This document shows positions 1 to 64,000 of a DNA stretch of 64,000 nt, in pieces (position 1 is the stretch's first letter; every line of letters begins with the position of its first letter). The notes under the pieces are model-generated. The model did not search any database. It saw only the letters and a program-made list of their open reading frames with translations, and was not told where the DNA came from. The position numbers were made by a program, and so were the translations under genes. This stretch comes from Desulfurococcales archaeon (GTDB lineage Archaea > Thermoproteota > Thermoprotei_A > Sulfolobales > Desulfurococcaceae), in the NCBI GenBank assembly GCA_027022365.1, contig JALVYU010000011.1:80168-144167 (forward strand). The letters are read 5' to 3'.

Positions 1-88
1 CTCGATTATCGGTTCTGGGAGTATATCCCTTATCAACCGCTACTCAGCCTCAGTGTTAGAGAATTAAGTATCTGGATTTTATTTTTAA

Positions 89-616
89 TCATGGCTTACT
101 CGAGGCCAGCGCCAATATATTGTCGGGCTCCGTAACAGTGATCGTAGCTACGCGTCTCCTATGGTATAATCTGACGCTTCTGATGTATACGATGTAGTCG
201 GGACGAGTGAGCGACACTGGCCGATCTATTTTCTCCGCAATGATCTTTATTGCATCGCTGCTATGAGCGGGCATTCTTGTTTCACGCCAGTAGAGTCTCC
301 CGCGTAGTGTTACGCGGTATGTCTTATCCACGGGTATCTTTTTCTTCGCTAGCTCGGCGGATTTCTCCGCTACGTCTTCCACATAGGGATTAGTGATGGC
401 GTCAATAGGTATTATTCTATAGATAAGGTTTAGTTCGTCTCTATGTTGTTTCAACACCTCTACCGCTTTGTAGGGGTCGCTGACCCTGAGCAGGATTACA
501 GCTGTAGCGGCATCAACGACCACGTAGTTGTCGAGGATATCCCTCAATATGCTGAGCACGTACCGGTAGTTCTCAGGGCCTGGCTCATGTGTCACCATCA
601 GGTTGAATTCGGGCAT
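89..616 (-). CDS. THUMP domain protein (Tan1-like)
   Basis: A 175-residue protein of the archaeal THUMP/Tan1 group, small RNA-binding proteins linked to tRNA modification (Tan1 assists cytidine acetylation in eukaryotic tRNA). It opens with FNLMVTHEPG and the THUMP fold covers roughly the C-terminal 110 residues. No catalytic domain is attached, so it would act as an RNA-binding partner. The frame is open to 709, but I prefer the ATG at 616 because GGAGGAG lies 10 bases upstream of it and the extra 31 residues resemble no family member. The next gene upstream on this strand ends at 730. Family is fairly sure; the exact tRNA target is not known. Confidence 0.75.
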   Translation of the reverse strand: MPEFNLMVTHEPGPENYRYVLSILRDILDNYVVVDAATAVILLRVSDPYKAVEVLKQHRDELNLIYRIIPIDAITNPYVEDVAEKSAELAKKKIPVDKTYRVTLRGRLYWRETRMPAHSSDAIKIIAEKIDRPVSLTRPDYIVYIRSVRLYHRRRVATITVTEPDNILALASSKP

Positions 617-729
617 TCTACCTATTCTCCTCCACATAATGGTGTTTCGAAGCGTTACTGCTATGTAGGTTAGGATAGATTGTTTAGCTAAAAATAAGTT
701 CTTATCCATTTAGATAACATGCTTATATT

Positions 730-1578
730 TCATGTTAGTCTCTCACGCATACATGATACGCCGTAGGACATCATGGCGAGTACTTCTATGATCCCGACCA
801 GGTCGACCCCGTTATCCACGGTGAATTCCAGTGTGTAGGCGTCTCTTCTCTTAATGAATGGTAGTTGTTCCGCAACGTCTGCTATGAGTGAATCCCTAAC
901 AATTACTTCGACCCTGTAAGGCCCGGATAGCTTTAAGGGTTTGGCCCCGCCCTCCTTAAGGGACTGAGCGGCTTTCTCTAGTCCTTCTTCTAGCCTAGCG
1001 AGCACCTCGGGCATACTGTCGAATCCTCCAGCGTACCTGCTATATCCTTTCTTGAAGGGAACAAATACAGCCCAGGGAGTATAGGTCTCTACCTCTTCTC
1101 TGAGTGCTTCATCGCCTGCGACTAGGACAACCGGGACATTGTATTCGCCTGCGTACAAAGCGTTTAACAGGTACTCGCTCGCCCTCCTACCGTTGACTTT
1201 TATCAGGGCAAACGATCTGCCGCTCATCGTATGATCCAGTACTCCGTGTTTGGTCCCGGCGGCAGCGTGGTAGCCGATGAAGAACGCCGCGTCGGTATTC
1301 TCGTCTAGACCTGCCAGCATAGAGTAGGGTCTGGGGTATCCCTGTATAAGCGTTGTTTTTTCAGGCATTTCTAGATAGTCGATATTGGTCATGGCGCCGT
1401 GGCTATCAGCAATAACAACTCTGTCAAAGCCCAGCTGAAGGAGTTTTTCGGCGGCCTTCTTTGCAACGATGGTCATGATCTTTGAGCCCTGCTGGAACTG
1501 GCTGAGCCTAGGTCCTAGCATGGTTGTCGAGGAGATGCCTGGGAGACCCTCGATATCGATTGATATGAAGGCCTTCAT
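730..1578 (-). CDS. dppA: M55 D-aminopeptidase (DppA family)
   Basis: A zinc aminopeptidase of the DppA (M55) family, cytosolic, releasing N-terminal D-amino acids or acting on small peptides. Numbered from the ATG at 1578, Asp8 and Glu10 (SIDIEG), His60 (DSHG) and His104 (GYHA) fall exactly where the zinc ligands of Bacillus DppA lie; a further Glu is present near residue 135. The 282-residue length is typical. The ATG at 1578 is preferred over a GTG at 1587 because a GGGTG SD sits 7 bases upstream. It follows the membrane-protein gene by about 20 bases and could be co-transcribed. It fits the peptide-based metabolism suggested elsewhere in the window. Confidence 0.88.
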   Translation of the reverse strand: MKAFISIDIEGLPGISSTTMLGPRLSQFQQGSKIMTIVAKKAAEKLLQLGFDRVVIADSHGAMTNIDYLEMPEKTTLIQGYPRPYSMLAGLDENTDAAFFIGYHAAAGTKHGVLDHTMSGRSFALIKVNGRRASEYLLNALYAGEYNVPVVLVAGDEALREEVETYTPWAVFVPFKKGYSRYAGGFDSMPEVLARLEEGLEKAAQSLKEGGAKPLKLSGPYRVEVIVRDSLIADVAEQLPFIKRRDAYTLEFTVDNGVDLVGIIEVLAMMSYGVSCMRERLT

Positions 1579-1599
1579 GTCCAGCACCCTGTAAACAGG

Positions 1600-3015
1600 T
1601 TATATCTCGATCACTCTATTAATGATGTTTCTGAACAAGTTTATCTCACGGAGGGTGTGGGCTTCCCTATTAACTATGTATAGCGATAATAGATCTGGGT
1701 ATTTCGAGACGAGATTTCTGAGGAACGTATACGTGTTGATATCGCCTATCAAGAACTCTATATCGGTTATCGTATCTATGATCAAAACTGGTAGCTCGTT
1801 CTTACCCACAAGGCTTAGAGCCCACCTTATGGCGTAGAGGAGGTGTACCGGGGAAGGCGGTGATTCAAATCTATTATCCTCTCTCGAAACCGTGGACTTG
1901 CCGGGGATAACATCTATGCGCGTTATCCTGCTCTTAGGAAACCTTAATGCCAATGTATCCGCTATTAGTGAGCCAGGCCTTGTAGCCAATATAAAGTTTA
2001 TGTTCTCTCTTCTGGGCAGTATCAGGGAGAGGAAGAACGCTATCCTCTCGTAGGTTTCAATGGGTTTATTGAAGTCGGTCTCTACTAGTATATGGTTAAT
2101 GTTTTTGATCTCCCCTATATTAAAGTGGAGTATTTGGAGTAGGTTGATGCATATTATCATCAGTATTGACACTATTATGCTTGAACCTATGCCCATGTAA
2201 TATATATTGCCTATTAATAAATATGATAAGCCTCCTGTGGGCAGAAATAATTCTGTGAAAATCATTTCATTAAATATAATATTCATAAATATTGTTAAAA
2301 CTGAAAGATCCGCCAAGTCTATCAAAGTATAGAGGCTTTCCAAGTACACAAATCTCGTAAGAAGATATGCATCCAATATTAGACCCGAGAGCGATGCAGC
2401 TATTATCGACATAATTGCTGGATTTTGCAGACTCGGTACTACTGCTCCTCGAGAAACTATTGTATATGCGAGGATCAGGTTGATGATTACGAAGAATGCT
2501 AAGCCCATAGCACTAAAAATCCTGTTCCTGATGCTGAGAGGCCTGATCTCGCTTATAAAAGACGTCATAACGTATACGAAGTACATGAAAACAAAGAATG
2601 CTAGGTTGTAGACATAGTTATTTGTCGTAAGTATTGGTTCTGGAGATACTAATATACCTGTTGTCTCTCCCATCGCCAGTATCAGGGCTAAGGCCAAGGC
2701 GAAAGACGATAAAGCAAGAGAGCGGAATATCGATGGGGCTATCTTATATATTTCTCTCCTCACAAGAAGAAATAAGATCATAAACACGAAGATTAGGAGA
2801 GCATCAATAATCGCGGACAAGTATTTCGGGTATGGAGGATAAGGGTTTGTTCCGCGGACAACATGTATGCCTGTAAGATACTGTTCTAGCACAAACAAAT
2901 AGGGCGACAAAGAAATAAAGAAAGCAAGGAGAGAAACGGGCAGGAGCCATTCAAATTTCTTCTCAGCTAGCGAAACATAACCGATTACTGACCCTTGTTC
3001 GTCTCCATCCAACAT
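1600..3015 (-). CDS. polytopic membrane protein with DUF835-like C-terminal domain
   Basis: A 471-residue protein with about eight to nine hydrophobic segments in the first 300 residues and a soluble C-terminal part of about 170 residues. The tail has an alpha/beta pattern (strand VLIIDTITDIEFLIGD near residue 410, then TFLRNLVSKYPDLLSLYIV) like DUF835, a degenerate RecA-like domain common in archaeal sensor proteins. No Walker A motif is visible, so ATP hydrolysis is unlikely. Start is clear: GGAGG lies 6 bases before the ATG at 3015. It is divergent from the thioesterase gene. It may be a membrane-attached signalling protein, but this is inference. Confidence 0.6.
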   Translation of the reverse strand: MLDGDEQGSVIGYVSLAEKKFEWLLPVSLLAFFISLSPYLFVLEQYLTGIHVVRGTNPYPPYPKYLSAIIDALLIFVFMILFLLVRREIYKIAPSIFRSLALSSFALALALILAMGETTGILVSPEPILTTNNYVYNLAFFVFMYFVYVMTSFISEIRPLSIRNRIFSAMGLAFFVIINLILAYTIVSRGAVVPSLQNPAIMSIIAASLSGLILDAYLLTRFVYLESLYTLIDLADLSVLTIFMNIIFNEMIFTELFLPTGGLSYLLIGNIYYMGIGSSIIVSILMIICINLLQILHFNIGEIKNINHILVETDFNKPIETYERIAFFLSLILPRRENINFILATRPGSLIADTLALRFPKSRITRIDVIPGKSTVSREDNRFESPPSPVHLLYAIRWALSLVGKNELPVLIIDTITDIEFLIGDINTYTFLRNLVSKYPDLLSLYIVNREAHTLREINLFRNIINRVIEI

Positions 3016-3141
3016 TTTTTCCTCCGCTTGTTTGTCAATAGTTTTTCGATGACCAATACATCGGCTTATTTACATGATTATTTAATCCAGTCTAACCGAT
3101 ATTAACTATGTCATTAGATTCTCGAGGAGGTGTTAAGGACT

Positions 3142-3537
3142 ATGAGGTTACCGGAGATAGGTGAGGTCAATGAAAAAGAATACATTGTTAAAGAAGAGGA
3201 TTCGCCCGAGTTTCTTGCTAGACAAGGCCTGGGCGTCCTAAGCACTCCGAGAATGATAGCGTTGATGGAGATAGTTTCGAAGGAGCTACTGGATCGCATC
3301 ATCGGTGATGAGTATACCAGTGTTGGAATACATGTTGATGTCTATCACAAGAACCCTGCCCCCGTTGGAGCTAGGCTCCGCTTTATATCTAGAGTAGTGG
3401 ATGTTCGGGGTAGGAAAATAGTATTCGAAGTAAAGTGCTTAATGGGCGACAAGATAATAGGTGAGGGCAGGCACGAGCGCTTCATTATTGAGTGGGGAAA
3501 GCTCAAGGAGAAGATCGAGGCTATGAGAAGAGGATGA
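3142..3537 (+). CDS. FlK-like hotdog thioesterase
   Basis: A small 131-residue hotdog-fold acyl-CoA thioesterase similar to the fluoroacetyl-CoA thioesterase (FlK) group. Conserved features are STPRMIALMEIVS in the central helix (Thr and Glu of the FlK active site), the strand TSVGIHVDVYHKNPAPVG, and GEGRHERFII at the end. The natural substrate is probably a short acyl-CoA; resistance to fluoroacetate is not implied. The frame reaches a GTG at 3130, but that codon is inside the SD GGAGGTG (3126-3132), so the ATG at 3142 is the likely start. A T6 run follows the stop codon. Confidence 0.82.
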   Translation: MRLPEIGEVNEKEYIVKEEDSPEFLARQGLGVLSTPRMIALMEIVSKELLDRIIGDEYTSVGIHVDVYHKNPAPVGARLRFISRVVDVRGRKIVFEVKCLMGDKIIGEGRHERFIIEWGKLKEKIEAMRRG

Positions 3538-3541
3538 GTCC

Positions 3542-3547
3542 TTTTTT
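3542..3547 (+). terminator. T-run terminator after thioesterase gene
   Basis: Six T residues begin 5 bases past the thioesterase stop codon, matching the U-rich signals that end archaeal transcripts. No hairpin is needed or seen. Confidence 0.45.
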
Positions 3548-3603
3548 GTAGTATATATTCTATATCACGAATTATTCATACAAGTAGGGTTACCTATTTT
3601 AGG

Positions 3604-3636
3604 GTTGTTCGGAATATTCTGAACAGGGTGAACAAC
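3604..3636. promoter_or_regulatory. nested palindromic operator before HTH gene
   Basis: Directly upstream of the HTH gene at 3654 lie nested inverted repeats. GTTGTTC (3604-3610) and GAACAAC (3630-3636) are perfect inverse copies. Inside them GTTC-G-GAATATTC-T-GAAC (3607-3624) is a near-perfect 18-base palindrome. The half-site GAACA therefore appears twice on the right side. This fits an autoregulatory operator for the winged-helix protein that follows. Confidence 0.6.
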
Positions 3637-3653
3637 TTCTAGGAAGTGAGAAC

Positions 3654-4034
3654 ATGAGGAGCCTAGTAGCCCTCCTAACATTTATAGGTATACCGGTTGC
3701 CGCCGCCTCTGTAATCACTACGTTATTACATGAGTCTAGGCCCCTCACGCTCCGGGATTTGTCTGAGAGAACAGGATATGCTAAGAGTCATCTTTCAACG
3801 CATTTGAAGCATTTGGTTAATGCGGGTCTCGTGGAGATCCATCATGAGAAAGGGAAGATCAGGTACAGTGTTAGGAAAAAGGCGGTTGTTCAGTTGCTGC
3901 AACAGCATCTTCATAAGCTCCATATCTATATCCGCCAGGTCTCCAGCGAGATAAACGATCACGATCTCAAGAGGGAGCTCGACGAGATCGCTCACAGTAT
4001 TTCACAGTTGTTTTCACGGGGTGAGAAGCAGTGA
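3654..4034 (+). CDS. winged-helix (ArsR/MarR-like) regulator
   Basis: A 126-residue DNA-binding protein. Residues 28-75 form a winged helix (LTLRDLSERTGYAKSHLSTH, then HLVNAGLVEIHHEKGKIRYSV as wing), followed by a coiled helix rich in His and Gln that may dimerise. The first 27 residues are hydrophobic and may form an extra helix. SD GGAAGTGAG precedes the ATG. Its last codon overlaps the GTG of the next gene, and a nested palindrome sits just upstream, so it probably controls the three-gene operon ending with the radical SAM enzyme. The ligand is unknown. Confidence 0.75.
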   Translation: MRSLVALLTFIGIPVAAASVITTLLHESRPLTLRDLSERTGYAKSHLSTHLKHLVNAGLVEIHHEKGKIRYSVRKKAVVQLLQQHLHKLHIYIRQVSSEINDHDLKRELDEIAHSISQLFSRGEKQ

Positions 4035-4408
4035 AGAGCCTGCGTGTACTTGAAGAAAACAATACATGCATTATCCTCGGCTTTAACGGGAAGGGCTCAG
4101 ATGTTGCTCTAGTAGCCTATAACGAGTTGGCGAGGATCTCAGCGAGAACCAGGTGCCGTAGGTTCACGTTCTTCATAGTTACGAATAAGCCTTCGCCATA
4201 CTATATCGAGGACTTGAGATATGTTTTGCAGAACAATATAGCGTACACGATTGTTATGAGATACGTAGGTCTCGACATGGAGAAACTATCTCGGCTTATT
4301 GATGAGATCAGGAGCTCCGGTAAGCCCTTGATCGGCGTAGTCGAATCCGATATGGAGGAAATATCCCGTCTCCTCGAGGAGAAAGGAGTCCAGGTTATAA
4401 GGGTCTAG
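4031..4408 (+). CDS. small protein of unknown function in radical SAM operon
   Basis: A 125-residue soluble protein that I do not recognise. It has alternating strands and helices (CIILGFNGKG, RFTFFIVTN, AYTIVMRYVG, KPLIGVVES, KGVQVIRV), resembling a small Rossmann-like or receiver-like alpha/beta fold without obvious catalytic residues. It starts at a GTG inside the stop of the HTH gene and ends 11 bases before the radical SAM gene, so translation of all three is probably coupled. A sensing or partner role for the radical SAM enzyme is inference from position only. Confidence 0.6.
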   Translation: MKSLRVLEENNTCIILGFNGKGSDVALVAYNELARISARTRCRRFTFFIVTNKPSPYYIEDLRYVLQNNIAYTIVMRYVGLDMEKLSRLIDEIRSSGKPLIGVVESDMEEISRLLEEKGVQVIRV

Positions 4409-4419
4409 GGGGTGAGACC

Positions 4420-5940
4420 ATGGGCAAGTACGAGGTCGTCCTAACCGTTGATAGGTCCATGATGAGCAATCATCATGGGAAGGAATTCCTCGGCTTCATG
4501 GCTACCGGGCCGGCAATGGGCATACCCGAGAAGCTATGGCAGTGGCTCGCCGCCCCGAAGATCAAGGTTGACTCGGAGGGCAGACCGGTACAAGCACCCT
4601 ATGGTATGAGGAAGGTCGAGGCGGTACTGATAGACGCCGGGTTCAAGGCCGCGATAATAGACCCTGATCATCTACACAAGCACCTTGACACCATGAAGGT
4701 CATGATGGTGGGTCACCACGACTACTTCGCATACGGGCCGCCTAGTAGCGAGTTCTGGAGCATGACGGGTAAGGAGCCGCTTAACAGGAGGCTATTCATA
4801 AAGTTCATGAACAGCCCGGTCGTAAGGAAGGCCAAGGAGAAGGGAGTAAGATTCATAATGGGTGGTCCGGCGGCCTGGCAGTGGCTATGGGAGCTCGAGC
4901 TGTGGAAGAAGTGGGGTGTCGACACCGTCATTGAGGGGGAGGTGGAGCGGGTAATAGTTGATCTGGTTCAGAAGGCTCTCGACGGGGAGGAGCTCCCGGA
5001 CTACGTGTACGTGGGCCCCGGCGACTCTCCGAGCATTGAAGAAATACCTGTTATCAAGGCAGCGAGCGTGAACGGCTTAGTAGAGATTATGAGGGGTTGT
5101 CCTAGGGGCTGCAAGTTCTGTAGTGTAACGCTCAGACCGCTACGCTTTATCCCTCTAGAGAAGATCAGGGAGGAGATAAGGGTCAATAAGAAGGCCGGGA
5201 TAAAAGGAGTCATACTACATAGTGAAGACGTCCTACTGTATGGTGCAGACGGTGTTAGGCCGCGTCCAGAGCCATTGTTGAAGCTACATAAAATGGTCGC
5301 CGAGGAAGTCGGGCCGAAGGGCGATATCGCGTGGGCGCACGCCAGCCTTGCCGCTATCAAGTATGCGGAGGAGGAGTACGGCCTGGTGTCCAAGCTCATG
5401 CACGAGTACATTCTCAACGAGCACAGGAACCTGCTCGGCCTAGAGGTAGGCATTGAGACGGGTAGCCCGAGGCTAGCCAAGATCATAATGCCCGCGAAGA
5501 GCCTACCCTACAAGCCGGAGGAGTGGCCCGACGTGGTGGAGGATGCGTTCAGGATAATGCATGAGAACTACATGATACCGGCCGCTACACTAATCCTAGG
5601 CCTCCCCGAGGAGAAGCCCGAAGACGTTGTCAAGACCCTTGAGCTGCTTGACAGGCTCAGGCCGTATAGGAGCGTGATTGTGCCGATGTTCTTCGTGCCT
5701 ATGGGTGCGTTGAAGAAGAACATGTGGTTCATGAGGGAGCACTTGAAGCCCGAACATATTGATGTCCTCGTGAAGTGCTTGGAGCACTCGATCTACTGGG
5801 CCGAGGAGATCATCAATAGGTTCTACCTCAAGGAGCCCTACCTTGCCCCGGTGAGGCTGGGCATAAAGCTCTTCCTAAGATTCGCTAAACGTGGGCTGAA
5901 GTCGCTGAAGCCAACTCTTGAGGCAATGATAAGGAAGTAG
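4420..5940 (+). CDS. B12-binding-type radical SAM enzyme
   Basis: A 506-residue radical SAM protein. The cluster motif is C-x3-C-x2-C at Cys227, Cys231 and Cys234 (RGCPRGCKFC), preceded by a region of about 200 residues shaped like the cobalamin-binding domain of the COG1032 family (VEAVLIDAGF, FIMGGPAAWQWL, DTVIEGEVE). GLEVGIETGSPRLAK and LILGLPEEKPEDV are typical barrel segments. Such enzymes methylate or join carbon centres; in archaea relatives include the GDGT ring synthases and other lipid-modifying enzymes, so a membrane-lipid role is possible but not shown. SD GGGGGTGAG precedes the ATG. It is third in the operon behind a regulator. Confidence 0.8.
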   Translation: MGKYEVVLTVDRSMMSNHHGKEFLGFMATGPAMGIPEKLWQWLAAPKIKVDSEGRPVQAPYGMRKVEAVLIDAGFKAAIIDPDHLHKHLDTMKVMMVGHHDYFAYGPPSSEFWSMTGKEPLNRRLFIKFMNSPVVRKAKEKGVRFIMGGPAAWQWLWELELWKKWGVDTVIEGEVERVIVDLVQKALDGEELPDYVYVGPGDSPSIEEIPVIKAASVNGLVEIMRGCPRGCKFCSVTLRPLRFIPLEKIREEIRVNKKAGIKGVILHSEDVLLYGADGVRPRPEPLLKLHKMVAEEVGPKGDIAWAHASLAAIKYAEEEYGLVSKLMHEYILNEHRNLLGLEVGIETGSPRLAKIIMPAKSLPYKPEEWPDVVEDAFRIMHENYMIPAATLILGLPEEKPEDVVKTLELLDRLRPYRSVIVPMFFVPMGALKKNMWFMREHLKPEHIDVLVKCLEHSIYWAEEIINRFYLKEPYLAPVRLGIKLFLRFAKRGLKSLKPTLEAMIRK

Positions 5941-5963
5941 GGCTTATCCCGGGGAAAACAATA

Positions 5964-5969
5964 TTTTTT
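5964..5969 (+). terminator. T6 terminator after radical SAM operon
   Basis: A run of six T residues lies 24 bases after the radical SAM stop codon and before the MetRS leader. It is likely to separate the two transcripts. Confidence 0.4.
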
Positions 5970-6025
5970 CCATAACCCCTATTCTCCATTTAATTAACAA
6001 GAAGTATTACTGCTTGGGTGGGATT

Positions 6026-7525
6026 ATGAGGTCATTTTACATCACGACGCCGATATATTATCCCAATGCTCCACCACATATAGGGCATGCTTACACGACG
6101 GTTTTCGCCGACACCATTGCACGTTACCACCGCCTCGTAGGCGATGACGTCTTCTTCATGACGGGGACCGATGAGCATGGCCTCAAGCTTCAGAGGGCCG
6201 CGGAGGAGATGGGCATTAGTCCTAAGGAGCTCGTCGATAAAATGGCGGAAAAATACAAGTGGTACTGGAGCCTACTCGATATAAGCTATGATCACTTCAT
6301 ACGCACGACCCATGATTATCATGAACGCGTCGTGAAATACGCTATGAACAAGCTGTACCAGGAAGGCCTCATTTACAGGGCAAGCTATGCTGGCTGGTAC
6401 TGTGTCAACTGTGAGAAATTCTATAGCACTGGCGAATACATAGAGATCGACGGTAAGCCCTACTGCCCAATACACCGTAAGCCCCTAGAGTGGCTGGAGG
6501 AGGAGACCTACTACTTCAAGCTCAGCGAGTTCGAGGACTTCATGAAGGACGTGCTCAGGAACAGGCATGTGGTCTATCCTGAGAGCTACGCCCAGGAGAT
6601 TCTCGGCAAAATAGAGAAGGAGGGCCTCCGCGACGTAAGTATTGCTAGGCCTAAGGAGCGTGTATGGTGGGGGATAGAGGTCCCGTTCGATCCAAACTAC
6701 ACGGTCTACGTTTGGTTCGATGCCCTCCTGAACTATCTGAGCGGAATAGGGTTCCCCGAAGACATGGAGCGCTTCAACAAGTACTGGCCGGAGGTACACC
6801 ATGTTATAGGCAAAGACATACTATGGTTCCACACCGCCATATGGTTCTCAGTACTAAAAGCTCTAGAAGTCCCCCTGCCAAAGAAGCTCCTTGTCCACGC
6901 ATTCCTCATAAACCGTGGCCTCAAGATCGGTAAGAGCGCCGGGAACGTGATAGCGATCGAGGACCTGCTAAGCAGGTATAACGACAGCAATGGCGTCAGA
7001 TACATACTGATGAGGCTGTTCAACATGGCGAAAGACATAGAGGTGACCACGGAGCTCTTTGACTCAATATACAATAGCGAACTAGCCGACACCTACGGCA
7101 ACCTCGTGAGACGCGTAGGCGTGCTAGTCAAGAAAAAGCTCGGGGGAACCGTGGAGGCGGGAGAAATCGATGGAGAACTCGAGAAAACACTGAAAGAAAC
7201 CCTTGAAAACTACCGGGAGGCAATGGACAACTACGATGTATCGAGAGCACTTACAACAGTAATGGATCTCCTACGCCGGGCAAACGCTTACATAAACGAG
7301 AGACGCCCATGGGAAAAACAAGACCCGACAAAAGAACTCTACACCCTACTAGAAACAATAAAATACTCAACAATAATGCTCTACCCCGCCATACCCAGAG
7401 CAGCGGAGAAAACAGCAGAAGCACTAGGCTTCAAGATAACAGACCCGTACCAAGAACCACCGACAACACAGAACAAATACGTGGTAAGACAAGCCCCGAT
7501 ACTCTTCAAGAAAATAAAAACCTAA
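6026..7525 (+). CDS. metG: methionyl-tRNA synthetase, bacterial-like short form
   Basis: Charges tRNA-Met with methionine. From the ATG at 6026 (GGGTGGG SD just before it; an in-frame TTG at 6014 is upstream of that SD) the protein has 499 residues. The class I HIGH motif is at residues 18-21 (PPHIGHAYT), and the second signature is K300-I-G-K-S304 in place of KMSKS. One zinc knuckle is visible: Cys126-x2-Cys129 and Cys147-x2-His150. There is no C-terminal EMAP/tRNA-binding extension. TTPIYYPNAPPHIGHAYT and GTDEHGLKLQRAAEE resemble bacterial MetRS rather than the usual archaeal type, which has ANGPLHLGH-like wording. The tRNA-Arg gene begins 38 bases after the stop. Confidence 0.92.
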   Translation: MRSFYITTPIYYPNAPPHIGHAYTTVFADTIARYHRLVGDDVFFMTGTDEHGLKLQRAAEEMGISPKELVDKMAEKYKWYWSLLDISYDHFIRTTHDYHERVVKYAMNKLYQEGLIYRASYAGWYCVNCEKFYSTGEYIEIDGKPYCPIHRKPLEWLEEETYYFKLSEFEDFMKDVLRNRHVVYPESYAQEILGKIEKEGLRDVSIARPKERVWWGIEVPFDPNYTVYVWFDALLNYLSGIGFPEDMERFNKYWPEVHHVIGKDILWFHTAIWFSVLKALEVPLPKKLLVHAFLINRGLKIGKSAGNVIAIEDLLSRYNDSNGVRYILMRLFNMAKDIEVTTELFDSIYNSELADTYGNLVRRVGVLVKKKLGGTVEAGEIDGELEKTLKETLENYREAMDNYDVSRALTTVMDLLRRANAYINERRPWEKQDPTKELYTLLETIKYSTIMLYPAIPRAAEKTAEALGFKITDPYQEPPTTQNKYVVRQAPILFKKIKT

Positions 7526-7563
7526 ACAAAATATTTCCTTCCGAATTAAACCATATCTTAGAA

Positions 7564-7641
7564 GGGCCCGTAGCCTAGCCTGGATAGGGCGCCGGCCTCC
7601 GGAGCCGGATGTCCCGGGTTCAAATCCCGGCGGGCCCGCCA
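7564..7641 (+). tRNA. tRNA-Arg (anticodon CCG)
   Basis: A complete, intronless tRNA. The acceptor stem pairs GGGCCCG (7564-7570) with CGGGCCC (7631-7637); discriminator G is 7638 and CCA is encoded (7639-7641). The anticodon stem CCGGC/GCCGG (7592-7596, 7604-7608) encloses CTCCGGA, giving anticodon CCG for codon CGG. The T stem is 7614-7618 with 7626-7630 and its loop is TTCAAAT. It is the upstream boundary of an island carrying repeated copies of its own 3' half, so it is the likely integration target. Confidence 0.96.
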
Positions 7642-7707
7642 CTGATCTCAGACTTTTTCATAATTTTGTTTAATCTTGAAGAAAACTTCAATGTTAAGAT
7701 GCATGAC

Positions 7708-7842
7708 CTAAATTTCTAGGGTTTTTCTTGCTTCTACTAGGTAGTATGGCCAGAAAGCAAGCCACTTATTGAGGAGAATCTCTAATTCAACGCGCAGATA
7801 ACTACTGTACTTCCTAATCTCATTTACTGGTGGTAGATAGCG
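7708..7842 (-). pseudogene. decayed coding fragment after truncated VapC
   Basis: In the same frame as the truncated PIN gene, directly after its TAA, 44 codons are open with protein-like content (NEIRKYSSYLRVELEILL and a following Trp/Tyr-rich segment) up to a TAG. There is no start codon. It may be the tail of the original toxin or of another small gene joined by deletion. No family can be assigned. Confidence 0.35.
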
Positions 7843-8079
7843 TTAGAGTGCATTTTGCTTCAACAGTTTCTGTCCCTTCTTAGTATTGCGGAGCTTGGGG
7901 TCTAAGCCTTCATCAACTATAACTATCTTTGCGCCAGTAGTATAGAGTAGCTCATTGTATACTATCATGGGAATCGCCATACCTTCAACAATTGCTTCCA
8001 TGATAACCTTCTCTGAGGCGCTTGTTAGCTCGGTCTCGAAGAGGAAGCTATAGATGATGTTCGTGTCAAGACATATCAT
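7843..8079 (-). pseudogene. vapC: truncated VapC toxin (PIN domain)
   Basis: The N-terminal half of a PIN-domain ribonuclease toxin. MICLDTNIIYSFLFE carries the first acidic residue (Asp5) and IPMIVYNELLYTTGAK the conserved Glu. The rest (residues 52-78) is charged sequence unlike a PIN domain, and the C-terminal Asp residues of a normal toxin of about 130 residues are missing. The product is therefore probably inactive. It overlaps the end of its antitoxin gene by an ATGA junction, the usual VapBC layout. Confidence 0.7.
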
Positions 8080-8285
8080 TGAACCTGAGCCTCTTCTTCG
8101 AGCTCCTGGAACTCCTCGATAGAGGATTTCCCGAGAATGCCTCTGTACTTTTTGATTAGCTCGTCTATATCCCTTTCCACTATAACCTTATACTCCTTGC
8201 CCTCCTCAAGGTCTATACTGCCCAAAGGCCTCAGCACACCCTTCTCGTACCTCACACGTATAACTTTATACAACTCCATCCCCAT
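8076..8285 (-). CDS. vapB: VapB-type antitoxin (AF2212/DUF104 family)
   Basis: A 69-residue antitoxin. It shows the family pattern IRVRYEKGVLRPLGSIDLEE followed by GKEYKVIVERDIDELI, a small beta domain that binds DNA or promoter, then a helical tail that would occupy the toxin groove. Two ATGs (8285 and 8279) are possible starts. It overlaps the truncated vapC by 4 bases. A second member of this family lies at 11921, suggesting repeated acquisition. Confidence 0.8.
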   Translation of the reverse strand: MGMELYKVIRVRYEKGVLRPLGSIDLEEGKEYKVIVERDIDELIKKYRGILGKSSIEEFQELEEEAQVQ

Positions 8286-8609
8286 TCATACACTAGATAC
8301 ATTGGGCCAATTAGCCTTTTCCTGTATGGGTGTTTTCCAGATTATCCTCTCTGACATTCAATATGGATAATCTTTTGTGGAGGGTGTTTCCATTTCATGA
8401 TTTCATCCGGAAACATTGTTCTTATATCCCAGGCCTTCGGAGCCGGATGTCCCGGGTCCCGAATCCCGGCGGCCCGACACTAAGTTTTAGTGTGTTAGTA
8501 AACATTATTCATTATAGTCTTCAGTGTATGCTTTAGGACAGTAGATGACAAAAGATATGTGATGTAGGAATGTTGATAAGATTCTATCTAATACTATGTA
8601 GGATGAGGG
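8286..8609. other. gene-free stretch containing tRNA fragment copy A
   Basis: No convincing gene is seen in these 324 bases. The only recognisable content is the tRNA-Arg-derived fragment at 8422-8480. An open frame across it on the plus strand has no family features and is taken as chance. Confidence 0.6.
8422..8480 (+). repeat. tRNA-Arg 3'-half copy A (att-like)
   Basis: Bases 8438-8457 are identical to 20 bases of the tRNA (7600-7619, anticodon loop to T stem), and AATCCCGGCGG (8462-8472) continues the match with one-base indels to the acceptor end. The loop reads CTTCGGA, which would be anticodon TCG, so the source may have been a different Arg isoacceptor. TTATA (8422-8426) lies 12 bases before GGAGCC, as in the other copies. 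It cannot fold into a full tRNA. Confidence 0.8.
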
Positions 8610-8834
8610 GTGCTGGTATTGTCTGAGGTAGTTGTTAAGGTGCCTAGGGGTGTTGATGCTGAGAAGGTTAAGCGTAGGATCGAGGCTATTCTTGACCTTG
8701 TGATTAGCGATGAGTTTGACAAATTCATGGAGTACTTAGAAGAATACGCTCTCCTACGTCTTCAAGAAGAAAGTCTTCGGGAATTTCTAGAGGATGAGCC
8801 GGATGTCTACACCGAGGACGACATTAAAAGGTAA
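8610..8834 (+). CDS. putative antitoxin, partner of MazF-like toxin
   Basis: A 74-residue acidic, helical protein starting with a short strand (EVVVKVPRGVDAEKVKRRIE) and ending in a Glu/Asp-rich helix (LREFLEDEPDVYTEDD). The pattern of a strand plus helices resembles small archaeal antitoxins that bind DNA as dimers. No exact family is recognised. It overlaps the following MazF-like frame by about 40 bases, the arrangement expected for an antitoxin-toxin pair. The frame can start at TTG 8610 or a nearby codon; the exact start is unsure. Confidence 0.6.
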   Translation: MLVLSEVVVKVPRGVDAEKVKRRIEAILDLVISDEFDKFMEYLEEYALLRLQEESLREFLEDEPDVYTEDDIKR

Positions 8835-9174
8835 GATAGTGCTCATCTATTCCCCCTTCACCGACCTAACGGGTAGAAAGCTCCGGCCAGCACTAGTACT
8901 CTATGATAGTGGTAAAGATGTCGTTGTTGCATTCATATCCTCAAAGATAGAGAAATACGAGCCTGAGACCGATATCCTGATAAGTAAATCACATCCGGAG
9001 TTTCATCTCACCGGGCTTAAAACAGACTCAGTATTGAAACTCTCAAAAATAGCCACCCTATATAAGAGACTAATAGCAGGAGAATTAGGCACCATAGGTG
9101 AGCAACTAAGAAATGAGATAAACCAGAAAATAATAAAAATAAATATTATTAGTATAAACTCAGAGAAGACCTAG
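8794..9174 (+). CDS. mazF: PemK/MazF-like endoribonuclease toxin
   Basis: A 126-residue toxin. The beta-barrel signature is KGKIVLIYSPFTDLTGRKLR followed by PALVLYDSGKDVVVAFISSK, matching MazF/PemK proteins that cleave mRNA. The hydrophobic strand LTGLKTDSVLKLSKIATL corresponds to the second half of the barrel. Start is the ATG at 8794 or 8803, both inside the antitoxin gene. Length is normal, so this is one of the few toxins in the island that looks intact. Confidence 0.75.
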   Translation: MSRMSTPRTTLKGKIVLIYSPFTDLTGRKLRPALVLYDSGKDVVVAFISSKIEKYEPETDILISKSHPEFHLTGLKTDSVLKLSKIATLYKRLIAGELGTIGEQLRNEINQKIIKINIISINSEKT

Positions 9175-9334
9175 CATTATCAATAAAATTATTGCACGCT
9201 TTAAAACACTTATATCTAGTAAAACTTCAATATTACCCAGCGCCTCCTAAATCTTTATGAAGATGTGTTTAATACTAGCCCATTCATACCTGAGTATAAA
9301 ATGTAACTATTTACCCAGGTCATAATTAATTCTT

Positions 9335-9406
9335 GGACGTTTCCTTATAGGATCTGGTCTTTGGAGCCAATGAACCTCGGATCCATAATCCCGGCGGGCC
9401 CGCCAC
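9335..9406 (+). repeat. tRNA-Arg 3'-end copy B (att-like)
   Basis: The last 20 bases (9387-9406, AATCCCGGCGGGCCCGCCAC) are identical to tRNA positions 7623-7642, including the CCA. The anticodon-loop part is degraded but GGAGCC (9363-9368) remains. Upstream is GGACGTTTCCTTATA (9335-9349), shared base for base with copy C. Because the 5' arm is not tRNA sequence, this looks like one arm of an integrated element joined to the tRNA end. Confidence 0.85.
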
Positions 9407-9457
9407 AATGTATTTCTATTATTGTTTGTTTCAGGATGGGATACGGATAAGTAGTTT

Positions 9458-9832
9458 TTAAGAAAAGTGTTTACGGAGAAGCTGCCTAACAGTATCTAAG
9501 AATTTTTCTAGCGATGGGTCTTGTAGGGGATATGCTTCTCCCCTTAGGTGTCTGTGGTGTGGATGGGTTTGGATTTCTGGGTGATGTGGCCGATTATCCC
9601 ACCATTCCTCATAGTCATAAGCTCTCAGGTAGTAACCATAGGCTACGAGATTATTTCCTTGCCAGTACTCACGTATCACCACTACCGCGTTAGCGTGAGG
9701 GATGCTTATCCTTACGTTTAAGTACTCTATGTCTTCTTCATCCATGACATAATGCTCAATAACTCTGACTACAGGATCGTGCTTGCCCAGAAGCTTATTG
9801 ATCAAGTTGAATATGTAGCGTAGCCTTGTCAA
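9458..9832 (-). CDS. TumE-like toxin (DUF6516)
   Basis: A 124-residue protein with the DUF6516/TumE signature: a Tyr- and Trp-rich strand (YGYYLRAYDYEEWWDN) followed by RPHHPEIQTHPHHRHL, a His-rich motif with a conserved Glu. Proteins of this group are toxins paired with a small helical antitoxin. Length is normal. The partner gene lies 6 bases upstream at 9839-10099. The pair occupies the segment between tRNA copies B and C and appears intact. Confidence 0.72.
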   Translation of the reverse strand: MTRLRYIFNLINKLLGKHDPVVRVIEHYVMDEEDIEYLNVRISIPHANAVVVIREYWQGNNLVAYGYYLRAYDYEEWWDNRPHHPEIQTHPHHRHLRGEAYPLQDPSLEKFLDTVRQLLRKHFS

Positions 9833-9838
9833 TCCTCT

Positions 9839-10099
9839 TTATCCCTTAAGCATTGCCAGTATACGCTTCTTCCTCTCCTCTAGCTCTCTAAGTCTTCTCT
9901 TCAAGTAGAGGTATTCTGGCCAGAGAAGGTCTACCTCCGGGTTATCAATGCCTCTACTAGTGAGAAGTTTCTCTAGCTCCTTCCAGTCCCCAACGCCTAG
10001 TCTTGCAGCCATTCTCTGAAGCCTAGCCTCGACTACTGCAGCCTCTCTATTAATCCTCCTCAGCATTACCTCTAAGCTCTCACGTACAATAGGCTCCAA
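9839..10099 (-). CDS. helical antitoxin, TumA-like partner
   Basis: An 86-residue, almost fully helical protein with a coiled-coil character: MLRRINREAAVVEARLQRMA near the start and YLKRRLRELEERKKRILAML at the end, with a central ELEKLLTSRGIDNPE segment. It precedes the TumE-like toxin by 6 bases on the same strand, the place of an antitoxin. I do not recognise the family beyond this. A one-operon TA module is the simplest reading. Confidence 0.65.
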   Translation of the reverse strand: MEPIVRESLEVMLRRINREAAVVEARLQRMAARLGVGDWKELEKLLTSRGIDNPEVDLLWPEYLYLKRRLRELEERKKRILAMLKG

Positions 10100-10526
10100 G
10101 ATCCTACCCCACTACATAAACTATTAATAAATCTAGTAAAAATGTCGTTAGCTATACCCGTGATAAGGGTCACTGCTATTCCTACCCCTATTACCATCTG
10201 AGACTAAAACAACTTCAATCTAATTCCTACTAATGTAATACATGCTCTCCCTAACTAAAATTTTTGAAAACCGTACTTTAAACAATATTTATTGCCCCAT
10301 ATACCAAATAATAGGTATGAATTCCTACCGTAACTGCCCCAGATCCTTATCAGCCCTTGGGACGTTTCCTTATAAGTGTCGGCCCCGGAGCCGGAGATCC
10401 CGGGTCCAGAATCCCGGCGAGCCCACCCTTTTATTCAATGAATTGTTTTGTTCTATGATAGAGAGACGTTGTGTTTGGGGAGAGGTTAAGAGGCCGGGAG
10501 GACGTAATGTGATTTGGTGAGGGATT
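10100..10526. other. gene-free stretch containing tRNA fragment copy C
   Basis: About 430 bases without a credible gene. AT-rich sequence occupies the first 250 bases and tRNA copy C the region 10360-10428. Open frames crossing the copy on both strands arise from the GC-rich tRNA sequence and have no protein features. Confidence 0.6.
10360..10428 (+). repeat. tRNA-Arg 3'-half copy C (att-like)
   Basis: CCGGAGCCGGA (10385-10395), TCCCGGGT (10398-10405) and AATCCCGGCG (10410-10419) follow the tRNA in order, with scattered changes and a damaged acceptor end. GGACGTTTCCTTATA (10360-10374) is identical to the arm of copy B, and TTATA lies 12 bases before GGAGCC. The shared non-tRNA arm shows that B and C come from related insertion events. 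Confidence 0.82.
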
Positions 10527-10689
10527 ATGCCTTGTGTTTTGAAGCTCCCTCTTTCTAGGAACGCGGTGAAGAAATTGTTCGGTTCTTGGAGGGCGAGCAT
10601 ATCTAAAGGGTCTGGAGGACGTGCTTAGCCAGTATTCTGAGAGGGTTGAGGAGGACATACTGGAGGATTTCCTAAGGGAGAGGAGGTAG
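10527..10689 (+). pseudogene. frameshifted VapB-like antitoxin
   Basis: An ATG at 10527 with a good SD (GGTGAGG) begins MPCVLKLPLSRNAVKKLFGS, then meets an early stop in its own frame. Moving one base after the GGG run at 10591-10593 continues with AYLKGLEDVLSQYSERVEED and a short acidic tail to TAG at 10687-10689. The joined product is the right size for an antitoxin and is followed at once by a PIN-like start. One inserted base explains the damage. Confidence 0.5.
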
Positions 10690-10693
10690 CCCC

Positions 10694-10807
10694 GTGGGAT
10701 CGAACCTGGTTGTCGACGTACTAGTCTTAATATATTCTTCTCTTCCACAAAAGAAGTTATATGATTACCCTGATTATATACGGTTGTATATGGTGGGTAA
10801 CTCATAG
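10694..10807 (+). pseudogene. VapC (PIN) N-terminal remnant
   Basis: A GTG 4 bases after the broken antitoxin opens a 37-codon frame starting MGSNLVVDVLVLIYSSLPQK, close to the usual PIN opening (LVVDTNVLI), but the catalytic Asp-Thr-Asn is already changed and the frame stops before the rest of the domain. Together with 10527-10689 this is a dead VapBC module. Confidence 0.45.
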
Positions 10808-10861
10808 TTTAACTATGAAATCATATTGGTTCAGACTCCTGTAATTAGACATAGTTATAGA

Positions 10862-11229
10862 CTAGTGCTGCAAATGTTGGTCGTAGATCTCTATGTATTC
10901 ATGCTCTATGACTATGAGTAGCCCGGGCTTAGGCTCTAGCTGACTGGCTATTGAGGCTATTCTCTCAGCCAGTCTTGGTATCTCGTTTTTGGAGGGCTGG
11001 TAGGAAATATAGATTACTCCATTCTTCGCTAGAGATAAAAGGCTTGGTGCTGTAAAGTCGGTGTCTCTCGTTAATATTGTCATTCCAAGCTCGCTTGCTG
11101 TATTAACTAGCTCCTTATCACTAATATCTCGGGTACCTAGATCTTGTAGACGGGCAACATCTATACTTTTCTGCCTCAAGAAGATTACCAGCTTTTAGGT
11201 ATGTTTTCATCAGCCAGAAGCCTCAGCAA
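10862..11229 (-). pseudogene. frameshifted DUF5615 PIN-like toxin
   Basis: The main frame (10862-11179) encodes RQKSIDVARLQDLGTRDISD, then DKELVNTASELGMTILTRDTDF and a hydrophobic tail, as in DUF5615 toxins, but lacks the N-terminal catalytic strand. That strand is present just upstream in another frame: codons from 11229 read LLRLLADENIPKS, the family hallmark, and then hit a TAA at 11185-11187. Restoring one base near 11190 would give LADENIPKS-LVIFLRQKSID and an intact protein of about 120 residues. The restored start overlaps the DUF433 gene, the normal layout for this pair. Confidence 0.68.
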
Positions 11230-11455
11230 CCACTATAACTCTCTTCAGCGCCTTAGATGCAAACCTCAATGCTTCACATACAGCTTCCACCAGTATATCA
11301 AACTCCTCAGCAACCTCCTCGGGTTTCCAACCAGCAGCAAGCATATCTAGAATATCATCAACAGATACTCTTGTACCCTCCACAGTAGGCCTACCACGCC
11401 TACCAGGCACTATTTCAAGCCATTTATAACCAGGCAAGAGAACCATACCAGCCAC
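11210..11455 (-). CDS. DUF433 antitoxin
   Basis: An 81-residue antitoxin of the DUF433 family. The signature GRPTVEGTRVSVDDILDMLA is followed by GWKPEEVAEEFDI, a helix-turn-helix that recognises the operon promoter, then a helix leading to the end. DUF433 proteins are standard partners of DUF5615 toxins, and the toxin follows here with overlap, though broken. If the toxin is dead the antitoxin may be a relic or an anti-addiction factor. Confidence 0.85.
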   Translation of the reverse strand: MAGMVLLPGYKWLEIVPGRRGRPTVEGTRVSVDDILDMLAAGWKPEEVAEEFDILVEAVCEALRFASKALKRVIVVAEASG

Positions 11456-11834
11456 CGCTAAGCAATACTACCAAGAAAGGTTCTTTTATATTCTCAGCCC
11501 GAAGACTAGAATTAATCCCGGTTTCTAGTCTCAACATTATTTCCCACGGATCAATTTCCAGGACCCTACATCTTCCATCTCATTAGCAGTCCTAAAATAC
11601 TTAGACAGCCCTATTAACCATAAACAAACTCTCGTAATAATCTTCCTTGTCCACAGTCTTTTAGTTCCTCGTAGATAAATGGCGCCTAGCTAAAAAATCC
11701 TTAGCTCAGATAAGTTTAAAGTCTCTACAGTTACAAAACCCCTTCAGATACTCAAACGAGCTAATAGTCCTTGGTGGGCCTAAGCCATGTTTTTCTCATC
11801 GTTTATTGTTCTAAGACTAGTGTAGACTTCATCA
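11456..11834. other. gene-free stretch with decayed sequence
   Basis: No intact gene is seen in 379 bases between the DUF433 gene and the VapC fragment. On the minus strand, short protein-like pieces occur directly downstream of the VapC fragment (for example EVYTSLRTINDEKNMA near 11780-11830), broken by stops. This suggests the missing part of that toxin in decayed form. Confidence 0.45.
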
Positions 11835-11921
11835 CTACCGGATAAAAATGTTAATGATTAGATCTGGCTTCGGCCTTATATCATGTAACAGGTATATTGG
11901 AGCGTTGGTGTCGACGTACAT
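11835..11921 (-). pseudogene. VapC N-terminal fragment
   Basis: An ATG overlapping the antitoxin stop by one base opens 28 codons beginning MYVDTNAPIYLLHDIRPKP, a typical PIN-domain start with Asp4, Thr5 and Asn6. It then ends at a TAG. The remaining 100 or so residues of a toxin are absent or unreadable. The overlap with 11921-12133 marks it as the toxin half of a VapBC pair. Confidence 0.65.
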
Positions 11922-12133
11922 CAAAGATGCTCGGCCTCTTCTATCGCCTCCTCTAGGAGCTCTGGATTCACACGGCCCAAAACGCTTCGATACCTCTCCA
12001 GTATTCTTCCACTCCCTCCTATATTGATTATCTTGACAAGAAGCCCTTTGTTCTCATCCATGACAAGCGGCTCCTCAGGCGCCAGCACACCGCCCCTATA
12101 TCTTACTCGGATGATCTTGGACAATCCTTGCAC
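11921..12133 (-). CDS. VapB-type antitoxin (AF2212/DUF104 family), second copy
   Basis: A 70-residue antitoxin related to the one at 8076: IIRVRYRGGVLAPEEPLVMD matches the family's N-terminal beta unit, and LERYRSVLGRVNPELLEEAI matches the C-terminal toxin-binding helix (compare IKKYRGILGKSSIEEFQELE at 8076). Its toxin is reduced to a 28-codon fragment. The antitoxin itself has no visible damage. Confidence 0.78.
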   Translation of the reverse strand: MQGLSKIIRVRYRGGVLAPEEPLVMDENKGLLVKIINIGGSGRILERYRSVLGRVNPELLEEAIEEAEHL

Positions 12134-12272
12134 CCGCCTAGTCTTACCAATAATTAACCAATTAGCTCTTCCTCAAGGAAGTTACTAGGTTATCATAATG
12201 GATGCCGGTCTCGGTGGTAATTGGTTTTGTGTAGTGTTTCCCGGTATAATGTTTTTCCTCTGGAAACCCAGC

Positions 12273-12308
12273 TTATAGATTCTAGGACCCAGATCCTGCT
12301 GTCCCGGG
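12273..12308 (+). repeat. faint tRNA-Arg fragment copy D
   Basis: TTATA (12273-12277) is followed 23 bases later by TGTCCCGGG (12300-12308), identical to nine bases of the tRNA T-stem region (7610-7618), in the same register as copies A-C. The middle is degraded (AGATCC in place of GGAGCC), and the copy ends at the 3' end of the flavodoxin gene. Alone it would be dismissed; the conserved spacing supports it. Confidence 0.4.
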
Positions 12309-12770
12309 CTAAACGCCTAGTTTCTCGATGATGCGGCGGCTCCATTCCCGGCATCTTCTTAGGGCTTCTTTGTCTGGTCTTCTTATCCAGCCGCTGAAAG
12401 CGGTGGATTCTATTATTTTGCCCCTGACGTGTTTTATGACTTGGCCTAAGTACCACCTGACGATCTTGTCCCTTATCGGTGAGGGTATTTTCTTGCTTGC
12501 CATGAAGCACGTAATGTACACGGCGACTTTCCGGCCCTCCAAGCCGTTATTTCCGTCTATGAACTCGATGACCGTTCTCATGGGGCGCTCAAAGTATATC
12601 GGTGTCCCAAGCACGACTAGGCCGCAATCCCCAAGATCGGGCTGCTCCCTCGACACCCTGTACACGGCTACATCAAGGCCTGCACTCCTCATCTCGGAGC
12701 CAATGCACTCAGCAATAGTGGCTGTAGCGCCCCCTTCATGCATCGAATCATAGATTATGCAAACCCTCAA
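12309..12770 (-). CDS. flavodoxin-like protein
   Basis: A 153-residue FMN-binding protein. The N-terminal phosphate-loop region is IIYDSMHEGGATATIAECIG, a looser form of the TxTGxT loop. VVLGTPIYFERPMRTVIEFI is the typical second FMN contact, and KVAVYITCFMAS the next strand. It resembles the flavodoxin/menaquinone-dependent protoporphyrinogen oxidase group. The start is a TTG at 12770 without an SD. The gene ends against tRNA fragment copy D, which may have replaced its original 3' flank. Confidence 0.75.
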   Translation of the reverse strand: MRVCIIYDSMHEGGATATIAECIGSEMRSAGLDVAVYRVSREQPDLGDCGLVVLGTPIYFERPMRTVIEFIDGNNGLEGRKVAVYITCFMASKKIPSPIRDKIVRWYLGQVIKHVRGKIIESTAFSGWIRRPDKEALRRCREWSRRIIEKLGV

Positions 12771-13001
12771 GTACTAGCGACACCCCGCATTTAATAAGCA
12801 GATACTATGTGTGTTATTGTGTATAGTTAGCTTCATGAGGGCCGATCGCTAATTGTAATTATACCGAAAAACATTTTTCCTTGCCCACTATACTTCTCGT
12901 TCGTTAATATTCTCGTTTTTAATTGTATTGGTTATTAGGTCTGCTCATATCTATGGTATTATCAACAATTCGCAGAGGACTAGAAAGAGCATCTCTAAGG
13001 T

Positions 13002-13035
13002 CTTAATAAAAAATAATTCTTAATAAAAAATAATT
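13002..13035 (-). terminator. tandem 17-bp repeat, T-rich terminator
   Basis: CTTAATAAAAAATAATT is present twice head to tail (13002-13018 and 13019-13035). On the minus strand this gives two T6 runs 10 bases after the end of the 852-residue gene, a doubled U-rich terminator produced by a local tandem duplication. Confidence 0.6.
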
Positions 13036-13044
13036 ATTGCTTTA

Positions 13045-15603
13045 TTATTTTCTCATTATGTACAGGATTAGTGCGAGTGCGGCTATTCCGGTTCCTGCTG
13101 CCGCTACTATAACTATTGTTTCGGTGCCTCCTCCTTGTTTACTTATTGATGTTTGAGAGGCGGTCTTAGGAGTATTACTGCTTACAGTTGTGCTTGTTGT
13201 CTGGGTTTTACTGGTTATTGCTGAGTTCTCTGCGGCGGTTTGAGGACTTGTTTGTTCACTTGTTGTCTGCGTTACATGGCTCTGCTGGGCTTGTATGGGT
13301 ATCTCTATCGTTATGTTTTCTCCCGGATGAGTCGCTACAAACTCTATTTCTTTTCCGCTGGTGATTTCGCTGGAGGATTCCTTGTAGTAGTAGAGCTTGT
13401 AGTGGAGTCCGACGAGTATTTTATATTCTAGTGATTCGCCCCCGTATATTTCGCTGACCCTTACTGGTATGTATTCTTCACCAGACTTTACGTAGAAATC
13501 GAGTAGATACGTGGTGTTAGCCGTATTTATTATTATGAGGTTCGCGAGTTTATCTTCGAATAACTTATCTGTATCTATCCATACTATTTTCGAGTCACCC
13601 GTCAGATTAATGGTTATACTCCAATTCGATGGAGCCACTAAACCTAGTATCCTGGGCTTTATCATTAACGTATAGTTTCCTGGGGGGACACAATAGCCGG
13701 TCCAGTTCTCGGTCGTAAACAAGTGCTTGACAACATTCCCCGAGGATGACAACAGGTACACGCGCTGGCTCCCTCTTAGCATTATGACGATGCCCCGAGG
13801 GAGCAGCTTGATAATCTTATCTTCTCCTCCCCAGACAATTAAGTGAAGCCTAGTCGGTTCTATGTTTCCTCTAATGATAAACCTGTCTTCACGGAATTCA
13901 GCGGTAATATTGTAGTATCCTCTAAGGGCTACAAGTATTATCCTGTGTTTTTCGATGTCACTAAATACGTATGATTCCTTACCCCATCTCACAACTAAGC
14001 GCTTAACTATGCATGGGCCGGGGATCTCTAGCGTTATATGGGATACTAGGCTTCTCGCCTTCTCGGATATATTTATATGTATCATCTGTAGGGGCTCCGT
14101 GTTCAGGGATACATTCCAGCTCTCCTTAGCAGCGTTGGGGTCTCCCACGATAAAGCCATCCACGCCTAGTACTGTCCTAACCCACATCTTGGTCTTCGCA
14201 TTAAGGGTATAGGTGATTGACGCTTTTCTATCGGGGAACAGGGGGATAAACCATCCGGTATGAACAGTGAAGCCGCTTTGATCCCTTAGAGTAAGCCCCA
14301 AGAAGTAGTTCTTATACGGGCCCGGATCAAAGTATGCGATCGCATATCTGGGCCAATCTATAAGTGCAATCCTCACCTTGTAGAAGTATTCTTGGACAAC
14401 CCATGCCTCTCCATCGTCGAGGAACCCGGCGTTGATCGGCATAGTGGCCACCGCTCTATTCACTATGGATTGCCAGATCAGCGGGTTTTGCTGAAACCTT
14501 ATTAGCGGGGCCCCCATCATCCCGACAAACCCGATCTCAGCCAGTCTTTCCTTCCTCGCAACCACTCCCCAAACCCCGTTACCGGTCCATCCATAAATCC
14601 TTGTCACGAACGGCCTCCAATCCACTGTACGTAGGAGAACACCGTTGCTCGCATTGTAGACTAGGTAGCTCCCTGAACCGGACTGGTAGTACAGGCAACA
14701 CCCTGTGGGATTAAATATTATTCCTTCCGATGGATTGGCGGGATAACCAACAGTTCTAGACCATAGTATTTCCCGCCTCAAAACATCTAAGACCGCAAGG
14801 CTTAGTGTTCCCTCGGTCTTGTTATACCCTAGAAACGCTAACATGTTCCCTTCCGGACTCCATGAAACGGAGGAATATAGGTATTGGCCTGTACTGTAAA
14901 GCTTTTTGAGTGACTGATTATATATTGGTGAACCGCCCCTATCAAATACGATGATTGATTCATACAACATCCCTGTATAAGAGAACGCTACCATACCCTT
15001 AGGAGACACGGCTACCTTAACATATTTCAAGAGAGTAGGATCAACAGTGTTCTTGGGAAAAGCGATGTCCCACTCAGTGTTCCTTGAAAACACCCACAAC
15101 TGTATACCTGTGCCGGGATTATCAACTATTAGGGCGATGGTGCCATTATTCGAATCTAGGCTACGGGGATAACCGCGCACCGTCTTGAACTTTACTAGCT
15201 TTCCTACAGGGGTATACTTGTATATTGTCGTACTGATATTTGATCCCTCGTATAATGCGATGTATATTACCCCCTCATTTGCGTCATATGAAGCTAGTAT
15301 GAAACTGCCCTTCGATATCCTGTCTTCACGCAAGACAGACAGGTTAGCAGTATCCAGGGATATAACCCTCTTTGATGTCACGAGCACTATATTGTCGCCG
15401 ATGTTAAATGCATTCACAACTCTCTCATTGAGAGTTCTGTTCAATTCTATTACGTTACTTCTCACGTGGGACAGCGAGGATGGTATGAGTAAATTGCCGA
15501 TTACGCGTTGTTCGTAATTGCTACTGCCAACTATTGTGATCTGGATGTAGGCTAGTAACAGTAATGCTAGAATAATATATATTAACGGGGATTTAACCCC
15601 CAT
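13045..15603 (-). CDS. membrane-anchored extracellular beta-propeller-like protein
   Basis: An 852-residue surface protein that I cannot assign to a named family. It has an N-terminal signal/anchor (SPLIYIILALLLLAYIQITI), then about 380 residues with repeated strand units typical of WD40-like propellers (for example SPEGNMLAFLGYN, SPKGMVAFSYTG, GNGVWGVVARKE), further beta-rich domains, a Thr/Ser/Gln stalk near residues 780-825 that is probably glycosylated, and a C-terminal transmembrane helix with a short basic end (LALILYIMRK). Many Asn-X-Ser/Thr sites are present. It would stand on the outer face of the membrane or S-layer. SD GAGGATG precedes the ATG. Confidence 0.75.
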   Translation of the reverse strand: MGVKSPLIYIILALLLLAYIQITIVGSSNYEQRVIGNLLIPSSLSHVRSNVIELNRTLNERVVNAFNIGDNIVLVTSKRVISLDTANLSVLREDRISKGSFILASYDANEGVIYIALYEGSNISTTIYKYTPVGKLVKFKTVRGYPRSLDSNNGTIALIVDNPGTGIQLWVFSRNTEWDIAFPKNTVDPTLLKYVKVAVSPKGMVAFSYTGMLYESIIVFDRGGSPIYNQSLKKLYSTGQYLYSSVSWSPEGNMLAFLGYNKTEGTLSLAVLDVLRREILWSRTVGYPANPSEGIIFNPTGCCLYYQSGSGSYLVYNASNGVLLRTVDWRPFVTRIYGWTGNGVWGVVARKERLAEIGFVGMMGAPLIRFQQNPLIWQSIVNRAVATMPINAGFLDDGEAWVVQEYFYKVRIALIDWPRYAIAYFDPGPYKNYFLGLTLRDQSGFTVHTGWFIPLFPDRKASITYTLNAKTKMWVRTVLGVDGFIVGDPNAAKESWNVSLNTEPLQMIHINISEKARSLVSHITLEIPGPCIVKRLVVRWGKESYVFSDIEKHRIILVALRGYYNITAEFREDRFIIRGNIEPTRLHLIVWGGEDKIIKLLPRGIVIMLRGSQRVYLLSSSGNVVKHLFTTENWTGYCVPPGNYTLMIKPRILGLVAPSNWSITINLTGDSKIVWIDTDKLFEDKLANLIIINTANTTYLLDFYVKSGEEYIPVRVSEIYGGESLEYKILVGLHYKLYYYKESSSEITSGKEIEFVATHPGENITIEIPIQAQQSHVTQTTSEQTSPQTAAENSAITSKTQTTSTTVSSNTPKTASQTSISKQGGGTETIVIVAAAGTGIAALALILYIMRK

Positions 15604-15774
15604 TTTTCTACATCCTCGAATACACCATATTATTATTTGGTTAATATGAAGTTCTTAATTAAATCTTACGAAAAACCCCCAACATATTACACCGTATTAT
15701 ATTAGAGACTCTTAGAGAAAACCATGAACGACGAATCGAAGACAATCCCTCGGCCTTATCTAGTATATATTCCA

Positions 15775-16959
15775 TCAAAATAATGGGATATTGATGAATA
15801 TTAGGGTTAGAATATAGCCCGAAAGTATAGTTATAGGTAGCGCTACGAGCCATACACCGAATATACGTGCGATTAGGCGGAGATTAACGTTTCTTATACC
15901 TTTAGATATACCGACACCTAAAACACCTCCAACTATCGCCATAGAGGTTGATACTGGTAGTCCGAGTCTCGACACAACCAGCATGGTCAGCGTCGCGGAC
16001 ATCTGTGCAACATAGGCTGTGAGCGGGGATAAAGGCGTGATCTTCTCGCCGATAGTCCCTATTATCTTTTCGCCCCAGGTCGCTATCCCAGTGGATAATC
16101 CTATTGCTGCAACAATTAGCGCCAGCCACACAGGCAGTTCAGAATGGTCTATCCCGAGAGCATAAAGGATAGCGGCTAGAGGTCCCGCAGAGTTGGCCAC
16201 GTCGTTTGAGCCGAAGCTATAGGCCATCGCGAGGGCCGCCATGATCAGGAGCATCCTGGAGGCCTCATGGACGGGGTCGTAGCCATCACTGACTCTTTTC
16301 TCCCAGTACTTGTAGATGATGAGGGTTGCGAGACTGCTTATCCCTAGGGTTGCGAGGCTCACCGTGACTATATCGGATACCGTCGCGGTTTTGAGGAGCA
16401 GCAGCACGGTCGGCGTAGCCACCGTTATGTAGGAAGCTATGATCACCGATATCCTAGCCACCGAGGGGTCCCGGAAGCTTCGGTGGAAGACATGGTGGAG
16501 ACCATACGCGATGATAACAGCTGCTATAGGGACAACAGCCCATGCCACAAGGATCTTGATGACCGTGGCCCAGCTTATGAAGCTTGAGCCCACCGCTAAG
16601 CCGAATCCTATGATCCCGCCGATAATGCAGACATGGACGCTCATGGGGACCTTGAGGAATGTGCTGAACAGTGTCCAGAAACCAGTGGCTACGAGAACGG
16701 CTATCATCCCCTTAACAACTAGCATTCCCTGGAGTGCAACCGTATTAACGATCCCCCTCATAACAGTATGGGTAACATATATGCCGAGGCTCATAGATCC
16801 GGCAAAGCTGGCTATACTGGCTATAAACAAGGCCTTCCTGACACTAAGCACGCCAGCACCCACAGCTGTGCCTATAGAGTTGGGCGCGTTATTAGACCCG
16901 TTGTTCCAGGCCACAAAGAAAGCCGTGACAAGACCCAAAATAAGCCATAAAACGTCCAT
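15775..16959 (-). CDS. pit: PiT-family phosphate transporter
   Basis: A 394-residue inorganic phosphate permease. The two family signature halves are VAWNNGSNNAPNSIGTAVGA near the N terminus and AYSFGSNDVANSAGPLAAIL in the second half, each followed by several transmembrane helices (about ten in all). It imports phosphate with a cation. The ATG at 16959 is preferred: the GTG at 16971 lies inside the SD GGAGGTG. No regulator or PhoU-like gene is adjacent. The neighbour upstream is divergent. Confidence 0.93.
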   Translation of the reverse strand: MDVLWLILGLVTAFFVAWNNGSNNAPNSIGTAVGAGVLSVRKALFIASIASFAGSMSLGIYVTHTVMRGIVNTVALQGMLVVKGMIAVLVATGFWTLFSTFLKVPMSVHVCIIGGIIGFGLAVGSSFISWATVIKILVAWAVVPIAAVIIAYGLHHVFHRSFRDPSVARISVIIASYITVATPTVLLLLKTATVSDIVTVSLATLGISSLATLIIYKYWEKRVSDGYDPVHEASRMLLIMAALAMAYSFGSNDVANSAGPLAAILYALGIDHSELPVWLALIVAAIGLSTGIATWGEKIIGTIGEKITPLSPLTAYVAQMSATLTMLVVSRLGLPVSTSMAIVGGVLGVGISKGIRNVNLRLIARIFGVWLVALPITILSGYILTLIFINIPLF

Positions 16960-17111
16960 TACGGAAAACACCTCCTTTTCTCAACAATGTATTTGCCTCT
17001 ATTTAGTGTAAATATGGGTATGTATGTATATATAGACCGTCATAGTTTATTATAGAGACAATGGAATACAAACCATATAAGCTTTACCCAGCCACATCAG
17101 GCTGAGGAGAA

Positions 17112-17696
17112 TTGATAGAAAGGATAAAATACAAGATCCTAGAGAACAAGCTCAACAAGACAATAGTAGATCTAGAAGCGAAGGGCAAGACGAGAGAAGC
17201 GCAGAAAAAATACTTCGCCCTCCTTCGACAAGCCTCCGCGATAAGAGACGAGAAACTACGATACAGTCTCGAATCCGAGATACTCTCTAGAATAGCGAAC
17301 ACATACCTACACATAGCCGATCCCGCGAAAGCACTAGAATATGCTACCAAAGCCCTTCAGAAAGCTAGACAATCAGGGAAAAAGTATCCCATACTACTAG
17401 CACTCCTCATGAAAGCTACGGCTCTGCAGGCGCAGGGGAAGAAAGAAGAAGCACTTGAAAACATAGAGGAGATACTAGGATATAAGGCAGAGTCGCCGGA
17501 AGAGCACGAGGCCAGGCTATGGGCTTTAATGCTGAAAGCAAGGATAATGATCAGTATGGGGAAATGCGATGAGGCGAAAGAAGCCGTTAATGCTGTGATG
17601 GCCGGGTTACGCCGTGCTAGGAAAATGCAGTATATTCTCGAAGAGCTCAGCCTCGTAAATAAAGTGGTGATGGAGGCGTGTAGCGAGAACAAATGA
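17112..17696 (+). CDS. TPR-like helical repeat protein
   Basis: A 194-residue all-helical protein with tetratricopeptide-like pairs: RIANTYLHIADPAKALEYAT, ALLMKATALQAQGKKEEALE and LMLKARIMISMGKCDEAKEA. The basic N terminus could bind nucleic acid or another protein. It starts at a TTG at 17112 with GAGGAG just upstream. TPR proteins are adaptors; no partner is evident from the neighbours. Confidence 0.72.
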   Translation: MIERIKYKILENKLNKTIVDLEAKGKTREAQKKYFALLRQASAIRDEKLRYSLESEILSRIANTYLHIADPAKALEYATKALQKARQSGKKYPILLALLMKATALQAQGKKEEALENIEEILGYKAESPEEHEARLWALMLKARIMISMGKCDEAKEAVNAVMAGLRRARKMQYILEELSLVNKVVMEACSENK

Positions 17697-17808
17697 TCAC
17701 CGGATCACATGGATCATTATATTTAAGGCTTATGCAGAAAACATACATAAAACTATTAAAATCAACAATACAAACTTTAGGCAAACCATAAATGGTGAAC
17801 GTATAGGT

Positions 17809-19497
17809 ATGAATCATGAGTATATAACCTCATTCCTACTAGTAGCCATCCTACTAGGCCTCATCATATCAAGCACCGCGACAATAGCGACCTCAGCATC
17901 TATACAGTTACCGCCAAGAAGACCCATACCCCCCGCCCCCGGTGGAGGGGGAGACCCGCCAAGCATCAAGAAAATAGTGCTACCCGAAACCCTGAACCGA
18001 ACACTAGTGATAGATGGAGAGGATGGATGGGTCGAGATAACAGGCTCTACAACTATGAATTTCTCTACTTCGGCTCCCTACGGTATAAGGATCTATAATG
18101 CGGAGAAAGTAATCATAAAGAACGTGCACATAAGAGTAGCATCCTTCGAGAATTATATTCGTGTGCTATACATAGGCGGTGGACATGTTGTGGGTGACAA
18201 GCTGATAATAGACTTCAACGGTAGAGCTAAGACTAGATGGGGATATATAGGCTTCTACGGCATATACGCGTACCGTGTGAGCAGCTTCAAGATGAACACC
18301 ATACAGGTGAACTTCCACCTCAAAATAGAGTCGAGCCACCAGTTCTGGCACAATACAAACTATAATGAAACCAACATATTCGGGTACGGTACATACATAT
18401 ATCTCCGTCCGAATAGTCATCAGCCTGCAAGATACAGTATAGGTACAATAATGCTCACCTATAATCCTAGGACGGTTAACGAAAACACAATAATATCATA
18501 TGGATGGGTGATAGCGGCGAGGATAAGGGCTTGGGCGGCATATAGCTCCCAGAATAATGGGTTACCTATATATGGTGAAGGAACAATAGGCACAGTGGCA
18601 TTAAAAGGATCCAGTGTCGCCGTCTATTTTGATCATCACCTCGAGACCCTAAGAACCAGTAGAGTGTCGGCAAGGATCAATAACCTCGTGATGAACAATA
18701 TAAGGATCACTAAGAGAATTATCGAGGGCTCAGAAGGGCATAAATGGAGCTACGGATTTGTTGGAGGAATCGAGATGTATAGGAGCAAGGTCTACGTAGA
18801 CAGGATCATAGGCACTAATGTGGTCATGGGGACAAACTATGGAGAAGCATATCTGATAAGCGGGATCTACCGTAGCGTCTTCACACACAAATATATTCTG
18901 ACAAGAAGCTTCGGAATAGGTAAGGGCAATATAACAGGAGGAGTAGTGCCGACATGGTTCATGGGCTTTGGAGGCCTAGGATTCAGCGGGCTCAGTGCAG
19001 GATTACTCAACGGAAACAGGTATGATACCGGAGTAGTGATCCAGCATGCCTTCCTCAGGGACACACCAGCCAATATAGGTTCCTCTGGAATGAAAACCCT
19101 CAGGGGCTTTTTATCGATATCTACTAAGATGAGCGGCTACGTAGGGCTATACAGTTTCAGCGATGAGAAGAGGGCCAAACAGGTTTATATTGGGCCTGTG
19201 AAGAACTCCAGAATAACAATAGCGTTCAACCAACGCTATACGTACCCGAACTATAACGCCCTTATACTATACACGGGCAATGTAATAACACTAATGATCG
19301 TTGGAAACGACATAAAGATAACGATCAATGGGAAAACATACGCTGTAGACATGATAATACTGTCCTCCTCCGACGCAAGGATAAGGGGGATGCTGTTCAT
19401 GAACAGATACGACGGTAGCAGTGCGAGAATAGTGACGAGGAGTGGCGCAATTAATGGAATATATCCTGGTCAAACATATATTGGCGGCGGAGATTAG
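17809..19497 (+). CDS. secreted beta-helix-like protein
   Basis: A 562-residue exported protein with no family I can name. Residues 8-30 form a signal peptide, followed by a Pro/Gly-rich linker (PPRRPIPPAPGGGGDPP). The body has short repeated strands (VIIKNVHIRVASFENYIRVL, NNLVMNNIRITKRIIEG, YVDRIIGTNVVMGTNYG), typical of right-handed beta-helices such as polysaccharide lyases or cell-surface adhesins. There is no C-terminal anchor. It lies upstream of a sugar ABC transporter separated by a T-rich gap, so polysaccharide binding or degradation is a reasonable inference only. Confidence 0.6.
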   Translation: MNHEYITSFLLVAILLGLIISSTATIATSASIQLPPRRPIPPAPGGGGDPPSIKKIVLPETLNRTLVIDGEDGWVEITGSTTMNFSTSAPYGIRIYNAEKVIIKNVHIRVASFENYIRVLYIGGGHVVGDKLIIDFNGRAKTRWGYIGFYGIYAYRVSSFKMNTIQVNFHLKIESSHQFWHNTNYNETNIFGYGTYIYLRPNSHQPARYSIGTIMLTYNPRTVNENTIISYGWVIAARIRAWAAYSSQNNGLPIYGEGTIGTVALKGSSVAVYFDHHLETLRTSRVSARINNLVMNNIRITKRIIEGSEGHKWSYGFVGGIEMYRSKVYVDRIIGTNVVMGTNYGEAYLISGIYRSVFTHKYILTRSFGIGKGNITGGVVPTWFMGFGGLGFSGLSAGLLNGNRYDTGVVIQHAFLRDTPANIGSSGMKTLRGFLSISTKMSGYVGLYSFSDEKRAKQVYIGPVKNSRITIAFNQRYTYPNYNALILYTGNVITLMIVGNDIKITINGKTYAVDMIILSSSDARIRGMLFMNRYDGSSARIVTRSGAINGIYPGQTYIGGGD

Positions 19498-19521
19498 GCA
19501 AAGCTATCCTAAGTCAACTCC

Positions 19522-19537
19522 TTTTTTGATATTTTTT
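19522..19537 (+). terminator. double T6 terminator
   Basis: Two T6 runs (19522-19527 and 19532-19537) follow the secreted protein gene and precede the AT-rich promoter region of the ABC transporter operon. Confidence 0.5.
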
Positions 19538-19720
19538 CTATGATTCGCCTAGTTGGTCTAAATATATTAATGTGTTGTTTAATTAATTATTTAAATTACC
19601 TATCACACATTTGTGGGATTCAACACATTTTATCAATAACCACATCAATGTATGCAATAATTTTTATATATCTAATGTAAATTTTTTAAAAGAGAGATTT
19701 TAAGCTTAGCGGTTGTAAAA

Positions 19721-19728
19721 TTTATATA
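19721..19728 (+). promoter_or_regulatory. TATA box of sugar ABC operon
   Basis: TTTATATA about 50 bases before the substrate-binding protein ATG, in a very AT-rich stretch, is a good TATA box. The GAGGAGAAGAGGT just before the ATG is the SD, implying a short leader. Confidence 0.45.
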
Positions 19729-19780
19729 TCATTTTATAAAAATACATAAATATCTAATCTGAGGAGAAGAGGTTCATATT

Positions 19781-21130
19781 ATGAATAACTTATACACGCA
19801 CCGGATGTATCGTGCCCTCTCCAAGAGTGTAGCGATCGCGATCATCGTTATAATAATCGCGGCAATAATCGCTGGAGTTGGATACTATTATTATACATCA
19901 CAGCAACAGAAGACAGTATCGATCATATGGGCTTCAACACAGCTCGTACCACCAGAAGAACAGGCATTCGTTAAAGGAACACTCTTGACCGACTTCGAGA
20001 AACAGACAGACATTAAGGTCAGCTTCGTAGGCATGTCCTACTCCGACATGATAACAAGGATAACCAGCGAGGAGCAGGCAGGAAAAGTAACTATTAGTCT
20101 GATAGGCGATCTACATGGAAACCTAGACCTGATGGCGAGCAAGGGATACCTGATGGACCTCTCGAAATTCGGCACACTACCAGGTAGAACGTTCCCAGAC
20201 GTCTTGATGAATTATGCGCATCTACACGGGATCCTCGCCTACATACCGTGGATGACAGCCACATACGTCATGGTAGTCAATAAGGAGGCGTTCAACTATC
20301 TGCCGCAGGGCCTGACCAAGGAGGATGTCATAACAGGCTCGACCAAGTGGACATACCAGGCACTCCTAGAATGGGCTAAGAACCTATACGAGAAGACCGG
20401 GAAGAAACTACTAGGCTTCCCCGCAGGCCCTAACGGCCTATTCGTGAGGTTCCTCCACGGGTACCTCTATCCGGCCTTCACCGGCGCACAAGTCAAGAAC
20501 TTTAACAGCCAGGACGCGATAAAGATGTGGAACTACCTGAAAGAGCTATGGCAGTACGTCAACCCAGCGAGCACAACATGGGATGCCATGGCCGACCCTC
20601 TCCTCAAGGGAGAGGTCTGGATAGCGTGGGACCACACCGCCAGGATCAAGGACGCTATAGAGCAGAAGCCCGACCAGTTCGTAGTAGTGCCAGTGCCAAT
20701 GGGGCCTAAGGGCAGAGGATACATACTAGTGGTGGCTGGACTAGCAATACCCAAGGGAGCACCAGACCCACAGGCTGCCTGGAAACTCATAGACTATCTG
20801 ACGAAGCCCTCGACACAGGTAAAGGTGCTGGAGAAGACAGGGTTCTTCCCAACCGTTAAAGAAGCCTCAACCCAGGCCCCAGCTGGAGCACTACAGGTTC
20901 TGATAAAGGGTGTCAACGCGCAGCTAAACGCCCCCAACCCGGTTGTTGCGATGATACCTAGCCTTGGAAGCAGGTCAGGAGACTTCAAGAGTGTATATAT
21001 AACGGCGTTCAAGCAGATCGTCCTGCAGGGACAAGATCCGCAGAAGGTACTGAACGAGCTATACCCGCAGCTATTGAACCTCTTCAAAGAGACGGGGGCC
21101 CCGCTACCGCCACCGGACTCGGGCACGTAA
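19781..21130 (+). CDS. ABC transporter sugar-binding protein (MalE-like)
   Basis: A 449-residue extracellular solute-binding protein of family 1. An N-terminal hydrophobic segment (residues 11-33, ending GVGYYYYTSQQQ) anchors it in the membrane, as usual for crenarchaeal binding proteins, and a Gln/Ser linker follows. The body shows the family pattern VSIIWASTQLVPPEEQAF, LTDFEKQTDIKVSFVG, WKLIDYLTKPSTQVKVLEKT. It is first in a four-gene operon with two permeases and an ATPase. Substrate is probably a sugar or oligosaccharide; which one cannot be told. Confidence 0.85.
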   Translation: MNNLYTHRMYRALSKSVAIAIIVIIIAAIIAGVGYYYYTSQQQKTVSIIWASTQLVPPEEQAFVKGTLLTDFEKQTDIKVSFVGMSYSDMITRITSEEQAGKVTISLIGDLHGNLDLMASKGYLMDLSKFGTLPGRTFPDVLMNYAHLHGILAYIPWMTATYVMVVNKEAFNYLPQGLTKEDVITGSTKWTYQALLEWAKNLYEKTGKKLLGFPAGPNGLFVRFLHGYLYPAFTGAQVKNFNSQDAIKMWNYLKELWQYVNPASTTWDAMADPLLKGEVWIAWDHTARIKDAIEQKPDQFVVVPVPMGPKGRGYILVVAGLAIPKGAPDPQAAWKLIDYLTKPSTQVKVLEKTGFFPTVKEASTQAPAGALQVLIKGVNAQLNAPNPVVAMIPSLGSRSGDFKSVYITAFKQIVLQGQDPQKVLNELYPQLLNLFKETGAPLPPPDSGT

Positions 21131-21159
21131 CCAAGTAGTTGGGTCTCCGGGGGATTATA

Positions 21160-22047
21160 GTGCCCAGCAAAAAGCAGGGATACTCCCTAGTAGAGCGATA
21201 CCTGCCATACCTGCTGATAGCCCCCGCACTAGGTTATCTCCTTTTTTTCATAGGGTACCCCCTCACCCAGGGAGTACTCCTAGCATTCACTGATCAGAAT
21301 GGTCACTTCACGCTCCAACACGTCTACTACCTCCTGTATTCTCCGAGCTCCAACTTCTGGCCAGCACTGGAGGATACATTGGCGCTCGCCGCAGTCATAA
21401 TACCGATCCAGATCATGCTCGCCCTGGGTTTCTCGCTGATGCTAAGCGCTAATTTCAAGGGCAAGGACATGGCCCTCTACATACTGATAATACCGTTGAC
21501 GATAAGCGATGTGGCCGGCGGTCTGATATGGTACTCGCTACTAACAGCGAACGGGTTCTTCAACAAGCTCTTCATGGCGCTGGGGATTATTAACCAGCCA
21601 ATACAGTTCTTCGGATACCAGTTCAGGCCAATGGAATTCATAGCCATAGTGCTCGCAGAGGTCTGGAGGGCCACGGCCCTCGTCTTCGTGATAATATTCG
21701 CGGGCCTCCAGATGATCAGCAAGGAGTACATTGAGGCCGCAGAAGTATTCGGTGCAGGGACGTGGACGAAGCTACGGCACATAATATTCCCCATGCTGAA
21801 GCCGAGCGTGCAGACAGCCCTACTGATAAGAACATTGTTCGCTTTCCAGGTGTTCGGAGTAGTGATGGTTCTTGCTGGGCGCGATATACCTGTCTTGGCC
21901 GGCGAAGCATACTATGAGCAAACAGTGCTTTATCACTACGGCGTCGCAGCCCTGTATGCCCTGATAATAGCCGCGATATCAGTTGTCATAGGCTATATCT
22001 ACATCAGGATGTTCAAAGCCCAGTACCTCAGGGAGGTGACAATGTAG
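21160..22047 (+). CDS. ABC sugar permease (MalF-like)
   Basis: A 295-residue inner-membrane permease with six transmembrane helices and the EAA loop EYIEAAEVFGAGTWTKLRHI followed by IFPMLKPSV, which docks with the ATPase. The start is probably the GTG at 21160, 30 bases after the binding-protein stop and preceded by GGGGGA; a TTG at 21139 also exists in frame. Its stop overlaps the start of the second permease. Confidence 0.88.
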   Translation: MPSKKQGYSLVERYLPYLLIAPALGYLLFFIGYPLTQGVLLAFTDQNGHFTLQHVYYLLYSPSSNFWPALEDTLALAAVIIPIQIMLALGFSLMLSANFKGKDMALYILIIPLTISDVAGGLIWYSLLTANGFFNKLFMALGIINQPIQFFGYQFRPMEFIAIVLAEVWRATALVFVIIFAGLQMISKEYIEAAEVFGAGTWTKLRHIIFPMLKPSVQTALLIRTLFAFQVFGVVMVLAGRDIPVLAGEAYYEQTVLYHYGVAALYALIIAAISVVIGYIYIRMFKAQYLREVTM

Positions 22048-22877
22048 TGAGTACACCAGGTGAAACCCCGCCTATCCGGTATTATTTGCTCAGGATACTG
22101 TTCGCTGGGATAGTAGTACTATCATGTACATGGGTGCTACTACCGATCATAATATCAATACTATATGCCTTCTCGACGCCACAGGACTTCTACAGCCCCA
22201 AAATGATCATCCCGCTACACTACACTCTCTCGAACATCCAGAAACTACTGGCACTTGGAGCGGCTAAGGCAACAATGAACAGCATAATAGTCGCGGTAAT
22301 GACTGTGATCTTCAGTTTCGCGCTCGGGCTACCCGCCGGGTACGCGTTCGCTAGATTCGCCTTCAAGGGCAAGGACTCGTTGAAGCTGCTGATTATAGGG
22401 CTGAGAATGTTCCCGATGCTGGTCATCGCTGTCCCGCTGGTAACACTATATATTAGGCTCGGCCTCAACGATACATTGCTCGGTGTAGCATTAGCACATA
22501 CCACCATGGCCCTCCCCTTCGTCATACTGATCACCTCGAGCATATTCGTCAGCGTACCAATAGAGCTCGAGGAAGCAGGCTACGTCTTCGGTCTCGACAG
22601 GAAGCAGACATTCCTAAGGATAACGCTGCCCCTAGCCCTTCCGGGACTAACCGCGGCCGCAATCTTCACTTTCATAATGTCCTGGAACGAAGTATTCATG
22701 GCGGCAGTACTTACACTAACGAACAGGACGTTGCCAGCATTCATACTGACATCGGCGATGGCGGCGCCCGATATAATTAAGTTCGCGGCATCATTCATAA
22801 TGATCCTACCTGCACTGATCTTCGTATTCATCGCTCGTAAGTACCTCATATCCATGTGGGGTATAACCGTGAAATAA
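22047..22877 (+). CDS. ABC sugar permease (MalG-like)
   Basis: A 276-residue second permease with six transmembrane helices. The EAA motif is ELEEAGYVFGLDRKQTFLRI followed by TLPLALPGL. A strong GGAGGTGA SD lies inside the end of the first permease gene and starts translation at the GTG 22047. With the first permease it forms the heterodimeric channel. Confidence 0.88.
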   Translation: MSTPGETPPIRYYLLRILFAGIVVLSCTWVLLPIIISILYAFSTPQDFYSPKMIIPLHYTLSNIQKLLALGAAKATMNSIIVAVMTVIFSFALGLPAGYAFARFAFKGKDSLKLLIIGLRMFPMLVIAVPLVTLYIRLGLNDTLLGVALAHTTMALPFVILITSSIFVSVPIELEEAGYVFGLDRKQTFLRITLPLALPGLTAAAIFTFIMSWNEVFMAAVLTLTNRTLPAFILTSAMAAPDIIKFAASFIMILPALIFVFIARKYLISMWGITVK

Positions 22878-22888
22878 GGGTGAGGAAA

Positions 22889-23986
22889 ATGGTGGATGTT
22901 AAGCTAAGAGGTCTCGTTAAAAGGTTCGGTAAAACGGTAGCACTAAGAGGCATAGACCTGGATATAAGGGATGGCGAGTTCATCGTCCTCCTAGGCCCAT
23001 CAGGATGCGGAAAAACAACAACGCTCAGAATCATAGCTGGTCTTGAGAAGCCGGATGAAGGCAGGGTATTGTTCGGCGAGAAAGACGTGACTTACCTGCC
23101 GCCTAAAGACAGGAATGTCTCCATGGTTTTCCAGAGCTATGCCGTCTGGCCCCACATGAAGGTTAGAGACAATATTGCCTTCCCACTCAAAATAAGGGGT
23201 GTCCCGCAGGAAGAGATCGATAAGAGGGTCAAGTGGGCGGCCGAACTACTCCAGATAGACGAGCTACTCGACAGGTACCCGCACCAGCTGAGCGGTGGGC
23301 AGAGGCAAAGGGTAGCAGTAGCCCGTGCAATAGTCATAGAGCCGGATGTACTACTCATGGACGAGCCTCTGAGCAACCTAGACGCATTACTAAGGGTTAA
23401 GATGAGGAGCGAGCTCAAGAAACTACAGCGCCGCATCGGCGTCACAACGATCTATGTCACCCACGACCAGGTAGAGGCAATGACGATGGGAGACAGAATA
23501 GCAGTAATGAATGCTGGCAAGATACAACAAGTTGGTACACCGGAAGAAATATACTTGAAGCCCGCAAACACGTTCGTGGCGGGATTCGTCGGCTCGCCTC
23601 AAATGAACTTCTTCGACGCAACAGTCAGGCTGGACGGAGAAAAACTATTGGATGCGGGTGAGTTCACTATCTCGTTGAGCGACGACCTAGCCGCGGCGCT
23701 TAAAGACTATAATAATAAGACCGTAATTGTCGGTATAAGGCCCGAGTACATGTATCCACGCGAGCTAGCGCCTAAAAACATGGTTGGCCCCATGATAAAA
23801 GGTGTGATAGACTTCGTCGAGGCGCTGGGAAGCGACACAATTATACATCTTAAAGTAGGGAATAAGCATCTCGTCATAAAGCTGTCGGGGAGCCATCACT
23901 ACAGGATCGGAGAGGAACTAGTAGTAGTGTTTAGTCTTGACAAGCTACACATCTTCGACAAGAACACGGGCAGAGCAATAATATAG
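22889..23986 (+). CDS. ABC sugar transporter ATPase (MalK/UgpC-like)
   Basis: A 365-residue ATPase from the ATG at 22889, which has GGGTGAGGA before it; the frame also extends back into the permease gene. Walker A is GPSGCGKTT (residues 36-44), the signature LSGGQRQRVAVARA, Walker B VLLMDEPLSNLDA, and the switch His is in VTHDQ. The C-terminal 130 residues form the OB-like regulatory domain typical of MalK (VGIRPEYMYP). It completes the importer of the operon. Confidence 0.93.
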   Translation: MVDVKLRGLVKRFGKTVALRGIDLDIRDGEFIVLLGPSGCGKTTTLRIIAGLEKPDEGRVLFGEKDVTYLPPKDRNVSMVFQSYAVWPHMKVRDNIAFPLKIRGVPQEEIDKRVKWAAELLQIDELLDRYPHQLSGGQRQRVAVARAIVIEPDVLLMDEPLSNLDALLRVKMRSELKKLQRRIGVTTIYVTHDQVEAMTMGDRIAVMNAGKIQQVGTPEEIYLKPANTFVAGFVGSPQMNFFDATVRLDGEKLLDAGEFTISLSDDLAAALKDYNNKTVIVGIRPEYMYPRELAPKNMVGPMIKGVIDFVEALGSDTIIHLKVGNKHLVIKLSGSHHYRIGEELVVVFSLDKLHIFDKNTGRAII

Positions 23987-24061
23987 CTTTCGCCCGTACC
24001 CCGCTCTCAGCTCAAAACACTCTTTTATCCCTCAAAACACTCCTAACTAACGTGATCAAGC

Positions 24062-24775
24062 ATGTTTGATGATTTCAATGAGAGGAATCCCCGCTGGAGA
24101 CTACGCCATGACGGGGTCTCAAGGATCATTATACAGGATAGTATCTTAAAGCTCTGTATGGGTCCGACCGAGGCACTATATTACAGCAACGCGGAGATAA
24201 GTGACGGATCCTTCGACGAGCTCATATGGAGCGGTGGAAAACTCTCGTTAAAAGCAAGGTTTACGGGTAACGGATACCCCCACTATGGTAGTGCAGGCTT
24301 CGGGTTCTGGAACTATAGTATGAGAATAGATCTCAGCTACCCGATATGGTTCATATACCTACGATCAGTGCGTGGGAGCTACCCTCTTCAAGGATTCTTC
24401 ATCCAAGTAGGAAACAGGTTCGCGCCAATAATGCTTACCAGATCCATTGGCATATACAAGGCGTTGCTGACCCTGTTCCCCTTCGCCGCGCCCATAAGGA
24501 TCCTATCCAGTAAACCAGTAATGCAAGAGATAGATCTTGGAGAGTGGCACACATACACTATAGATTGGTCGGGCGGGAAAGCCGTATTTCGTATAGATGA
24601 CCGGGAAATCGCGGATGTAAGCGTAGAATACAGGGGGAGGGCGAGGATAGATGCATGGCTAGATAACGCCGTGTTCCAGCCCTAGAGAAACGATCCGGCC
24701 TATGTCTACCGACATATAACCCATGAGAACAGGAGAGAGGCGTGCCTCGAGATCGACTGGATCAAGATGGAGTAA
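24062..24775 (+). pseudogene. concanavalin-like protein split by in-frame amber codon
   Basis: A frame of 237 codons interrupted by one TAG at 24683-24685. The first 207 residues form a jelly-roll lectin/LamG-like domain (GKLSLKARFTGNGYPHYGSA, GEWHTYTIDWSGGKAVFRID). The frame then continues without change through RNDPAYVYRHITHENRREAC and ends LEIDWIKME-TAA, a typical last strand of such domains. There is no signal peptide and no GH16 ExDxxE motif, so it may bind rather than cut sugar. It lies 75 bases after the ABC operon. Either a nonsense mutation removed the last strand or the stop is a sequence error; a functional truncated protein is also possible. Confidence 0.65.
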
Positions 24776-24798
24776 TCCCACGCGTCTCCCGGTAGAGG

Positions 24799-24810
24799 AT
24801 TTAAATATAA
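24799..24810 (+). promoter_or_regulatory. TATA box of hydrogenase operon
   Basis: ATTTAAATATAA, preceded by a purine-rich GGTAGAGG, lies about 30 bases before the first hydrogenase ATG. Transcription would start only a few bases before the start codon. Confidence 0.5.
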
Positions 24811-24838
24811 ACCAAGATAATTTTACCCGGTAATCATT

Positions 24839-26029
24839 ATGGAAGCGACAGTTATCGATCTCCAACGAGTGGGCGGTGAAGCAGAGCTATTAGCCTATGA
24901 TGTGGGCGGGATCGTTGAGAAAGCATACTTCATTACGACAGCACCTGTGAGGGGCTTCGAAAGAATAGTTAAGGGCAAAAACCCTGTTTTCGCGGTTAAC
25001 GCTGTTATGAGGATATGCGGTATATGCCATGCAGCACACGGAATAGCGTCGGCCGAGGCAATCGAGGACGCGATGGGGGTCTCACCGCCAGCTAATGGCC
25101 GCTACCTCAGAGAAACGATAGGATTACTCAACAAGATACAGAGCCACCTAATGCACTTAGTAATGATAATACCTGACCTCGTCCAAGAGCCTGAAAGGAT
25201 GAAATACATCGTGGCAACCCTGAATATATTGAATAAAATAAATGATGTCCTGTCAAAACTGGGAGGAAGCCCGACACACCCGCCCTATCTAGTGATCGGG
25301 GGAGTGAGCCGGGTACCCGACGAAAAACTCTGGCGAAGCTTCTCGAAGAACTAGACAAGCTCATAGAAGAATATATTGGTCTTCGAAGAAGCTTCGAAAC
25401 AAGTATCTCTAGTAGCGACGTCTACGAGCAACTCAGGGCTAAGAAGCTTAGGCCAAAATATCTTGCATCACATGTTCTACGGAGACAAGTACAGCATAAG
25501 GATCGATAAGATCAGGGTCGTGAGGTACGAGGATATTCACGAGGATCTACCTAGTAGGGCTCGTGAAAACACCTCAATGATCGCCCTCTATGACGACCAA
25601 GTCGTTGAGGCGGGTCCAAGGGCTAGGCTGAACAAGTATTACGACTATAGCGAAGACTCATTATGGGGACTACAAGAGGCGAGACTCATTGAGATAGAAT
25701 TATTCCTTAAGAGAACAAGAGAACTGCTTGAGAAAGTCGAGGTAGGAGAGCCAGGCTACTCGAAAGTCCTCGTATATAGGTCGGGGAAAGGAACAGGAGT
25801 TTTCGAAGCACCGAGAGGAACATTAATCCATAAGGTTGAGCTAGACGATAATGGAAGGATAAGCAAGTACAAGATAATCGTGCCCACAATGTTCAATATA
25901 CCATTAATAGAGCAGGCCGCCCAGGGATTTCCGTCGAAAAACGTTGACGTCGTCCCAAGAATATATGATCCCTGCATACCCTGCTCCACACATATAATAA
26001 GATTAAAAAGGAAGGTGACGAGGCGATGA
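24839..26029 (+). pseudogene. frhA: [NiFe]-hydrogenase large subunit (FrhA-like), two compensating frameshifts
   Basis: Catalytic subunit of an F420-type [NiFe]-hydrogenase. Both nickel-binding motifs survive: RICGICHAAH near residue 58 and DPCIPCSTH near the C terminus, followed by a short tail that a maturation protease would remove. The first frame ends at 25354. Restoring one A in the A5 run at 25323-25327 gives DEKTLAKLLEELDKLIEEY in the next frame; deleting one A from the AAAA run at 25455-25458 returns to the first frame at HHMFYGDKYS. The result would be a normal protein of about 395 residues. It is either a recent pseudogene or two homopolymer sequencing errors. The small subunit gene overlaps its end. 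Confidence 0.78.
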
Positions 26030-26745
26030 GTGGAAAGCCGAGCATACTCATATATGATCTGGGCGGGTGTGAGGGATGCCCTCTATCAATAATGAGGAGC
26101 TATCCCAGATTAGCGAGAATATATGATGTCCACGCTAAATGCATTGGTAACGCAGATATTGAGCGACAATACGATTACACGATCATAACTGGCCCTATTT
26201 GTCTAAACAGCCGGAGACACATTGAGGAGCTGAAGAAGATCAGGAAGAACTCGAAAATCCTAATAGCTTATGGCTCATGTGCTAGCGTTGGAGGCATAAT
26301 ACTCTACGCTAGGGGAGGCCAAGAGCCACGCCCCGATCATCGCGTCTATGCTCCAATATCAAAGATAGTCAGGGTAGACTACTCGATACCGGGATGCCCG
26401 CCCGCACCTCAGATGCTTATCAGCCTCCTTAGCTGTATACGTTCTGGGCGGGGATACTTCTTGGACTTGTTCAGGGCAGTTAGTGCTTACTCTAAACTGA
26501 GCGGATTCGATCTAATGGACGAGGTTGTGCTCACCGGGATATGTGTCGGATGCGGTGCCTGTGTATTATCATGTCCTACAAACGCCCTTCACATGGTCGA
26601 CGGCAGGCCAGACCTTATCGTCGAGAAATGCATAAGATGTGGTACCTGTACTGTCAGATGCCCCAGATCCACTCAAATCCTAATACAGAGATATAAGTTA
26701 CGGGAAAGAGCAAAAATGCTTGCTTCACTGGTAGGTGGCGAGTAA
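26026..26745 (+). CDS. frhG: [NiFe]-hydrogenase small subunit with ferredoxin domain (FrhG-like)
   Basis: A 239-residue electron-transfer subunit. The proximal cluster ligands are seen in GGCEGCPLS, AYGSCASVGG and PGCPPAPQ. The C-terminal part carries two [4Fe-4S] motifs, CVGCGACVLSCP and CIRCGTCTVRCP, as in FrhG. It passes electrons from the nickel site to FrhB. No signal peptide is present, so the enzyme is cytoplasmic. It starts in an ATGA overlap with the large subunit and ends in TAATG with frhB. Unlike its neighbours it is undamaged. Confidence 0.88.
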   Translation: MSGKPSILIYDLGGCEGCPLSIMRSYPRLARIYDVHAKCIGNADIERQYDYTIITGPICLNSRRHIEELKKIRKNSKILIAYGSCASVGGIILYARGGQEPRPDHRVYAPISKIVRVDYSIPGCPPAPQMLISLLSCIRSGRGYFLDLFRAVSAYSKLSGFDLMDEVVLTGICVGCGACVLSCPTNALHMVDGRPDLIVEKCIRCGTCTVRCPRSTQILIQRYKLRERAKMLASLVGGE

Positions 26746-27580
26746 TGGCCTTTCAGCCCACCACGATTGATCCTCCAATCCCCTAGGCCCATATATTGGA
26801 GCCTATATTGCCCGTTCAGCGGCAAAGAACGTTAAAGCTGAGGGAGGAGGGGCTGTAACCGCCATCCTCCTCTATCTGCTTGATAAGAAGAAGATTGACG
26901 GAGTCGTAGCAGCCAAGAAGACAAGAGGGATTAAGGGTGAAATCGTCCTCGCTAAGACGAGGGAGGAAATCCTTATGGCTGCTGGTAATAGGTGGAGCAT
27001 AGTACCCTATACAATGAGGCTAAAAGAAACTCTCATGTCCACTGATGTAAGGAGGGTTGCGTTCGTAGGGCTCCCATGCCAGGCACAGTTCCTACGACAG
27101 ATGAAGATGTTCCCGCTCATGGAGAGCGATTTCGCCAGCAAGATATTCGTGATTATAAGCCTGTTCTGTATGGGGACTTTCGCGGTTGAGAGCTTCACAG
27201 ATTATCTGGCTAGGAACTATAATGTCCCCCTAGAAGAAGTAGAGAACATCGATATTGAGGGAGACTATCTAGTCATATCCTATTCTGGTAAGAAGCTCCG
27301 ATTACCTATAGAATCCATAATCTACCACATACAGCACGGCTGTATACTATGCCCGGACTACACAGGTGTATTCGCAGATATCTCTGCTGGTAGAGCGTCC
27401 AGAGAGGGATACATGCTCATATTGACACGTAATAGGTTGGCAGATAATATAGTCAATAATGCTGCCCATGACGACTACCTCGAGATCAGTGAGGCTACGG
27501 AGGAAGAGATTAGATATGCTAGGGAGAAGGCACTGGATAAACTTAATAGATCATTAAAGTATATTATGAGGATCCTCTAG
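26745..27580 (+). pseudogene. frhB: F420-reducing hydrogenase beta subunit (FrhB-like), one frameshift
   Basis: The flavin/F420-binding subunit. From the ATG at 26745 the frame reads MAFQPTTIDPPIP then stops; adding one C to the CCCC run at 26780-26783 joins it to LGPYIGAYIARSAAKN and a continuous frame to 27580. The repaired protein would have 278 residues, the normal FrhB size. Family motifs are GLPCQAQFLRQMK, LFCMGTF and GCILCPDYTGVFADIS. Its presence points to coenzyme F420 or a similar deazaflavin as electron acceptor, though FrhB-like proteins also serve other flavin enzymes. No frhD maturation protease gene is visible here. Confidence 0.78.
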
Positions 27581-27623
27581 GTCAGGAGTAATAGAAAAAT
27601 TATTTATTAAAAATATATTCTGT

Positions 27624-30125
<2,502 letters not shown>

Positions 30126-30457
30126 CTTCGGTCACCACCGCTTCTCACATTTTTCCGGGTTCCATATCTGATTTCATAATTATTGTTGTTTAAAGATAAA
30201 TAGTTTATTTCAAGAATGAATAATTTCTATGAGTTGTGGACATTTTTAGTAATAGTTTAGCCTGTTACGGAGCGATATAAATAATTAATGGGTATGTATC
30301 AACTTTATGAACTCTTATAAATCTTTACAATAGATATATACAAATAGACTTAACCCACTCAAGTGTAAGTATCCTCCTATAATTATTACGAAACATGTTT
30401 AGCACCGTTAAACCTATACAATCAAATAATAACTGAGAAAAAACACAGTGACCTGTA
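30126..30457. other. divergent intergenic region
   Basis: 332 bases between the H+-ATPase gene and the exporter operon, AT-rich, with TATA-like words (for example near 30278 and 30316) but no gene, repeat or clear operator that I can see. It must hold the promoters for both directions. Confidence 0.5.
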
Positions 30458-31204
30458 ATGCCGTCCATCGGCAATGTAGTGATCAGACTGATCGGCGTGA
30501 AAAAAGTATATGTGACAGGCACTGTGAAGACATGGGGTCTAAGGGGGGTAGATCTGGAAGTCTATAGGGGGGAATTTATATCGATTATGGGGCCGAGCGG
30601 GAGCGGGAAATCAACTCTCTTAAACATGATTGGGCTTCTTGACAAACCGACGGAAGGAAAAATAATTATTGATGGGAGAAATGCGGCAGAACTAACATCG
30701 AAAGAACTAGCATATCTTAGGAACAGGAAAATAGGATTTGTGTTTCAGTCATTCAACCTCATCAATAGGTACACAGTACTTGAAAACATTGAGCTTCCAC
30801 TCATTGTAAGGAGTGTGCCTAGGAGGACAAGGATTGAGAAGGTAAAGAAGGCATTACTAATGGCTGGCGGTGATCTCTCATGGCTTCCCAAGCGTCCAAT
30901 ACAGCTCAGTGGTGGACAACAACAACGTGTAGCAATAGCGAGGGCTCTTGTAGGTGATCCAGAGATCATACTGGCTGATGAACCGACCGGGAACCTGGAT
31001 AGGGCAAGCTCCCGCGCGGTCATCGAGACTTTTGTGAGGCTTAACAGGCAGGGCCAGACAATTGTTATGGTTACGCATGACCCTGAGGTTGCAAATTGCA
31101 CAGAGAAAATATACTTGCTTCGAGACGGCCGTATAGTAGGGGTTAAGGAGCCTGATCTCGATAAATGTATCTTAAAGACTGTATCACCTACTGCAAAGAA
31201 ATAG
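30458..31204 (+). CDS. ABC exporter ATPase (MacB/LolD-like)
   Basis: A 248-residue ATPase. Walker A is GPSGSGKST (residues 45-53), the signature LSGGQQQRVAIARAL, Walker B IILADEPTGNLD, and the switch His is in VTHDPEVA. The sequence FVFQSFNLINRYTVLENIEL is typical of the LolD/MacB/FtsE group, which drives FtsX-type permeases and works on substrates outside the membrane rather than pumping across it. It opens an operon with a giant surface protein and an FtsX-like permease. Confidence 0.9.
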   Translation: MPSIGNVVIRLIGVKKVYVTGTVKTWGLRGVDLEVYRGEFISIMGPSGSGKSTLLNMIGLLDKPTEGKIIIDGRNAAELTSKELAYLRNRKIGFVFQSFNLINRYTVLENIELPLIVRSVPRRTRIEKVKKALLMAGGDLSWLPKRPIQLSGGQQQRVAIARALVGDPEIILADEPTGNLDRASSRAVIETFVRLNRQGQTIVMVTHDPEVANCTEKIYLLRDGRIVGVKEPDLDKCILKTVSPTAKK

Positions 31205-31271
31205 TTTATTTTCCTAGGATTACGATGTAATATATCGGTAAATATATCGGGAAACGAAATAGGTGGGAAAC

Positions 31272-34200
31272 ATGTGTAGATCAGCAAGTGTTTTAAGCCT
31301 CATACTAATTATCGCTATTCTTCTACAGCCTCTCACAACACTATATTACCTGGTACATTCCGCTACTCAACCATATTTCCAGCCCGTAAGTACTAGCTTC
31401 AGGTCGAGAACCGGAGGAGATGTTTATCCGGGTAGCCAGAACGCGGTGTTAAACACCGACTTCATGTTTAACGGAACGCAGAATGCGACACAAGTATTTG
31501 CATGCATTGTTTCGGCTCCAGCGGGATTTAGTTTTCATGATAGATGTAGCCCCGCCTATAACTACAATGACAAGATAGCTTCATCCGTTGCCCCTGGCCA
31601 GATAATCTATTTCCACTACATAGTGGATGTTAATAGGACTGTTTCTCCCGGAAACTATACTGTTAAGTTCAATATAACATATTATTATAATTTGACTCTC
31701 CATTATCAGCTTGCTAATGTAACAGTAACAGTGCACTCTTATCCAGCATTAACGGTGAGTGTTGTGGATACTTATTGGTCGCCCGATGGATACCCGGGTG
31801 AAACGAGTGCATCGTTGAACATTGTCTTCAAGAACACCGCTGACTCGACAATAAGTCAGGCAGAAGTAAAAGCTGTACTCAATGCACCCGTCGAGCCGAC
31901 GAATCCGAGGACAACCATCAGGAACATATCACCACATACTCGCTCAATAATAACATTCAATAACATATTTATAAAGCCAGAGGCAGCCCCCGGCAACTAT
32001 ACAGGCACTATAACCATAAATGCCGAAATGACTACAAGCGACGGAGTAACATATAACGCTACAACAACAGTCAACATTACCTTCCAGATCCAGAGCTCAC
32101 CCCCCGTAAACCTTAAGGTGATAGATTACGGGTTCGCAGGAGACTATCCAAGACCTGGTGCCAGAAATGTACAGCTATATCTAAAGATACAGAACAGGGA
32201 TAGAGCAACGATAGAATCCATCGTAGCCAACATAATGCTTACCAACGCCTACTTCATGAATGGTAGTATATACGGGGTAGTCACAGTCAATGGTCCCATA
32301 GGCTACGGCGAAGTATTCACGATAGCGTCTCCCCGCATAGTAATACCAGTTAACCAGACCTATGTCCGCGCAATATATGATCTCGATCTGCTCATGTCTT
32401 ACAGCGGCTCAACATACTGGGCCCACGTCCGATATGATCTAACATTCTCGATCAGCCGTATGCCGTACGATATACACATACTCTACGTTCACTGGGGATC
32501 GGGGGAAGTTTATCCCGGCTCAACGGGGCAATCACTAGTTGTAGGTATGGAGAACCTTATGCGTGCAAGAATAGAAGGGGCAGAAGCTGTACTCCAGCTA
32601 CCTTCGAACGTCTTCTACCCACAAAAGATTTATCTCGACAATGTTGGAATAACTGCGGGCTCTGTCGCAAGGCTCGTCTTCCAGGGAATAAACATCGAGA
32701 AAAGCGCTCGTCCGGGAAACTATACCTGTAACCTAACCATCAACGGACTACTTGTCGATACAGACGGCTCATACCGTACTATAAAGATTAACTTCACACT
32801 ACTCATAGCAGTGTCCCAGCCCAACACAAGCCTCGTAGAACTAGTCACGTACAGATGGATCACGGGCAAAGCCTACCCGGCGATGAACAATACAGGCGTT
32901 GAAGCGCTTCTCCAAGTTATTCGTAACGCCGAACTAAGAGATATTGTAGCAACCATAATACTGCCCAAGGGAATATGGGCTGAGACAACGGCAAGACACA
33001 ACGAGACAATAACGCTGAACGGCCCGTACGGCTATGGATCAATAATACCGCTACGATTCACAAGCATAAGCATCGATAGAGACAACATGGGCACAATATA
33101 CGTGGCGATAAAACTAGCCGCTCAAGCAACTATAAACGGGGCCAACACATGGATGAACAAAACGATATTACTTAGACTAAATATTGAGCCGCCAAGCAAT
33201 ATCCTCGAGATAATAAGCGCTCGGTGGGGCTCGGGCAAAGCATACCCATGGACAGCACAGGCAAGCATACAGGTACTAACAAGGATTAGTGATGACATAA
33301 CCGTTGACAGGCTCTCTGCGAAAATAATCTATCCACAAGGCATATTATCATCACATACAGGCGGAGCATACGATACATGGTATACAAACACACCGCACCA
33401 GTACGGCGACATAATATCTGTCCAGTATACCGGGGTAAAGATAGAAGGACTGAGCCCAGGAAACTACAGCTTCACAATAATATATACGGGAATAATAACA
33501 ATCAATGGAGGAAAAGCCTACTTCAAAATAAACAAGACCGTAACACTAGAGATCAGTAGACCCGTTCTAAACATAAAACTAGTGGATGCTTCATGGAACA
33601 TACCAGATCCATCACGTGTAATGGACAATGTGGGTATCAACATACTTCTTTATAACAACCAGACGGGGACAATAACACAATTAACAGCCAAGCTACTCCT
33701 ACCACCAGGTGCCGAGAGCCTTGAGGGAAGAAAATACATTATAAAAACAATTACAAATTCAGTCGCATATGCGCAAGTCTTCAGTATATCGTTTAACGGC
33801 ATCAGGATAAATACCACTAATAACATCATGTCTTTCACATTAGTGCTCACAGCAAGAATCGATGACTCAGACACAATATACCTGCTCAACAACACATTGT
33901 GCTTCAGGTTAGAAATAAACAGTACAAACACGACGTTCATACTGTCACGGATAGCCACAACATATAACGGGCAGCCGGCACCCCTGCTCCCAACAGCAAA
34001 AGGAGTGACATTATCGATAACCCTCCTAAACATTAGGAGCTACACTATAAACAGCCTGACAGCAGAGATCATACTGCCAAGAGGCCTTGAGACCATAGGC
34101 TATCGAAGGAGTGTCGCGGGCCCAGTATCTCCGGGCGCAACAGTGACCCTCACCTACAGGCTAAACATAGGTGATCTCGAGCCCGGGGCCTACAAGGCAG

Positions 34201-36308
34201 TATTGAAGCTATTCTTCACGAGGACAAACAATGGAGTAGTCATAACCAATGAACAGAGCATCAACGTATATCTCGTGATAGATAACCCGGAAAAGTACTA
34301 TGCAGAACTGAAGATACTGGATGTATACTGGGGAACAACAGCGCCCACATATGTTTATCCGGGAATGAGGGATCAGCCAGCCTCAATAATCATAGTCAAT
34401 AACGGCCAGTATCCAGCATACAATGCAAGACTAGTGATCGATGCCGATAACGCCCGCCCACTGACCAGAGAAATATATGTCACGTCGACAATTGCTCCTG
34501 GAACCTCTGTCAGGGCAGTAGCTTACTTCGATCTAGGAAACAGTAAACCTGGAATAGTGCCCCTCAACATAACAGTACATTATCAGATCAGGATATATGG
34601 CGCCGATATAGACGTCATGTACATGGCGGCCGATAAACTGGTAATTACGCGGCCGGAAACAATGATCAATAATACAGAGATCTATCTAGTCAACGCTGGC
34701 TGGAGGAACAACTGGCCGGTATACCCTGGCACAAAGAACGCCGAATATACTTTCACAATAGCGAATCTCCTCCCATACACTGTCGAAGGAGTCTTGGCCA
34801 AACTAGTACTTCCTAGTGCGTTCAAACCATACACGAATTATTCAACGATAACCTACATAGCAGGCCCAATAAACTCGCTTCAATCAGTGACTGGTAGTTT
34901 CAGGCTAGACGTGATCGGAAAACCCGGAGTATACACGGGATTCATAGAGATAACATACTATATGGTTAGCGGTGGCCCCGGTCTTAGAAAGACTATCTAT
35001 ATACCCATCAAGATATCGATCAGCAATCCGAGAAAAGCTGTCACCGTTGTGATGTATGGGTGGCAGACAGGTCAGCCCACCCTAGATATGAAGGGTGCAA
35101 GATACTATGTGGTGTTGAGGAACAACGAGATACCACAGATACGGTACCCAGTCCTATATGTGCGGTTGCCGAGCGGCATATATTATTCACCGGACAACTC
35201 AAGCATGGCGAGGGCGCCGGCATCAGCAGCCGTTATCCCACAGACCCCAAGCACAACACTGGCTGCCCAGCCAAGCGTGCAGCAGATAATGAAGCTATTA
35301 ACAACCCAGACCCAGCAGACAACAGTGACAACAACCAGCAAGGGAGCACTGATCTCATTTATGCTACCCCTCAATCTCTGCTTAAAACATCCAGGAAAAT
35401 ACGTGGTAGACGCTAATCTATCCTACATTGATCCTTGGGGTAGCCAGTACAACCTTACAATAGAGTTCCCCATACTAGTGCTCGGCAAACCGGCCAAGCT
35501 AGGCATAACTGCTAGTCAGATGATAGTATTCCATAACGGTACCACATGGTTTACCATGACAATAAATAATACATCGCCTTCACCAATATATAATGTCTAC
35601 ATCATACTAGCTCCAATGGCTCCCATAGCTCTGCCCATAAACAACATAAAATACATCTCTATGATTGGGCCTCGCCAGTCCATAAATATTACATATAGGC
35701 TAGTTTATAACCCGATGAACATGATAACCTATGCGGGTGGGACACCAATATCGTATACCTCAGTGCCGTTCAAGATAGCCATAATATACCGTGACCCGAC
35801 CGGGGCAATGAATATCTATAATACGACAGTATCATCGCTGGTGAGGCCATTCATAGATATAGGGATAAGCAGTGATACTAAAGCTAAGTACAGTGGTGGG
35901 GTTCTCTCGGTATCGGGTGTACTGATAAACTATGGCATTACACAGGCGAGAAGTGTTGATGTAGCAATCATCTACGGCGACACAAGGGCTTCAAACTTCG
36001 TCGGCGACATCGATGCGGCAAGTCAGATGGCCTTCAAGGTATCAATGAATATCCAGAGATTAACAACGCGGACGGTTACGCTGGAAATAACATATAGGGA
36101 TATGTATAATAACCTGTACTATAAGACCTATACATTACCGATCGAAGTCGAAAACACGACATCACTACAACCAGTTTCAGCGGCAAGCACTGGTCAGCCC
36201 ACTCCCATGCACTACCTAATAATCGGCATGGTTGCCACATTCCTAGTCGGAGTATTCATTATAATATACAGGCTTACACGGCGTCACATGAGAAGGCTCG
36301 GCGGATGA
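31272..36308 (+). CDS. giant membrane-anchored repeat surface protein (COG1361-like)
   Basis: A 1678-residue exported protein from the ATG at 31272 (SD GGTGGG; a GTG at 31263 overlaps that SD). A signal peptide (residues 7-30) is followed by about eleven divergent beta-sandwich units of 120-150 residues. Each starts with an x-x-V-x-W-x-x-G-x-x-YPG-like line (VDTYWSPDGYPGETSASLNI, HVHWGSGEVYPGST-like, LDVYWGTTAPTYVYPGMRDQ) and contains NITFNG or GNYT-type turns. This resembles the NEW3/COG1361 S-layer-associated fold. Asn-X-Thr/Ser sites are very frequent. A Thr/Gln-rich stretch lies near residues 1330-1360, and a transmembrane helix (LIIGMVATFLVGVFIIIYRL) with a basic tail ends it. The permease gene overlaps its stop. 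Confidence 0.8.
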   Translation: MCRSASVLSLILIIAILLQPLTTLYYLVHSATQPYFQPVSTSFRSRTGGDVYPGSQNAVLNTDFMFNGTQNATQVFACIVSAPAGFSFHDRCSPAYNYNDKIASSVAPGQIIYFHYIVDVNRTVSPGNYTVKFNITYYYNLTLHYQLANVTVTVHSYPALTVSVVDTYWSPDGYPGETSASLNIVFKNTADSTISQAEVKAVLNAPVEPTNPRTTIRNISPHTRSIITFNNIFIKPEAAPGNYTGTITINAEMTTSDGVTYNATTTVNITFQIQSSPPVNLKVIDYGFAGDYPRPGARNVQLYLKIQNRDRATIESIVANIMLTNAYFMNGSIYGVVTVNGPIGYGEVFTIASPRIVIPVNQTYVRAIYDLDLLMSYSGSTYWAHVRYDLTFSISRMPYDIHILYVHWGSGEVYPGSTGQSLVVGMENLMRARIEGAEAVLQLPSNVFYPQKIYLDNVGITAGSVARLVFQGINIEKSARPGNYTCNLTINGLLVDTDGSYRTIKINFTLLIAVSQPNTSLVELVTYRWITGKAYPAMNNTGVEALLQVIRNAELRDIVATIILPKGIWAETTARHNETITLNGPYGYGSIIPLRFTSISIDRDNMGTIYVAIKLAAQATINGANTWMNKTILLRLNIEPPSNILEIISARWGSGKAYPWTAQASIQVLTRISDDITVDRLSAKIIYPQGILSSHTGGAYDTWYTNTPHQYGDIISVQYTGVKIEGLSPGNYSFTIIYTGIITINGGKAYFKINKTVTLEISRPVLNIKLVDASWNIPDPSRVMDNVGINILLYNNQTGTITQLTAKLLLPPGAESLEGRKYIIKTITNSVAYAQVFSISFNGIRINTTNNIMSFTLVLTARIDDSDTIYLLNNTLCFRLEINSTNTTFILSRIATTYNGQPAPLLPTAKGVTLSITLLNIRSYTINSLTAEIILPRGLETIGYRRSVAGPVSPGATVTLTYRLNIGDLEPGAYKAVLKLFFTRTNNGVVITNEQSINVYLVIDNPEKYYAELKILDVYWGTTAPTYVYPGMRDQPASIIIVNNGQYPAYNARLVIDADNARPLTREIYVTSTIAPGTSVRAVAYFDLGNSKPGIVPLNITVHYQIRIYGADIDVMYMAADKLVITRPETMINNTEIYLVNAGWRNNWPVYPGTKNAEYTFTIANLLPYTVEGVLAKLVLPSAFKPYTNYSTITYIAGPINSLQSVTGSFRLDVIGKPGVYTGFIEITYYMVSGGPGLRKTIYIPIKISISNPRKAVTVVMYGWQTGQPTLDMKGARYYVVLRNNEIPQIRYPVLYVRLPSGIYYSPDNSSMARAPASAAVIPQTPSTTLAAQPSVQQIMKLLTTQTQQTTVTTTSKGALISFMLPLNLCLKHPGKYVVDANLSYIDPWGSQYNLTIEFPILVLGKPAKLGITASQMIVFHNGTTWFTMTINNTSPSPIYNVYIILAPMAPIALPINNIKYISMIGPRQSINITYRLVYNPMNMITYAGGTPISYTSVPFKIAIIYRDPTGAMNIYNTTVSSLVRPFIDIGISSDTKAKYSGGVLSVSGVLINYGITQARSVDVAIIYGDTRASNFVGDIDAASQMAFKVSMNIQRLTTRTVTLEITYRDMYNNLYYKTYTLPIEVENTTSLQPVSAASTGQPTPMHYLIIGMVATFLVGVFIIIYRLTRRHMRRLGG

Positions 36309-37546
36309 CTGGAGTCTACAAGGGATCAATTATGTTAATAACAGATGTACTTAGACTAGCTTCTAAAGCCCTATCTGAGAAGAAGACACGTGCCATACTA
36401 ACGATAATAGGGATTATGATTGGGCCCATGGCCCTGGTAATGATAAACGGGGTAGTGTCTGGTTACAGCAACTATATACTCCAGCAGATCAAGGGGCTGG
36501 GAGAGAACCTGATAGTTGTAACTCCTAAGGAGAACTTCAAGCTGGGAGAAGCTGACCTGAACTATATCAAGTCATTGCCGGGAGTAGCAGATGCAACCCC
36601 GTTTTATTCGACACAGGGAGAGACACGGGTTGGAACACAGAAGAAAACCGTGTTCATATATGCTGTATCATACTCCTTCCTATTCAAGGCCATACCTAGC
36701 CTAAAGATAGCTGAGGGAAGCATACCTGCCGATAGCGATATATCGAAATGCATCATCGGCCACGACATAGCCTACACGAGCCTGGGAACAAGAGCATACA
36801 GTGTAGGCGATGTGATAACCATCCAAATATACCGTGTCAAGAGCGGCGGTAAAATCGAGGTAAAGCATGTGGCGTTTCTAATACAGGGAATACTTAAAAA
36901 ATACGGTGGAGCAGCGTTCCTTAACCCTGACCAGACAGTATTCATAAGCATGGAGGCAGCCAAAAGGATCATAGGTATAAGTCAATGGACGGGCATCCTC
37001 ATCCTCGCAAAGAGCCCGGCGCTTGTAAACAATATAACTGAGACACTCAAGCAAAGCTATGGAGGCAACATCGACATAGTCTCGTTCCTAGCCATAGCAC
37101 AGATAACGTCATCAATAACAGGGGCAATAAACTTCATGACATTCGCCGCCAGCCTAGCAGCATTCGCCGTGGCGATAGCTGGTGTGGCCGCAACTATGAT
37201 CACATCCGTTATCGAGCGGACGAAAGAAATAGGGGTAATGAAGGCCCTCGGTTTCACTGACGGCCAAGTATTGATTCTCATAATAGCTGAGGGCATAGTC
37301 ATGAGCCTCATAGGCGGAATAGTAGGAGTTTCTCTAGGAATAGTCGGGGCCTACGTACTCGCGTCGAGGGGGATGGTTATACATGCGGGTACGACAACGA
37401 TACTTATCAAGGCTAATCCAGCAATATCGCCGGAATTCATAGGGTTAACAATGATCATGACCCTAATGATCGGTGTTGCCGGCAGTATATTCCCAGCATA
37501 CAGAGCCGCCAAGATACCGCCAGCAGTCGCTTTAAGATACGAGTAA
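36305..37546 (+). CDS. FtsX/MacB-like ABC permease
   Basis: A 413-residue permease with one N-terminal helix (AILTIIGIMIGPMALVMING), a periplasm-like extracellular domain of about 220 residues (residues 55-265, MacB_PCD type) and three C-terminal helices, ending FPAYRAAKIPPAVALRYE as is standard in this family. It overlaps the giant protein gene by 4 bases. With the ATPase it would form a mechanotransmission transporter whose extracellular partner, usually MacA or a lipoprotein, is here replaced by the giant repeat protein. Confidence 0.88.
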   Translation: MTGVYKGSIMLITDVLRLASKALSEKKTRAILTIIGIMIGPMALVMINGVVSGYSNYILQQIKGLGENLIVVTPKENFKLGEADLNYIKSLPGVADATPFYSTQGETRVGTQKKTVFIYAVSYSFLFKAIPSLKIAEGSIPADSDISKCIIGHDIAYTSLGTRAYSVGDVITIQIYRVKSGGKIEVKHVAFLIQGILKKYGGAAFLNPDQTVFISMEAAKRIIGISQWTGILILAKSPALVNNITETLKQSYGGNIDIVSFLAIAQITSSITGAINFMTFAASLAAFAVAIAGVAATMITSVIERTKEIGVMKALGFTDGQVLILIIAEGIVMSLIGGIVGVSLGIVGAYVLASRGMVIHAGTTTILIKANPAISPEFIGLTMIMTLMIGVAGSIFPAYRAAKIPPAVALRYE

Positions 37547-37657
37547 TAACCATTGACAAAGACTATTTTAATAAAGAATACATTATATTGATCCGGAGCT
37601 GGGAAGAAACATCCACGTTCTAACACCAACTACATGGATGGCTAGTCGGTGGTATCG

Positions 37658-38152
37658 TTGCGAAGCGTCTTAGACGTATATGCCAAATACAGAGGGATCA
37701 TAAGGCTATTAATACTCTATGTCTTAAGCAAGAAACCGCTCCACGGCTATGGTATAATGAAGGAGCTCAAAGAGATCATGGGCAAGATGCCTGGTCCGGG
37801 AAACATTTATCCACAGATAAGATACTTGCTTCGCAAGAACTATATCGAGATACACGAGGAGGTTAGGCAGGGCCGTAAAAGAAAAGTATATAGGATAACC
37901 GAGAAAGGCCTGGAGTACTTAGCGGAGAACATGGATAGGGTCAACGAAGCTATAGAGATGTTCTCAAGGCTTAAACACTTATTTGACTGTGGTTTCAGAG
38001 AAATAATGGCGGAGCTATGGGTTCTAATTAAAGTATGGGATAAGCTTAGCGACAAGGACAAGGCATATGTAAAAGAAATTCTTGGCAGGATGAAGGAAGA
38101 AATAGCAAAGATCCTCGTCAGATATACTAGGGAGACAAAGGCTTCGGCATAA
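37658..38152 (+). CDS. PadR-family transcriptional regulator
   Basis: A winged-helix repressor of about 164 residues. The N-terminal domain has LLILYVLSKKPLHGYGIMKE and GNIYPQIRYLLRKNYIEIHE and a wing with KRKVYRITEKGLEYL, the classic PadR pattern; a C-terminal coiled helix mediates dimerisation. I prefer the TTG at 37658 (GGTGGT just before it); a GTG at 37649 is possible. PadR proteins often control multidrug exporters, and this gene lies about 110 bases after the ABC exporter operon, so it is a good candidate for its regulator. Confidence 0.8.
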   Translation: MRSVLDVYAKYRGIIRLLILYVLSKKPLHGYGIMKELKEIMGKMPGPGNIYPQIRYLLRKNYIEIHEEVRQGRKRKVYRITEKGLEYLAENMDRVNEAIEMFSRLKHLFDCGFREIMAELWVLIKVWDKLSDKDKAYVKEILGRMKEEIAKILVRYTRETKASA

Positions 38153-38179
38153 GACATAAACCATTTCCTTTCCGATCCT

Positions 38180-39376
38180 TTATCCACCCATTACGATGAG
38201 CATTAGGGCTAAGCTACTTGTGCCTATTATGTCTGCTATGCTTGTAAGTATGGGCGCCAACGTATTATCTGGATCTATGCCTGCCTTAAAGCTCGCCATC
38301 GCCGCATAGTATGTGAGAATAGTTATTATTGCTGTGAGCAATAAACCTGCTGACATAACTATTTCAATGACCTTAAATCCCCACATAATGGTTGCCCCAC
38401 GAGAAATTGCGACAGCAAAACCAAATATGCTTAGAGAACCAAATATCATCAGGGCGTGTATTAGGTTTAGTAGGAACTGTTTTAGGGTCCATGAATCGCT
38501 AGGGATCCATTTAATCTTAATGGAGCCTATGTGGAGGCTCGTGGAGAGCCTGGATGAGAACCTGCAGGCGATGGCACCTCCATCTTCTAGGAATGCGGGT
38601 ATGACCGCCAGTATGCCTAATCCCTTTACAATATTATTTATATTAGTCATGAGTATCACTCCGGCGAACATGCTCATACTGCTTGAGAACATTATTATAG
38701 GCATGTTCTGGACGAGTATGTTCCATGTTCTCTCCAACGGATCGTTTTCTTCTCTGGTAACAACCCTGTAGAACACATAAGCAGGAATGATCAGTAGGAC
38801 GAGTGTAAATAACAACATAAAGAGTCTTGGTACGTCTGTTGCGATGAGGTAAGCAAATACAATCGTAGGTACTGTAACCATGTCTCCGAAGAGCGTCGCT
38901 ATAGGTGCAACAACGTTATCTGGATTAATTCCTCGCTTAAAACTGGTGAAAGCGAGCCATGTGGTTGATGGTATCATGATGATACTTGAGATCACGGCTG
39001 ATAAAACGGCTACAAAGACGGTTGAGTAAGGCTCGAGATTATACTTGCCAAATACAATGGATACAATGAAAGTGAGAAGACCTATCCACGTATTGATCAA
39101 GATGAGGATCGAGGACAAAGCCATGAGTTCTGCCCGGATTAGCTTCTTGGCCATACCGAGGTGAAGCAGAGTGCCGAGCCTTGAACCATAGCTGGAGTAA
39201 ACATCTCCACGTGCATCACTAGCCGCTGGAAGAAGTGCGAGAAGGATCTCCGCATGCATGATAATGGGTTGGAAGATCTGGAGGAAATAACCGGATATAT
39301 AGTCGCCGAGATTACAGAGCATAAGTGAGACCGCGCCTTCTTTCAAGTCCTTCTTGAACTCTTCATCAAAGATCAT
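38180..39376 (-). CDS. mgtE: MgtE-type divalent cation transporter, internally duplicated
   Basis: A 398-residue membrane protein made of two similar MgtE/SLC41 units. Each half has a first helix with a P-A-x-x-D pattern (LLALLPAASDARGDVYSSYG; IPAFLEDGGAIACRFSSRLS) and a later FKxGIxPDNxxAP motif (FKRGINPDNVVAPIATLFGD; FKAGIDPDNTLAPILTSIAD), the ion pathway of the family. The cytosolic N and CBS domains of bacterial MgtE are missing, as in SLC41-like forms. It likely moves Mg2+. The ATG at 39376 follows GGTGAG and is preferred to 39388. Confidence 0.86.
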   Translation of the reverse strand: MIFDEEFKKDLKEGAVSLMLCNLGDYISGYFLQIFQPIIMHAEILLALLPAASDARGDVYSSYGSRLGTLLHLGMAKKLIRAELMALSSILILINTWIGLLTFIVSIVFGKYNLEPYSTVFVAVLSAVISSIIMIPSTTWLAFTSFKRGINPDNVVAPIATLFGDMVTVPTIVFAYLIATDVPRLFMLLFTLVLLIIPAYVFYRVVTREENDPLERTWNILVQNMPIIMFSSSMSMFAGVILMTNINNIVKGLGILAVIPAFLEDGGAIACRFSSRLSTSLHIGSIKIKWIPSDSWTLKQFLLNLIHALMIFGSLSIFGFAVAISRGATIMWGFKVIEIVMSAGLLLTAIITILTYYAAMASFKAGIDPDNTLAPILTSIADIIGTSSLALMLIVMGG

Positions 39377-39473
39377 AGATCTCACCATGAACCGGTATTA
39401 CACCTGCTCATCACCCTACCTCTTAGGTATCGTTGTCGCTGACTCGGTCAAACTGTGATATGGGTGTTAAATC

Positions 39474-39487
39474 TTATTTAAATAAAA
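39474..39487 (+). promoter_or_regulatory. TATA box for leaderless gene at 39504
   Basis: TTATTTAAATAAAA is centred about 24 bases before the ATG at 39504, and no SD precedes that ATG. Transcription would begin at the start codon, a leaderless message. Confidence 0.55.
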
Positions 39488-39503
39488 CCTTATGATCAAA
39501 TAG

Positions 39504-40013
39504 ATGAGAACAGCTATTACTCTTGCAGGTGTAACTATCATGCCTATAAGGATTAGAGGTCCAGGTCGAGAACCGCGGAGAATACGCCCGGAAGACGCTA
39601 TCAAAGCAATCAGTCTTGTGAAGGAGGGTATTAAATTATTCACTGCTGGTCCACCGATAATTCATCGCGGTCCCGCCGGGGAAATCCATGTTGATGTCCC
39701 CTTGATGTATAATGGCTATGCTTTGGACAGAATACATTATGATCCGTACACGAATACTTTCTCTCCGAAAGGGAGGCCTGTGCATGCTATAAATGTACAA
39801 ATATCTCGTGATACTGTCTGGCAGCTCTCTAAGCAGTATGTTAAAGAACTATATGTTATCGAAGCCGTTGAGTACAGAGAGCCCGAAGACGTGTGGGTAG
39901 TGCCTCTCGCATGGAGATGCTTTATCGTTGCTCACATTAAGGTTAGCTATGACGGTGAAGAGCTGGTTCCAGATTACCCCCTGACCGAGGAAATAACGGG
40001 ACGCCTTATGTGA
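39504..40013 (+). CDS. conserved-looking protein of unknown function
   Basis: A 169-residue soluble protein that I do not recognise. The N-terminal part is basic (MPIRIRGPGREPRRIRPEDA), the middle has NGYALDRIHYDPYTNTFSPK and VHAINVQISRDTVWQLSKQY, and the end VPLAWRCFIVAHIKVSYDGE. It lacks transmembrane helices and cofactor motifs. It ends 13 bases before the GTG of the carrier gene, so the two may be co-transcribed. Confidence 0.6.
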   Translation: MRTAITLAGVTIMPIRIRGPGREPRRIRPEDAIKAISLVKEGIKLFTAGPPIIHRGPAGEIHVDVPLMYNGYALDRIHYDPYTNTFSPKGRPVHAINVQISRDTVWQLSKQYVKELYVIEAVEYREPEDVWVVPLAWRCFIVAHIKVSYDGEELVPDYPLTEEITGRLM

Positions 40014-40026
40014 TCAGGCGGTTAGC

Positions 40027-41139
40027 GTGAAGCTTCGGAGAAGGATCTTTGATTTCATCATGAGAGAAAAGCTCTTGGTAACTCTATTCATATTATTCAT
40101 TTCGTTCCTCATGTATGATCATGGCCTAGTTGAACGCATACCTGAATGTGTAAACATAAATGCTCTCATAGTTATTTTCACGCTACTCGTGATCAGCCGC
40201 TCCCTACATGTTTCAGGACTCACAAACCAGGTAGCAGTGAGGATACTATCTCGTACAAAGGGCTTGCCACGCGCTACATTGTTCTATATAGTCTTAATCA
40301 CGTATCTTCTCGCACCACTCATAATGAATGATGGGGCCATATTCGTGATGGTGCCTTTAGTAGTAGTTGTTGCTGAGCTGTCCGGCCACGAAGAAGCATT
40401 ACTTGTGACCCTTGTGGCTATCTCGGCTAACCTGGCCTCCATCATCTTGCCGATAGGTAATCCCCAGGACATCGTGATCTGGACACACTATGGGGTATCC
40501 CTGCCCGAGTACGTATTGGCTTCTCTTCCACTCTACCTCCTATCACTAGGGCTTCTTGCCCTATATGTTGTTTTCTTGTCCAGGAGGCTCGTCATTAAGG
40601 AACTGCCTCATCTTCCTAGGGTAAGACTTGATAAGAAGCTCTCCATAGCATCTATATCCTCGTTAATCGCTATCATTATTACTGCCCAGCTCAAAAACCC
40701 GTTGATCGGCCTCATAATAACCCTTGCGCTAATATTATTGTCTAGGCCCAGGATATTGGTTGAGGTCGATTACCCCTTGCTTGTAGTGTTCCTTCTAATG
40801 TTTATTGATTTCTCCGAGATACCTCACCTCCTCGGCGTACAGTCATTGATAAGCATGCTAACTCCCGTCCAGGTTTATGGCGTGTCACTTGTTTTGAGCC
40901 AGCTTATAAGCAATGTCCCGGCAACAATAGCCATTATCAGGCACACGGTTTACTGGAAACCATTGTTTGCGGGTGTAAATATTGGTGGTGTGGGTTTTCT
41001 CCCAGGGAGCATGGCTAATATTATTGCTTTGAGGCTGTCCAGGGTGAAAACACGTGATTATCACCGGTACGCGCTCCCCTTCTTCATCGTGTTGGGGCTA
41101 CTGGGTCTGTTCCTGGTCTATATCGGTCTTTATGGTTAG
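40027..41139 (+). CDS. ArsB/NhaD/SLC13-type ion carrier
   Basis: A 370-residue membrane carrier with about ten helices. The two re-entrant loop motifs of the ion-transporter superfamily are present as LVAISANLASIILPIGNPQD and SQLISNVPATIAIIRHTVYW, related to ArsB, NhaD and citrate carriers. The substrate (arsenite, Na+/H+, dicarboxylate) cannot be fixed from sequence; no arsenic genes are nearby. Start is GTG 40027, with a weak GGCGGTTAG upstream. Confidence 0.82.
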   Translation: MKLRRRIFDFIMREKLLVTLFILFISFLMYDHGLVERIPECVNINALIVIFTLLVISRSLHVSGLTNQVAVRILSRTKGLPRATLFYIVLITYLLAPLIMNDGAIFVMVPLVVVVAELSGHEEALLVTLVAISANLASIILPIGNPQDIVIWTHYGVSLPEYVLASLPLYLLSLGLLALYVVFLSRRLVIKELPHLPRVRLDKKLSIASISSLIAIIITAQLKNPLIGLIITLALILLSRPRILVEVDYPLLVVFLLMFIDFSEIPHLLGVQSLISMLTPVQVYGVSLVLSQLISNVPATIAIIRHTVYWKPLFAGVNIGGVGFLPGSMANIIALRLSRVKTRDYHRYALPFFIVLGLLGLFLVYIGLYG

Positions 41140-41141
41140 CG

Positions 41142-41915
41142 CTAATAGTGTGAATCGGCTATGTGGACGTGCTTCATCACGGGGATTGCTGCTCCTCCAT
41201 ATATTTTCCGTGTATTTTCTATTGTTAAGACCTCATTGGGCGGGCCAGCAATGTATACTCCTTTATTCACCATAATGATGTAATTGGTATAGGGTAGGAG
41301 AAGCATTGGGTCATGACTCGTTATTATCAACAGGTGGTCATGCCCCATCTCGCCTATTCTCCGGGCAAGCTCCGCTCTGCCTGCGGGGTCAATGCTTGAT
41401 AATGGCTCATCCATAACTATTATTGGTGGATCGGTTACAAGGGCTCTTGCTATAAAGCCCCTCTGCCTCTGCCCACCGCTTAGCTCCCAGAAATTCCTGT
41501 GCCAGTACTTCTCGTCGAGCCCAACGCTTTTGAGAGCCTTTGCGACGCGCTCCCTGTGTTTCTTACGTGGTATCCTCGGCCACTTCTCCCGCATCAGGAG
41601 ACAGCACTCCACCATCTCCCATACTGTTATCGGGAATCGTGAACCAGGAGCATGTGTTATCTGGGGGACATAGCCGGCGTATTTCCCGGCTTTTCCCGGA
41701 TCACCTGTCACGTCTTCCTTGTTAATAATTATTTTTCCCTTGATGGGTCTTATTAGTCCCAGAATAGTTCTTATCAACGTTGTCTTACCTGCTCCATTAG
41801 GCCCCAGTATCTGTACTACTCCATAGTTTTCGATAACTATGTTTAGATCTCTTATCAATGGTTCACCGTTATACCCCGTCGTGACGTCGATCAACTCTAT
41901 TCTAGGCAAAGCCAA
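41142..41915 (-). CDS. metal ABC transporter ATPase (ZnuC-like)
   Basis: A 257-residue ATPase. Walker A is LGPNGAGKTTLIRTILG, the signature LSGGQRQRGFIARAL, Walker B IIVMDEPLSSID. IPVTVWEMV-like wording and the short size fit the zinc/manganese (ZnuC/MntB) group. It is transcribed toward the carrier gene and divergent from the binding-protein and permease genes, from which it is separated by 77 bases that hold both promoters. The start is a TTG at 41915 or 41909. Confidence 0.86.
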   Translation of the reverse strand: MALPRIELIDVTTGYNGEPLIRDLNIVIENYGVVQILGPNGAGKTTLIRTILGLIRPIKGKIIINKEDVTGDPGKAGKYAGYVPQITHAPGSRFPITVWEMVECCLLMREKWPRIPRKKHRERVAKALKSVGLDEKYWHRNFWELSGGQRQRGFIARALVTDPPIIVMDEPLSSIDPAGRAELARRIGEMGHDHLLIITSHDPMLLLPYTNYIIMVNKGVYIAGPPNEVLTIENTRKIYGGAAIPVMKHVHIADSHY

Positions 41916-41992
41916 TATTTATCTACCCCTAAACACTATACTCTATGCACGGCTAAAGATAAAGATAACAATTACTGTGCACAGGGGATAAT

Positions 41993-42988
41993 ATGAGGTT
42001 CGCCCCAGTATTAATTTTGCTAATCACACTATCCACAACTATGGCGTTACAGCATGTATGGGCTGGGCAAAACAATAGTTTACTTGTAGTAACTACGTTT
42101 GACAACCTAAAATACGATGTTAAACAGCTCCTAGCTCCTGGAGATAGGGTCGTAAGTCTTGTTCCTCCTGGAGTAGATCCGCACAGCTATAGTTTGAGGC
42201 CACAGGACATCGAGTTGTTGGAGAAGGCCGATCTAATTGTATCTACTGGTCATGTAGCCTTTGAGAAACAAATAGAGAAAATGGTTAAGGAAGGAATTAT
42301 AAAGGCGGAACTGATCGAGATACCGGATATACCGGGTATTAAGGTGCTGGATAACCCTGTAACGGGGGAGCCTAATCTACATATGCCAATCTATGATCCA
42401 TATAACTATATTGTATTTATCTCTAGACTAGCTAGTGCAATGGCTTCTCTGAGACCGAGCATGAAGGACGTGTATATCGAGAAGGAAACACAAGTGATCA
42501 ATAAAGTGGCCGAGATAATATCGAGTACTAGGAGAATCACAGGTATTGGTGTTGGGGAAGCACCACCCGTACAATATGCTGTCGAGTGGATGGGCCTTAA
42601 GATAAAATATCTTGCCTTGATCCAGCCCGGAGTACCTGCGCCTCCGTCGCTTCTTAAACAAATCGAGGAGCAAGCCGAACAACACAAGATAGAATACATC
42701 GTAGTTATAGGGAACAGTACAAATCCAGCCCATAAACTCCTCCTCGGCCTAGCGGAGAAATATGGTTTGAAAACAATAGTTGTTCCGAGCCCAACATCTC
42801 CTTCGAGTATCCTCGATAAGCTCGAGTATATTGTCCAGGAGATCAATTCCTCTGTCGCATTAAACAACTCGGTTAGCCCGATGGGCAGACGCGATGAACA
42901 ACTCCTAACTAGTCAGGCGGCACTACTGCTCGGTCTATGCACGGGCTTCGTGACAGCATTCTATGTCTTAAGGAGGGAGGAGAAGTGA
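41993..42988 (+). CDS. metal-binding protein of ABC transporter (ZnuA-like)
   Basis: A 331-residue cluster A-I metal-binding protein with a signal peptide and, unusually, a C-terminal transmembrane helix (LLLGLCTGFVTAFYVL), which would tether it to the membrane. Candidate metal ligands are His in GVDPHSYSL, His in VSTGHVAFE and His in NLHMPIYDP, plus a late Asp/Glu. The His-rich loop seen in many zinc-binding forms is absent, so the metal could be Zn, Mn or Ni. The permease gene starts in its stop codon. Confidence 0.85.
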   Translation: MRFAPVLILLITLSTTMALQHVWAGQNNSLLVVTTFDNLKYDVKQLLAPGDRVVSLVPPGVDPHSYSLRPQDIELLEKADLIVSTGHVAFEKQIEKMVKEGIIKAELIEIPDIPGIKVLDNPVTGEPNLHMPIYDPYNYIVFISRLASAMASLRPSMKDVYIEKETQVINKVAEIISSTRRITGIGVGEAPPVQYAVEWMGLKIKYLALIQPGVPAPPSLLKQIEEQAEQHKIEYIVVIGNSTNPAHKLLLGLAEKYGLKTIVVPSPTSPSSILDKLEYIVQEINSSVALNNSVSPMGRRDEQLLTSQAALLLGLCTGFVTAFYVLRREEK

Positions 42989-43842
42989 GGCTCGAACTAA
43001 TTCTAGTTATTATGATCAGCGTATACGCTGTCCTTCTCTCGATAACGACTAGTTGGGTATGGGTAGCCGTGATGGCTTCATCCGCATTAACGCTAGGGGC
43101 GATAAGCGCGCTTGTTGGTGCTCGGAGGCTCTTCTTCCTTGCTGGTGCAGCGCCTCATAGTGGTTTACTCGCGGTTCTCGTGGCAATTCCTTTAGCATAT
43201 ATCACCGGGTACGATCCGGTAGTGATAGCCTCGCTTACGGGAGTATTACTAGTATATATGGTTGGATACGCTATACATCGCGGCCACGACCCGGACGTAT
43301 CTACCTCGGTCTTCATAGCTTTCTCGGCCTCCCTCAGCGTTATTCTCGCCTATTATGTCCTCACAAACTATCCTGTACAGACAGATATATCGGCGATCAT
43401 ACTAGGTGATCCACTACTGGCAACGCCGACAGAAGCGTTATTCATGACGGGCTTATCTATTGTTTCATTTATCATTGTCTGGACAACCTATAGGGAACAG
43501 GTTAGCATCGGGATAGACCGTGACTCGGCCCGATTGGCGGGAATAAAGGTCTGGGTATACGACCTAATAGTCTTCACGCTTCTGGGCCTAGCTGCCGCCG
43601 CCCTGCTTAGAATCATAGGCTTTATCTTGGAGCATGTACTCATATTGATACCCGTGAGCATAGCATTAACTGCATCAAAGTCGTCGGGGAAAGCATTCGC
43701 GATATCGATTCTATCAGCATTAACAGCTGGTCTACTCGGCCTCAACATTGCACTCGTCCTTAATCTACCGCCGAGCGGTGTTACTGGAGCCGTTCTCCTC
43801 GCGTATTATCTACTATCACTTCTTGGGAGGGGGAGAAAATGA
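42985..43842 (+). CDS. metal ABC permease (ZnuB-like)
   Basis: A 285-residue ABC-3 family permease with eight or more helices. LGAISALVGARRLFFLAGAA and PHSGLLAVLVAIPLAYITGY correspond to the conserved first half; VLILIPVSIALTASKSSGKA is close to the family's C-terminal signature. The GTG at 42985 overlaps the binding-protein stop (GTGA) and follows GGAGGGAGGAG; an upstream in-frame ATG at 42937 lies inside the previous gene. The regulator gene starts within its stop codon. Confidence 0.87.
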   Translation: MRLELILVIMISVYAVLLSITTSWVWVAVMASSALTLGAISALVGARRLFFLAGAAPHSGLLAVLVAIPLAYITGYDPVVIASLTGVLLVYMVGYAIHRGHDPDVSTSVFIAFSASLSVILAYYVLTNYPVQTDISAIILGDPLLATPTEALFMTGLSIVSFIIVWTTYREQVSIGIDRDSARLAGIKVWVYDLIVFTLLGLAAAALLRIIGFILEHVLILIPVSIALTASKSSGKAFAISILSALTAGLLGLNIALVLNLPPSGVTGAVLLAYYLLSLLGRGRK

Positions 43843-44219
43843 CCATGAAGAGAAGGTTCGGGATAAGCATACCCTCTAATCTAGCGGATAAGCTCGACCA
43901 GTTATCCGAAAAGCTAGGATGCGATAGGAGCAGGATCGTGAGGATGGCTATAGAGAATATTGTCCATGATCATTTGTATTATCTCGTAAAACATAGATGT
44001 AAAGGAATAATAGTTGTAAAAGGATCAGAAGATATCCTGGATCTCATTGAGAAGTATCACGACCTCGTCATAGCATATAATCATTACCATTTATCCAATA
44101 CATGTATAGCGACCATAGTGGTGGACGGCTTCTCAACCGAAATTATTAGATTGCACCGCGAAATACTGAACAGAGGATGTAGTTCGAGATACATACCGAT
44201 AGATTATGGGAGCGAATAA
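43839..44219 (+). CDS. NikR-like metal-responsive ribbon-helix-helix repressor
   Basis: A 126-residue regulator. Residues 4-46 form a ribbon-helix-helix DNA-binding unit (RRFGISIPSNLADKLDQLSE, RSRIVRMAIENIVHDH). The C-terminal half is the ACT-like domain of NikR with metal-ligand candidates His74, His82, His84 and Cys89 (NHYHLSNTC), the same order as in E. coli NikR though with shorter spacing. It is translationally coupled to the metal permease gene, so it very likely represses this transporter when the metal is plentiful. Nickel is the classic ligand, but the transporter type leaves zinc open. Confidence 0.78.
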   Translation: MTMKRRFGISIPSNLADKLDQLSEKLGCDRSRIVRMAIENIVHDHLYYLVKHRCKGIIVVKGSEDILDLIEKYHDLVIAYNHYHLSNTCIATIVVDGFSTEIIRLHREILNRGCSSRYIPIDYGSE

Positions 44220-44222
44220 GAT

Positions 44223-45107
44223 ATGGGGTTGCAAGACATCCTTAATAGATATGAAGTACAATTCAAGCCAAGAGAAGGCTATTGGCTCACAAAATGGCTC
44301 GTAGACGAGATAACAGGATCCAGGTCATGCATAGACGCAAGCCTAGACCTTGGGATAACCTGGAGCAAGCTATGCCTGGCCGATAATAAGATACTTGTAA
44401 ACGATGTCCAGATCCCCCTTCTAGTGCCCAGGGAGCCTGACAGGATAATCTACATCAATGATCAAGGGATGGATGCATACGAAGTAGTCAGGAGAACAGA
44501 TACTGGTTTTTACAAGTTAAAAGCCATTAAGAAATACGGTGCCCCTACTCTCGAGATAAACGGGATACACATGCACCGGATAGTAGGAGTTGATCCCTGG
44601 ACTGATTCACGGATAAAGGTAAGGGCCGCCAGGATAAAGAAGGGCGTAAAGGTCCTCGATACATGTATGGGCCTGGGATATACTGCCATACACTCCGTTC
44701 TAAGAGGCGCAGAACTAGTTGTGACCATCGAGAAAGATGAGAACGTCTACTGGGTTGCAACACATAATCCCTGGAGCCATGGGCTTAGTGATGCACGTGT
44801 AAAGACATTATTGGGTGACGCCTCCAAGATCATAGGCTTGTTCCCGGACTCTTCTTTCGACAGGATAATTCATGACCCTCCAAGATTCACGCGTAGAACA
44901 GGAGACTTATACAGTCTCGAGTTCTATCGCGAAGCCTACAGGGTTCTCCGTATAGGCGGGATTATGTTCCATTACACGGGAGAGCCGCGGAGACACGGTG
45001 CTCCAAGCATATTGAAAGGTATAAGTGAGCGGTTGAGGAAAGCTGGTTTCTATCCTGTGGTCTACGATAGGAGGGCTCAGGGGTTTGTCTGCCATAAACG
45101 TATATGA
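44223..45107 (+). CDS. SAM-dependent methyltransferase (COG2521-like)
   Basis: A 294-residue class I methyltransferase. After an N-terminal domain of about 130 residues the SAM-binding motif is VLDTCMGLGYTAIHSV, the acidic strand end is VVTIEKDENV, and the catalytic-region motif is IIHDPPRFTRRTGDLYS, like enzymes methylating RNA or protein N atoms. It ends HKRI shortly before a convergent gene. It follows the NikR-like gene by only 3 bases and may share its transcript. The exact substrate is unknown. Confidence 0.78.
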   Translation: MGLQDILNRYEVQFKPREGYWLTKWLVDEITGSRSCIDASLDLGITWSKLCLADNKILVNDVQIPLLVPREPDRIIYINDQGMDAYEVVRRTDTGFYKLKAIKKYGAPTLEINGIHMHRIVGVDPWTDSRIKVRAARIKKGVKVLDTCMGLGYTAIHSVLRGAELVVTIEKDENVYWVATHNPWSHGLSDARVKTLLGDASKIIGLFPDSSFDRIIHDPPRFTRRTGDLYSLEFYREAYRVLRIGGIMFHYTGEPRRHGAPSILKGISERLRKAGFYPVVYDRRAQGFVCHKRI

Positions 45108-45118
45108 TTATATGGTGC

Positions 45119-45484
45119 TTACCCAGTCTTCTCGATCTTTTCTAGTATCTCGTAGATATCTTTGCTGAACCCCGGGCGGAGCTCTCCATAGGCTTTCTTG
45201 ATCTCCTCCCTGATCCTAGCGTTCACATTATAACATCCCGACTCATGTACTAGGAATTTCTTATTCACAAGCCTTGCTATGGCCCTGTTAACGGTCAGCT
45301 CGATGATAACGTCATCGAACTCTGGGACTAGCTCGGGGTCTCTGAGCCTCTTGATTTCCTCTCTGATTTCTATAACGCTGATGATCTCGCCTGCACTAAT
45401 GTGTTTCAGGAAATACTCCATGATCAGTCTTTCGAGCTTAGGGAGAGAAAGTATGTCTTTAACACCTGGTAGTTCGTCGAACAA
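45119..45484 (-). CDS. winged-helix-like small protein
   Basis: A protein of about 121 residues with two helical units (KLERLIMEYFLKHISAGEII, VIIELTVNRAIARLVNKKFL) followed by VHESGCYNVN, suggestive of a winged helix, and a basic helical end. The frame opens as far as 45673, but that part lies inside the preceding gene. I favour the TTG at 45484, which has a GAGGGTGAT SD about 10 bases before it and lies 16 bases after the preceding gene. Function unknown. Confidence 0.6.
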   Translation of the reverse strand: MFDELPGVKDILSLPKLERLIMEYFLKHISAGEIISVIEIREEIKRLRDPELVPEFDDVIIELTVNRAIARLVNKKFLVHESGCYNVNARIREEIKKAYGELRPGFSKDIYEILEKIEKTG

Positions 45485-45500
45485 ACATTCATCACCCTCA

Positions 45501-46463
45501 CTAATAATACCATGTATTATAATATGTGTGTTCGTCAACCATGAATTTAGGGTTCTTCCTAGCCATACAGAAGTTTCTGAACAAACACTTATTGCATAAG
45601 GGTTCTTTATCCCGTAGACATATCTTGCGCCCCATAATCCATAGATGATCATCGAGAAGCCCGGGATGTACACCGCTTTTGCGGGCCAATAATCTATATG
45701 CTCTTCTTATAGTCATTCTGAGCAGGACGTCCTCTTCCCATGTGACCTCTACACCTCTTGTAATCTTGTCCCATAGGGGACCACTAACCATTACTATGCC
45801 GAGCCTATAAGCTATCCTCGACAAGTGGTTATCAATTGCAAGGTCTAGCTCATCCATTATCTCTATGAGATCCCTTGCCTCAAGGAACTTGGCGAGAAGC
45901 ATTGCCTTCTTTTCAACAGGGTCTTCGTACGCCCTGAAGACTCTTAGCCTCTCGACAAAACCCGGAGAGCTGATCGAACCGTGGAGTCTAACCTTATACC
46001 CTCCTATTAGCTTCTCAACGCTTCCATCATAGAGTTTAACGAGTTTCAATCCAAGATCTCTGAGGAGATAAGTTCTCACAACGATATCTGGGGGAGAAAC
46101 ATCACCGACCGATAACCATTCTCTTACCTCATCAGCGCTTATCTCCGTGAGGTGTTCTGGCGAGAAGAAATCAGGGTCATCATAATATTTCTTGGCCCCA
46201 AGCCTGTAGAGCAGGTCTGCACCGTGATAGAATTCTCCATCAACATAGCCTTCGTACGGCTTCCCCGGCCGGCTGAGCCTGTGATCCATAGCTACCATGA
46301 CGAGGAAATATCTTAGAACCTTTTCACGCTCATCATCTCTTGGCGGATAGTATTTCGGGTCATAGACGTCCAGCTTCGACAGACTCGGCTTGTTTTTGCC
46401 CAGGACTCTTGCAGCTTTCTCGATAATCCGAGTATCAATGCCTATGACTTCCAAGAAACACAC
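45501..46463 (-). CDS. helix-hairpin-helix-like protein with C-terminal Fe-S loop
   Basis: A 320-residue, mostly helical protein. The central part (MLLAKFLEARDLIEIMDELD, AIDNHLSRIAYRLGIV) resembles the HhH-GPD core of DNA glycosylases, where a D-N-H-x-x-R-I/A pattern is common in archaeal members. The C terminus carries C-x7-C-x2-C-x5-C (CLRDKEPLCNKC, then LFRNFC), close to the [4Fe-4S] loop of endonuclease III and MutY. A role in base-excision repair or nucleoside salvage is possible; no catalytic Lys/Asp pair can be assigned. It precedes the small winged-helix-like gene on the same strand. Confidence 0.6.
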   Translation of the reverse strand: MCFLEVIGIDTRIIEKAARVLGKNKPSLSKLDVYDPKYYPPRDDEREKVLRYFLVMVAMDHRLSRPGKPYEGYVDGEFYHGADLLYRLGAKKYYDDPDFFSPEHLTEISADEVREWLSVGDVSPPDIVVRTYLLRDLGLKLVKLYDGSVEKLIGGYKVRLHGSISSPGFVERLRVFRAYEDPVEKKAMLLAKFLEARDLIEIMDELDLAIDNHLSRIAYRLGIVMVSGPLWDKITRGVEVTWEEDVLLRMTIRRAYRLLARKSGVHPGLLDDHLWIMGRKICLRDKEPLCNKCLFRNFCMARKNPKFMVDEHTYYNTWYY

Positions 46464-46524
46464 CTCTACCAGGACAAGAGATTATTGTTTCCATCAACCT
46501 AAAAAATCGTAGGGAGAAGAAGAC

Positions 46525-47061
46525 TTGGTGGAGACTATCTACGACTATGTTATTTCGAAGAAACTAGAACTGGTAAAGCCCACGATCATAGTCGGTGGCA
46601 TCAAGTCGACGACGATCAAAGCCATCGATCTAACAATCATAGGACGAGTACAAGTCAATGGCACGATATCGGCTGACAAACTAACGGTCATAGGCCACGG
46701 ACTTGCATCCACGATAGAAGTAAAAGAGGCATATCTGATCGCCAATGGTCCGTTATTCATTGATGTCCTTAAAGCAAACAAGGCTCTGATCATAGGCCGA
46801 AGAGGTTCCATCATAGCTGATTTCATCGAGGCAGACACGCTGTTCATGGAGAGATCATATGCTTCGAGAATAGTTGTTCAAACACTTAAACTATCGTGGG
46901 GGGTTGGGATAAGAATACTGGAAAATGCCCGCGAAATAGTGTTCTATGATCCACATGTGTGGTTCGAGGAGATCCGGGCCGAAAACCCAGCGATCACTTA
47001 TAAGTACAGCATTCAAAAGCTCTCATCCGCGCCTCAACGACTTTCTCGCGAAGATTCATGA
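46525..47061 (+). CDS. bactofilin-like beta-helix protein
   Basis: A 178-residue protein made of short repeated beta rungs (VGGIKSTTIKAIDLTIIGRV, ISADKLTVIGHGLASTIEVK, LIIGRRGSIIADFIEADTLF), the pattern of bactofilins, which polymerise into cytoskeletal filaments. It starts at TTG 46525 or GTG 46528 behind GGGAGAAG. Its C-terminal 22 codons are overlapped on the other strand by the gene at 46994-47206. A scaffold role is likely but inferred. Confidence 0.6.
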   Translation: MVETIYDYVISKKLELVKPTIIVGGIKSTTIKAIDLTIIGRVQVNGTISADKLTVIGHGLASTIEVKEAYLIANGPLFIDVLKANKALIIGRRGSIIADFIEADTLFMERSYASRIVVQTLKLSWGVGIRILENAREIVFYDPHVWFEEIRAENPAITYKYSIQKLSSAPQRLSREDS

Positions 47062-47206
47062 GGGTAGACGCTATAAGAAACAGTTCTCCAGGACTTATCT
47101 TGTCTCCGGGCTTGATCCTGCCTATCCGGCTTTCAATCTTATCGATAAGGTCTATTGCTTCCTCAAGCACCGGGACAAGATCCTTACAGTCGCTCTCTGA
47201 AGCCAT
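46994..47206 (-). CDS. small helical protein, convergent overlap
   Basis: A 70-residue acidic helical protein (VPVLEEAIDLIDKIESRIGR, GELFLIASTLMNLREKVVEA). The GGTG SD 6 bases before the ATG at 47206 and its protein-like composition argue that it is real, although its last 68 bases overlap the 3' end of the bactofilin-like gene. No family recognised. Confidence 0.55.
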   Translation of the reverse strand: MASESDCKDLVPVLEEAIDLIDKIESRIGRIKPGDKISPGELFLIASTLMNLREKVVEARMRAFECCTYK

Positions 47207-47389
47207 CTTAGCACCTATATGAATCCTGGTTATGACAGTGTTAAAAATAATTTCTTACCGGAAAACATAGGAAGATAATATATGTTGATAGAATTACTTA
47301 TCATACATAATTATAAGTCCGGATACAAAGCTAACAAGGCTACCCAAGTATCAGCGGAAAACTTGTCGATTCATACTTGCTACGCCTTG

Positions 47390-47549
47390 GCTAGTACTCT
47401 GTGTTTAAATACGATGGAGCCTAGCACCGTATCTACAATTATGTGGTAAGCTCGAGAAGGCATCTTAAAAATCCGGCTGAGCATAGGAAGCGTAGGGAGA
47501 TATCCTTATCTTAGCATCTATAGAATAACTATGAGGAGCTAGTACTCTG
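47390..47549 (+). repeat. GCTAGTACTCTG direct repeat pair
   Basis: The 12-mer GCTAGTACTCTG occurs at 47390-47401 and 47538-47549, each followed after a few bases by an AT-rich word (TTTAAATAC and GATAAATAC). Two regulator sites or two related promoters would explain it; chance is less likely but not excluded. Confidence 0.4.
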
Positions 47550-47575
47550 ATGTTGTAGATAAATACATAGTATTA

Positions 47576-47681
47576 CCCCCCGGGGGAAAGATTTAAAGGC
47601 ATATATATTCTCTTCTTGAGGTATAATGAGACCTCCTCATCGGAGGGGTGGGGGGTATCTTTTTATTTCCCCCCGGGGGAG
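47576..47681 (+). promoter_or_regulatory. decarboxylase promoter and G/C-palindrome leader
   Basis: CCCCCCGGGGG occurs at 47576-47586 and again at 47669-47679. The first abuts GGGAAAG-ATTTAAA (47584-47596), a BRE/TATA pair, so RNA should start near 47617. The leader then has a CCTCC-TCATC-GGAGG hairpin (47632-47646), a G6 run (47650-47655) that can pair with the second C6 (47669-47674), and the SD GGGGGAG (47675-47681) that directly follows that C6. Alternative pairings could hide or free the SD. Confidence 0.5.
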
Positions 47682-47691
47682 AAAACATTGA

Positions 47692-48096
47692 ATGGGGGTG
47701 TCTGGGATGACGGGGGTTATCTATATGGTTCGGGAGGAGGGGGGAGAAACTCCCGTTGTGGGGAGACATGTTTACGGCGAGCTTTACGGCTGCAACCCGG
47801 AGATCCTCAGCAATGAGAAAATGATTGAAGAGATAATCAAAGAGGCTGCAGAGATAGGGGGTTTCACATTACTTGATGTGAAGTCATGGAAGATAAGCCC
47901 GGGAGTCAGTGCTGTTGGAATAGTCTTGGAGAGCCATATCTCCATCCATACGTGGCCCGAGTATGGTTTTGCAACTGTTGATGTTTATACTTGTGGCTCT
48001 GAGGGAGACCCCATAGCTGCTTTCAAGCATATAGCCAAAAGGTTTGAGGCTAAAAGATATACCATGAAATACACTGATCGAAGCTACCGGGAATAG
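47692..48096 (+). CDS. pyruvoyl-dependent decarboxylase (crenarchaeal ArgDC/AdoMetDC family)
   Basis: A 134-residue proenzyme of the AdoMet decarboxylase fold, for polyamine synthesis. It should cleave itself between Glu80 and Ser81 in VLESHISIHTWPEYG, turning Ser81 into the pyruvoyl group; VGRHVYGELYGCN and VDVYTCGSEGDP are the other family blocks. The wording SHISIHTWPEYG and the end YTDRSYRE are closer to the crenarchaeal arginine decarboxylase variant than to true AdoMet decarboxylase, so arginine to agmatine is my preferred reaction. The leader is unusually structured. It ends 4 bases before the next gene. Confidence 0.85.
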   Translation: MGVSGMTGVIYMVREEGGETPVVGRHVYGELYGCNPEILSNEKMIEEIIKEAAEIGGFTLLDVKSWKISPGVSAVGIVLESHISIHTWPEYGFATVDVYTCGSEGDPIAAFKHIAKRFEAKRYTMKYTDRSYRE

Positions 48097-48100
48097 TGGT

Positions 48101-49222
48101 TTGGACAGAATATATATCGTCGGAGCTGGGCCTGCAGGACTTACCACGAGTTTTTTCCTAAGCAGAGAAATCCCTTCTAGCAGTATAACCGTTTTCGATC
48201 ATAGGAGAAAACCCGGTGTTCCACCTTACTGCACAAGCATAGTTGGTATAGAAACCGCTGAGTTCTACAAGGAAATACTTGGGGAGAAGGTGATAGAGAA
48301 GAAATACTATTCTATAACCTTCCATACGCCCACAAGGAAATACACGGTGTACTCTAAGAAACCAATAGCATATAGGCTTGCTCGCCCCTATCTCGAGCAG
48401 AAACTATGTGATAAACTACTAGACATGGGTGTCGAGATAAGGTTGGGGGAGCATGTTCTCCCCGCCCGCCCCGGGGCCTTGGTTGCTGGTGGGAAGGAGT
48501 ATGAAGGCCTTGTAATAGCGGCCGATGGTGCTTATAGTCTCTTCAGGAAGAAATACTGTGGATGGATGCCGGAGACAATTATGGGTCTACAAAGAATAGT
48601 TAGAGTCGATAAACGGTTAGAGAATAGTTTCCATGTCTTCTTCGATCTTGACACACCCTGTTTCTATCAATGGATTGTGCCTGTGGATGGAGATAAAACT
48701 GTACTAGTTGGATACGCCGACTGCAAGATTCGCTCTGACCCAAATAGGATATTTGATAAGGTGCTCAGAAAAGCCGGTTTACGCCTCCTATCGAGTGAAC
48801 GTATTTTCGGCGGCCCAATAATAAGGGATCTACCATACAGACCGTACAACATAGGAGGGAGAATATATTTCATAGGAGATAGTCTTCCAGCCTCCAAACC
48901 GGTCACTGGGGGAGGCCTTTACGGTATAAAGGAGTTAGTGCCAGCCCTGACTAGGGCTATCGTGAAGGGTGATCCCAGGATCTATGACCAGAGCGTTGAA
49001 CGCCTTAAGAAAAGGTTTCGAAAGTCATGGCTTCTAACAAGGCTGTTTAAGCATAAGTACTGGGTGATAGCGGACCTGTTCTCTGTTTTTCAGGGAGAAT
49101 TTGAGCCGGGCCTATTTGATCTTCATGAAAAAATTGTTTGGAGAGCCCTACCCCGTCTACCCACGCTCCTGTATATCCTATTATGTTCTCTGTTTATCCG
49201 AACACGGCGATCTCGTGGATGA
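48101..49222 (+). CDS. geranylgeranyl-reductase-like flavoprotein
   Basis: A 373-residue FAD enzyme. The dinucleotide fold IYIVGAGPAGLTTSFFLSRE opens it; VIAADGAYSLFRK and RIYFIGDSLPASKPVTGGGL are the second and third flavin contacts of the geranylgeranyl reductase family, which saturates isoprenoid chains of archaeal lipids or quinones. The C-terminal part (about residues 300-373) is basic with a hydrophobic end. It starts at TTG 48101 just after the decarboxylase gene and so may be co-transcribed. Its end overlaps a convergent gene by 29 bases. Confidence 0.78.
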   Translation: MDRIYIVGAGPAGLTTSFFLSREIPSSSITVFDHRRKPGVPPYCTSIVGIETAEFYKEILGEKVIEKKYYSITFHTPTRKYTVYSKKPIAYRLARPYLEQKLCDKLLDMGVEIRLGEHVLPARPGALVAGGKEYEGLVIAADGAYSLFRKKYCGWMPETIMGLQRIVRVDKRLENSFHVFFDLDTPCFYQWIVPVDGDKTVLVGYADCKIRSDPNRIFDKVLRKAGLRLLSSERIFGGPIIRDLPYRPYNIGGRIYFIGDSLPASKPVTGGGLYGIKELVPALTRAIVKGDPRIYDQSVERLKKRFRKSWLLTRLFKHKYWVIADLFSVFQGEFEPGLFDLHEKIVWRALPRLPTLLYILLCSLFIRTRRSRG

Positions 49223-50327
49223 GCCTTCCTTCCTTGAACCTGTCTATGGTGAGGTTTTCGGCCTCTCTTATCCCTGGCTTACCCCTGACTATCCATTCCG
49301 CAACCGCCTCGGAGGCGGCTGGGGCTATCATAAACCCGTGGCCACTAAACCCTGTTGAGACGTAGAGGCTCTCCACATCTTTTACCGGGCCGAGGATGGG
49401 GTGGTGATCTGGCGTCATGACATAATAGCCTGTCCAGTACCTTATGATGTGTGTTGATGGGAACCAGTCGAAGTATTTGCTCCATATCCTCACGGCCGTG
49501 TATAAGAACTCTATCCTGTTCATCGGGGGTCTATTGTATTCTTCTTCGAGCTCAGCGCCGATGAGGAAGCCTCCCGACACTGTTTGCACCATGTAGGATG
49601 CAGTCTCCCAGTCGACGAGGAGGGGCTTGAATACCTCTCTGTATTTTTCCGTAATCAGTGCGTGTTTGGGCAGATTGTTTATTGGAGCATCAACCCCGCA
49701 TGTACTGAGTATGTCTCTACTGCCATACCCGGCGGCAACCAGTATTGTTTCCGCCTCAACCCTCTCTTTCTCGGTCAATACACCCTTGGCTTCCCTATTC
49801 TCCACAATTATTTTCTCGGCTTTCTCCGGATACCTTACCTCTACGCCGCTCTTTTTTAGGTACTCCAGAACGTTTAGGAGCGCGGTGAACGGGTTTGATT
49901 TCCCAGCAATAGGATCATGTACCCCAGCGACGAGGGTGTCGGTCTTAATGGTTGGGACGAGTTCCTTTATCTCGTCGGGGTCGACTATACGTGTCGGGAC
50001 GCCTAGGCTGTGGTGGAAGCGAACATACTCCTTGAAGTTCCTAAGATGTTCTTCACGCGACAACAGCCAGACGTACCCGCCCTGTACAAAGGGGAAGCCG
50101 AACCTATTGGATAATTCCTTCCACTTCTCTATACTCCTCTTCATCAATACCACGTGTTCTCTGCTCGTGAAGCTAGCCCTTATACCGGTCGCGCACCTGA
50201 ACGTGCCCCCGCTCCCCGGGTAGTTTTTCTCTATAATTGCTATTTTCTCGATGCCACGGTCGAGGAGCTCGAGCGCTGTGTATACCCCGTTTATCCCTGC
50301 CCCGATCACGGCCACATCGTATCTCAA
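49194..50327 (-). CDS. dye-linked dehydrogenase beta subunit (FAD, proline/sarcosine type)
   Basis: A 377-residue DAO-family flavoprotein, the substrate-oxidising subunit. The FAD fold is VAVIGAGINGVYTALELLDR, and the family end motif is STGFSGHGFMIAPAASEAVA. It would oxidise a secondary amine such as L-proline, hydroxyproline or sarcosine. It is last of four overlapping genes; the sizes of the four products (494, 161, 92 and 377 residues) match the alpha, gamma, delta and beta subunits of the Thermococcus dye-linked L-proline dehydrogenase. It starts inside the stop of the small [2Fe-2S] gene. Confidence 0.82.
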   Translation of the reverse strand: MRYDVAVIGAGINGVYTALELLDRGIEKIAIIEKNYPGSGGTFRCATGIRASFTSREHVVLMKRSIEKWKELSNRFGFPFVQGGYVWLLSREEHLRNFKEYVRFHHSLGVPTRIVDPDEIKELVPTIKTDTLVAGVHDPIAGKSNPFTALLNVLEYLKKSGVEVRYPEKAEKIIVENREAKGVLTEKERVEAETILVAAGYGSRDILSTCGVDAPINNLPKHALITEKYREVFKPLLVDWETASYMVQTVSGGFLIGAELEEEYNRPPMNRIEFLYTAVRIWSKYFDWFPSTHIIRYWTGYYVMTPDHHPILGPVKDVESLYVSTGFSGHGFMIAPAASEAVAEWIVRGKPGIREAENLTIDRFKEGRLIHEIAVFG

Positions 50328-50599
50328 TAATTATCGCCTCCCAGGAAGTACTTTGCCTGTACGGGGTGTAGTGGGGGCCTAGATGTTGGGAGCATCAGTT
50401 CCTCCGCGTTCTTGCCCGTGGCTCTCCGGAGTATTCTCAGTACTATGGGTATACAGTGGGTGCCCTGGCAGGGCCCCATACCTATCCTTAGATAGCGCTT
50501 GAGGCTCTCGAGGTCGGTGTATCCCTTCTCTATGGCTTCTAGGACATCGGCGAGCGTTACTTCCTCGCATCTACATATGATTATTTTTCGGGGATCCAT
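50324..50599 (-). CDS. BFD-like [2Fe-2S] subunit
   Basis: A 92-residue Fe-S protein. IICRCEEVTLADVLEAI and GMGPCQGTHCIP give the four ligands (C-x-C and C-x4-C) of a BFD-like [2Fe-2S] domain. It transfers electrons within the dehydrogenase complex. The ATG at 50599 follows GGAGGTGAG inside the ferredoxin gene; the frame is open to 50620. It overlaps both neighbours. Confidence 0.82.
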   Translation of the reverse strand: MDPRKIIICRCEEVTLADVLEAIEKGYTDLESLKRYLRIGMGPCQGTHCIPIVLRILRRATGKNAEELMLPTSRPPLHPVQAKYFLGGDNY

Positions 50600-51066
50600 A
50601 TGGCTCTCACCTCCAACCACTTATCCTTTGGGACGGAAACGGTTACAGCCCATGTACGGTCATGCTGCCACGCCTTAACGATCACGCCCTCACCCACAGG
50701 TTCTCCACGTCTATTGAGAAGTGTCACCCACATACCTTTCTCTGGTCTTGGCAGGAACTCGTACGGCAGTGTTATTAGTGCTTGGCCGGGCTTGGAGAGG
50801 TCGACAACGAACAAGGCCTGGCCCGGGCACTGTGGGACGCAGACCCCGCACCCTATACATTTGTCCCAGTCTATCCTGGGTATCTCGTAGATCTTATCCA
50901 TTCTTATCGCTTTGAACGGGCATACATGTACACATATATTGCAGGGTATCTCCTCAGGGCACTCCGCTATGACGACGGGGCCTTTCTCGAGCCTCTCCCT
51001 TGGTGGGAGGAGGCCTAGCTTCTCGAGCTCCTCGGGCGTGATATATCCTTTCTCCTTATAGCTCAC
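50581..51066 (-). CDS. ferredoxin-type subunit of amine dehydrogenase
   Basis: A 161-residue protein with two [4Fe-4S] sites: C-x5-C-x2-C-x3-CP (CPEEIPCNICVHVCP) and C-x2-C-x2-C-x3-CP (CIGCGVCVPQCP). A C-terminal beta domain of about 70 residues (MWVTLLNRRGEPVGEGVIVK) is extra to a plain ferredoxin. It would carry electrons from the flavins to an outside acceptor. It overlaps the alpha subunit gene by 4 bases. Confidence 0.82.
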   Translation of the reverse strand: MSYKEKGYITPEELEKLGLLPPRERLEKGPVVIAECPEEIPCNICVHVCPFKAIRMDKIYEIPRIDWDKCIGCGVCVPQCPGQALFVVDLSKPGQALITLPYEFLPRPEKGMWVTLLNRRGEPVGEGVIVKAWQHDRTWAVTVSVPKDKWLEVRAIWIPEK

Positions 51067-52547
51067 GTGTACTCACCTATCCTGATCTTCTCCATTTCCT
51101 CTTCCGAGACAGTCACCTTGAGCTTTCCCTCCCTAGCCCTCCTTACGACCGGGGCCATCCTGTACTCGTTCCAGAGGAAATCTATGAGCTTTCCACGTCT
51201 CTCCTCGACCTCTTTGCCGCCGATGCCTAGTTTTAGGAGTGCGGATAAAGCAGCTATTTCTCCCTCGATGAACGCAGTCGTTGCCTCTTCTATGCCCGAA
51301 GCATCACCTGCTACGAAGAGGTTTTCAACACTTGTCTCCTGGCCCCACGTCCTTATAGGCACTAATCCTCCTGCCTCCGGAACCCATTTCATAACTGCGC
51401 CTGCCTGGGCGAAGAACTTTGTGTCGGGCTGGAGGCCTATCGATATGAGTACTAGGTCGACACCGAACTCTTTCTCGGTGCCTGGGATGGGGTGGAAATG
51501 CTCATCGTATGCTTGGAGCACTGCTTTCTCAACCCTTTCCGTCCCGATGGCTCTGACTATGCTGTGCCTCGTCAGTATTTTGACGCCTAGTCTCCTGATC
51601 TTGGCGGCGTGGACGAACCAGCCGCCTATCCTCGGCAGTATCTCCGCTAGAGCCTCTACCTTCACACCCGCTTGGAGCAACTGATACGCTATGATCAATC
51701 CGACGTTACCGCTGCCGATAACAACTGCCTTGTCTCCGGGCCGGACACCGTATTGGTTCATGAGGGTTTGAGCACCCCCAGCACCCATTACACCGGGTAG
51801 ATAGTTGCCCTCGAAATCCAATCCTTTCTCAGCTGCGCCGGGGGCAGCGATGACCGTCTTGGCTTTGACAAGGAGATTGAGTGGATGCTCTCCGTGTACC
51901 GCTACCCCCACTACTCCGCCTTTGAAGTACCCATATGCGAACCCATTAGTGTAGACACGTATGTTGTTATACTCTTTGATCTTCTTGGAGAGCATCTCTG
52001 CTATCCTGAACCCTCTTGTTCCGCCGAAATAGTCTCTTGAGCCGAAGAACTTGTGTGTCTGCTTGACGAGCTGGCCTCCTAGCACGAAGTGATCATTGAC
52101 CAGGACGACGTCCGCCCCATGCTCAGCGGCCACAAGAGCCGCTTTAAGCCCAGCGGGGCCCCCACCCACAACCAGAAGATCCGTCTCTACCCTGATTGTT
52201 TCGACGTTCTCCTGCCTCCTAGCCCTACGTATATCTGCTAGGCCCTCCTGAGGCTCAACATGAATTCCTTCCCTGACAGGCTCAACACATATCCTAGTAT
52301 TAGGCACACCATCAACTACTGATAGACAGCTACTACACTTACCTATCATACAGTAGGCTCCCCTGGGAAGCCCTAGTTTTGGGCTCCTATTGAACACCCT
52401 GTAACCCACAGCGTAGAGAGCCGCTAAGATGCTCTCCCCCTCATAGGCTTCGATGACCTTATCTCTATAGTAGAACTTGACACGTCGGCCGCGCTTGAAA
52501 TCCAGGATCGGGTGCTCATAGATCCTATAATCAGGCAAGACCAACAC
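51063..52547 (-). CDS. dye-linked dehydrogenase alpha subunit ([2Fe-2S] + NAD/FAD oxidoreductase)
   Basis: A 494-residue fusion. The N-terminal part is a Fer2_4 [2Fe-2S] domain with C-x4-C-x2-C-x12-C (CMIGKCSSC... ICVEPV). The rest is a pyridine-nucleotide-disulfide-type flavoprotein: LLVVGGGPAGLKAALVAAEH, a second nucleotide fold AVVIGSGNVGLIIAYQLLQA, and LFVAGDASGIEEATTAF at the end. Similar subunits occur in proline, octopine and HcnB-type enzymes. It leads the four-gene operon. The start may be the GTG at 52547 or a TTG at 52538. Confidence 0.83.
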   Translation of the reverse strand: MLVLPDYRIYEHPILDFKRGRRVKFYYRDKVIEAYEGESILAALYAVGYRVFNRSPKLGLPRGAYCMIGKCSSCLSVVDGVPNTRICVEPVREGIHVEPQEGLADIRRARRQENVETIRVETDLLVVGGGPAGLKAALVAAEHGADVVLVNDHFVLGGQLVKQTHKFFGSRDYFGGTRGFRIAEMLSKKIKEYNNIRVYTNGFAYGYFKGGVVGVAVHGEHPLNLLVKAKTVIAAPGAAEKGLDFEGNYLPGVMGAGGAQTLMNQYGVRPGDKAVVIGSGNVGLIIAYQLLQAGVKVEALAEILPRIGGWFVHAAKIRRLGVKILTRHSIVRAIGTERVEKAVLQAYDEHFHPIPGTEKEFGVDLVLISIGLQPDTKFFAQAGAVMKWVPEAGGLVPIRTWGQETSVENLFVAGDASGIEEATTAFIEGEIAALSALLKLGIGGKEVEERRGKLIDFLWNEYRMAPVVRRAREGKLKVTVSEEEMEKIRIGEYT

Positions 52548-52679
52548 CTATCCGGGAGTAAACACTATACGCTCTACGGTAAAAACTAAGTGATTATCGG
52601 GTTGCACAAGAACTAATAAGTTAGTGTTTTCTAAATTAATTTAATCCCATTAACCATTGATCAATGGGGGGAAATACTG

Positions 52680-54902
52680 GTGGAGATAAAGGAATGCTTG
52701 ATGCGCGCACTTATCGAGACAATCCCTAGGGTCATAGGTCTCGACGAAAAGGTCGTCGAGGACCTTGTGGCTAAGCGCAGGCTCAAATTAGCGAGAACAC
52801 CTGATCCGAAGTACGGGGACTATGGTGTGGCGCTCCACGTAGTCCTCCATATGGTTAAGGCCCCCCGCCAAGAATGGGATAAGCTCCTCTCCAGGATAGC
52901 CAATGAAATAATGGGTTCCAGCAGGGCCAAGGAATGCTTCATATATAGGATAGATTATTCAAATGGTTACCTCAACTTCTACATAGACTATAGAAAGCTC
53001 TCCAGGATAATCTTCAAGAAAATAATAGATGAAGCCCTATTCGACGAGATAAGGTCTTATGGGCGGGGAGAAAAGATACTCGTAGAACACACGAGCGCGA
53101 ATCCTATTCATCCCCTCCATATTGGGAGCGGGAGAAACGCCGTTATAGGCAACACCTTCGCGAGAATATTGCGCAGACTAGGTTTCAGCGTCCGTGAGCA
53201 CTTCTACGTTGACGATATGGGTAGACAAGTAGCCGTAATGGTTTACGGATACACGAAGGTCAAGGAGAAAGGGATAGAGCCTCCCCCGAAAATCAAGCCT
53301 GACCATTGGATCGGAGCGATCTATGCTCTCACAAACATCTTTGTCTCGATAAAGAACATGCACCACGAACAAGAGAAAATAGCGGGCGAGATCAGAACCC
53401 TTATCGAGCACCTAAAGGAGGAAGCGTTCGGGAAACGCGGCGACGGATACCTGTTGGCTGTCACTAGGATAGCCGAGTCCCAGCTAAGCCTAAAACACGA
53501 CCCAGGAGCAGTCCTAGAAATGATCGTTTCTGCACTGAAGAAACAGGAGGGAAAGAAGCCTACCGGGATACGTAGAGAGGCAGAGTCCCTTCTATTAAGA
53601 TACAGGGATATTAGAAATAAACTAGCTGAGCTATACGAGTGCGCCGAAGACCTCAGAACAGTTTTCCCACGGCTCTACGACGTCCTATCCCAATCTATCG
53701 ATGAACCAGAGGTGTTCGAGGAGAAAGTATCTGAGCTCATGAAGCTGTACGAGGAAGAAGACCCGAGGATAACAAGGCTCTTCAGGGAAGCAATAGACCT
53801 CGTACTGAGGGGTTTCGATTCAACACTTAGAAGGATAGGTATAGTCTTCGATTCTTACGACTGGGAGAGCGACCCAGAGATCAAGAAGTTGACCAGAGAG
53901 ATCATCGAGGCATCCCTGAGGACAAGGTATGGTGGTAGCGAGGGCCAGGCAGTAATAGTTGATCTAGGGAAAGCCTACGAGGAAGACGATTATATCCGTA
54001 GCATATTCGGGGCGGAGAAGCCCGAGCGCGTAGTGCTGAGGAGAAGCGATGGGACAACACTCTACGTCTCAAGAGACATAGCGTATACTATATACAAGTA
54101 CAGGGTGACCGGGGCGAAGAAAGTATACAATGTGATCGCGACCGAGCAGAACCTCGAGCAGAAACAAGTTAGGAGCGTCCTCTACCTGCTGGGATACAAG
54201 GACTATGCCGACAATACCATACACCTCGCCTATGAAATGGTGCACCTTAAAGGCTATAGGATGCGTGGAAGATACGGAAGATACATCAGCATGGACGAGC
54301 TTATTGAGAGATACCGTAAGCTCATGCTAGACCAATACATGGAATCACACAAGAAACTCGGGGTTGAGGAGGCTGAGAGCATTCTTGACAAGGCCGAGAA
54401 GCTAGCCGTAGCAAATACTAGATATCTATTGCTAAGCATTGAACCCCTCAAAGTACTAACGTTCGATCCTGGGAAACTGGCTGAGCATACAGAAGGATCA
54501 TGGATACAATACACGTATGCGAGACTCCTAAGTATACTCAGGAAAGCGTATGGAGAAGACATTGATAGACCGGACGATGTAAGAAGGGAGGTAACGCGTG
54601 ACTATGACGGAATAGACATCGATGCGATAGGGCTGACGAGGGAGGAAGAGGAGATCATTGAAAAACTCATGGGCTATAAAGACGTGCTGGTAACCGCCTA
54701 TGAGGAGATGAAGCCTAACAAGGTGGCGGAATACGCCTACGAGCTATCATCAGTACTTAATCTCTTCTATGAGAAGATCCCCGTCATAAAGGAGAGGATT
54801 GAAAACAAGAAGAAATTCAGGCTTGTACTCATCTATTGTGCCGCGAAAATACTTGGTGACGCAATGTACGTGATGGGAATCCCTGTTCTCCCAAGGATCT
54901 AG
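52680..54902 (+). CDS. argS: arginyl-tRNA synthetase
   Basis: Charges tRNA-Arg. The 740-residue protein is long for ArgRS. The HIGH-like motif sits at residues 144-150 as HPLHIGS, with Ser where the second His is common, inside EHTSANPIHPLHIGSGRNAV. GRYGRYISMDELIER replaces KMSKS-like wording, and the C-terminal domain has KVAEYAYELSSVLNLFYEKI (DALR anticodon-binding type). A central insertion of about 150 helical residues (roughly 225-370) explains the size. SD GGGGGGA precedes the GTG at 52680. The tRNA-Arg of this window would be one substrate. Confidence 0.92.
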   Translation: MEIKECLMRALIETIPRVIGLDEKVVEDLVAKRRLKLARTPDPKYGDYGVALHVVLHMVKAPRQEWDKLLSRIANEIMGSSRAKECFIYRIDYSNGYLNFYIDYRKLSRIIFKKIIDEALFDEIRSYGRGEKILVEHTSANPIHPLHIGSGRNAVIGNTFARILRRLGFSVREHFYVDDMGRQVAVMVYGYTKVKEKGIEPPPKIKPDHWIGAIYALTNIFVSIKNMHHEQEKIAGEIRTLIEHLKEEAFGKRGDGYLLAVTRIAESQLSLKHDPGAVLEMIVSALKKQEGKKPTGIRREAESLLLRYRDIRNKLAELYECAEDLRTVFPRLYDVLSQSIDEPEVFEEKVSELMKLYEEEDPRITRLFREAIDLVLRGFDSTLRRIGIVFDSYDWESDPEIKKLTREIIEASLRTRYGGSEGQAVIVDLGKAYEEDDYIRSIFGAEKPERVVLRRSDGTTLYVSRDIAYTIYKYRVTGAKKVYNVIATEQNLEQKQVRSVLYLLGYKDYADNTIHLAYEMVHLKGYRMRGRYGRYISMDELIERYRKLMLDQYMESHKKLGVEEAESILDKAEKLAVANTRYLLLSIEPLKVLTFDPGKLAEHTEGSWIQYTYARLLSILRKAYGEDIDRPDDVRREVTRDYDGIDIDAIGLTREEEEIIEKLMGYKDVLVTAYEEMKPNKVAEYAYELSSVLNLFYEKIPVIKERIENKKKFRLVLIYCAAKILGDAMYVMGIPVLPRI

Positions 54903-54925
54903 GCCTCCCAGTCGCCTGTAGATAA

Positions 54926-54931
54926 TTTTTT
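54926..54931 (+). terminator. T6 terminator after argS
   Basis: Six T residues begin 23 bases after the argS stop codon and precede the aminotransferase promoter. Confidence 0.45.
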
Positions 54932-54960
54932 CTATGTATTCAATTCATAGAATCCTATAG

Positions 54961-56322
<1,362 letters not shown>

Positions 56323-56381
56323 AGTTATCCCTCTTTTTCCGCAGAATCCTATTGTCCGTACATATTTTTAAGAGAGGCCTA

Positions 56382-56389
56382 TTTATATA
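56382..56389 (+). promoter_or_regulatory. TATA box before gene at 56403
   Basis: TTTATATA lies about 20 bases before the ATG at 56403 and no SD is visible, suggesting a leaderless or near-leaderless message. Confidence 0.45.
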
Positions 56390-56402
56390 GTCTAGAAAGT
56401 CC

Positions 56403-57188
56403 ATGACGGATAGCGGTCTCTCAGAATATTTTACCAAAAGATCAGGGCTGGTGAGGATATTGAGCAATATTGAATACGAAATACTTTCATGCTGCTCTTT
56501 GCTCCCGCTTTACCTTGGGGAGGGACGCCGTAGACTCATCGCAACAATAGCCGAGGAACTAAGAAACATATATGGTTATGATCTTGTGGTCAATGGCTTG
56601 GATGCGATCATAGTGGATATGAAGGAGTTCATCAAGGATCACGCGGTTGCAGCCCATATATACACCTTCATAAACGGCGATATAATTGTATGGAGCAGTA
56701 AAGACATATCGCTAGAAGGAATGATATTACCCGACAACATAGTTGTTCTGCCCAAGAGTGATTTCGAAGATATGATCAAATCACTAAAGGAGCTCAGCAA
56801 CGGCGTTGTAAGTAAACCGAAACTGCTCTTATCCGGCAAGACCAAGTGCTTCAAGAAAGAGCTTCTAGAATGCTATATCAGTAGCTACAAGGAGTTCGTA
56901 TACCGCTATGATGATATTAGTCTTCAGCTCAAATGCAATGGAGCGACGCTGAAGATAGATACAGTAATGCTGGCCGATAAGTTCGTCTCAAGCCTAATCG
57001 ATGGGACGGGAAAGCTGGTCGAAACTATAGCATCACATCTCCCACGGCGTAGCAGAAGATTCTTTGCTAAGAAGGTAAAGGATGAAATAACAGATGAAGC
57101 TTTAAGATATCTCGCCGAGCTAGCTAAAAAATACATGGTAGTCTTCCCGAAAACCCCGGAATATATGGAGCTATTTAAGATAACCTAG
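56403..57188 (+). CDS. protein of unknown function
   Basis: A 261-residue soluble protein that I do not recognise. It alternates strands and helices (DLVVNGLDAIIVDMKEFI, IYTFINGDIIVWSSKDI) and ends in a basic helical region (LPRRSRRFFAKKVKDEITDE). Four Cys residues are scattered without a metal-site pattern. It ends inside the 3' end of the convergent isoaspartyl peptidase gene (14-base overlap). Confidence 0.55.
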   Translation: MTDSGLSEYFTKRSGLVRILSNIEYEILSCCSLLPLYLGEGRRRLIATIAEELRNIYGYDLVVNGLDAIIVDMKEFIKDHAVAAHIYTFINGDIIVWSSKDISLEGMILPDNIVVLPKSDFEDMIKSLKELSNGVVSKPKLLLSGKTKCFKKELLECYISSYKEFVYRYDDISLQLKCNGATLKIDTVMLADKFVSSLIDGTGKLVETIASHLPRRSRRFFAKKVKDEITDEALRYLAELAKKYMVVFPKTPEYMELFKIT

Positions 57189-58155
57189 GTGTCCTAGGAG
57201 GCTTTATCAATGCTTTGATGTTGTCGCCCTCATAGTATCCTATGAGCATTGCCTCGGTATTGTAGGCCCAGACGATCTCCCCGTTTTTATCGATTGCTAT
57301 AAAGCCCATAGTGTTCTCTCCAACGGCTTTGTTAACGTATTCAAGGGTTTTCTCGGCGGCCGCAACCAGATCCTTGGTTTTCCTATACATTGTGTCGAGG
57401 TACTTGCACGTCATGCACTCCATGATCTTCTCCCCGATACCTGTGGCGGAACACGCAGTGTAAGCGGAGGCGTAAAAGCCCGCGCCGGGAACAGGCGAGT
57501 CGCCTATTCTTCCCGGGAACTTGAGTATGACTCCACCAGTGCTTACCGCGGCGGCTAGCCTGCCCTGCGAGTCAACAGCGACCGCGCCGACAGTATCTCC
57601 CACATCAAGGGTTTCCTCAATGATCTTCTTTATGAAGCCATAGTCTTCGAGGAAACGCGTTATTTTCCTGTATACCTCCGGCTCGCCCTCCAGAAGCTTC
57701 CTGACTGCTTCCTGGTACCTCTCCCAAACATGAGGTGGTGGAGGCGGCAATGGGGGCAGGCCGTTGAGGAATGCGAGTAGGTCGGCTCCCTTTCCCCCTA
57801 TAAGGTGATGGTCTGTCTTCTCCATGACTATCCTGGCGAGGACAACAGGGTTCCTCGTAGCTGTTACCGATGCTACAGCGCCTATTCTCCCAGTGGCTCC
57901 ATCCATTACGCCTGCATCAAGGCTTCTACTTCCCATGAAGTCTAATACGCTTCCGACCCCGGCGTTGAGGTATCCTGAGTCCTCCATACACTTAACTGCT
58001 TCAACCACAGCATCTATAGCTGATCCATTGTCTCGCAGTATATTCATCCCCTTCTCCACGCATTTCATGACAGCTTCTCTAGCCTTATCCGCGTATTTGG
58101 AGCGGCTCCACCTGCCTGCTCCGCCATGTAGGATTATGTTTGGCCTCATAAGCAT
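57175..58155 (-). CDS. isoaspartyl peptidase / plant-type L-asparaginase
   Basis: A 326-residue Ntn hydrolase that splits itself before Thr188 in VGDTVGAVAVDSQG to expose the nucleophile. The N-terminal HGGAGRWSRSK, AGVGSVLDF and the later DSPVPGAGFYA, STGG segments are typical. It removes beta-aspartyl residues from aged peptides or hydrolyses asparagine, suiting peptide catabolism at high temperature where isoaspartate forms easily. A Pro-rich loop (PPLPPPPPHV) precedes the cleavage region. Start is the ATG at 58155 or 58149. Confidence 0.9.
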   Translation of the reverse strand: MLMRPNIILHGGAGRWSRSKYADKAREAVMKCVEKGMNILRDNGSAIDAVVEAVKCMEDSGYLNAGVGSVLDFMGSRSLDAGVMDGATGRIGAVASVTATRNPVVLARIVMEKTDHHLIGGKGADLLAFLNGLPPLPPPPPHVWERYQEAVRKLLEGEPEVYRKITRFLEDYGFIKKIIEETLDVGDTVGAVAVDSQGRLAAAVSTGGVILKFPGRIGDSPVPGAGFYASAYTACSATGIGEKIMECMTCKYLDTMYRKTKDLVAAAEKTLEYVNKAVGENTMGFIAIDKNGEIVWAYNTEAMLIGYYEGDNIKALIKPPRTPRLS

Positions 58156-58234
58156 GTTCGCCTCTCATTATTTCCTGCAAATTAATAATTGAATGAGGTG
58201 ATAGAAAAATAATTAGCGCCTCCCAAATATAGTC

Positions 58235-59584
58235 ATGATACAATCGATGCGGTGTTGGATATTGACAGTTCTAGGCAGACTTGTATCGAGGATAAGGTTT
58301 AAGCGTGAGCCCCTGATCAACCATATACTCGTCCCAATAGGCCTGATAATCTCTCTCCCCGTTATTGCATCTCTCTCAGTCAAGGTAGAGATGAGTGGTT
58401 TATCGTCATTGCAGGAGACATGGTATTATCCTCTTGCGAGCCTTTATCTTGCCTATATAGCGTTCTCAGCATATTCCGCCTACAGGTTATCCAAGATAGT
58501 CACGAGGCATCTGGTGGACAGCGGCTTGACGAGCTATTACTGGCTCCGAAACATGGGTGATGACGATGCCGTGGTGAGGCTCTACAAGTCAGGGCTTAGA
58601 AAGAAGAACTTGCCGTCACCACTGAGCTCTCTAGTCCTATGCCTTATCACCGGGGGGCTTGCCTATCCTTTAATCCTACATATGGCTGAACGCGTGTTCA
58701 GCCACCACGCATATGGTGAGGAGAAGAAGTTCTTGGGCCGTAGCCAGGCAAGGCCTTTGAGCCTGGGCCAGGGTATTCTCGATATAGCGGCCTCTATGCT
58801 GACCATTGGCGTCTACATGTTCTACTGGATAAGACGGTTCATCAAGACATACAATAACCATATAGAACTAGTTCATTCTCGGCACCCAGAACCACCTGTT
58901 CCGGGTGAGGCTAGTGTTCCTGAGAGATTCTATCCTAGCGGCCCCATTCTAGCAGTGTCTATGCTCCTCATCGGCCTAGGGGTAGCTGTGTTCATGGTTG
59001 TCAGCGGTCTGCCAGTCTACTTGCCCTACATCGTAGGTGTGGGGCTCATTACTTGTTATTTCTCCTACAGGCTTTCCCGGAGAGTCTTCGGCCTCCAATT
59101 CCTAGGAACGCTTATGATGATATATTTTCTCTTTATCTCAACCAGTTTCATCGGGTTCGCTGGCCAAGGCCTCTTCTCAACGCTATATAAGAGCTTGGAA
59201 CAAATGACGAGCAGGTTCAGCCTAAATAATCCATGGCTTCTCTCAGTCCAGATATATACGAACAACTTGGTCCCAAGTACTGTCGCTCTCGCCCCAATTA
59301 TTGGTGCCCCGTACCTCGCGTACGCTATTGGGCAAGCAGGGATCATTTATGGCTTCATGATCAGCGCCAAGCTCGCCTCCTCCGGCCCCGCCATACTTTT
59401 GCTCCCAGTTATGCCTCACTCGATACTAGAGCTATCCGCTTACGCCCTCTTCATAGCTTCTTCGATAAGGCTGTTAACCGGAGATAGGAGGGTAGCGCCG
59501 AAAATAATTGGCTCCTATGCCTTGCTCTACGTTGCTGCCCTGGTAGAGGCCTTTTCGATTTACTTGGCGCATCTTATTTCCTAG
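58235..59584 (+). CDS. membrane protein with SpoIIM/DUF95-like C-terminal domain
   Basis: A 449-residue polytopic protein. The first half has two DUF4234-like paired-helix segments (LASLYLAYIAFSAYSAYRLS; GVYMFYWIRRFIKTYNN) and cytosolic basic loops. The second half, from about residue 330, matches the SpoIIM/DUF95 pattern NNPWLLSVQIYTNNL, a glycine-rich helix, then MPHSILELSAYALFIASSIR. Such proteins are thought to be transport or envelope factors. The gene ends 11 bases inside the convergent GHL6 gene. Confidence 0.62.
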   Translation: MIQSMRCWILTVLGRLVSRIRFKREPLINHILVPIGLIISLPVIASLSVKVEMSGLSSLQETWYYPLASLYLAYIAFSAYSAYRLSKIVTRHLVDSGLTSYYWLRNMGDDDAVVRLYKSGLRKKNLPSPLSSLVLCLITGGLAYPLILHMAERVFSHHAYGEEKKFLGRSQARPLSLGQGILDIAASMLTIGVYMFYWIRRFIKTYNNHIELVHSRHPEPPVPGEASVPERFYPSGPILAVSMLLIGLGVAVFMVVSGLPVYLPYIVGVGLITCYFSYRLSRRVFGLQFLGTLMMIYFLFISTSFIGFAGQGLFSTLYKSLEQMTSRFSLNNPWLLSVQIYTNNLVPSTVALAPIIGAPYLAYAIGQAGIIYGFMISAKLASSGPAILLLPVMPHSILELSAYALFIASSIRLLTGDRRVAPKIIGSYALLYVAALVEAFSIYLAHLIS

Positions 59585-61811
59585 GCTCTACAACGACAAC
59601 CTCGTATTCTTCGAGCTTTGGTAGCTTGAGCATTATCTGTCCCGGCGTCTCTTTGAAGTTCACGACGTAGTCTAGCTCTTTGTCTCTAAGCGGCAGATAT
59701 ACCCTGTACTTTGTCCCATGGCTTATGGCTAGCTTTATGCTTATATCAGGGACAGGTATGATTGCCCGTGGCGGGTGTACTGATTCGACACTACTATATG
59801 GTGGTAATGGTTGCTTGGTCGTGCCGGTCCCCATTGCTTGGATCAACTGGTTATAGGTGTGGTTCAATAAGTGTATTATGATCCTTTCTCCCTGCCTATA
59901 CGTATCAACATGTATGGTTTCAGGGGCATCAACTATTATGGGCGGCGTACCCCCCGAATATCTCGCGCTGTTCCTTATCAGCTTCATGAATGTTGGGAGG
60001 CCGGTGCGCCAGTAGTGGCGTCCCAGCTGGCTGGTGAAGTAGACGCTCTTGCCCTTGCCATAATTGTTTATGATCACTGCAGGGTTATCCGTGGCCTTCG
60101 CCATTGGAGGCGGTGATCTGCCGAGTGTGTACTCGTGCCCCCAATTACCGACAGCTAGCCCTATCCTGCCGAGGGCTTGGCCGTGGACGTAGTCTAGTAG
60201 TGTCTGGTACCCCATGTTTGGCGTTACTCTCCTGACTCTGAACTCGTAACTCATATCCCCGAACAGGATCATTTTCTCCTCTATGTCCTTGAACAATGGA
60301 TGCTTGATATCATCAATGTACATGTATGTCCATGGCTTCCTCAGGACTCCTATGAAGCTTGCACCAATAACATCCTTATAGGCAAAGTCATACATACGTA
60401 TGCAGTTCTCGTCCCTTGTGCCAGTTAGATAAGTTGATACTACTCCCCCACCTCTCTCGACGTACTTCTTGATAGCGTCTCCGATCTCTTTCTTCATACA
60501 CACCATGTTCTCTACAAACAATACCTTGTACTCGCCTAGCTTATCTAGTGATGAGGCGTCTCGCTCTGCTACGAATTCGACCGGTATATGGCTGTGTGTG
60601 AGCGCGTAGTATACTCCCCTTATACCGTCAACATATTTCTGAGGGTGTTCTCGGCCGTAGAAGTCACGGGTATTATTCGAGACTATTATTCCGGCGTACC
60701 TGACGGGCTCTGCGTCCTCGAGGTACTCCTCGATCTTCTCGTGCTCCCTGAATACCTGCTCCGCCGCGTCGAGGTGCTCCGGGTTCTGCCTATAGCTGAC
60801 ACTGAACACTAGGAGCCACGGTGATCCTCCTGCGATTATTGCTTCTCTAAGGCCCTGCTTAATAGCAATCCTGGTCGTGGCTTTCACGGTTCTATATAGG
60901 TGGAAGTAGTTCCTACTGCTCCAAACAGGCTTTCCACCGCTCATAGCCTTGGTTAGCTTGGTCATCTCGGTTATGAATCCCGGTGGTTGGTGGTCTACCT
61001 CGCTGCACTCCGCGAAGATCACGTCCATGTAGTCACGGGCATCCTCGACAACCTTGTTTGTTCTACCCGCCCATCCCCCTGGGTGGCTATTGTACATGAA
61101 TAGCTTGTCGGGGGCGGCCTGCTTGGCAGTCTCGTAGAGCTCTTTTATCCTGCTGACGACCACCTCATATCTCCACTTCCATAGTTCCCTCCACCTGCTG
61201 TCCGTCCAATCGGCCTCCCTAGGCATATCGTAGTCGTGATCCTCTTTGAATCTGCGTTGACACCATTTACAGTAGCATGCTCGCTCTACGTCGGGCTGGT
61301 ACCTGAAGCTGTCCAGGAATACGCCGTCGGCGTCTAGGCTTATACCCTCTATTATCTCGCGCTTCACGTGATCTATGAATGGACTGTTTATACAGAGCTG
61401 GGGCCACTCGGGCTCGTAGTGCTGCGTCTCCAGGGGTACGTGCTCCAAGAGTATGATCTCGCCGTTCCTATTTATCTGGGCCCAGTCGCTGTGCTGGTGG
61501 TACAGGTACTTGTTGGCGGTGTGGCCTACCATGACTACTACGCGTATTCCTCTCTCCCTACCATGCCGTATAGCGTCTCTTACGAGGTCTCCCTTCATCT
61601 TGGGGTGTGTCGGCCCGACTGTTCCTCCGCGGTAGAATGTACGGCCCCAAGGGTCTCGGGCAAATATTACGAGGACGTTTGCATGTATCTTCTCGGCGAG
61701 CTCCACCAGCTCTTTCCCAGTAATAGTCTCGACGTATCTTCCATACCTGTCCTCTATGTTGAACTGAAGGACACGTACGGGCTTCATCCACCAGGGCTTG
61801 TCTTTACTCAT
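59574..61811 (-). CDS. glycoside-hydrolase-like protein (GHL6 family)
   Basis: A 745-residue cytosolic protein (no signal peptide). Residues 10-340 form a TIM-barrel of the GHL6 type: VLVIFARDPWGRTFYRGGTV, PQLCINSPFIDHVKREIIEG, then DADGVFLDSFRYQP with an Asp that would be catalytic in related barrels. Later residues resemble the beta-galactosidase trimerisation domain (VLFVENMVCMKKEIGDAIKK, GGGVVSTYLTG) and a beta-rich end. It may act on alpha-linked sugars or glycans, but GHL6 is a hypothetical class. The ATG at 61811 has GGATGAT before it. Confidence 0.75.
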   Translation of the reverse strand: MSKDKPWWMKPVRVLQFNIEDRYGRYVETITGKELVELAEKIHANVLVIFARDPWGRTFYRGGTVGPTHPKMKGDLVRDAIRHGRERGIRVVVMVGHTANKYLYHQHSDWAQINRNGEIILLEHVPLETQHYEPEWPQLCINSPFIDHVKREIIEGISLDADGVFLDSFRYQPDVERACYCKWCQRRFKEDHDYDMPREADWTDSRWRELWKWRYEVVVSRIKELYETAKQAAPDKLFMYNSHPGGWAGRTNKVVEDARDYMDVIFAECSEVDHQPPGFITEMTKLTKAMSGGKPVWSSRNYFHLYRTVKATTRIAIKQGLREAIIAGGSPWLLVFSVSYRQNPEHLDAAEQVFREHEKIEEYLEDAEPVRYAGIIVSNNTRDFYGREHPQKYVDGIRGVYYALTHSHIPVEFVAERDASSLDKLGEYKVLFVENMVCMKKEIGDAIKKYVERGGGVVSTYLTGTRDENCIRMYDFAYKDVIGASFIGVLRKPWTYMYIDDIKHPLFKDIEEKMILFGDMSYEFRVRRVTPNMGYQTLLDYVHGQALGRIGLAVGNWGHEYTLGRSPPPMAKATDNPAVIINNYGKGKSVYFTSQLGRHYWRTGLPTFMKLIRNSARYSGGTPPIIVDAPETIHVDTYRQGERIIIHLLNHTYNQLIQAMGTGTTKQPLPPYSSVESVHPPRAIIPVPDISIKLAISHGTKYRVYLPLRDKELDYVVNFKETPGQIMLKLPKLEEYEVVVVEPRK

Positions 61812-61910
61812 GAATATCATCCTTGTAGGGGTGTGGGGACTGGTTTTCCGGGTTATTTGATTGGCTATATTAGTCTAATTATTGATCACAATTCATATTT
61901 AATGGTTATC

Positions 61911-63032
61911 CTAGTAGTCATTGCCGAGAAGCCATGCGTTCTCCACATATATTCTTCGTAGCCCGTTCTTCCTAGCGATCTCAACGGCTCTCAACGCGTG
62001 TCTCCTGCTTGTGCGAGGAAGGTCTCCCAGCATATAGTCTGGGTGGAAGCCGAGGAACACATAGGGCGTATTCCTATCCAGCTCCGCCACGTATCTCGTC
62101 ATCATGTCTATCTCGTACTCATCAATATATCCCGGGACTAGGAGCGTAGAGACCACTAGGAGCGGAGGCTCACGCCTCTCCCCCGCTCGTCCCGCGACAT
62201 AGGCTATGTTCTCTCTTATCGTCCTGACATGCCCGGGCTCTATCCCGGTGAGAGCATAGTATATCTCCGGGCTCCAGGCCTTGAAATCTATCTTGACTAT
62301 CCCACCCGTCTCAAGGCTCAATCTAACAGCTTCTCGGAAGAAGTTCTTGTTCCAAAGACCGTTCGTCTCCCAGCATATCCTGAAAACACGTAGGCCTATC
62401 TCCTCGGCTCTCTCCTTCATCCTTCTGGCCGACAGGAGGGCGTGAGGAGCAACGGGGCCAGGGTCTCCGCCGAAGAAACAGACGCAAGTCGTTCTCGCAT
62501 TAACGCTCTCCACGAGTTCCTCAACGCTGATCCTCGGGGATAGGTCGCGGGCCATCCTCCGGTACTCCCAGTTCTGACAATACAGGCAATCCATGTTGCA
62601 TACACCGTAGAACACCGCGACATTATAGTAGCCGTGCTCTCCGCTGGGCGACAAGCAGTAGTCCGGGTAACCATTACCGTGTACTGCGGGGCAGACGGGA
62701 TAGGCAACACAGTTCGTAGGGTGTGGGTCATAGTAGTAGGTCCCAGGAACAACGAGATAAGAGCCAGTACGGGGAACACTCCTCCCGCCACGTCTCTCCA
62801 CAAGGCCACAATAACCCTTCATTCCTTCTCGTAAACCACACCTCCTACCACATACGCCGCAAGGAACACCGCCAGAAACCCTGTGTGGTAGGCGGAACAA
62901 TGCCCGGCTCCGGGCATGGGCTTCACCGACTATATCGCGGGCCTCACTCCTGCTCCTAATACAGTCTACACAAACACCCAGCGTACCCGATACAAGTCTT
63001 GTTTCCCGGCCGCAGAGAACGCATTTCCCCAA
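61911..63032 (-). CDS. PflA/PflX-like radical SAM protein with N-terminal zinc ribbon
   Basis: A 373-residue radical SAM enzyme from the TTG at 63032 (GGTGGG 8 bases before it). The cluster motif is C-x3-C-x2-C in YGVCNMDCLYCQNWE. Before it are a zinc ribbon (Cys4, Cys7, Cys21, Cys24) and a second Cys-rich block CGVCGRRCGL...GYCGL. The barrel includes CFFGGDPGPVAPH and RICWETNGLW, like glycyl-radical enzyme activases. No glycyl-radical enzyme gene is adjacent, so the target protein or RNA is unknown. Confidence 0.8.
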   Translation of the reverse strand: MGKCVLCGRETRLVSGTLGVCVDCIRSRSEARDIVGEAHARSRALFRLPHRVSGGVPCGVCGRRCGLREGMKGYCGLVERRGGRSVPRTGSYLVVPGTYYYDPHPTNCVAYPVCPAVHGNGYPDYCLSPSGEHGYYNVAVFYGVCNMDCLYCQNWEYRRMARDLSPRISVEELVESVNARTTCVCFFGGDPGPVAPHALLSARRMKERAEEIGLRVFRICWETNGLWNKNFFREAVRLSLETGGIVKIDFKAWSPEIYYALTGIEPGHVRTIRENIAYVAGRAGERREPPLLVVSTLLVPGYIDEYEIDMMTRYVAELDRNTPYVFLGFHPDYMLGDLPRTSRRHALRAVEIARKNGLRRIYVENAWLLGNDY

Positions 63033-63156
63033 TGTTAACGCCCACCATAGCACTGCGGAAGATATGCTCAGGCCTCCTGCTCCTGTGTCCAGATATAATA
63101 TATTAGATGTAGCTCCAGTAAATATTAGGGGACTGGATCACCTGGTGCCATGGAGC

Positions 63157-64000
63157 ATGCCGGAGAAAATACTAGTGACGGGCGGGGCGGGCTTTATAGG
63201 TAGCTGGACGGTCGAGCTACTAGTTAGGGAGGGCTACCGTGTCGTTGTCCTCGATAATTTCTCGACGGGTAGTCCAGGAAACCTGGCCCGTGTCCTCGAC
63301 AGGATCAAGGTTGTGAAGGGAGATATAAGAAATCATATCCTCCTAGACGAGATCATTAAGCGCTACGAGATAGACTCGATAATACATCTCGCAGCACTGG
63401 TCAGCGTAGAAGAAGCCACGAGGAACCCCGGCGAAGCCGTAAGAATAAATGTTAATGGAACCCACAACGTGCTGGAGACCGCTAGGAAGCATGACCTCGA
63501 GAGAATAGTCTATGCATCAAGCGCCGCTGTCTACGGAGACCCAAAATACCTCCCAATAGATGAGGATCACCCCCTCAACCCTAAGAACATATATGGCGCA
63601 ACCAAGCTCGGCGGGGAAGCCCTGGTCAACGCCTACCACGATAACTACGGATTATCAACAATAAGCCTAAGATACTTCAACGTATATGGTCCCAGAATGA
63701 GGTCTGGGCCATATGCGGGCGTGATAATGAGCTTCATCCAGAGAATATTGCAGGGCAAGCCGCCAGTAATATATGGTGATGGGCACCAGACGAGGGACTT
63801 CATATACGTAGAGGACGTGGCCGCGGCAAACCTATTAGCGCTGAGATCGAAGACTACGGGATCATACAATGTTGGGACCGGTAGAGAGGTGAGTATAAGG
63901 GAGTTGCTGAGGATCATTTGTGAGGAAATAGGTAGAGACATTAAACCTGCCTATGCGGAGCCGAGGCCGGGCGATATAAGGAGGAGCGTGGCGTCGATAA
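63157..64000 (+). CDS. NAD-dependent sugar epimerase (GalE-like), cut by window end
   Basis: The first 281 codons of an extended SDR enzyme; the stop lies outside the window. KILVTGGAGFIGSWTVELLV binds NAD, IIHLAALVSV is the second motif, and the catalytic Tyr/Lys are in NIYGATKLGGEAL. SLRYFNVYGPR is also conserved. It would interconvert UDP-glucose and UDP-galactose or a related nucleotide sugar for glycosylation of surface proteins. The ATG at 63157 follows GGTG (63144-63147) by 9 bases; an in-frame GTG at 63145 is possible. Confidence 0.9.
   Translation, partial: MPEKILVTGGAGFIGSWTVELLVREGYRVVVLDNFSTGSPGNLARVLDRIKVVKGDIRNHILLDEIIKRYEIDSIIHLAALVSVEEATRNPGEAVRINVNGTHNVLETARKHDLERIVYASSAAVYGDPKYLPIDEDHPLNPKNIYGATKLGGEALVNAYHDNYGLSTISLRYFNVYGPRMRSGPYAGVIMSFIQRILQGKPPVIYGDGHQTRDFIYVEDVAAANLLALRSKTTGSYNVGTGREVSIRELLRIICEEIGRDIKPAYAEPRPGDIRRSVASI

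Follow-up and report, generated by a model that had tools for sequence, protein, structure and literature searches.

Archaeal operators of the Lrp, LysM and CopR type are palindromes that overlap or flank the BRE/TATA region and the transcription start. The locus described here resembles them in having palindromic sites over or beside BRE/TATA and start that are repeated upstream; it differs in its pure G/C tracts, its single target gene, an orientation that varies between families, and a regulator that is putative. Archaeal promoter G-quadruplexes (PMC12873603; PMC7565180) likewise bring G-rich tracts close to promoters, whereas the tracts reported here are gene specific and deeply conserved, include C-runs and palindromes, and form no conserved four-tract unit. 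Control of a polyamine-related gene would be a theme shared with the bacterial spermidine riboswitch (PMC10853860), but that switch is a folded RNA aptamer, and our locus has neither a fold beyond that of shuffled sequences nor an Rfam match. The enzyme is the same as one already known, the crenarchaeal arginine decarboxylase SSO0536 / Saci_1363 argD (Giles and Graham 2008, via PMC10407285 and PMC5684531); the relevant passages of the latter two papers describe the enzyme and its knockout and do not mention promoter tracts. The Saci_1363 transcript drops in starvation alongside those of other polyamine genes (PMC6335949), which marks the gene as regulated, the drop itself not showing the cause. 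Within the open-licence literature we found no polyamine-responsive control of archaeal genes; since our search covered such papers only, an earlier description elsewhere is possible.

The palindromes lie before an open reading frame of the AdoMetDC-fold family (PF02675, 1.2e-36; TIGR03330, 1e-37) in the window, the whole 64-kb stretch of DNA analyzed. In a tree this gene groups with the Sulfolobaceae ArgDC copy, which we take to be the SSO0536/Saci_1363-like arginine decarboxylase, and stands apart from the KGG-type AdoMetDC copies (support 90/90 on the ArgDC side and 99/97 on the AdoMetDC side). The window genome carries a second AdoMetDC-fold copy, and in many Desulfurococcaceae genomes the ArgDC copy is the sole one kept. 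Judged by family, tree and copy pattern, the window gene is a crenarchaeal pyruvoyl arginine decarboxylase of predicted activity; the initial annotation was right to place the palindromes before a polyamine-pathway gene. Translation probably begins at the ATG at 47707 and not at 47692, because relatives align their Shine-Dalgarno (SD) site GGGGGTGAT and an ATG at the former; a start at 47692 is possible. With the start at 47707, the GGGGG of the palindrome is probably not the SD site. Five nucleotides past the decarboxylase stop is a FAD-dependent geranylgeranyl-reductase-like ORF (48101-49222, plus strand), probably co-transcribed.

Table 1. Features of the arginine decarboxylase promoter and gene (window coordinates)
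Feature	Position	Strand	Comparative evidence or remark
P1, upstream palindrome CCCCCCGGGGG, operator-like	47576..47586	.	Six relatives have this palindrome 61-62 bp before P2
GATTTAAAGG, TATA-like box after P1, role uncertain	47590..47599	+	Identical in G005, absent from other genera
G-element GGGGTGGGGGG, directly 5' of BRE/TATA	47645..47655	+	G-run peak at -10..-6 from TATA, 53/94 promoters
BRE/TATA region TATCTTTTTATTT	47656..47668	+	Aligns with TTTATAAG/TTTAAA of relatives
TATA box, conserved	47660..47667	+	Between G6 run and P2
P2, second palindrome CCCCCCGGGGG	47669..47679	.	Between TATA and predicted start site; identical in G005
Predicted transcription start region	47687..47691	+	Inferred from TATA distance
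GGGGGTG, G-run and likely Shine-Dalgarno site	47694..47700	+	Aligns with GGGGGTGAT of relatives
Arginine decarboxylase proenzyme (crenarchaeal ArgDC, AdoMetDC fold), predicted	47707..48096	+	PF02675, TIGR03330, tree; alternative in-frame start 47692
G-run within first codons	47712..47716	+	0 changes vs G005 over 47645-47730

When the 64-kb window was scanned, CCCCCCGGGGG was found at exactly the positions of P1 and P2, two copies against 0.02 expected from dinucleotide shuffles, and the whole 1.74-Mb genome holds only three; the third sits within a long ORF, which rules it out as a further promoter site. The two identical blocks are therefore real and far above chance. Also present are the C6 run, the CCTCC and GGAGG arms, and the G6 run at 47650-47655. 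The description of the blocks as 11-base palindromes needs a small correction: the two copies are identical over 11 bases, and the palindrome proper is the 10-bp CCCCCGGGGG followed by one C. The 150 bp from 47576 contain seven G-runs or C-runs of five bases or longer; elsewhere in the window the highest count is three, and a Markov null for run density per 150 bp reaches four at most; the cluster includes further G-runs at 47694-47698, 47712-47716 and 47739-47744. The CCCCCCGGGGG pair is part of a set of G and C runs found around the promoter and start of the arginine decarboxylase gene across the Crenarchaeota. In four genomes (G000, G005, G006 and G019) three close G5 tracts occur mainly in tRNA- or rRNA-like repeats, a CRISPR-like array and the ArgDC promoter. 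The CRISPR-like repeat on contig C1 of G000, GTCCCCACACGCGTGGGGGTGAACCG (about 1733-2963), resembles bacterial type I-E repeats, and this contig is a possible contaminant.

The sites are strongly conserved within the genus. Between the window and G005, a genome of the same genus, there are 0/36 changes over 47572-47607 and 0/62 over 47645-47706 (100% identity in both), against 100/322 (31%) in the intergenic DNA upstream and 34/346 in the later coding part; over 47645-47738 the count is 2/94 (Fisher p of 7e-11 when compared with intergenic DNA, 0.017 when compared with coding DNA). The core is conserved as well as the coding part in other species pairs, and in more diverged pairs it stands well above the upstream DNA. 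The initial annotation had named a lack of conservation in close relatives as grounds for abandoning its proposal; the palindromes are conserved before a polyamine-pathway gene, so that objection fails. P1 and P2 lie 61-62 bp apart in six genomes (L007, L009, L011, L013, L014 and L015) and 92-93 bp apart in the window's genus, some three helical turns more, with unconserved filler between them. Across the family P2 begins 10-12 nt after the start of the TATA box; P1 is absent from many members, and some retain only the G half of P2. Taken over all tracts, there is no general helical phasing.

Across a wider range, 147 genomes were searched, 62 genera had a match, and the upstream stretches were compared by counting, within the 170 nt that precede the conserved GKHVYG motif, every G-run or C-run of five bases or longer. 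The ArgDC promoters of one order (n = 91) carry 2.82 runs each and 84% have two or more, against 0.52 and 4% for AdoMetDC paralogs (n = 27) and 0.24 and 3% for shuffled promoters; these counts include related genomes, and one paralog (L127) among the ArgDC rows slightly lowers the ArgDC figure. With TATA boxes chosen by a simple matrix of our own making, the runs fall in a consistent order: a G-run, BRE/TATA, a C/G palindrome or run, the predicted start, and further G-runs where the ribosome would bind and at the start codon. The upstream peak is sharp (Table 1) and no runs lie over the TATA box; between TATA and the predicted start there are 42 G and 32 C runs, and at +30 to +55, around the start codon, 85 G and 3 C (n = 94 promoters), the median distance from TATA to start codon being 45 nt. 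Sulfolobaceae have G-runs after the ATG as well. In Thermoproteales the ArgDC copies carry runs and most AdoMetDC copies are without them; the pattern is absent from Thermococcus and from most non-crenarchaeal members of the phylum that we examined, the others being mixed or without it. The most extreme case is Vulcanisaeta distributa (L050, upstream of match 5001), with five G7-8 runs between TATA and GVHVYG. One AdoMetDC-side copy (L118; G008:C1:100002) is unlike the others in having a GGGGG-TATA promoter and more G tracts.

Whole-genome pattern searches recovered no other promoter of the same build in the genomes searched. Nearly all inspected matches that might have marked other genes sharing the operator lie in coding sequence or RNA-like repeats, and a G6+TATA match at window position 30567, considered as a second promoter, is inside an ABC-ATPase gene; with the matches in genes or repeats, no regulon was found. 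An orthologous CCCCCGGGG pair, 42 bp apart in a long imperfect hairpin with no evident gene (L149 and L150; G018:C1:734161 and G026:C1:47634), is possibly a structured RNA. Divergent from the decarboxylase is a 70-aa helical ORF (46994-47206, minus strand) whose relatives are found near the decarboxylase in G005, G008, G039, G043 and L040. G008 alone has a divergent G-element and TATA facing this small ORF, which there has a promoter of its own of that kind. As a candidate regulator it was set aside: it lies near the gene in few families only and has no Pfam match.

We suggest as the likeliest account, giving the idea about an even chance, that these sites form a cis-regulatory operator on double-stranded promoter DNA, through which a putative regulator exerts feedback control of arginine decarboxylase. 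The regulator would recognize the G5-6/C5-6 tracts, binding at the two sites that flank TATA, the G-element and P2, and also at P1 farther upstream; once bound it would block TBP/TFB or RNA polymerase. Polyamines and the agmatidine modification of tRNA-Ile both derive from agmatine. As the element is confined to a single gene and agmatine is the product of its enzyme, the signal may be product feedback by agmatine or a polyamine, a step less certain than the regulator itself. What we observe is a conserved site at BRE/TATA and start, with palindromes at set spacings over unconserved filler that are absent in part of the family. An operator is consistent with the concentration of ordered runs round TATA at ArgDC and not at AdoMetDC genes, with unchanged cores amid diverged intergenic DNA, and with the uniqueness of the promoter's build among the genomes searched. 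The stretch from TATA to the start uses G and C runs alike, in keeping with recognition of the duplex, and P1, being upstream of the promoter, would be untranscribed. Against an operator, the spacing and orientation of the tracts vary between families beyond what a rigid dimer would tolerate, the tracts are not helically phased in general, P1 is missing in many genomes, and the preponderance of G past the start is unexplained by pure duplex recognition; this last bias suggests an additional mRNA role or a strong SD function.

The main rival to a DNA operator is that the downstream G-runs work in the mRNA. Two to four G5-6 tracts in a short leader and the first codons could adjust translation, either by strong anti-SD binding or as an RNA G-quadruplex stabilized by polyamines, and we regard this as a somewhat unlikely account. 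It would fit the G bias past the start, the extension of G005 conservation into the first codons, the window's best plus-strand G4Hunter score, at 47694, and the retention by Sulfolobaceae of GGGGGG...ATGATGGGGG. It leaves unexplained P1, the G-run preceding TATA, and the palindromes and C-runs that lie from TATA to the start; past the start, many orthologs carry fewer than four G tracts, or a C-run, and the downstream G-runs may simply be SD sites. The RNA switch first proposed for this locus, a long leader in which the G6 run or the CCTCC arm pairs with the C6 run or the SD, is in our view highly improbable. Transcription in archaea starts about 24-28 nt past the TATA centre. The proximal TATA box, conserved throughout, thus predicts a start past both palindromes and past 47680, the point beyond which the initial annotation had considered its switch refuted, and with such a start P1, P2 and the G6 and C6 runs would be untranscribed. 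The complementary runs exist, and a longer transcript, possible in the window's genus only, could arise from the TATA-like GATTTAAAGG at 47590, which G005 keeps. In other genera no TATA box follows the upstream palindrome, which therefore cannot act there as RNA and acts, if at all, as DNA. Nor does the 75-base structured leader find support in folding: the supposed leader (47617-47730) and the short leader fold no better than shuffles (z -0.51 and -0.16), with -5 and 0 kcal/mol at 85 °C, in a family of hyperthermophiles. An Rfam search of the 64-kb window returned tRNA only, with no match at the ArgDC leader, and in G005 an indel alters the CCTCC arm.

There are two further readings. Polyamines affect oligo(dG)-oligo(dC) tracts, and such tracts round TATA might change form with polyamines (to A-form, triplex or quadruplex) and set promoter strength directly. 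The use of either orientation and the loose spacing are easier to reconcile with a structural property than with a rigid protein site, and the single target is on the polyamine pathway; the palindrome spacing, being set within the family, speaks against this idea, which we consider decidedly unlikely. If true, it would be a protein-free DNA polyamine sensor at the gene of the first polyamine enzyme, kept over an entire archaeal order and Thermoproteales. There is similarly little chance that the G-run preceding TATA belongs to the constitutive core promoter, as an extended BRE or the preference of a TFB paralog, with SD sites and drift accounting for the rest: its strict position beside BRE and its restriction to G would agree, but it occurs at one gene and not at other promoters, and P1 and P2 would have no explanation.

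The run set separates arginine decarboxylase from its AdoMetDC sister at the promoter level. Knockouts of argD exist in S. acidocaldarius and S. islandicus, and with a deeply conserved element at a single gene and genetically tractable hosts, feedback control of polyamine synthesis in archaea can be tested directly.
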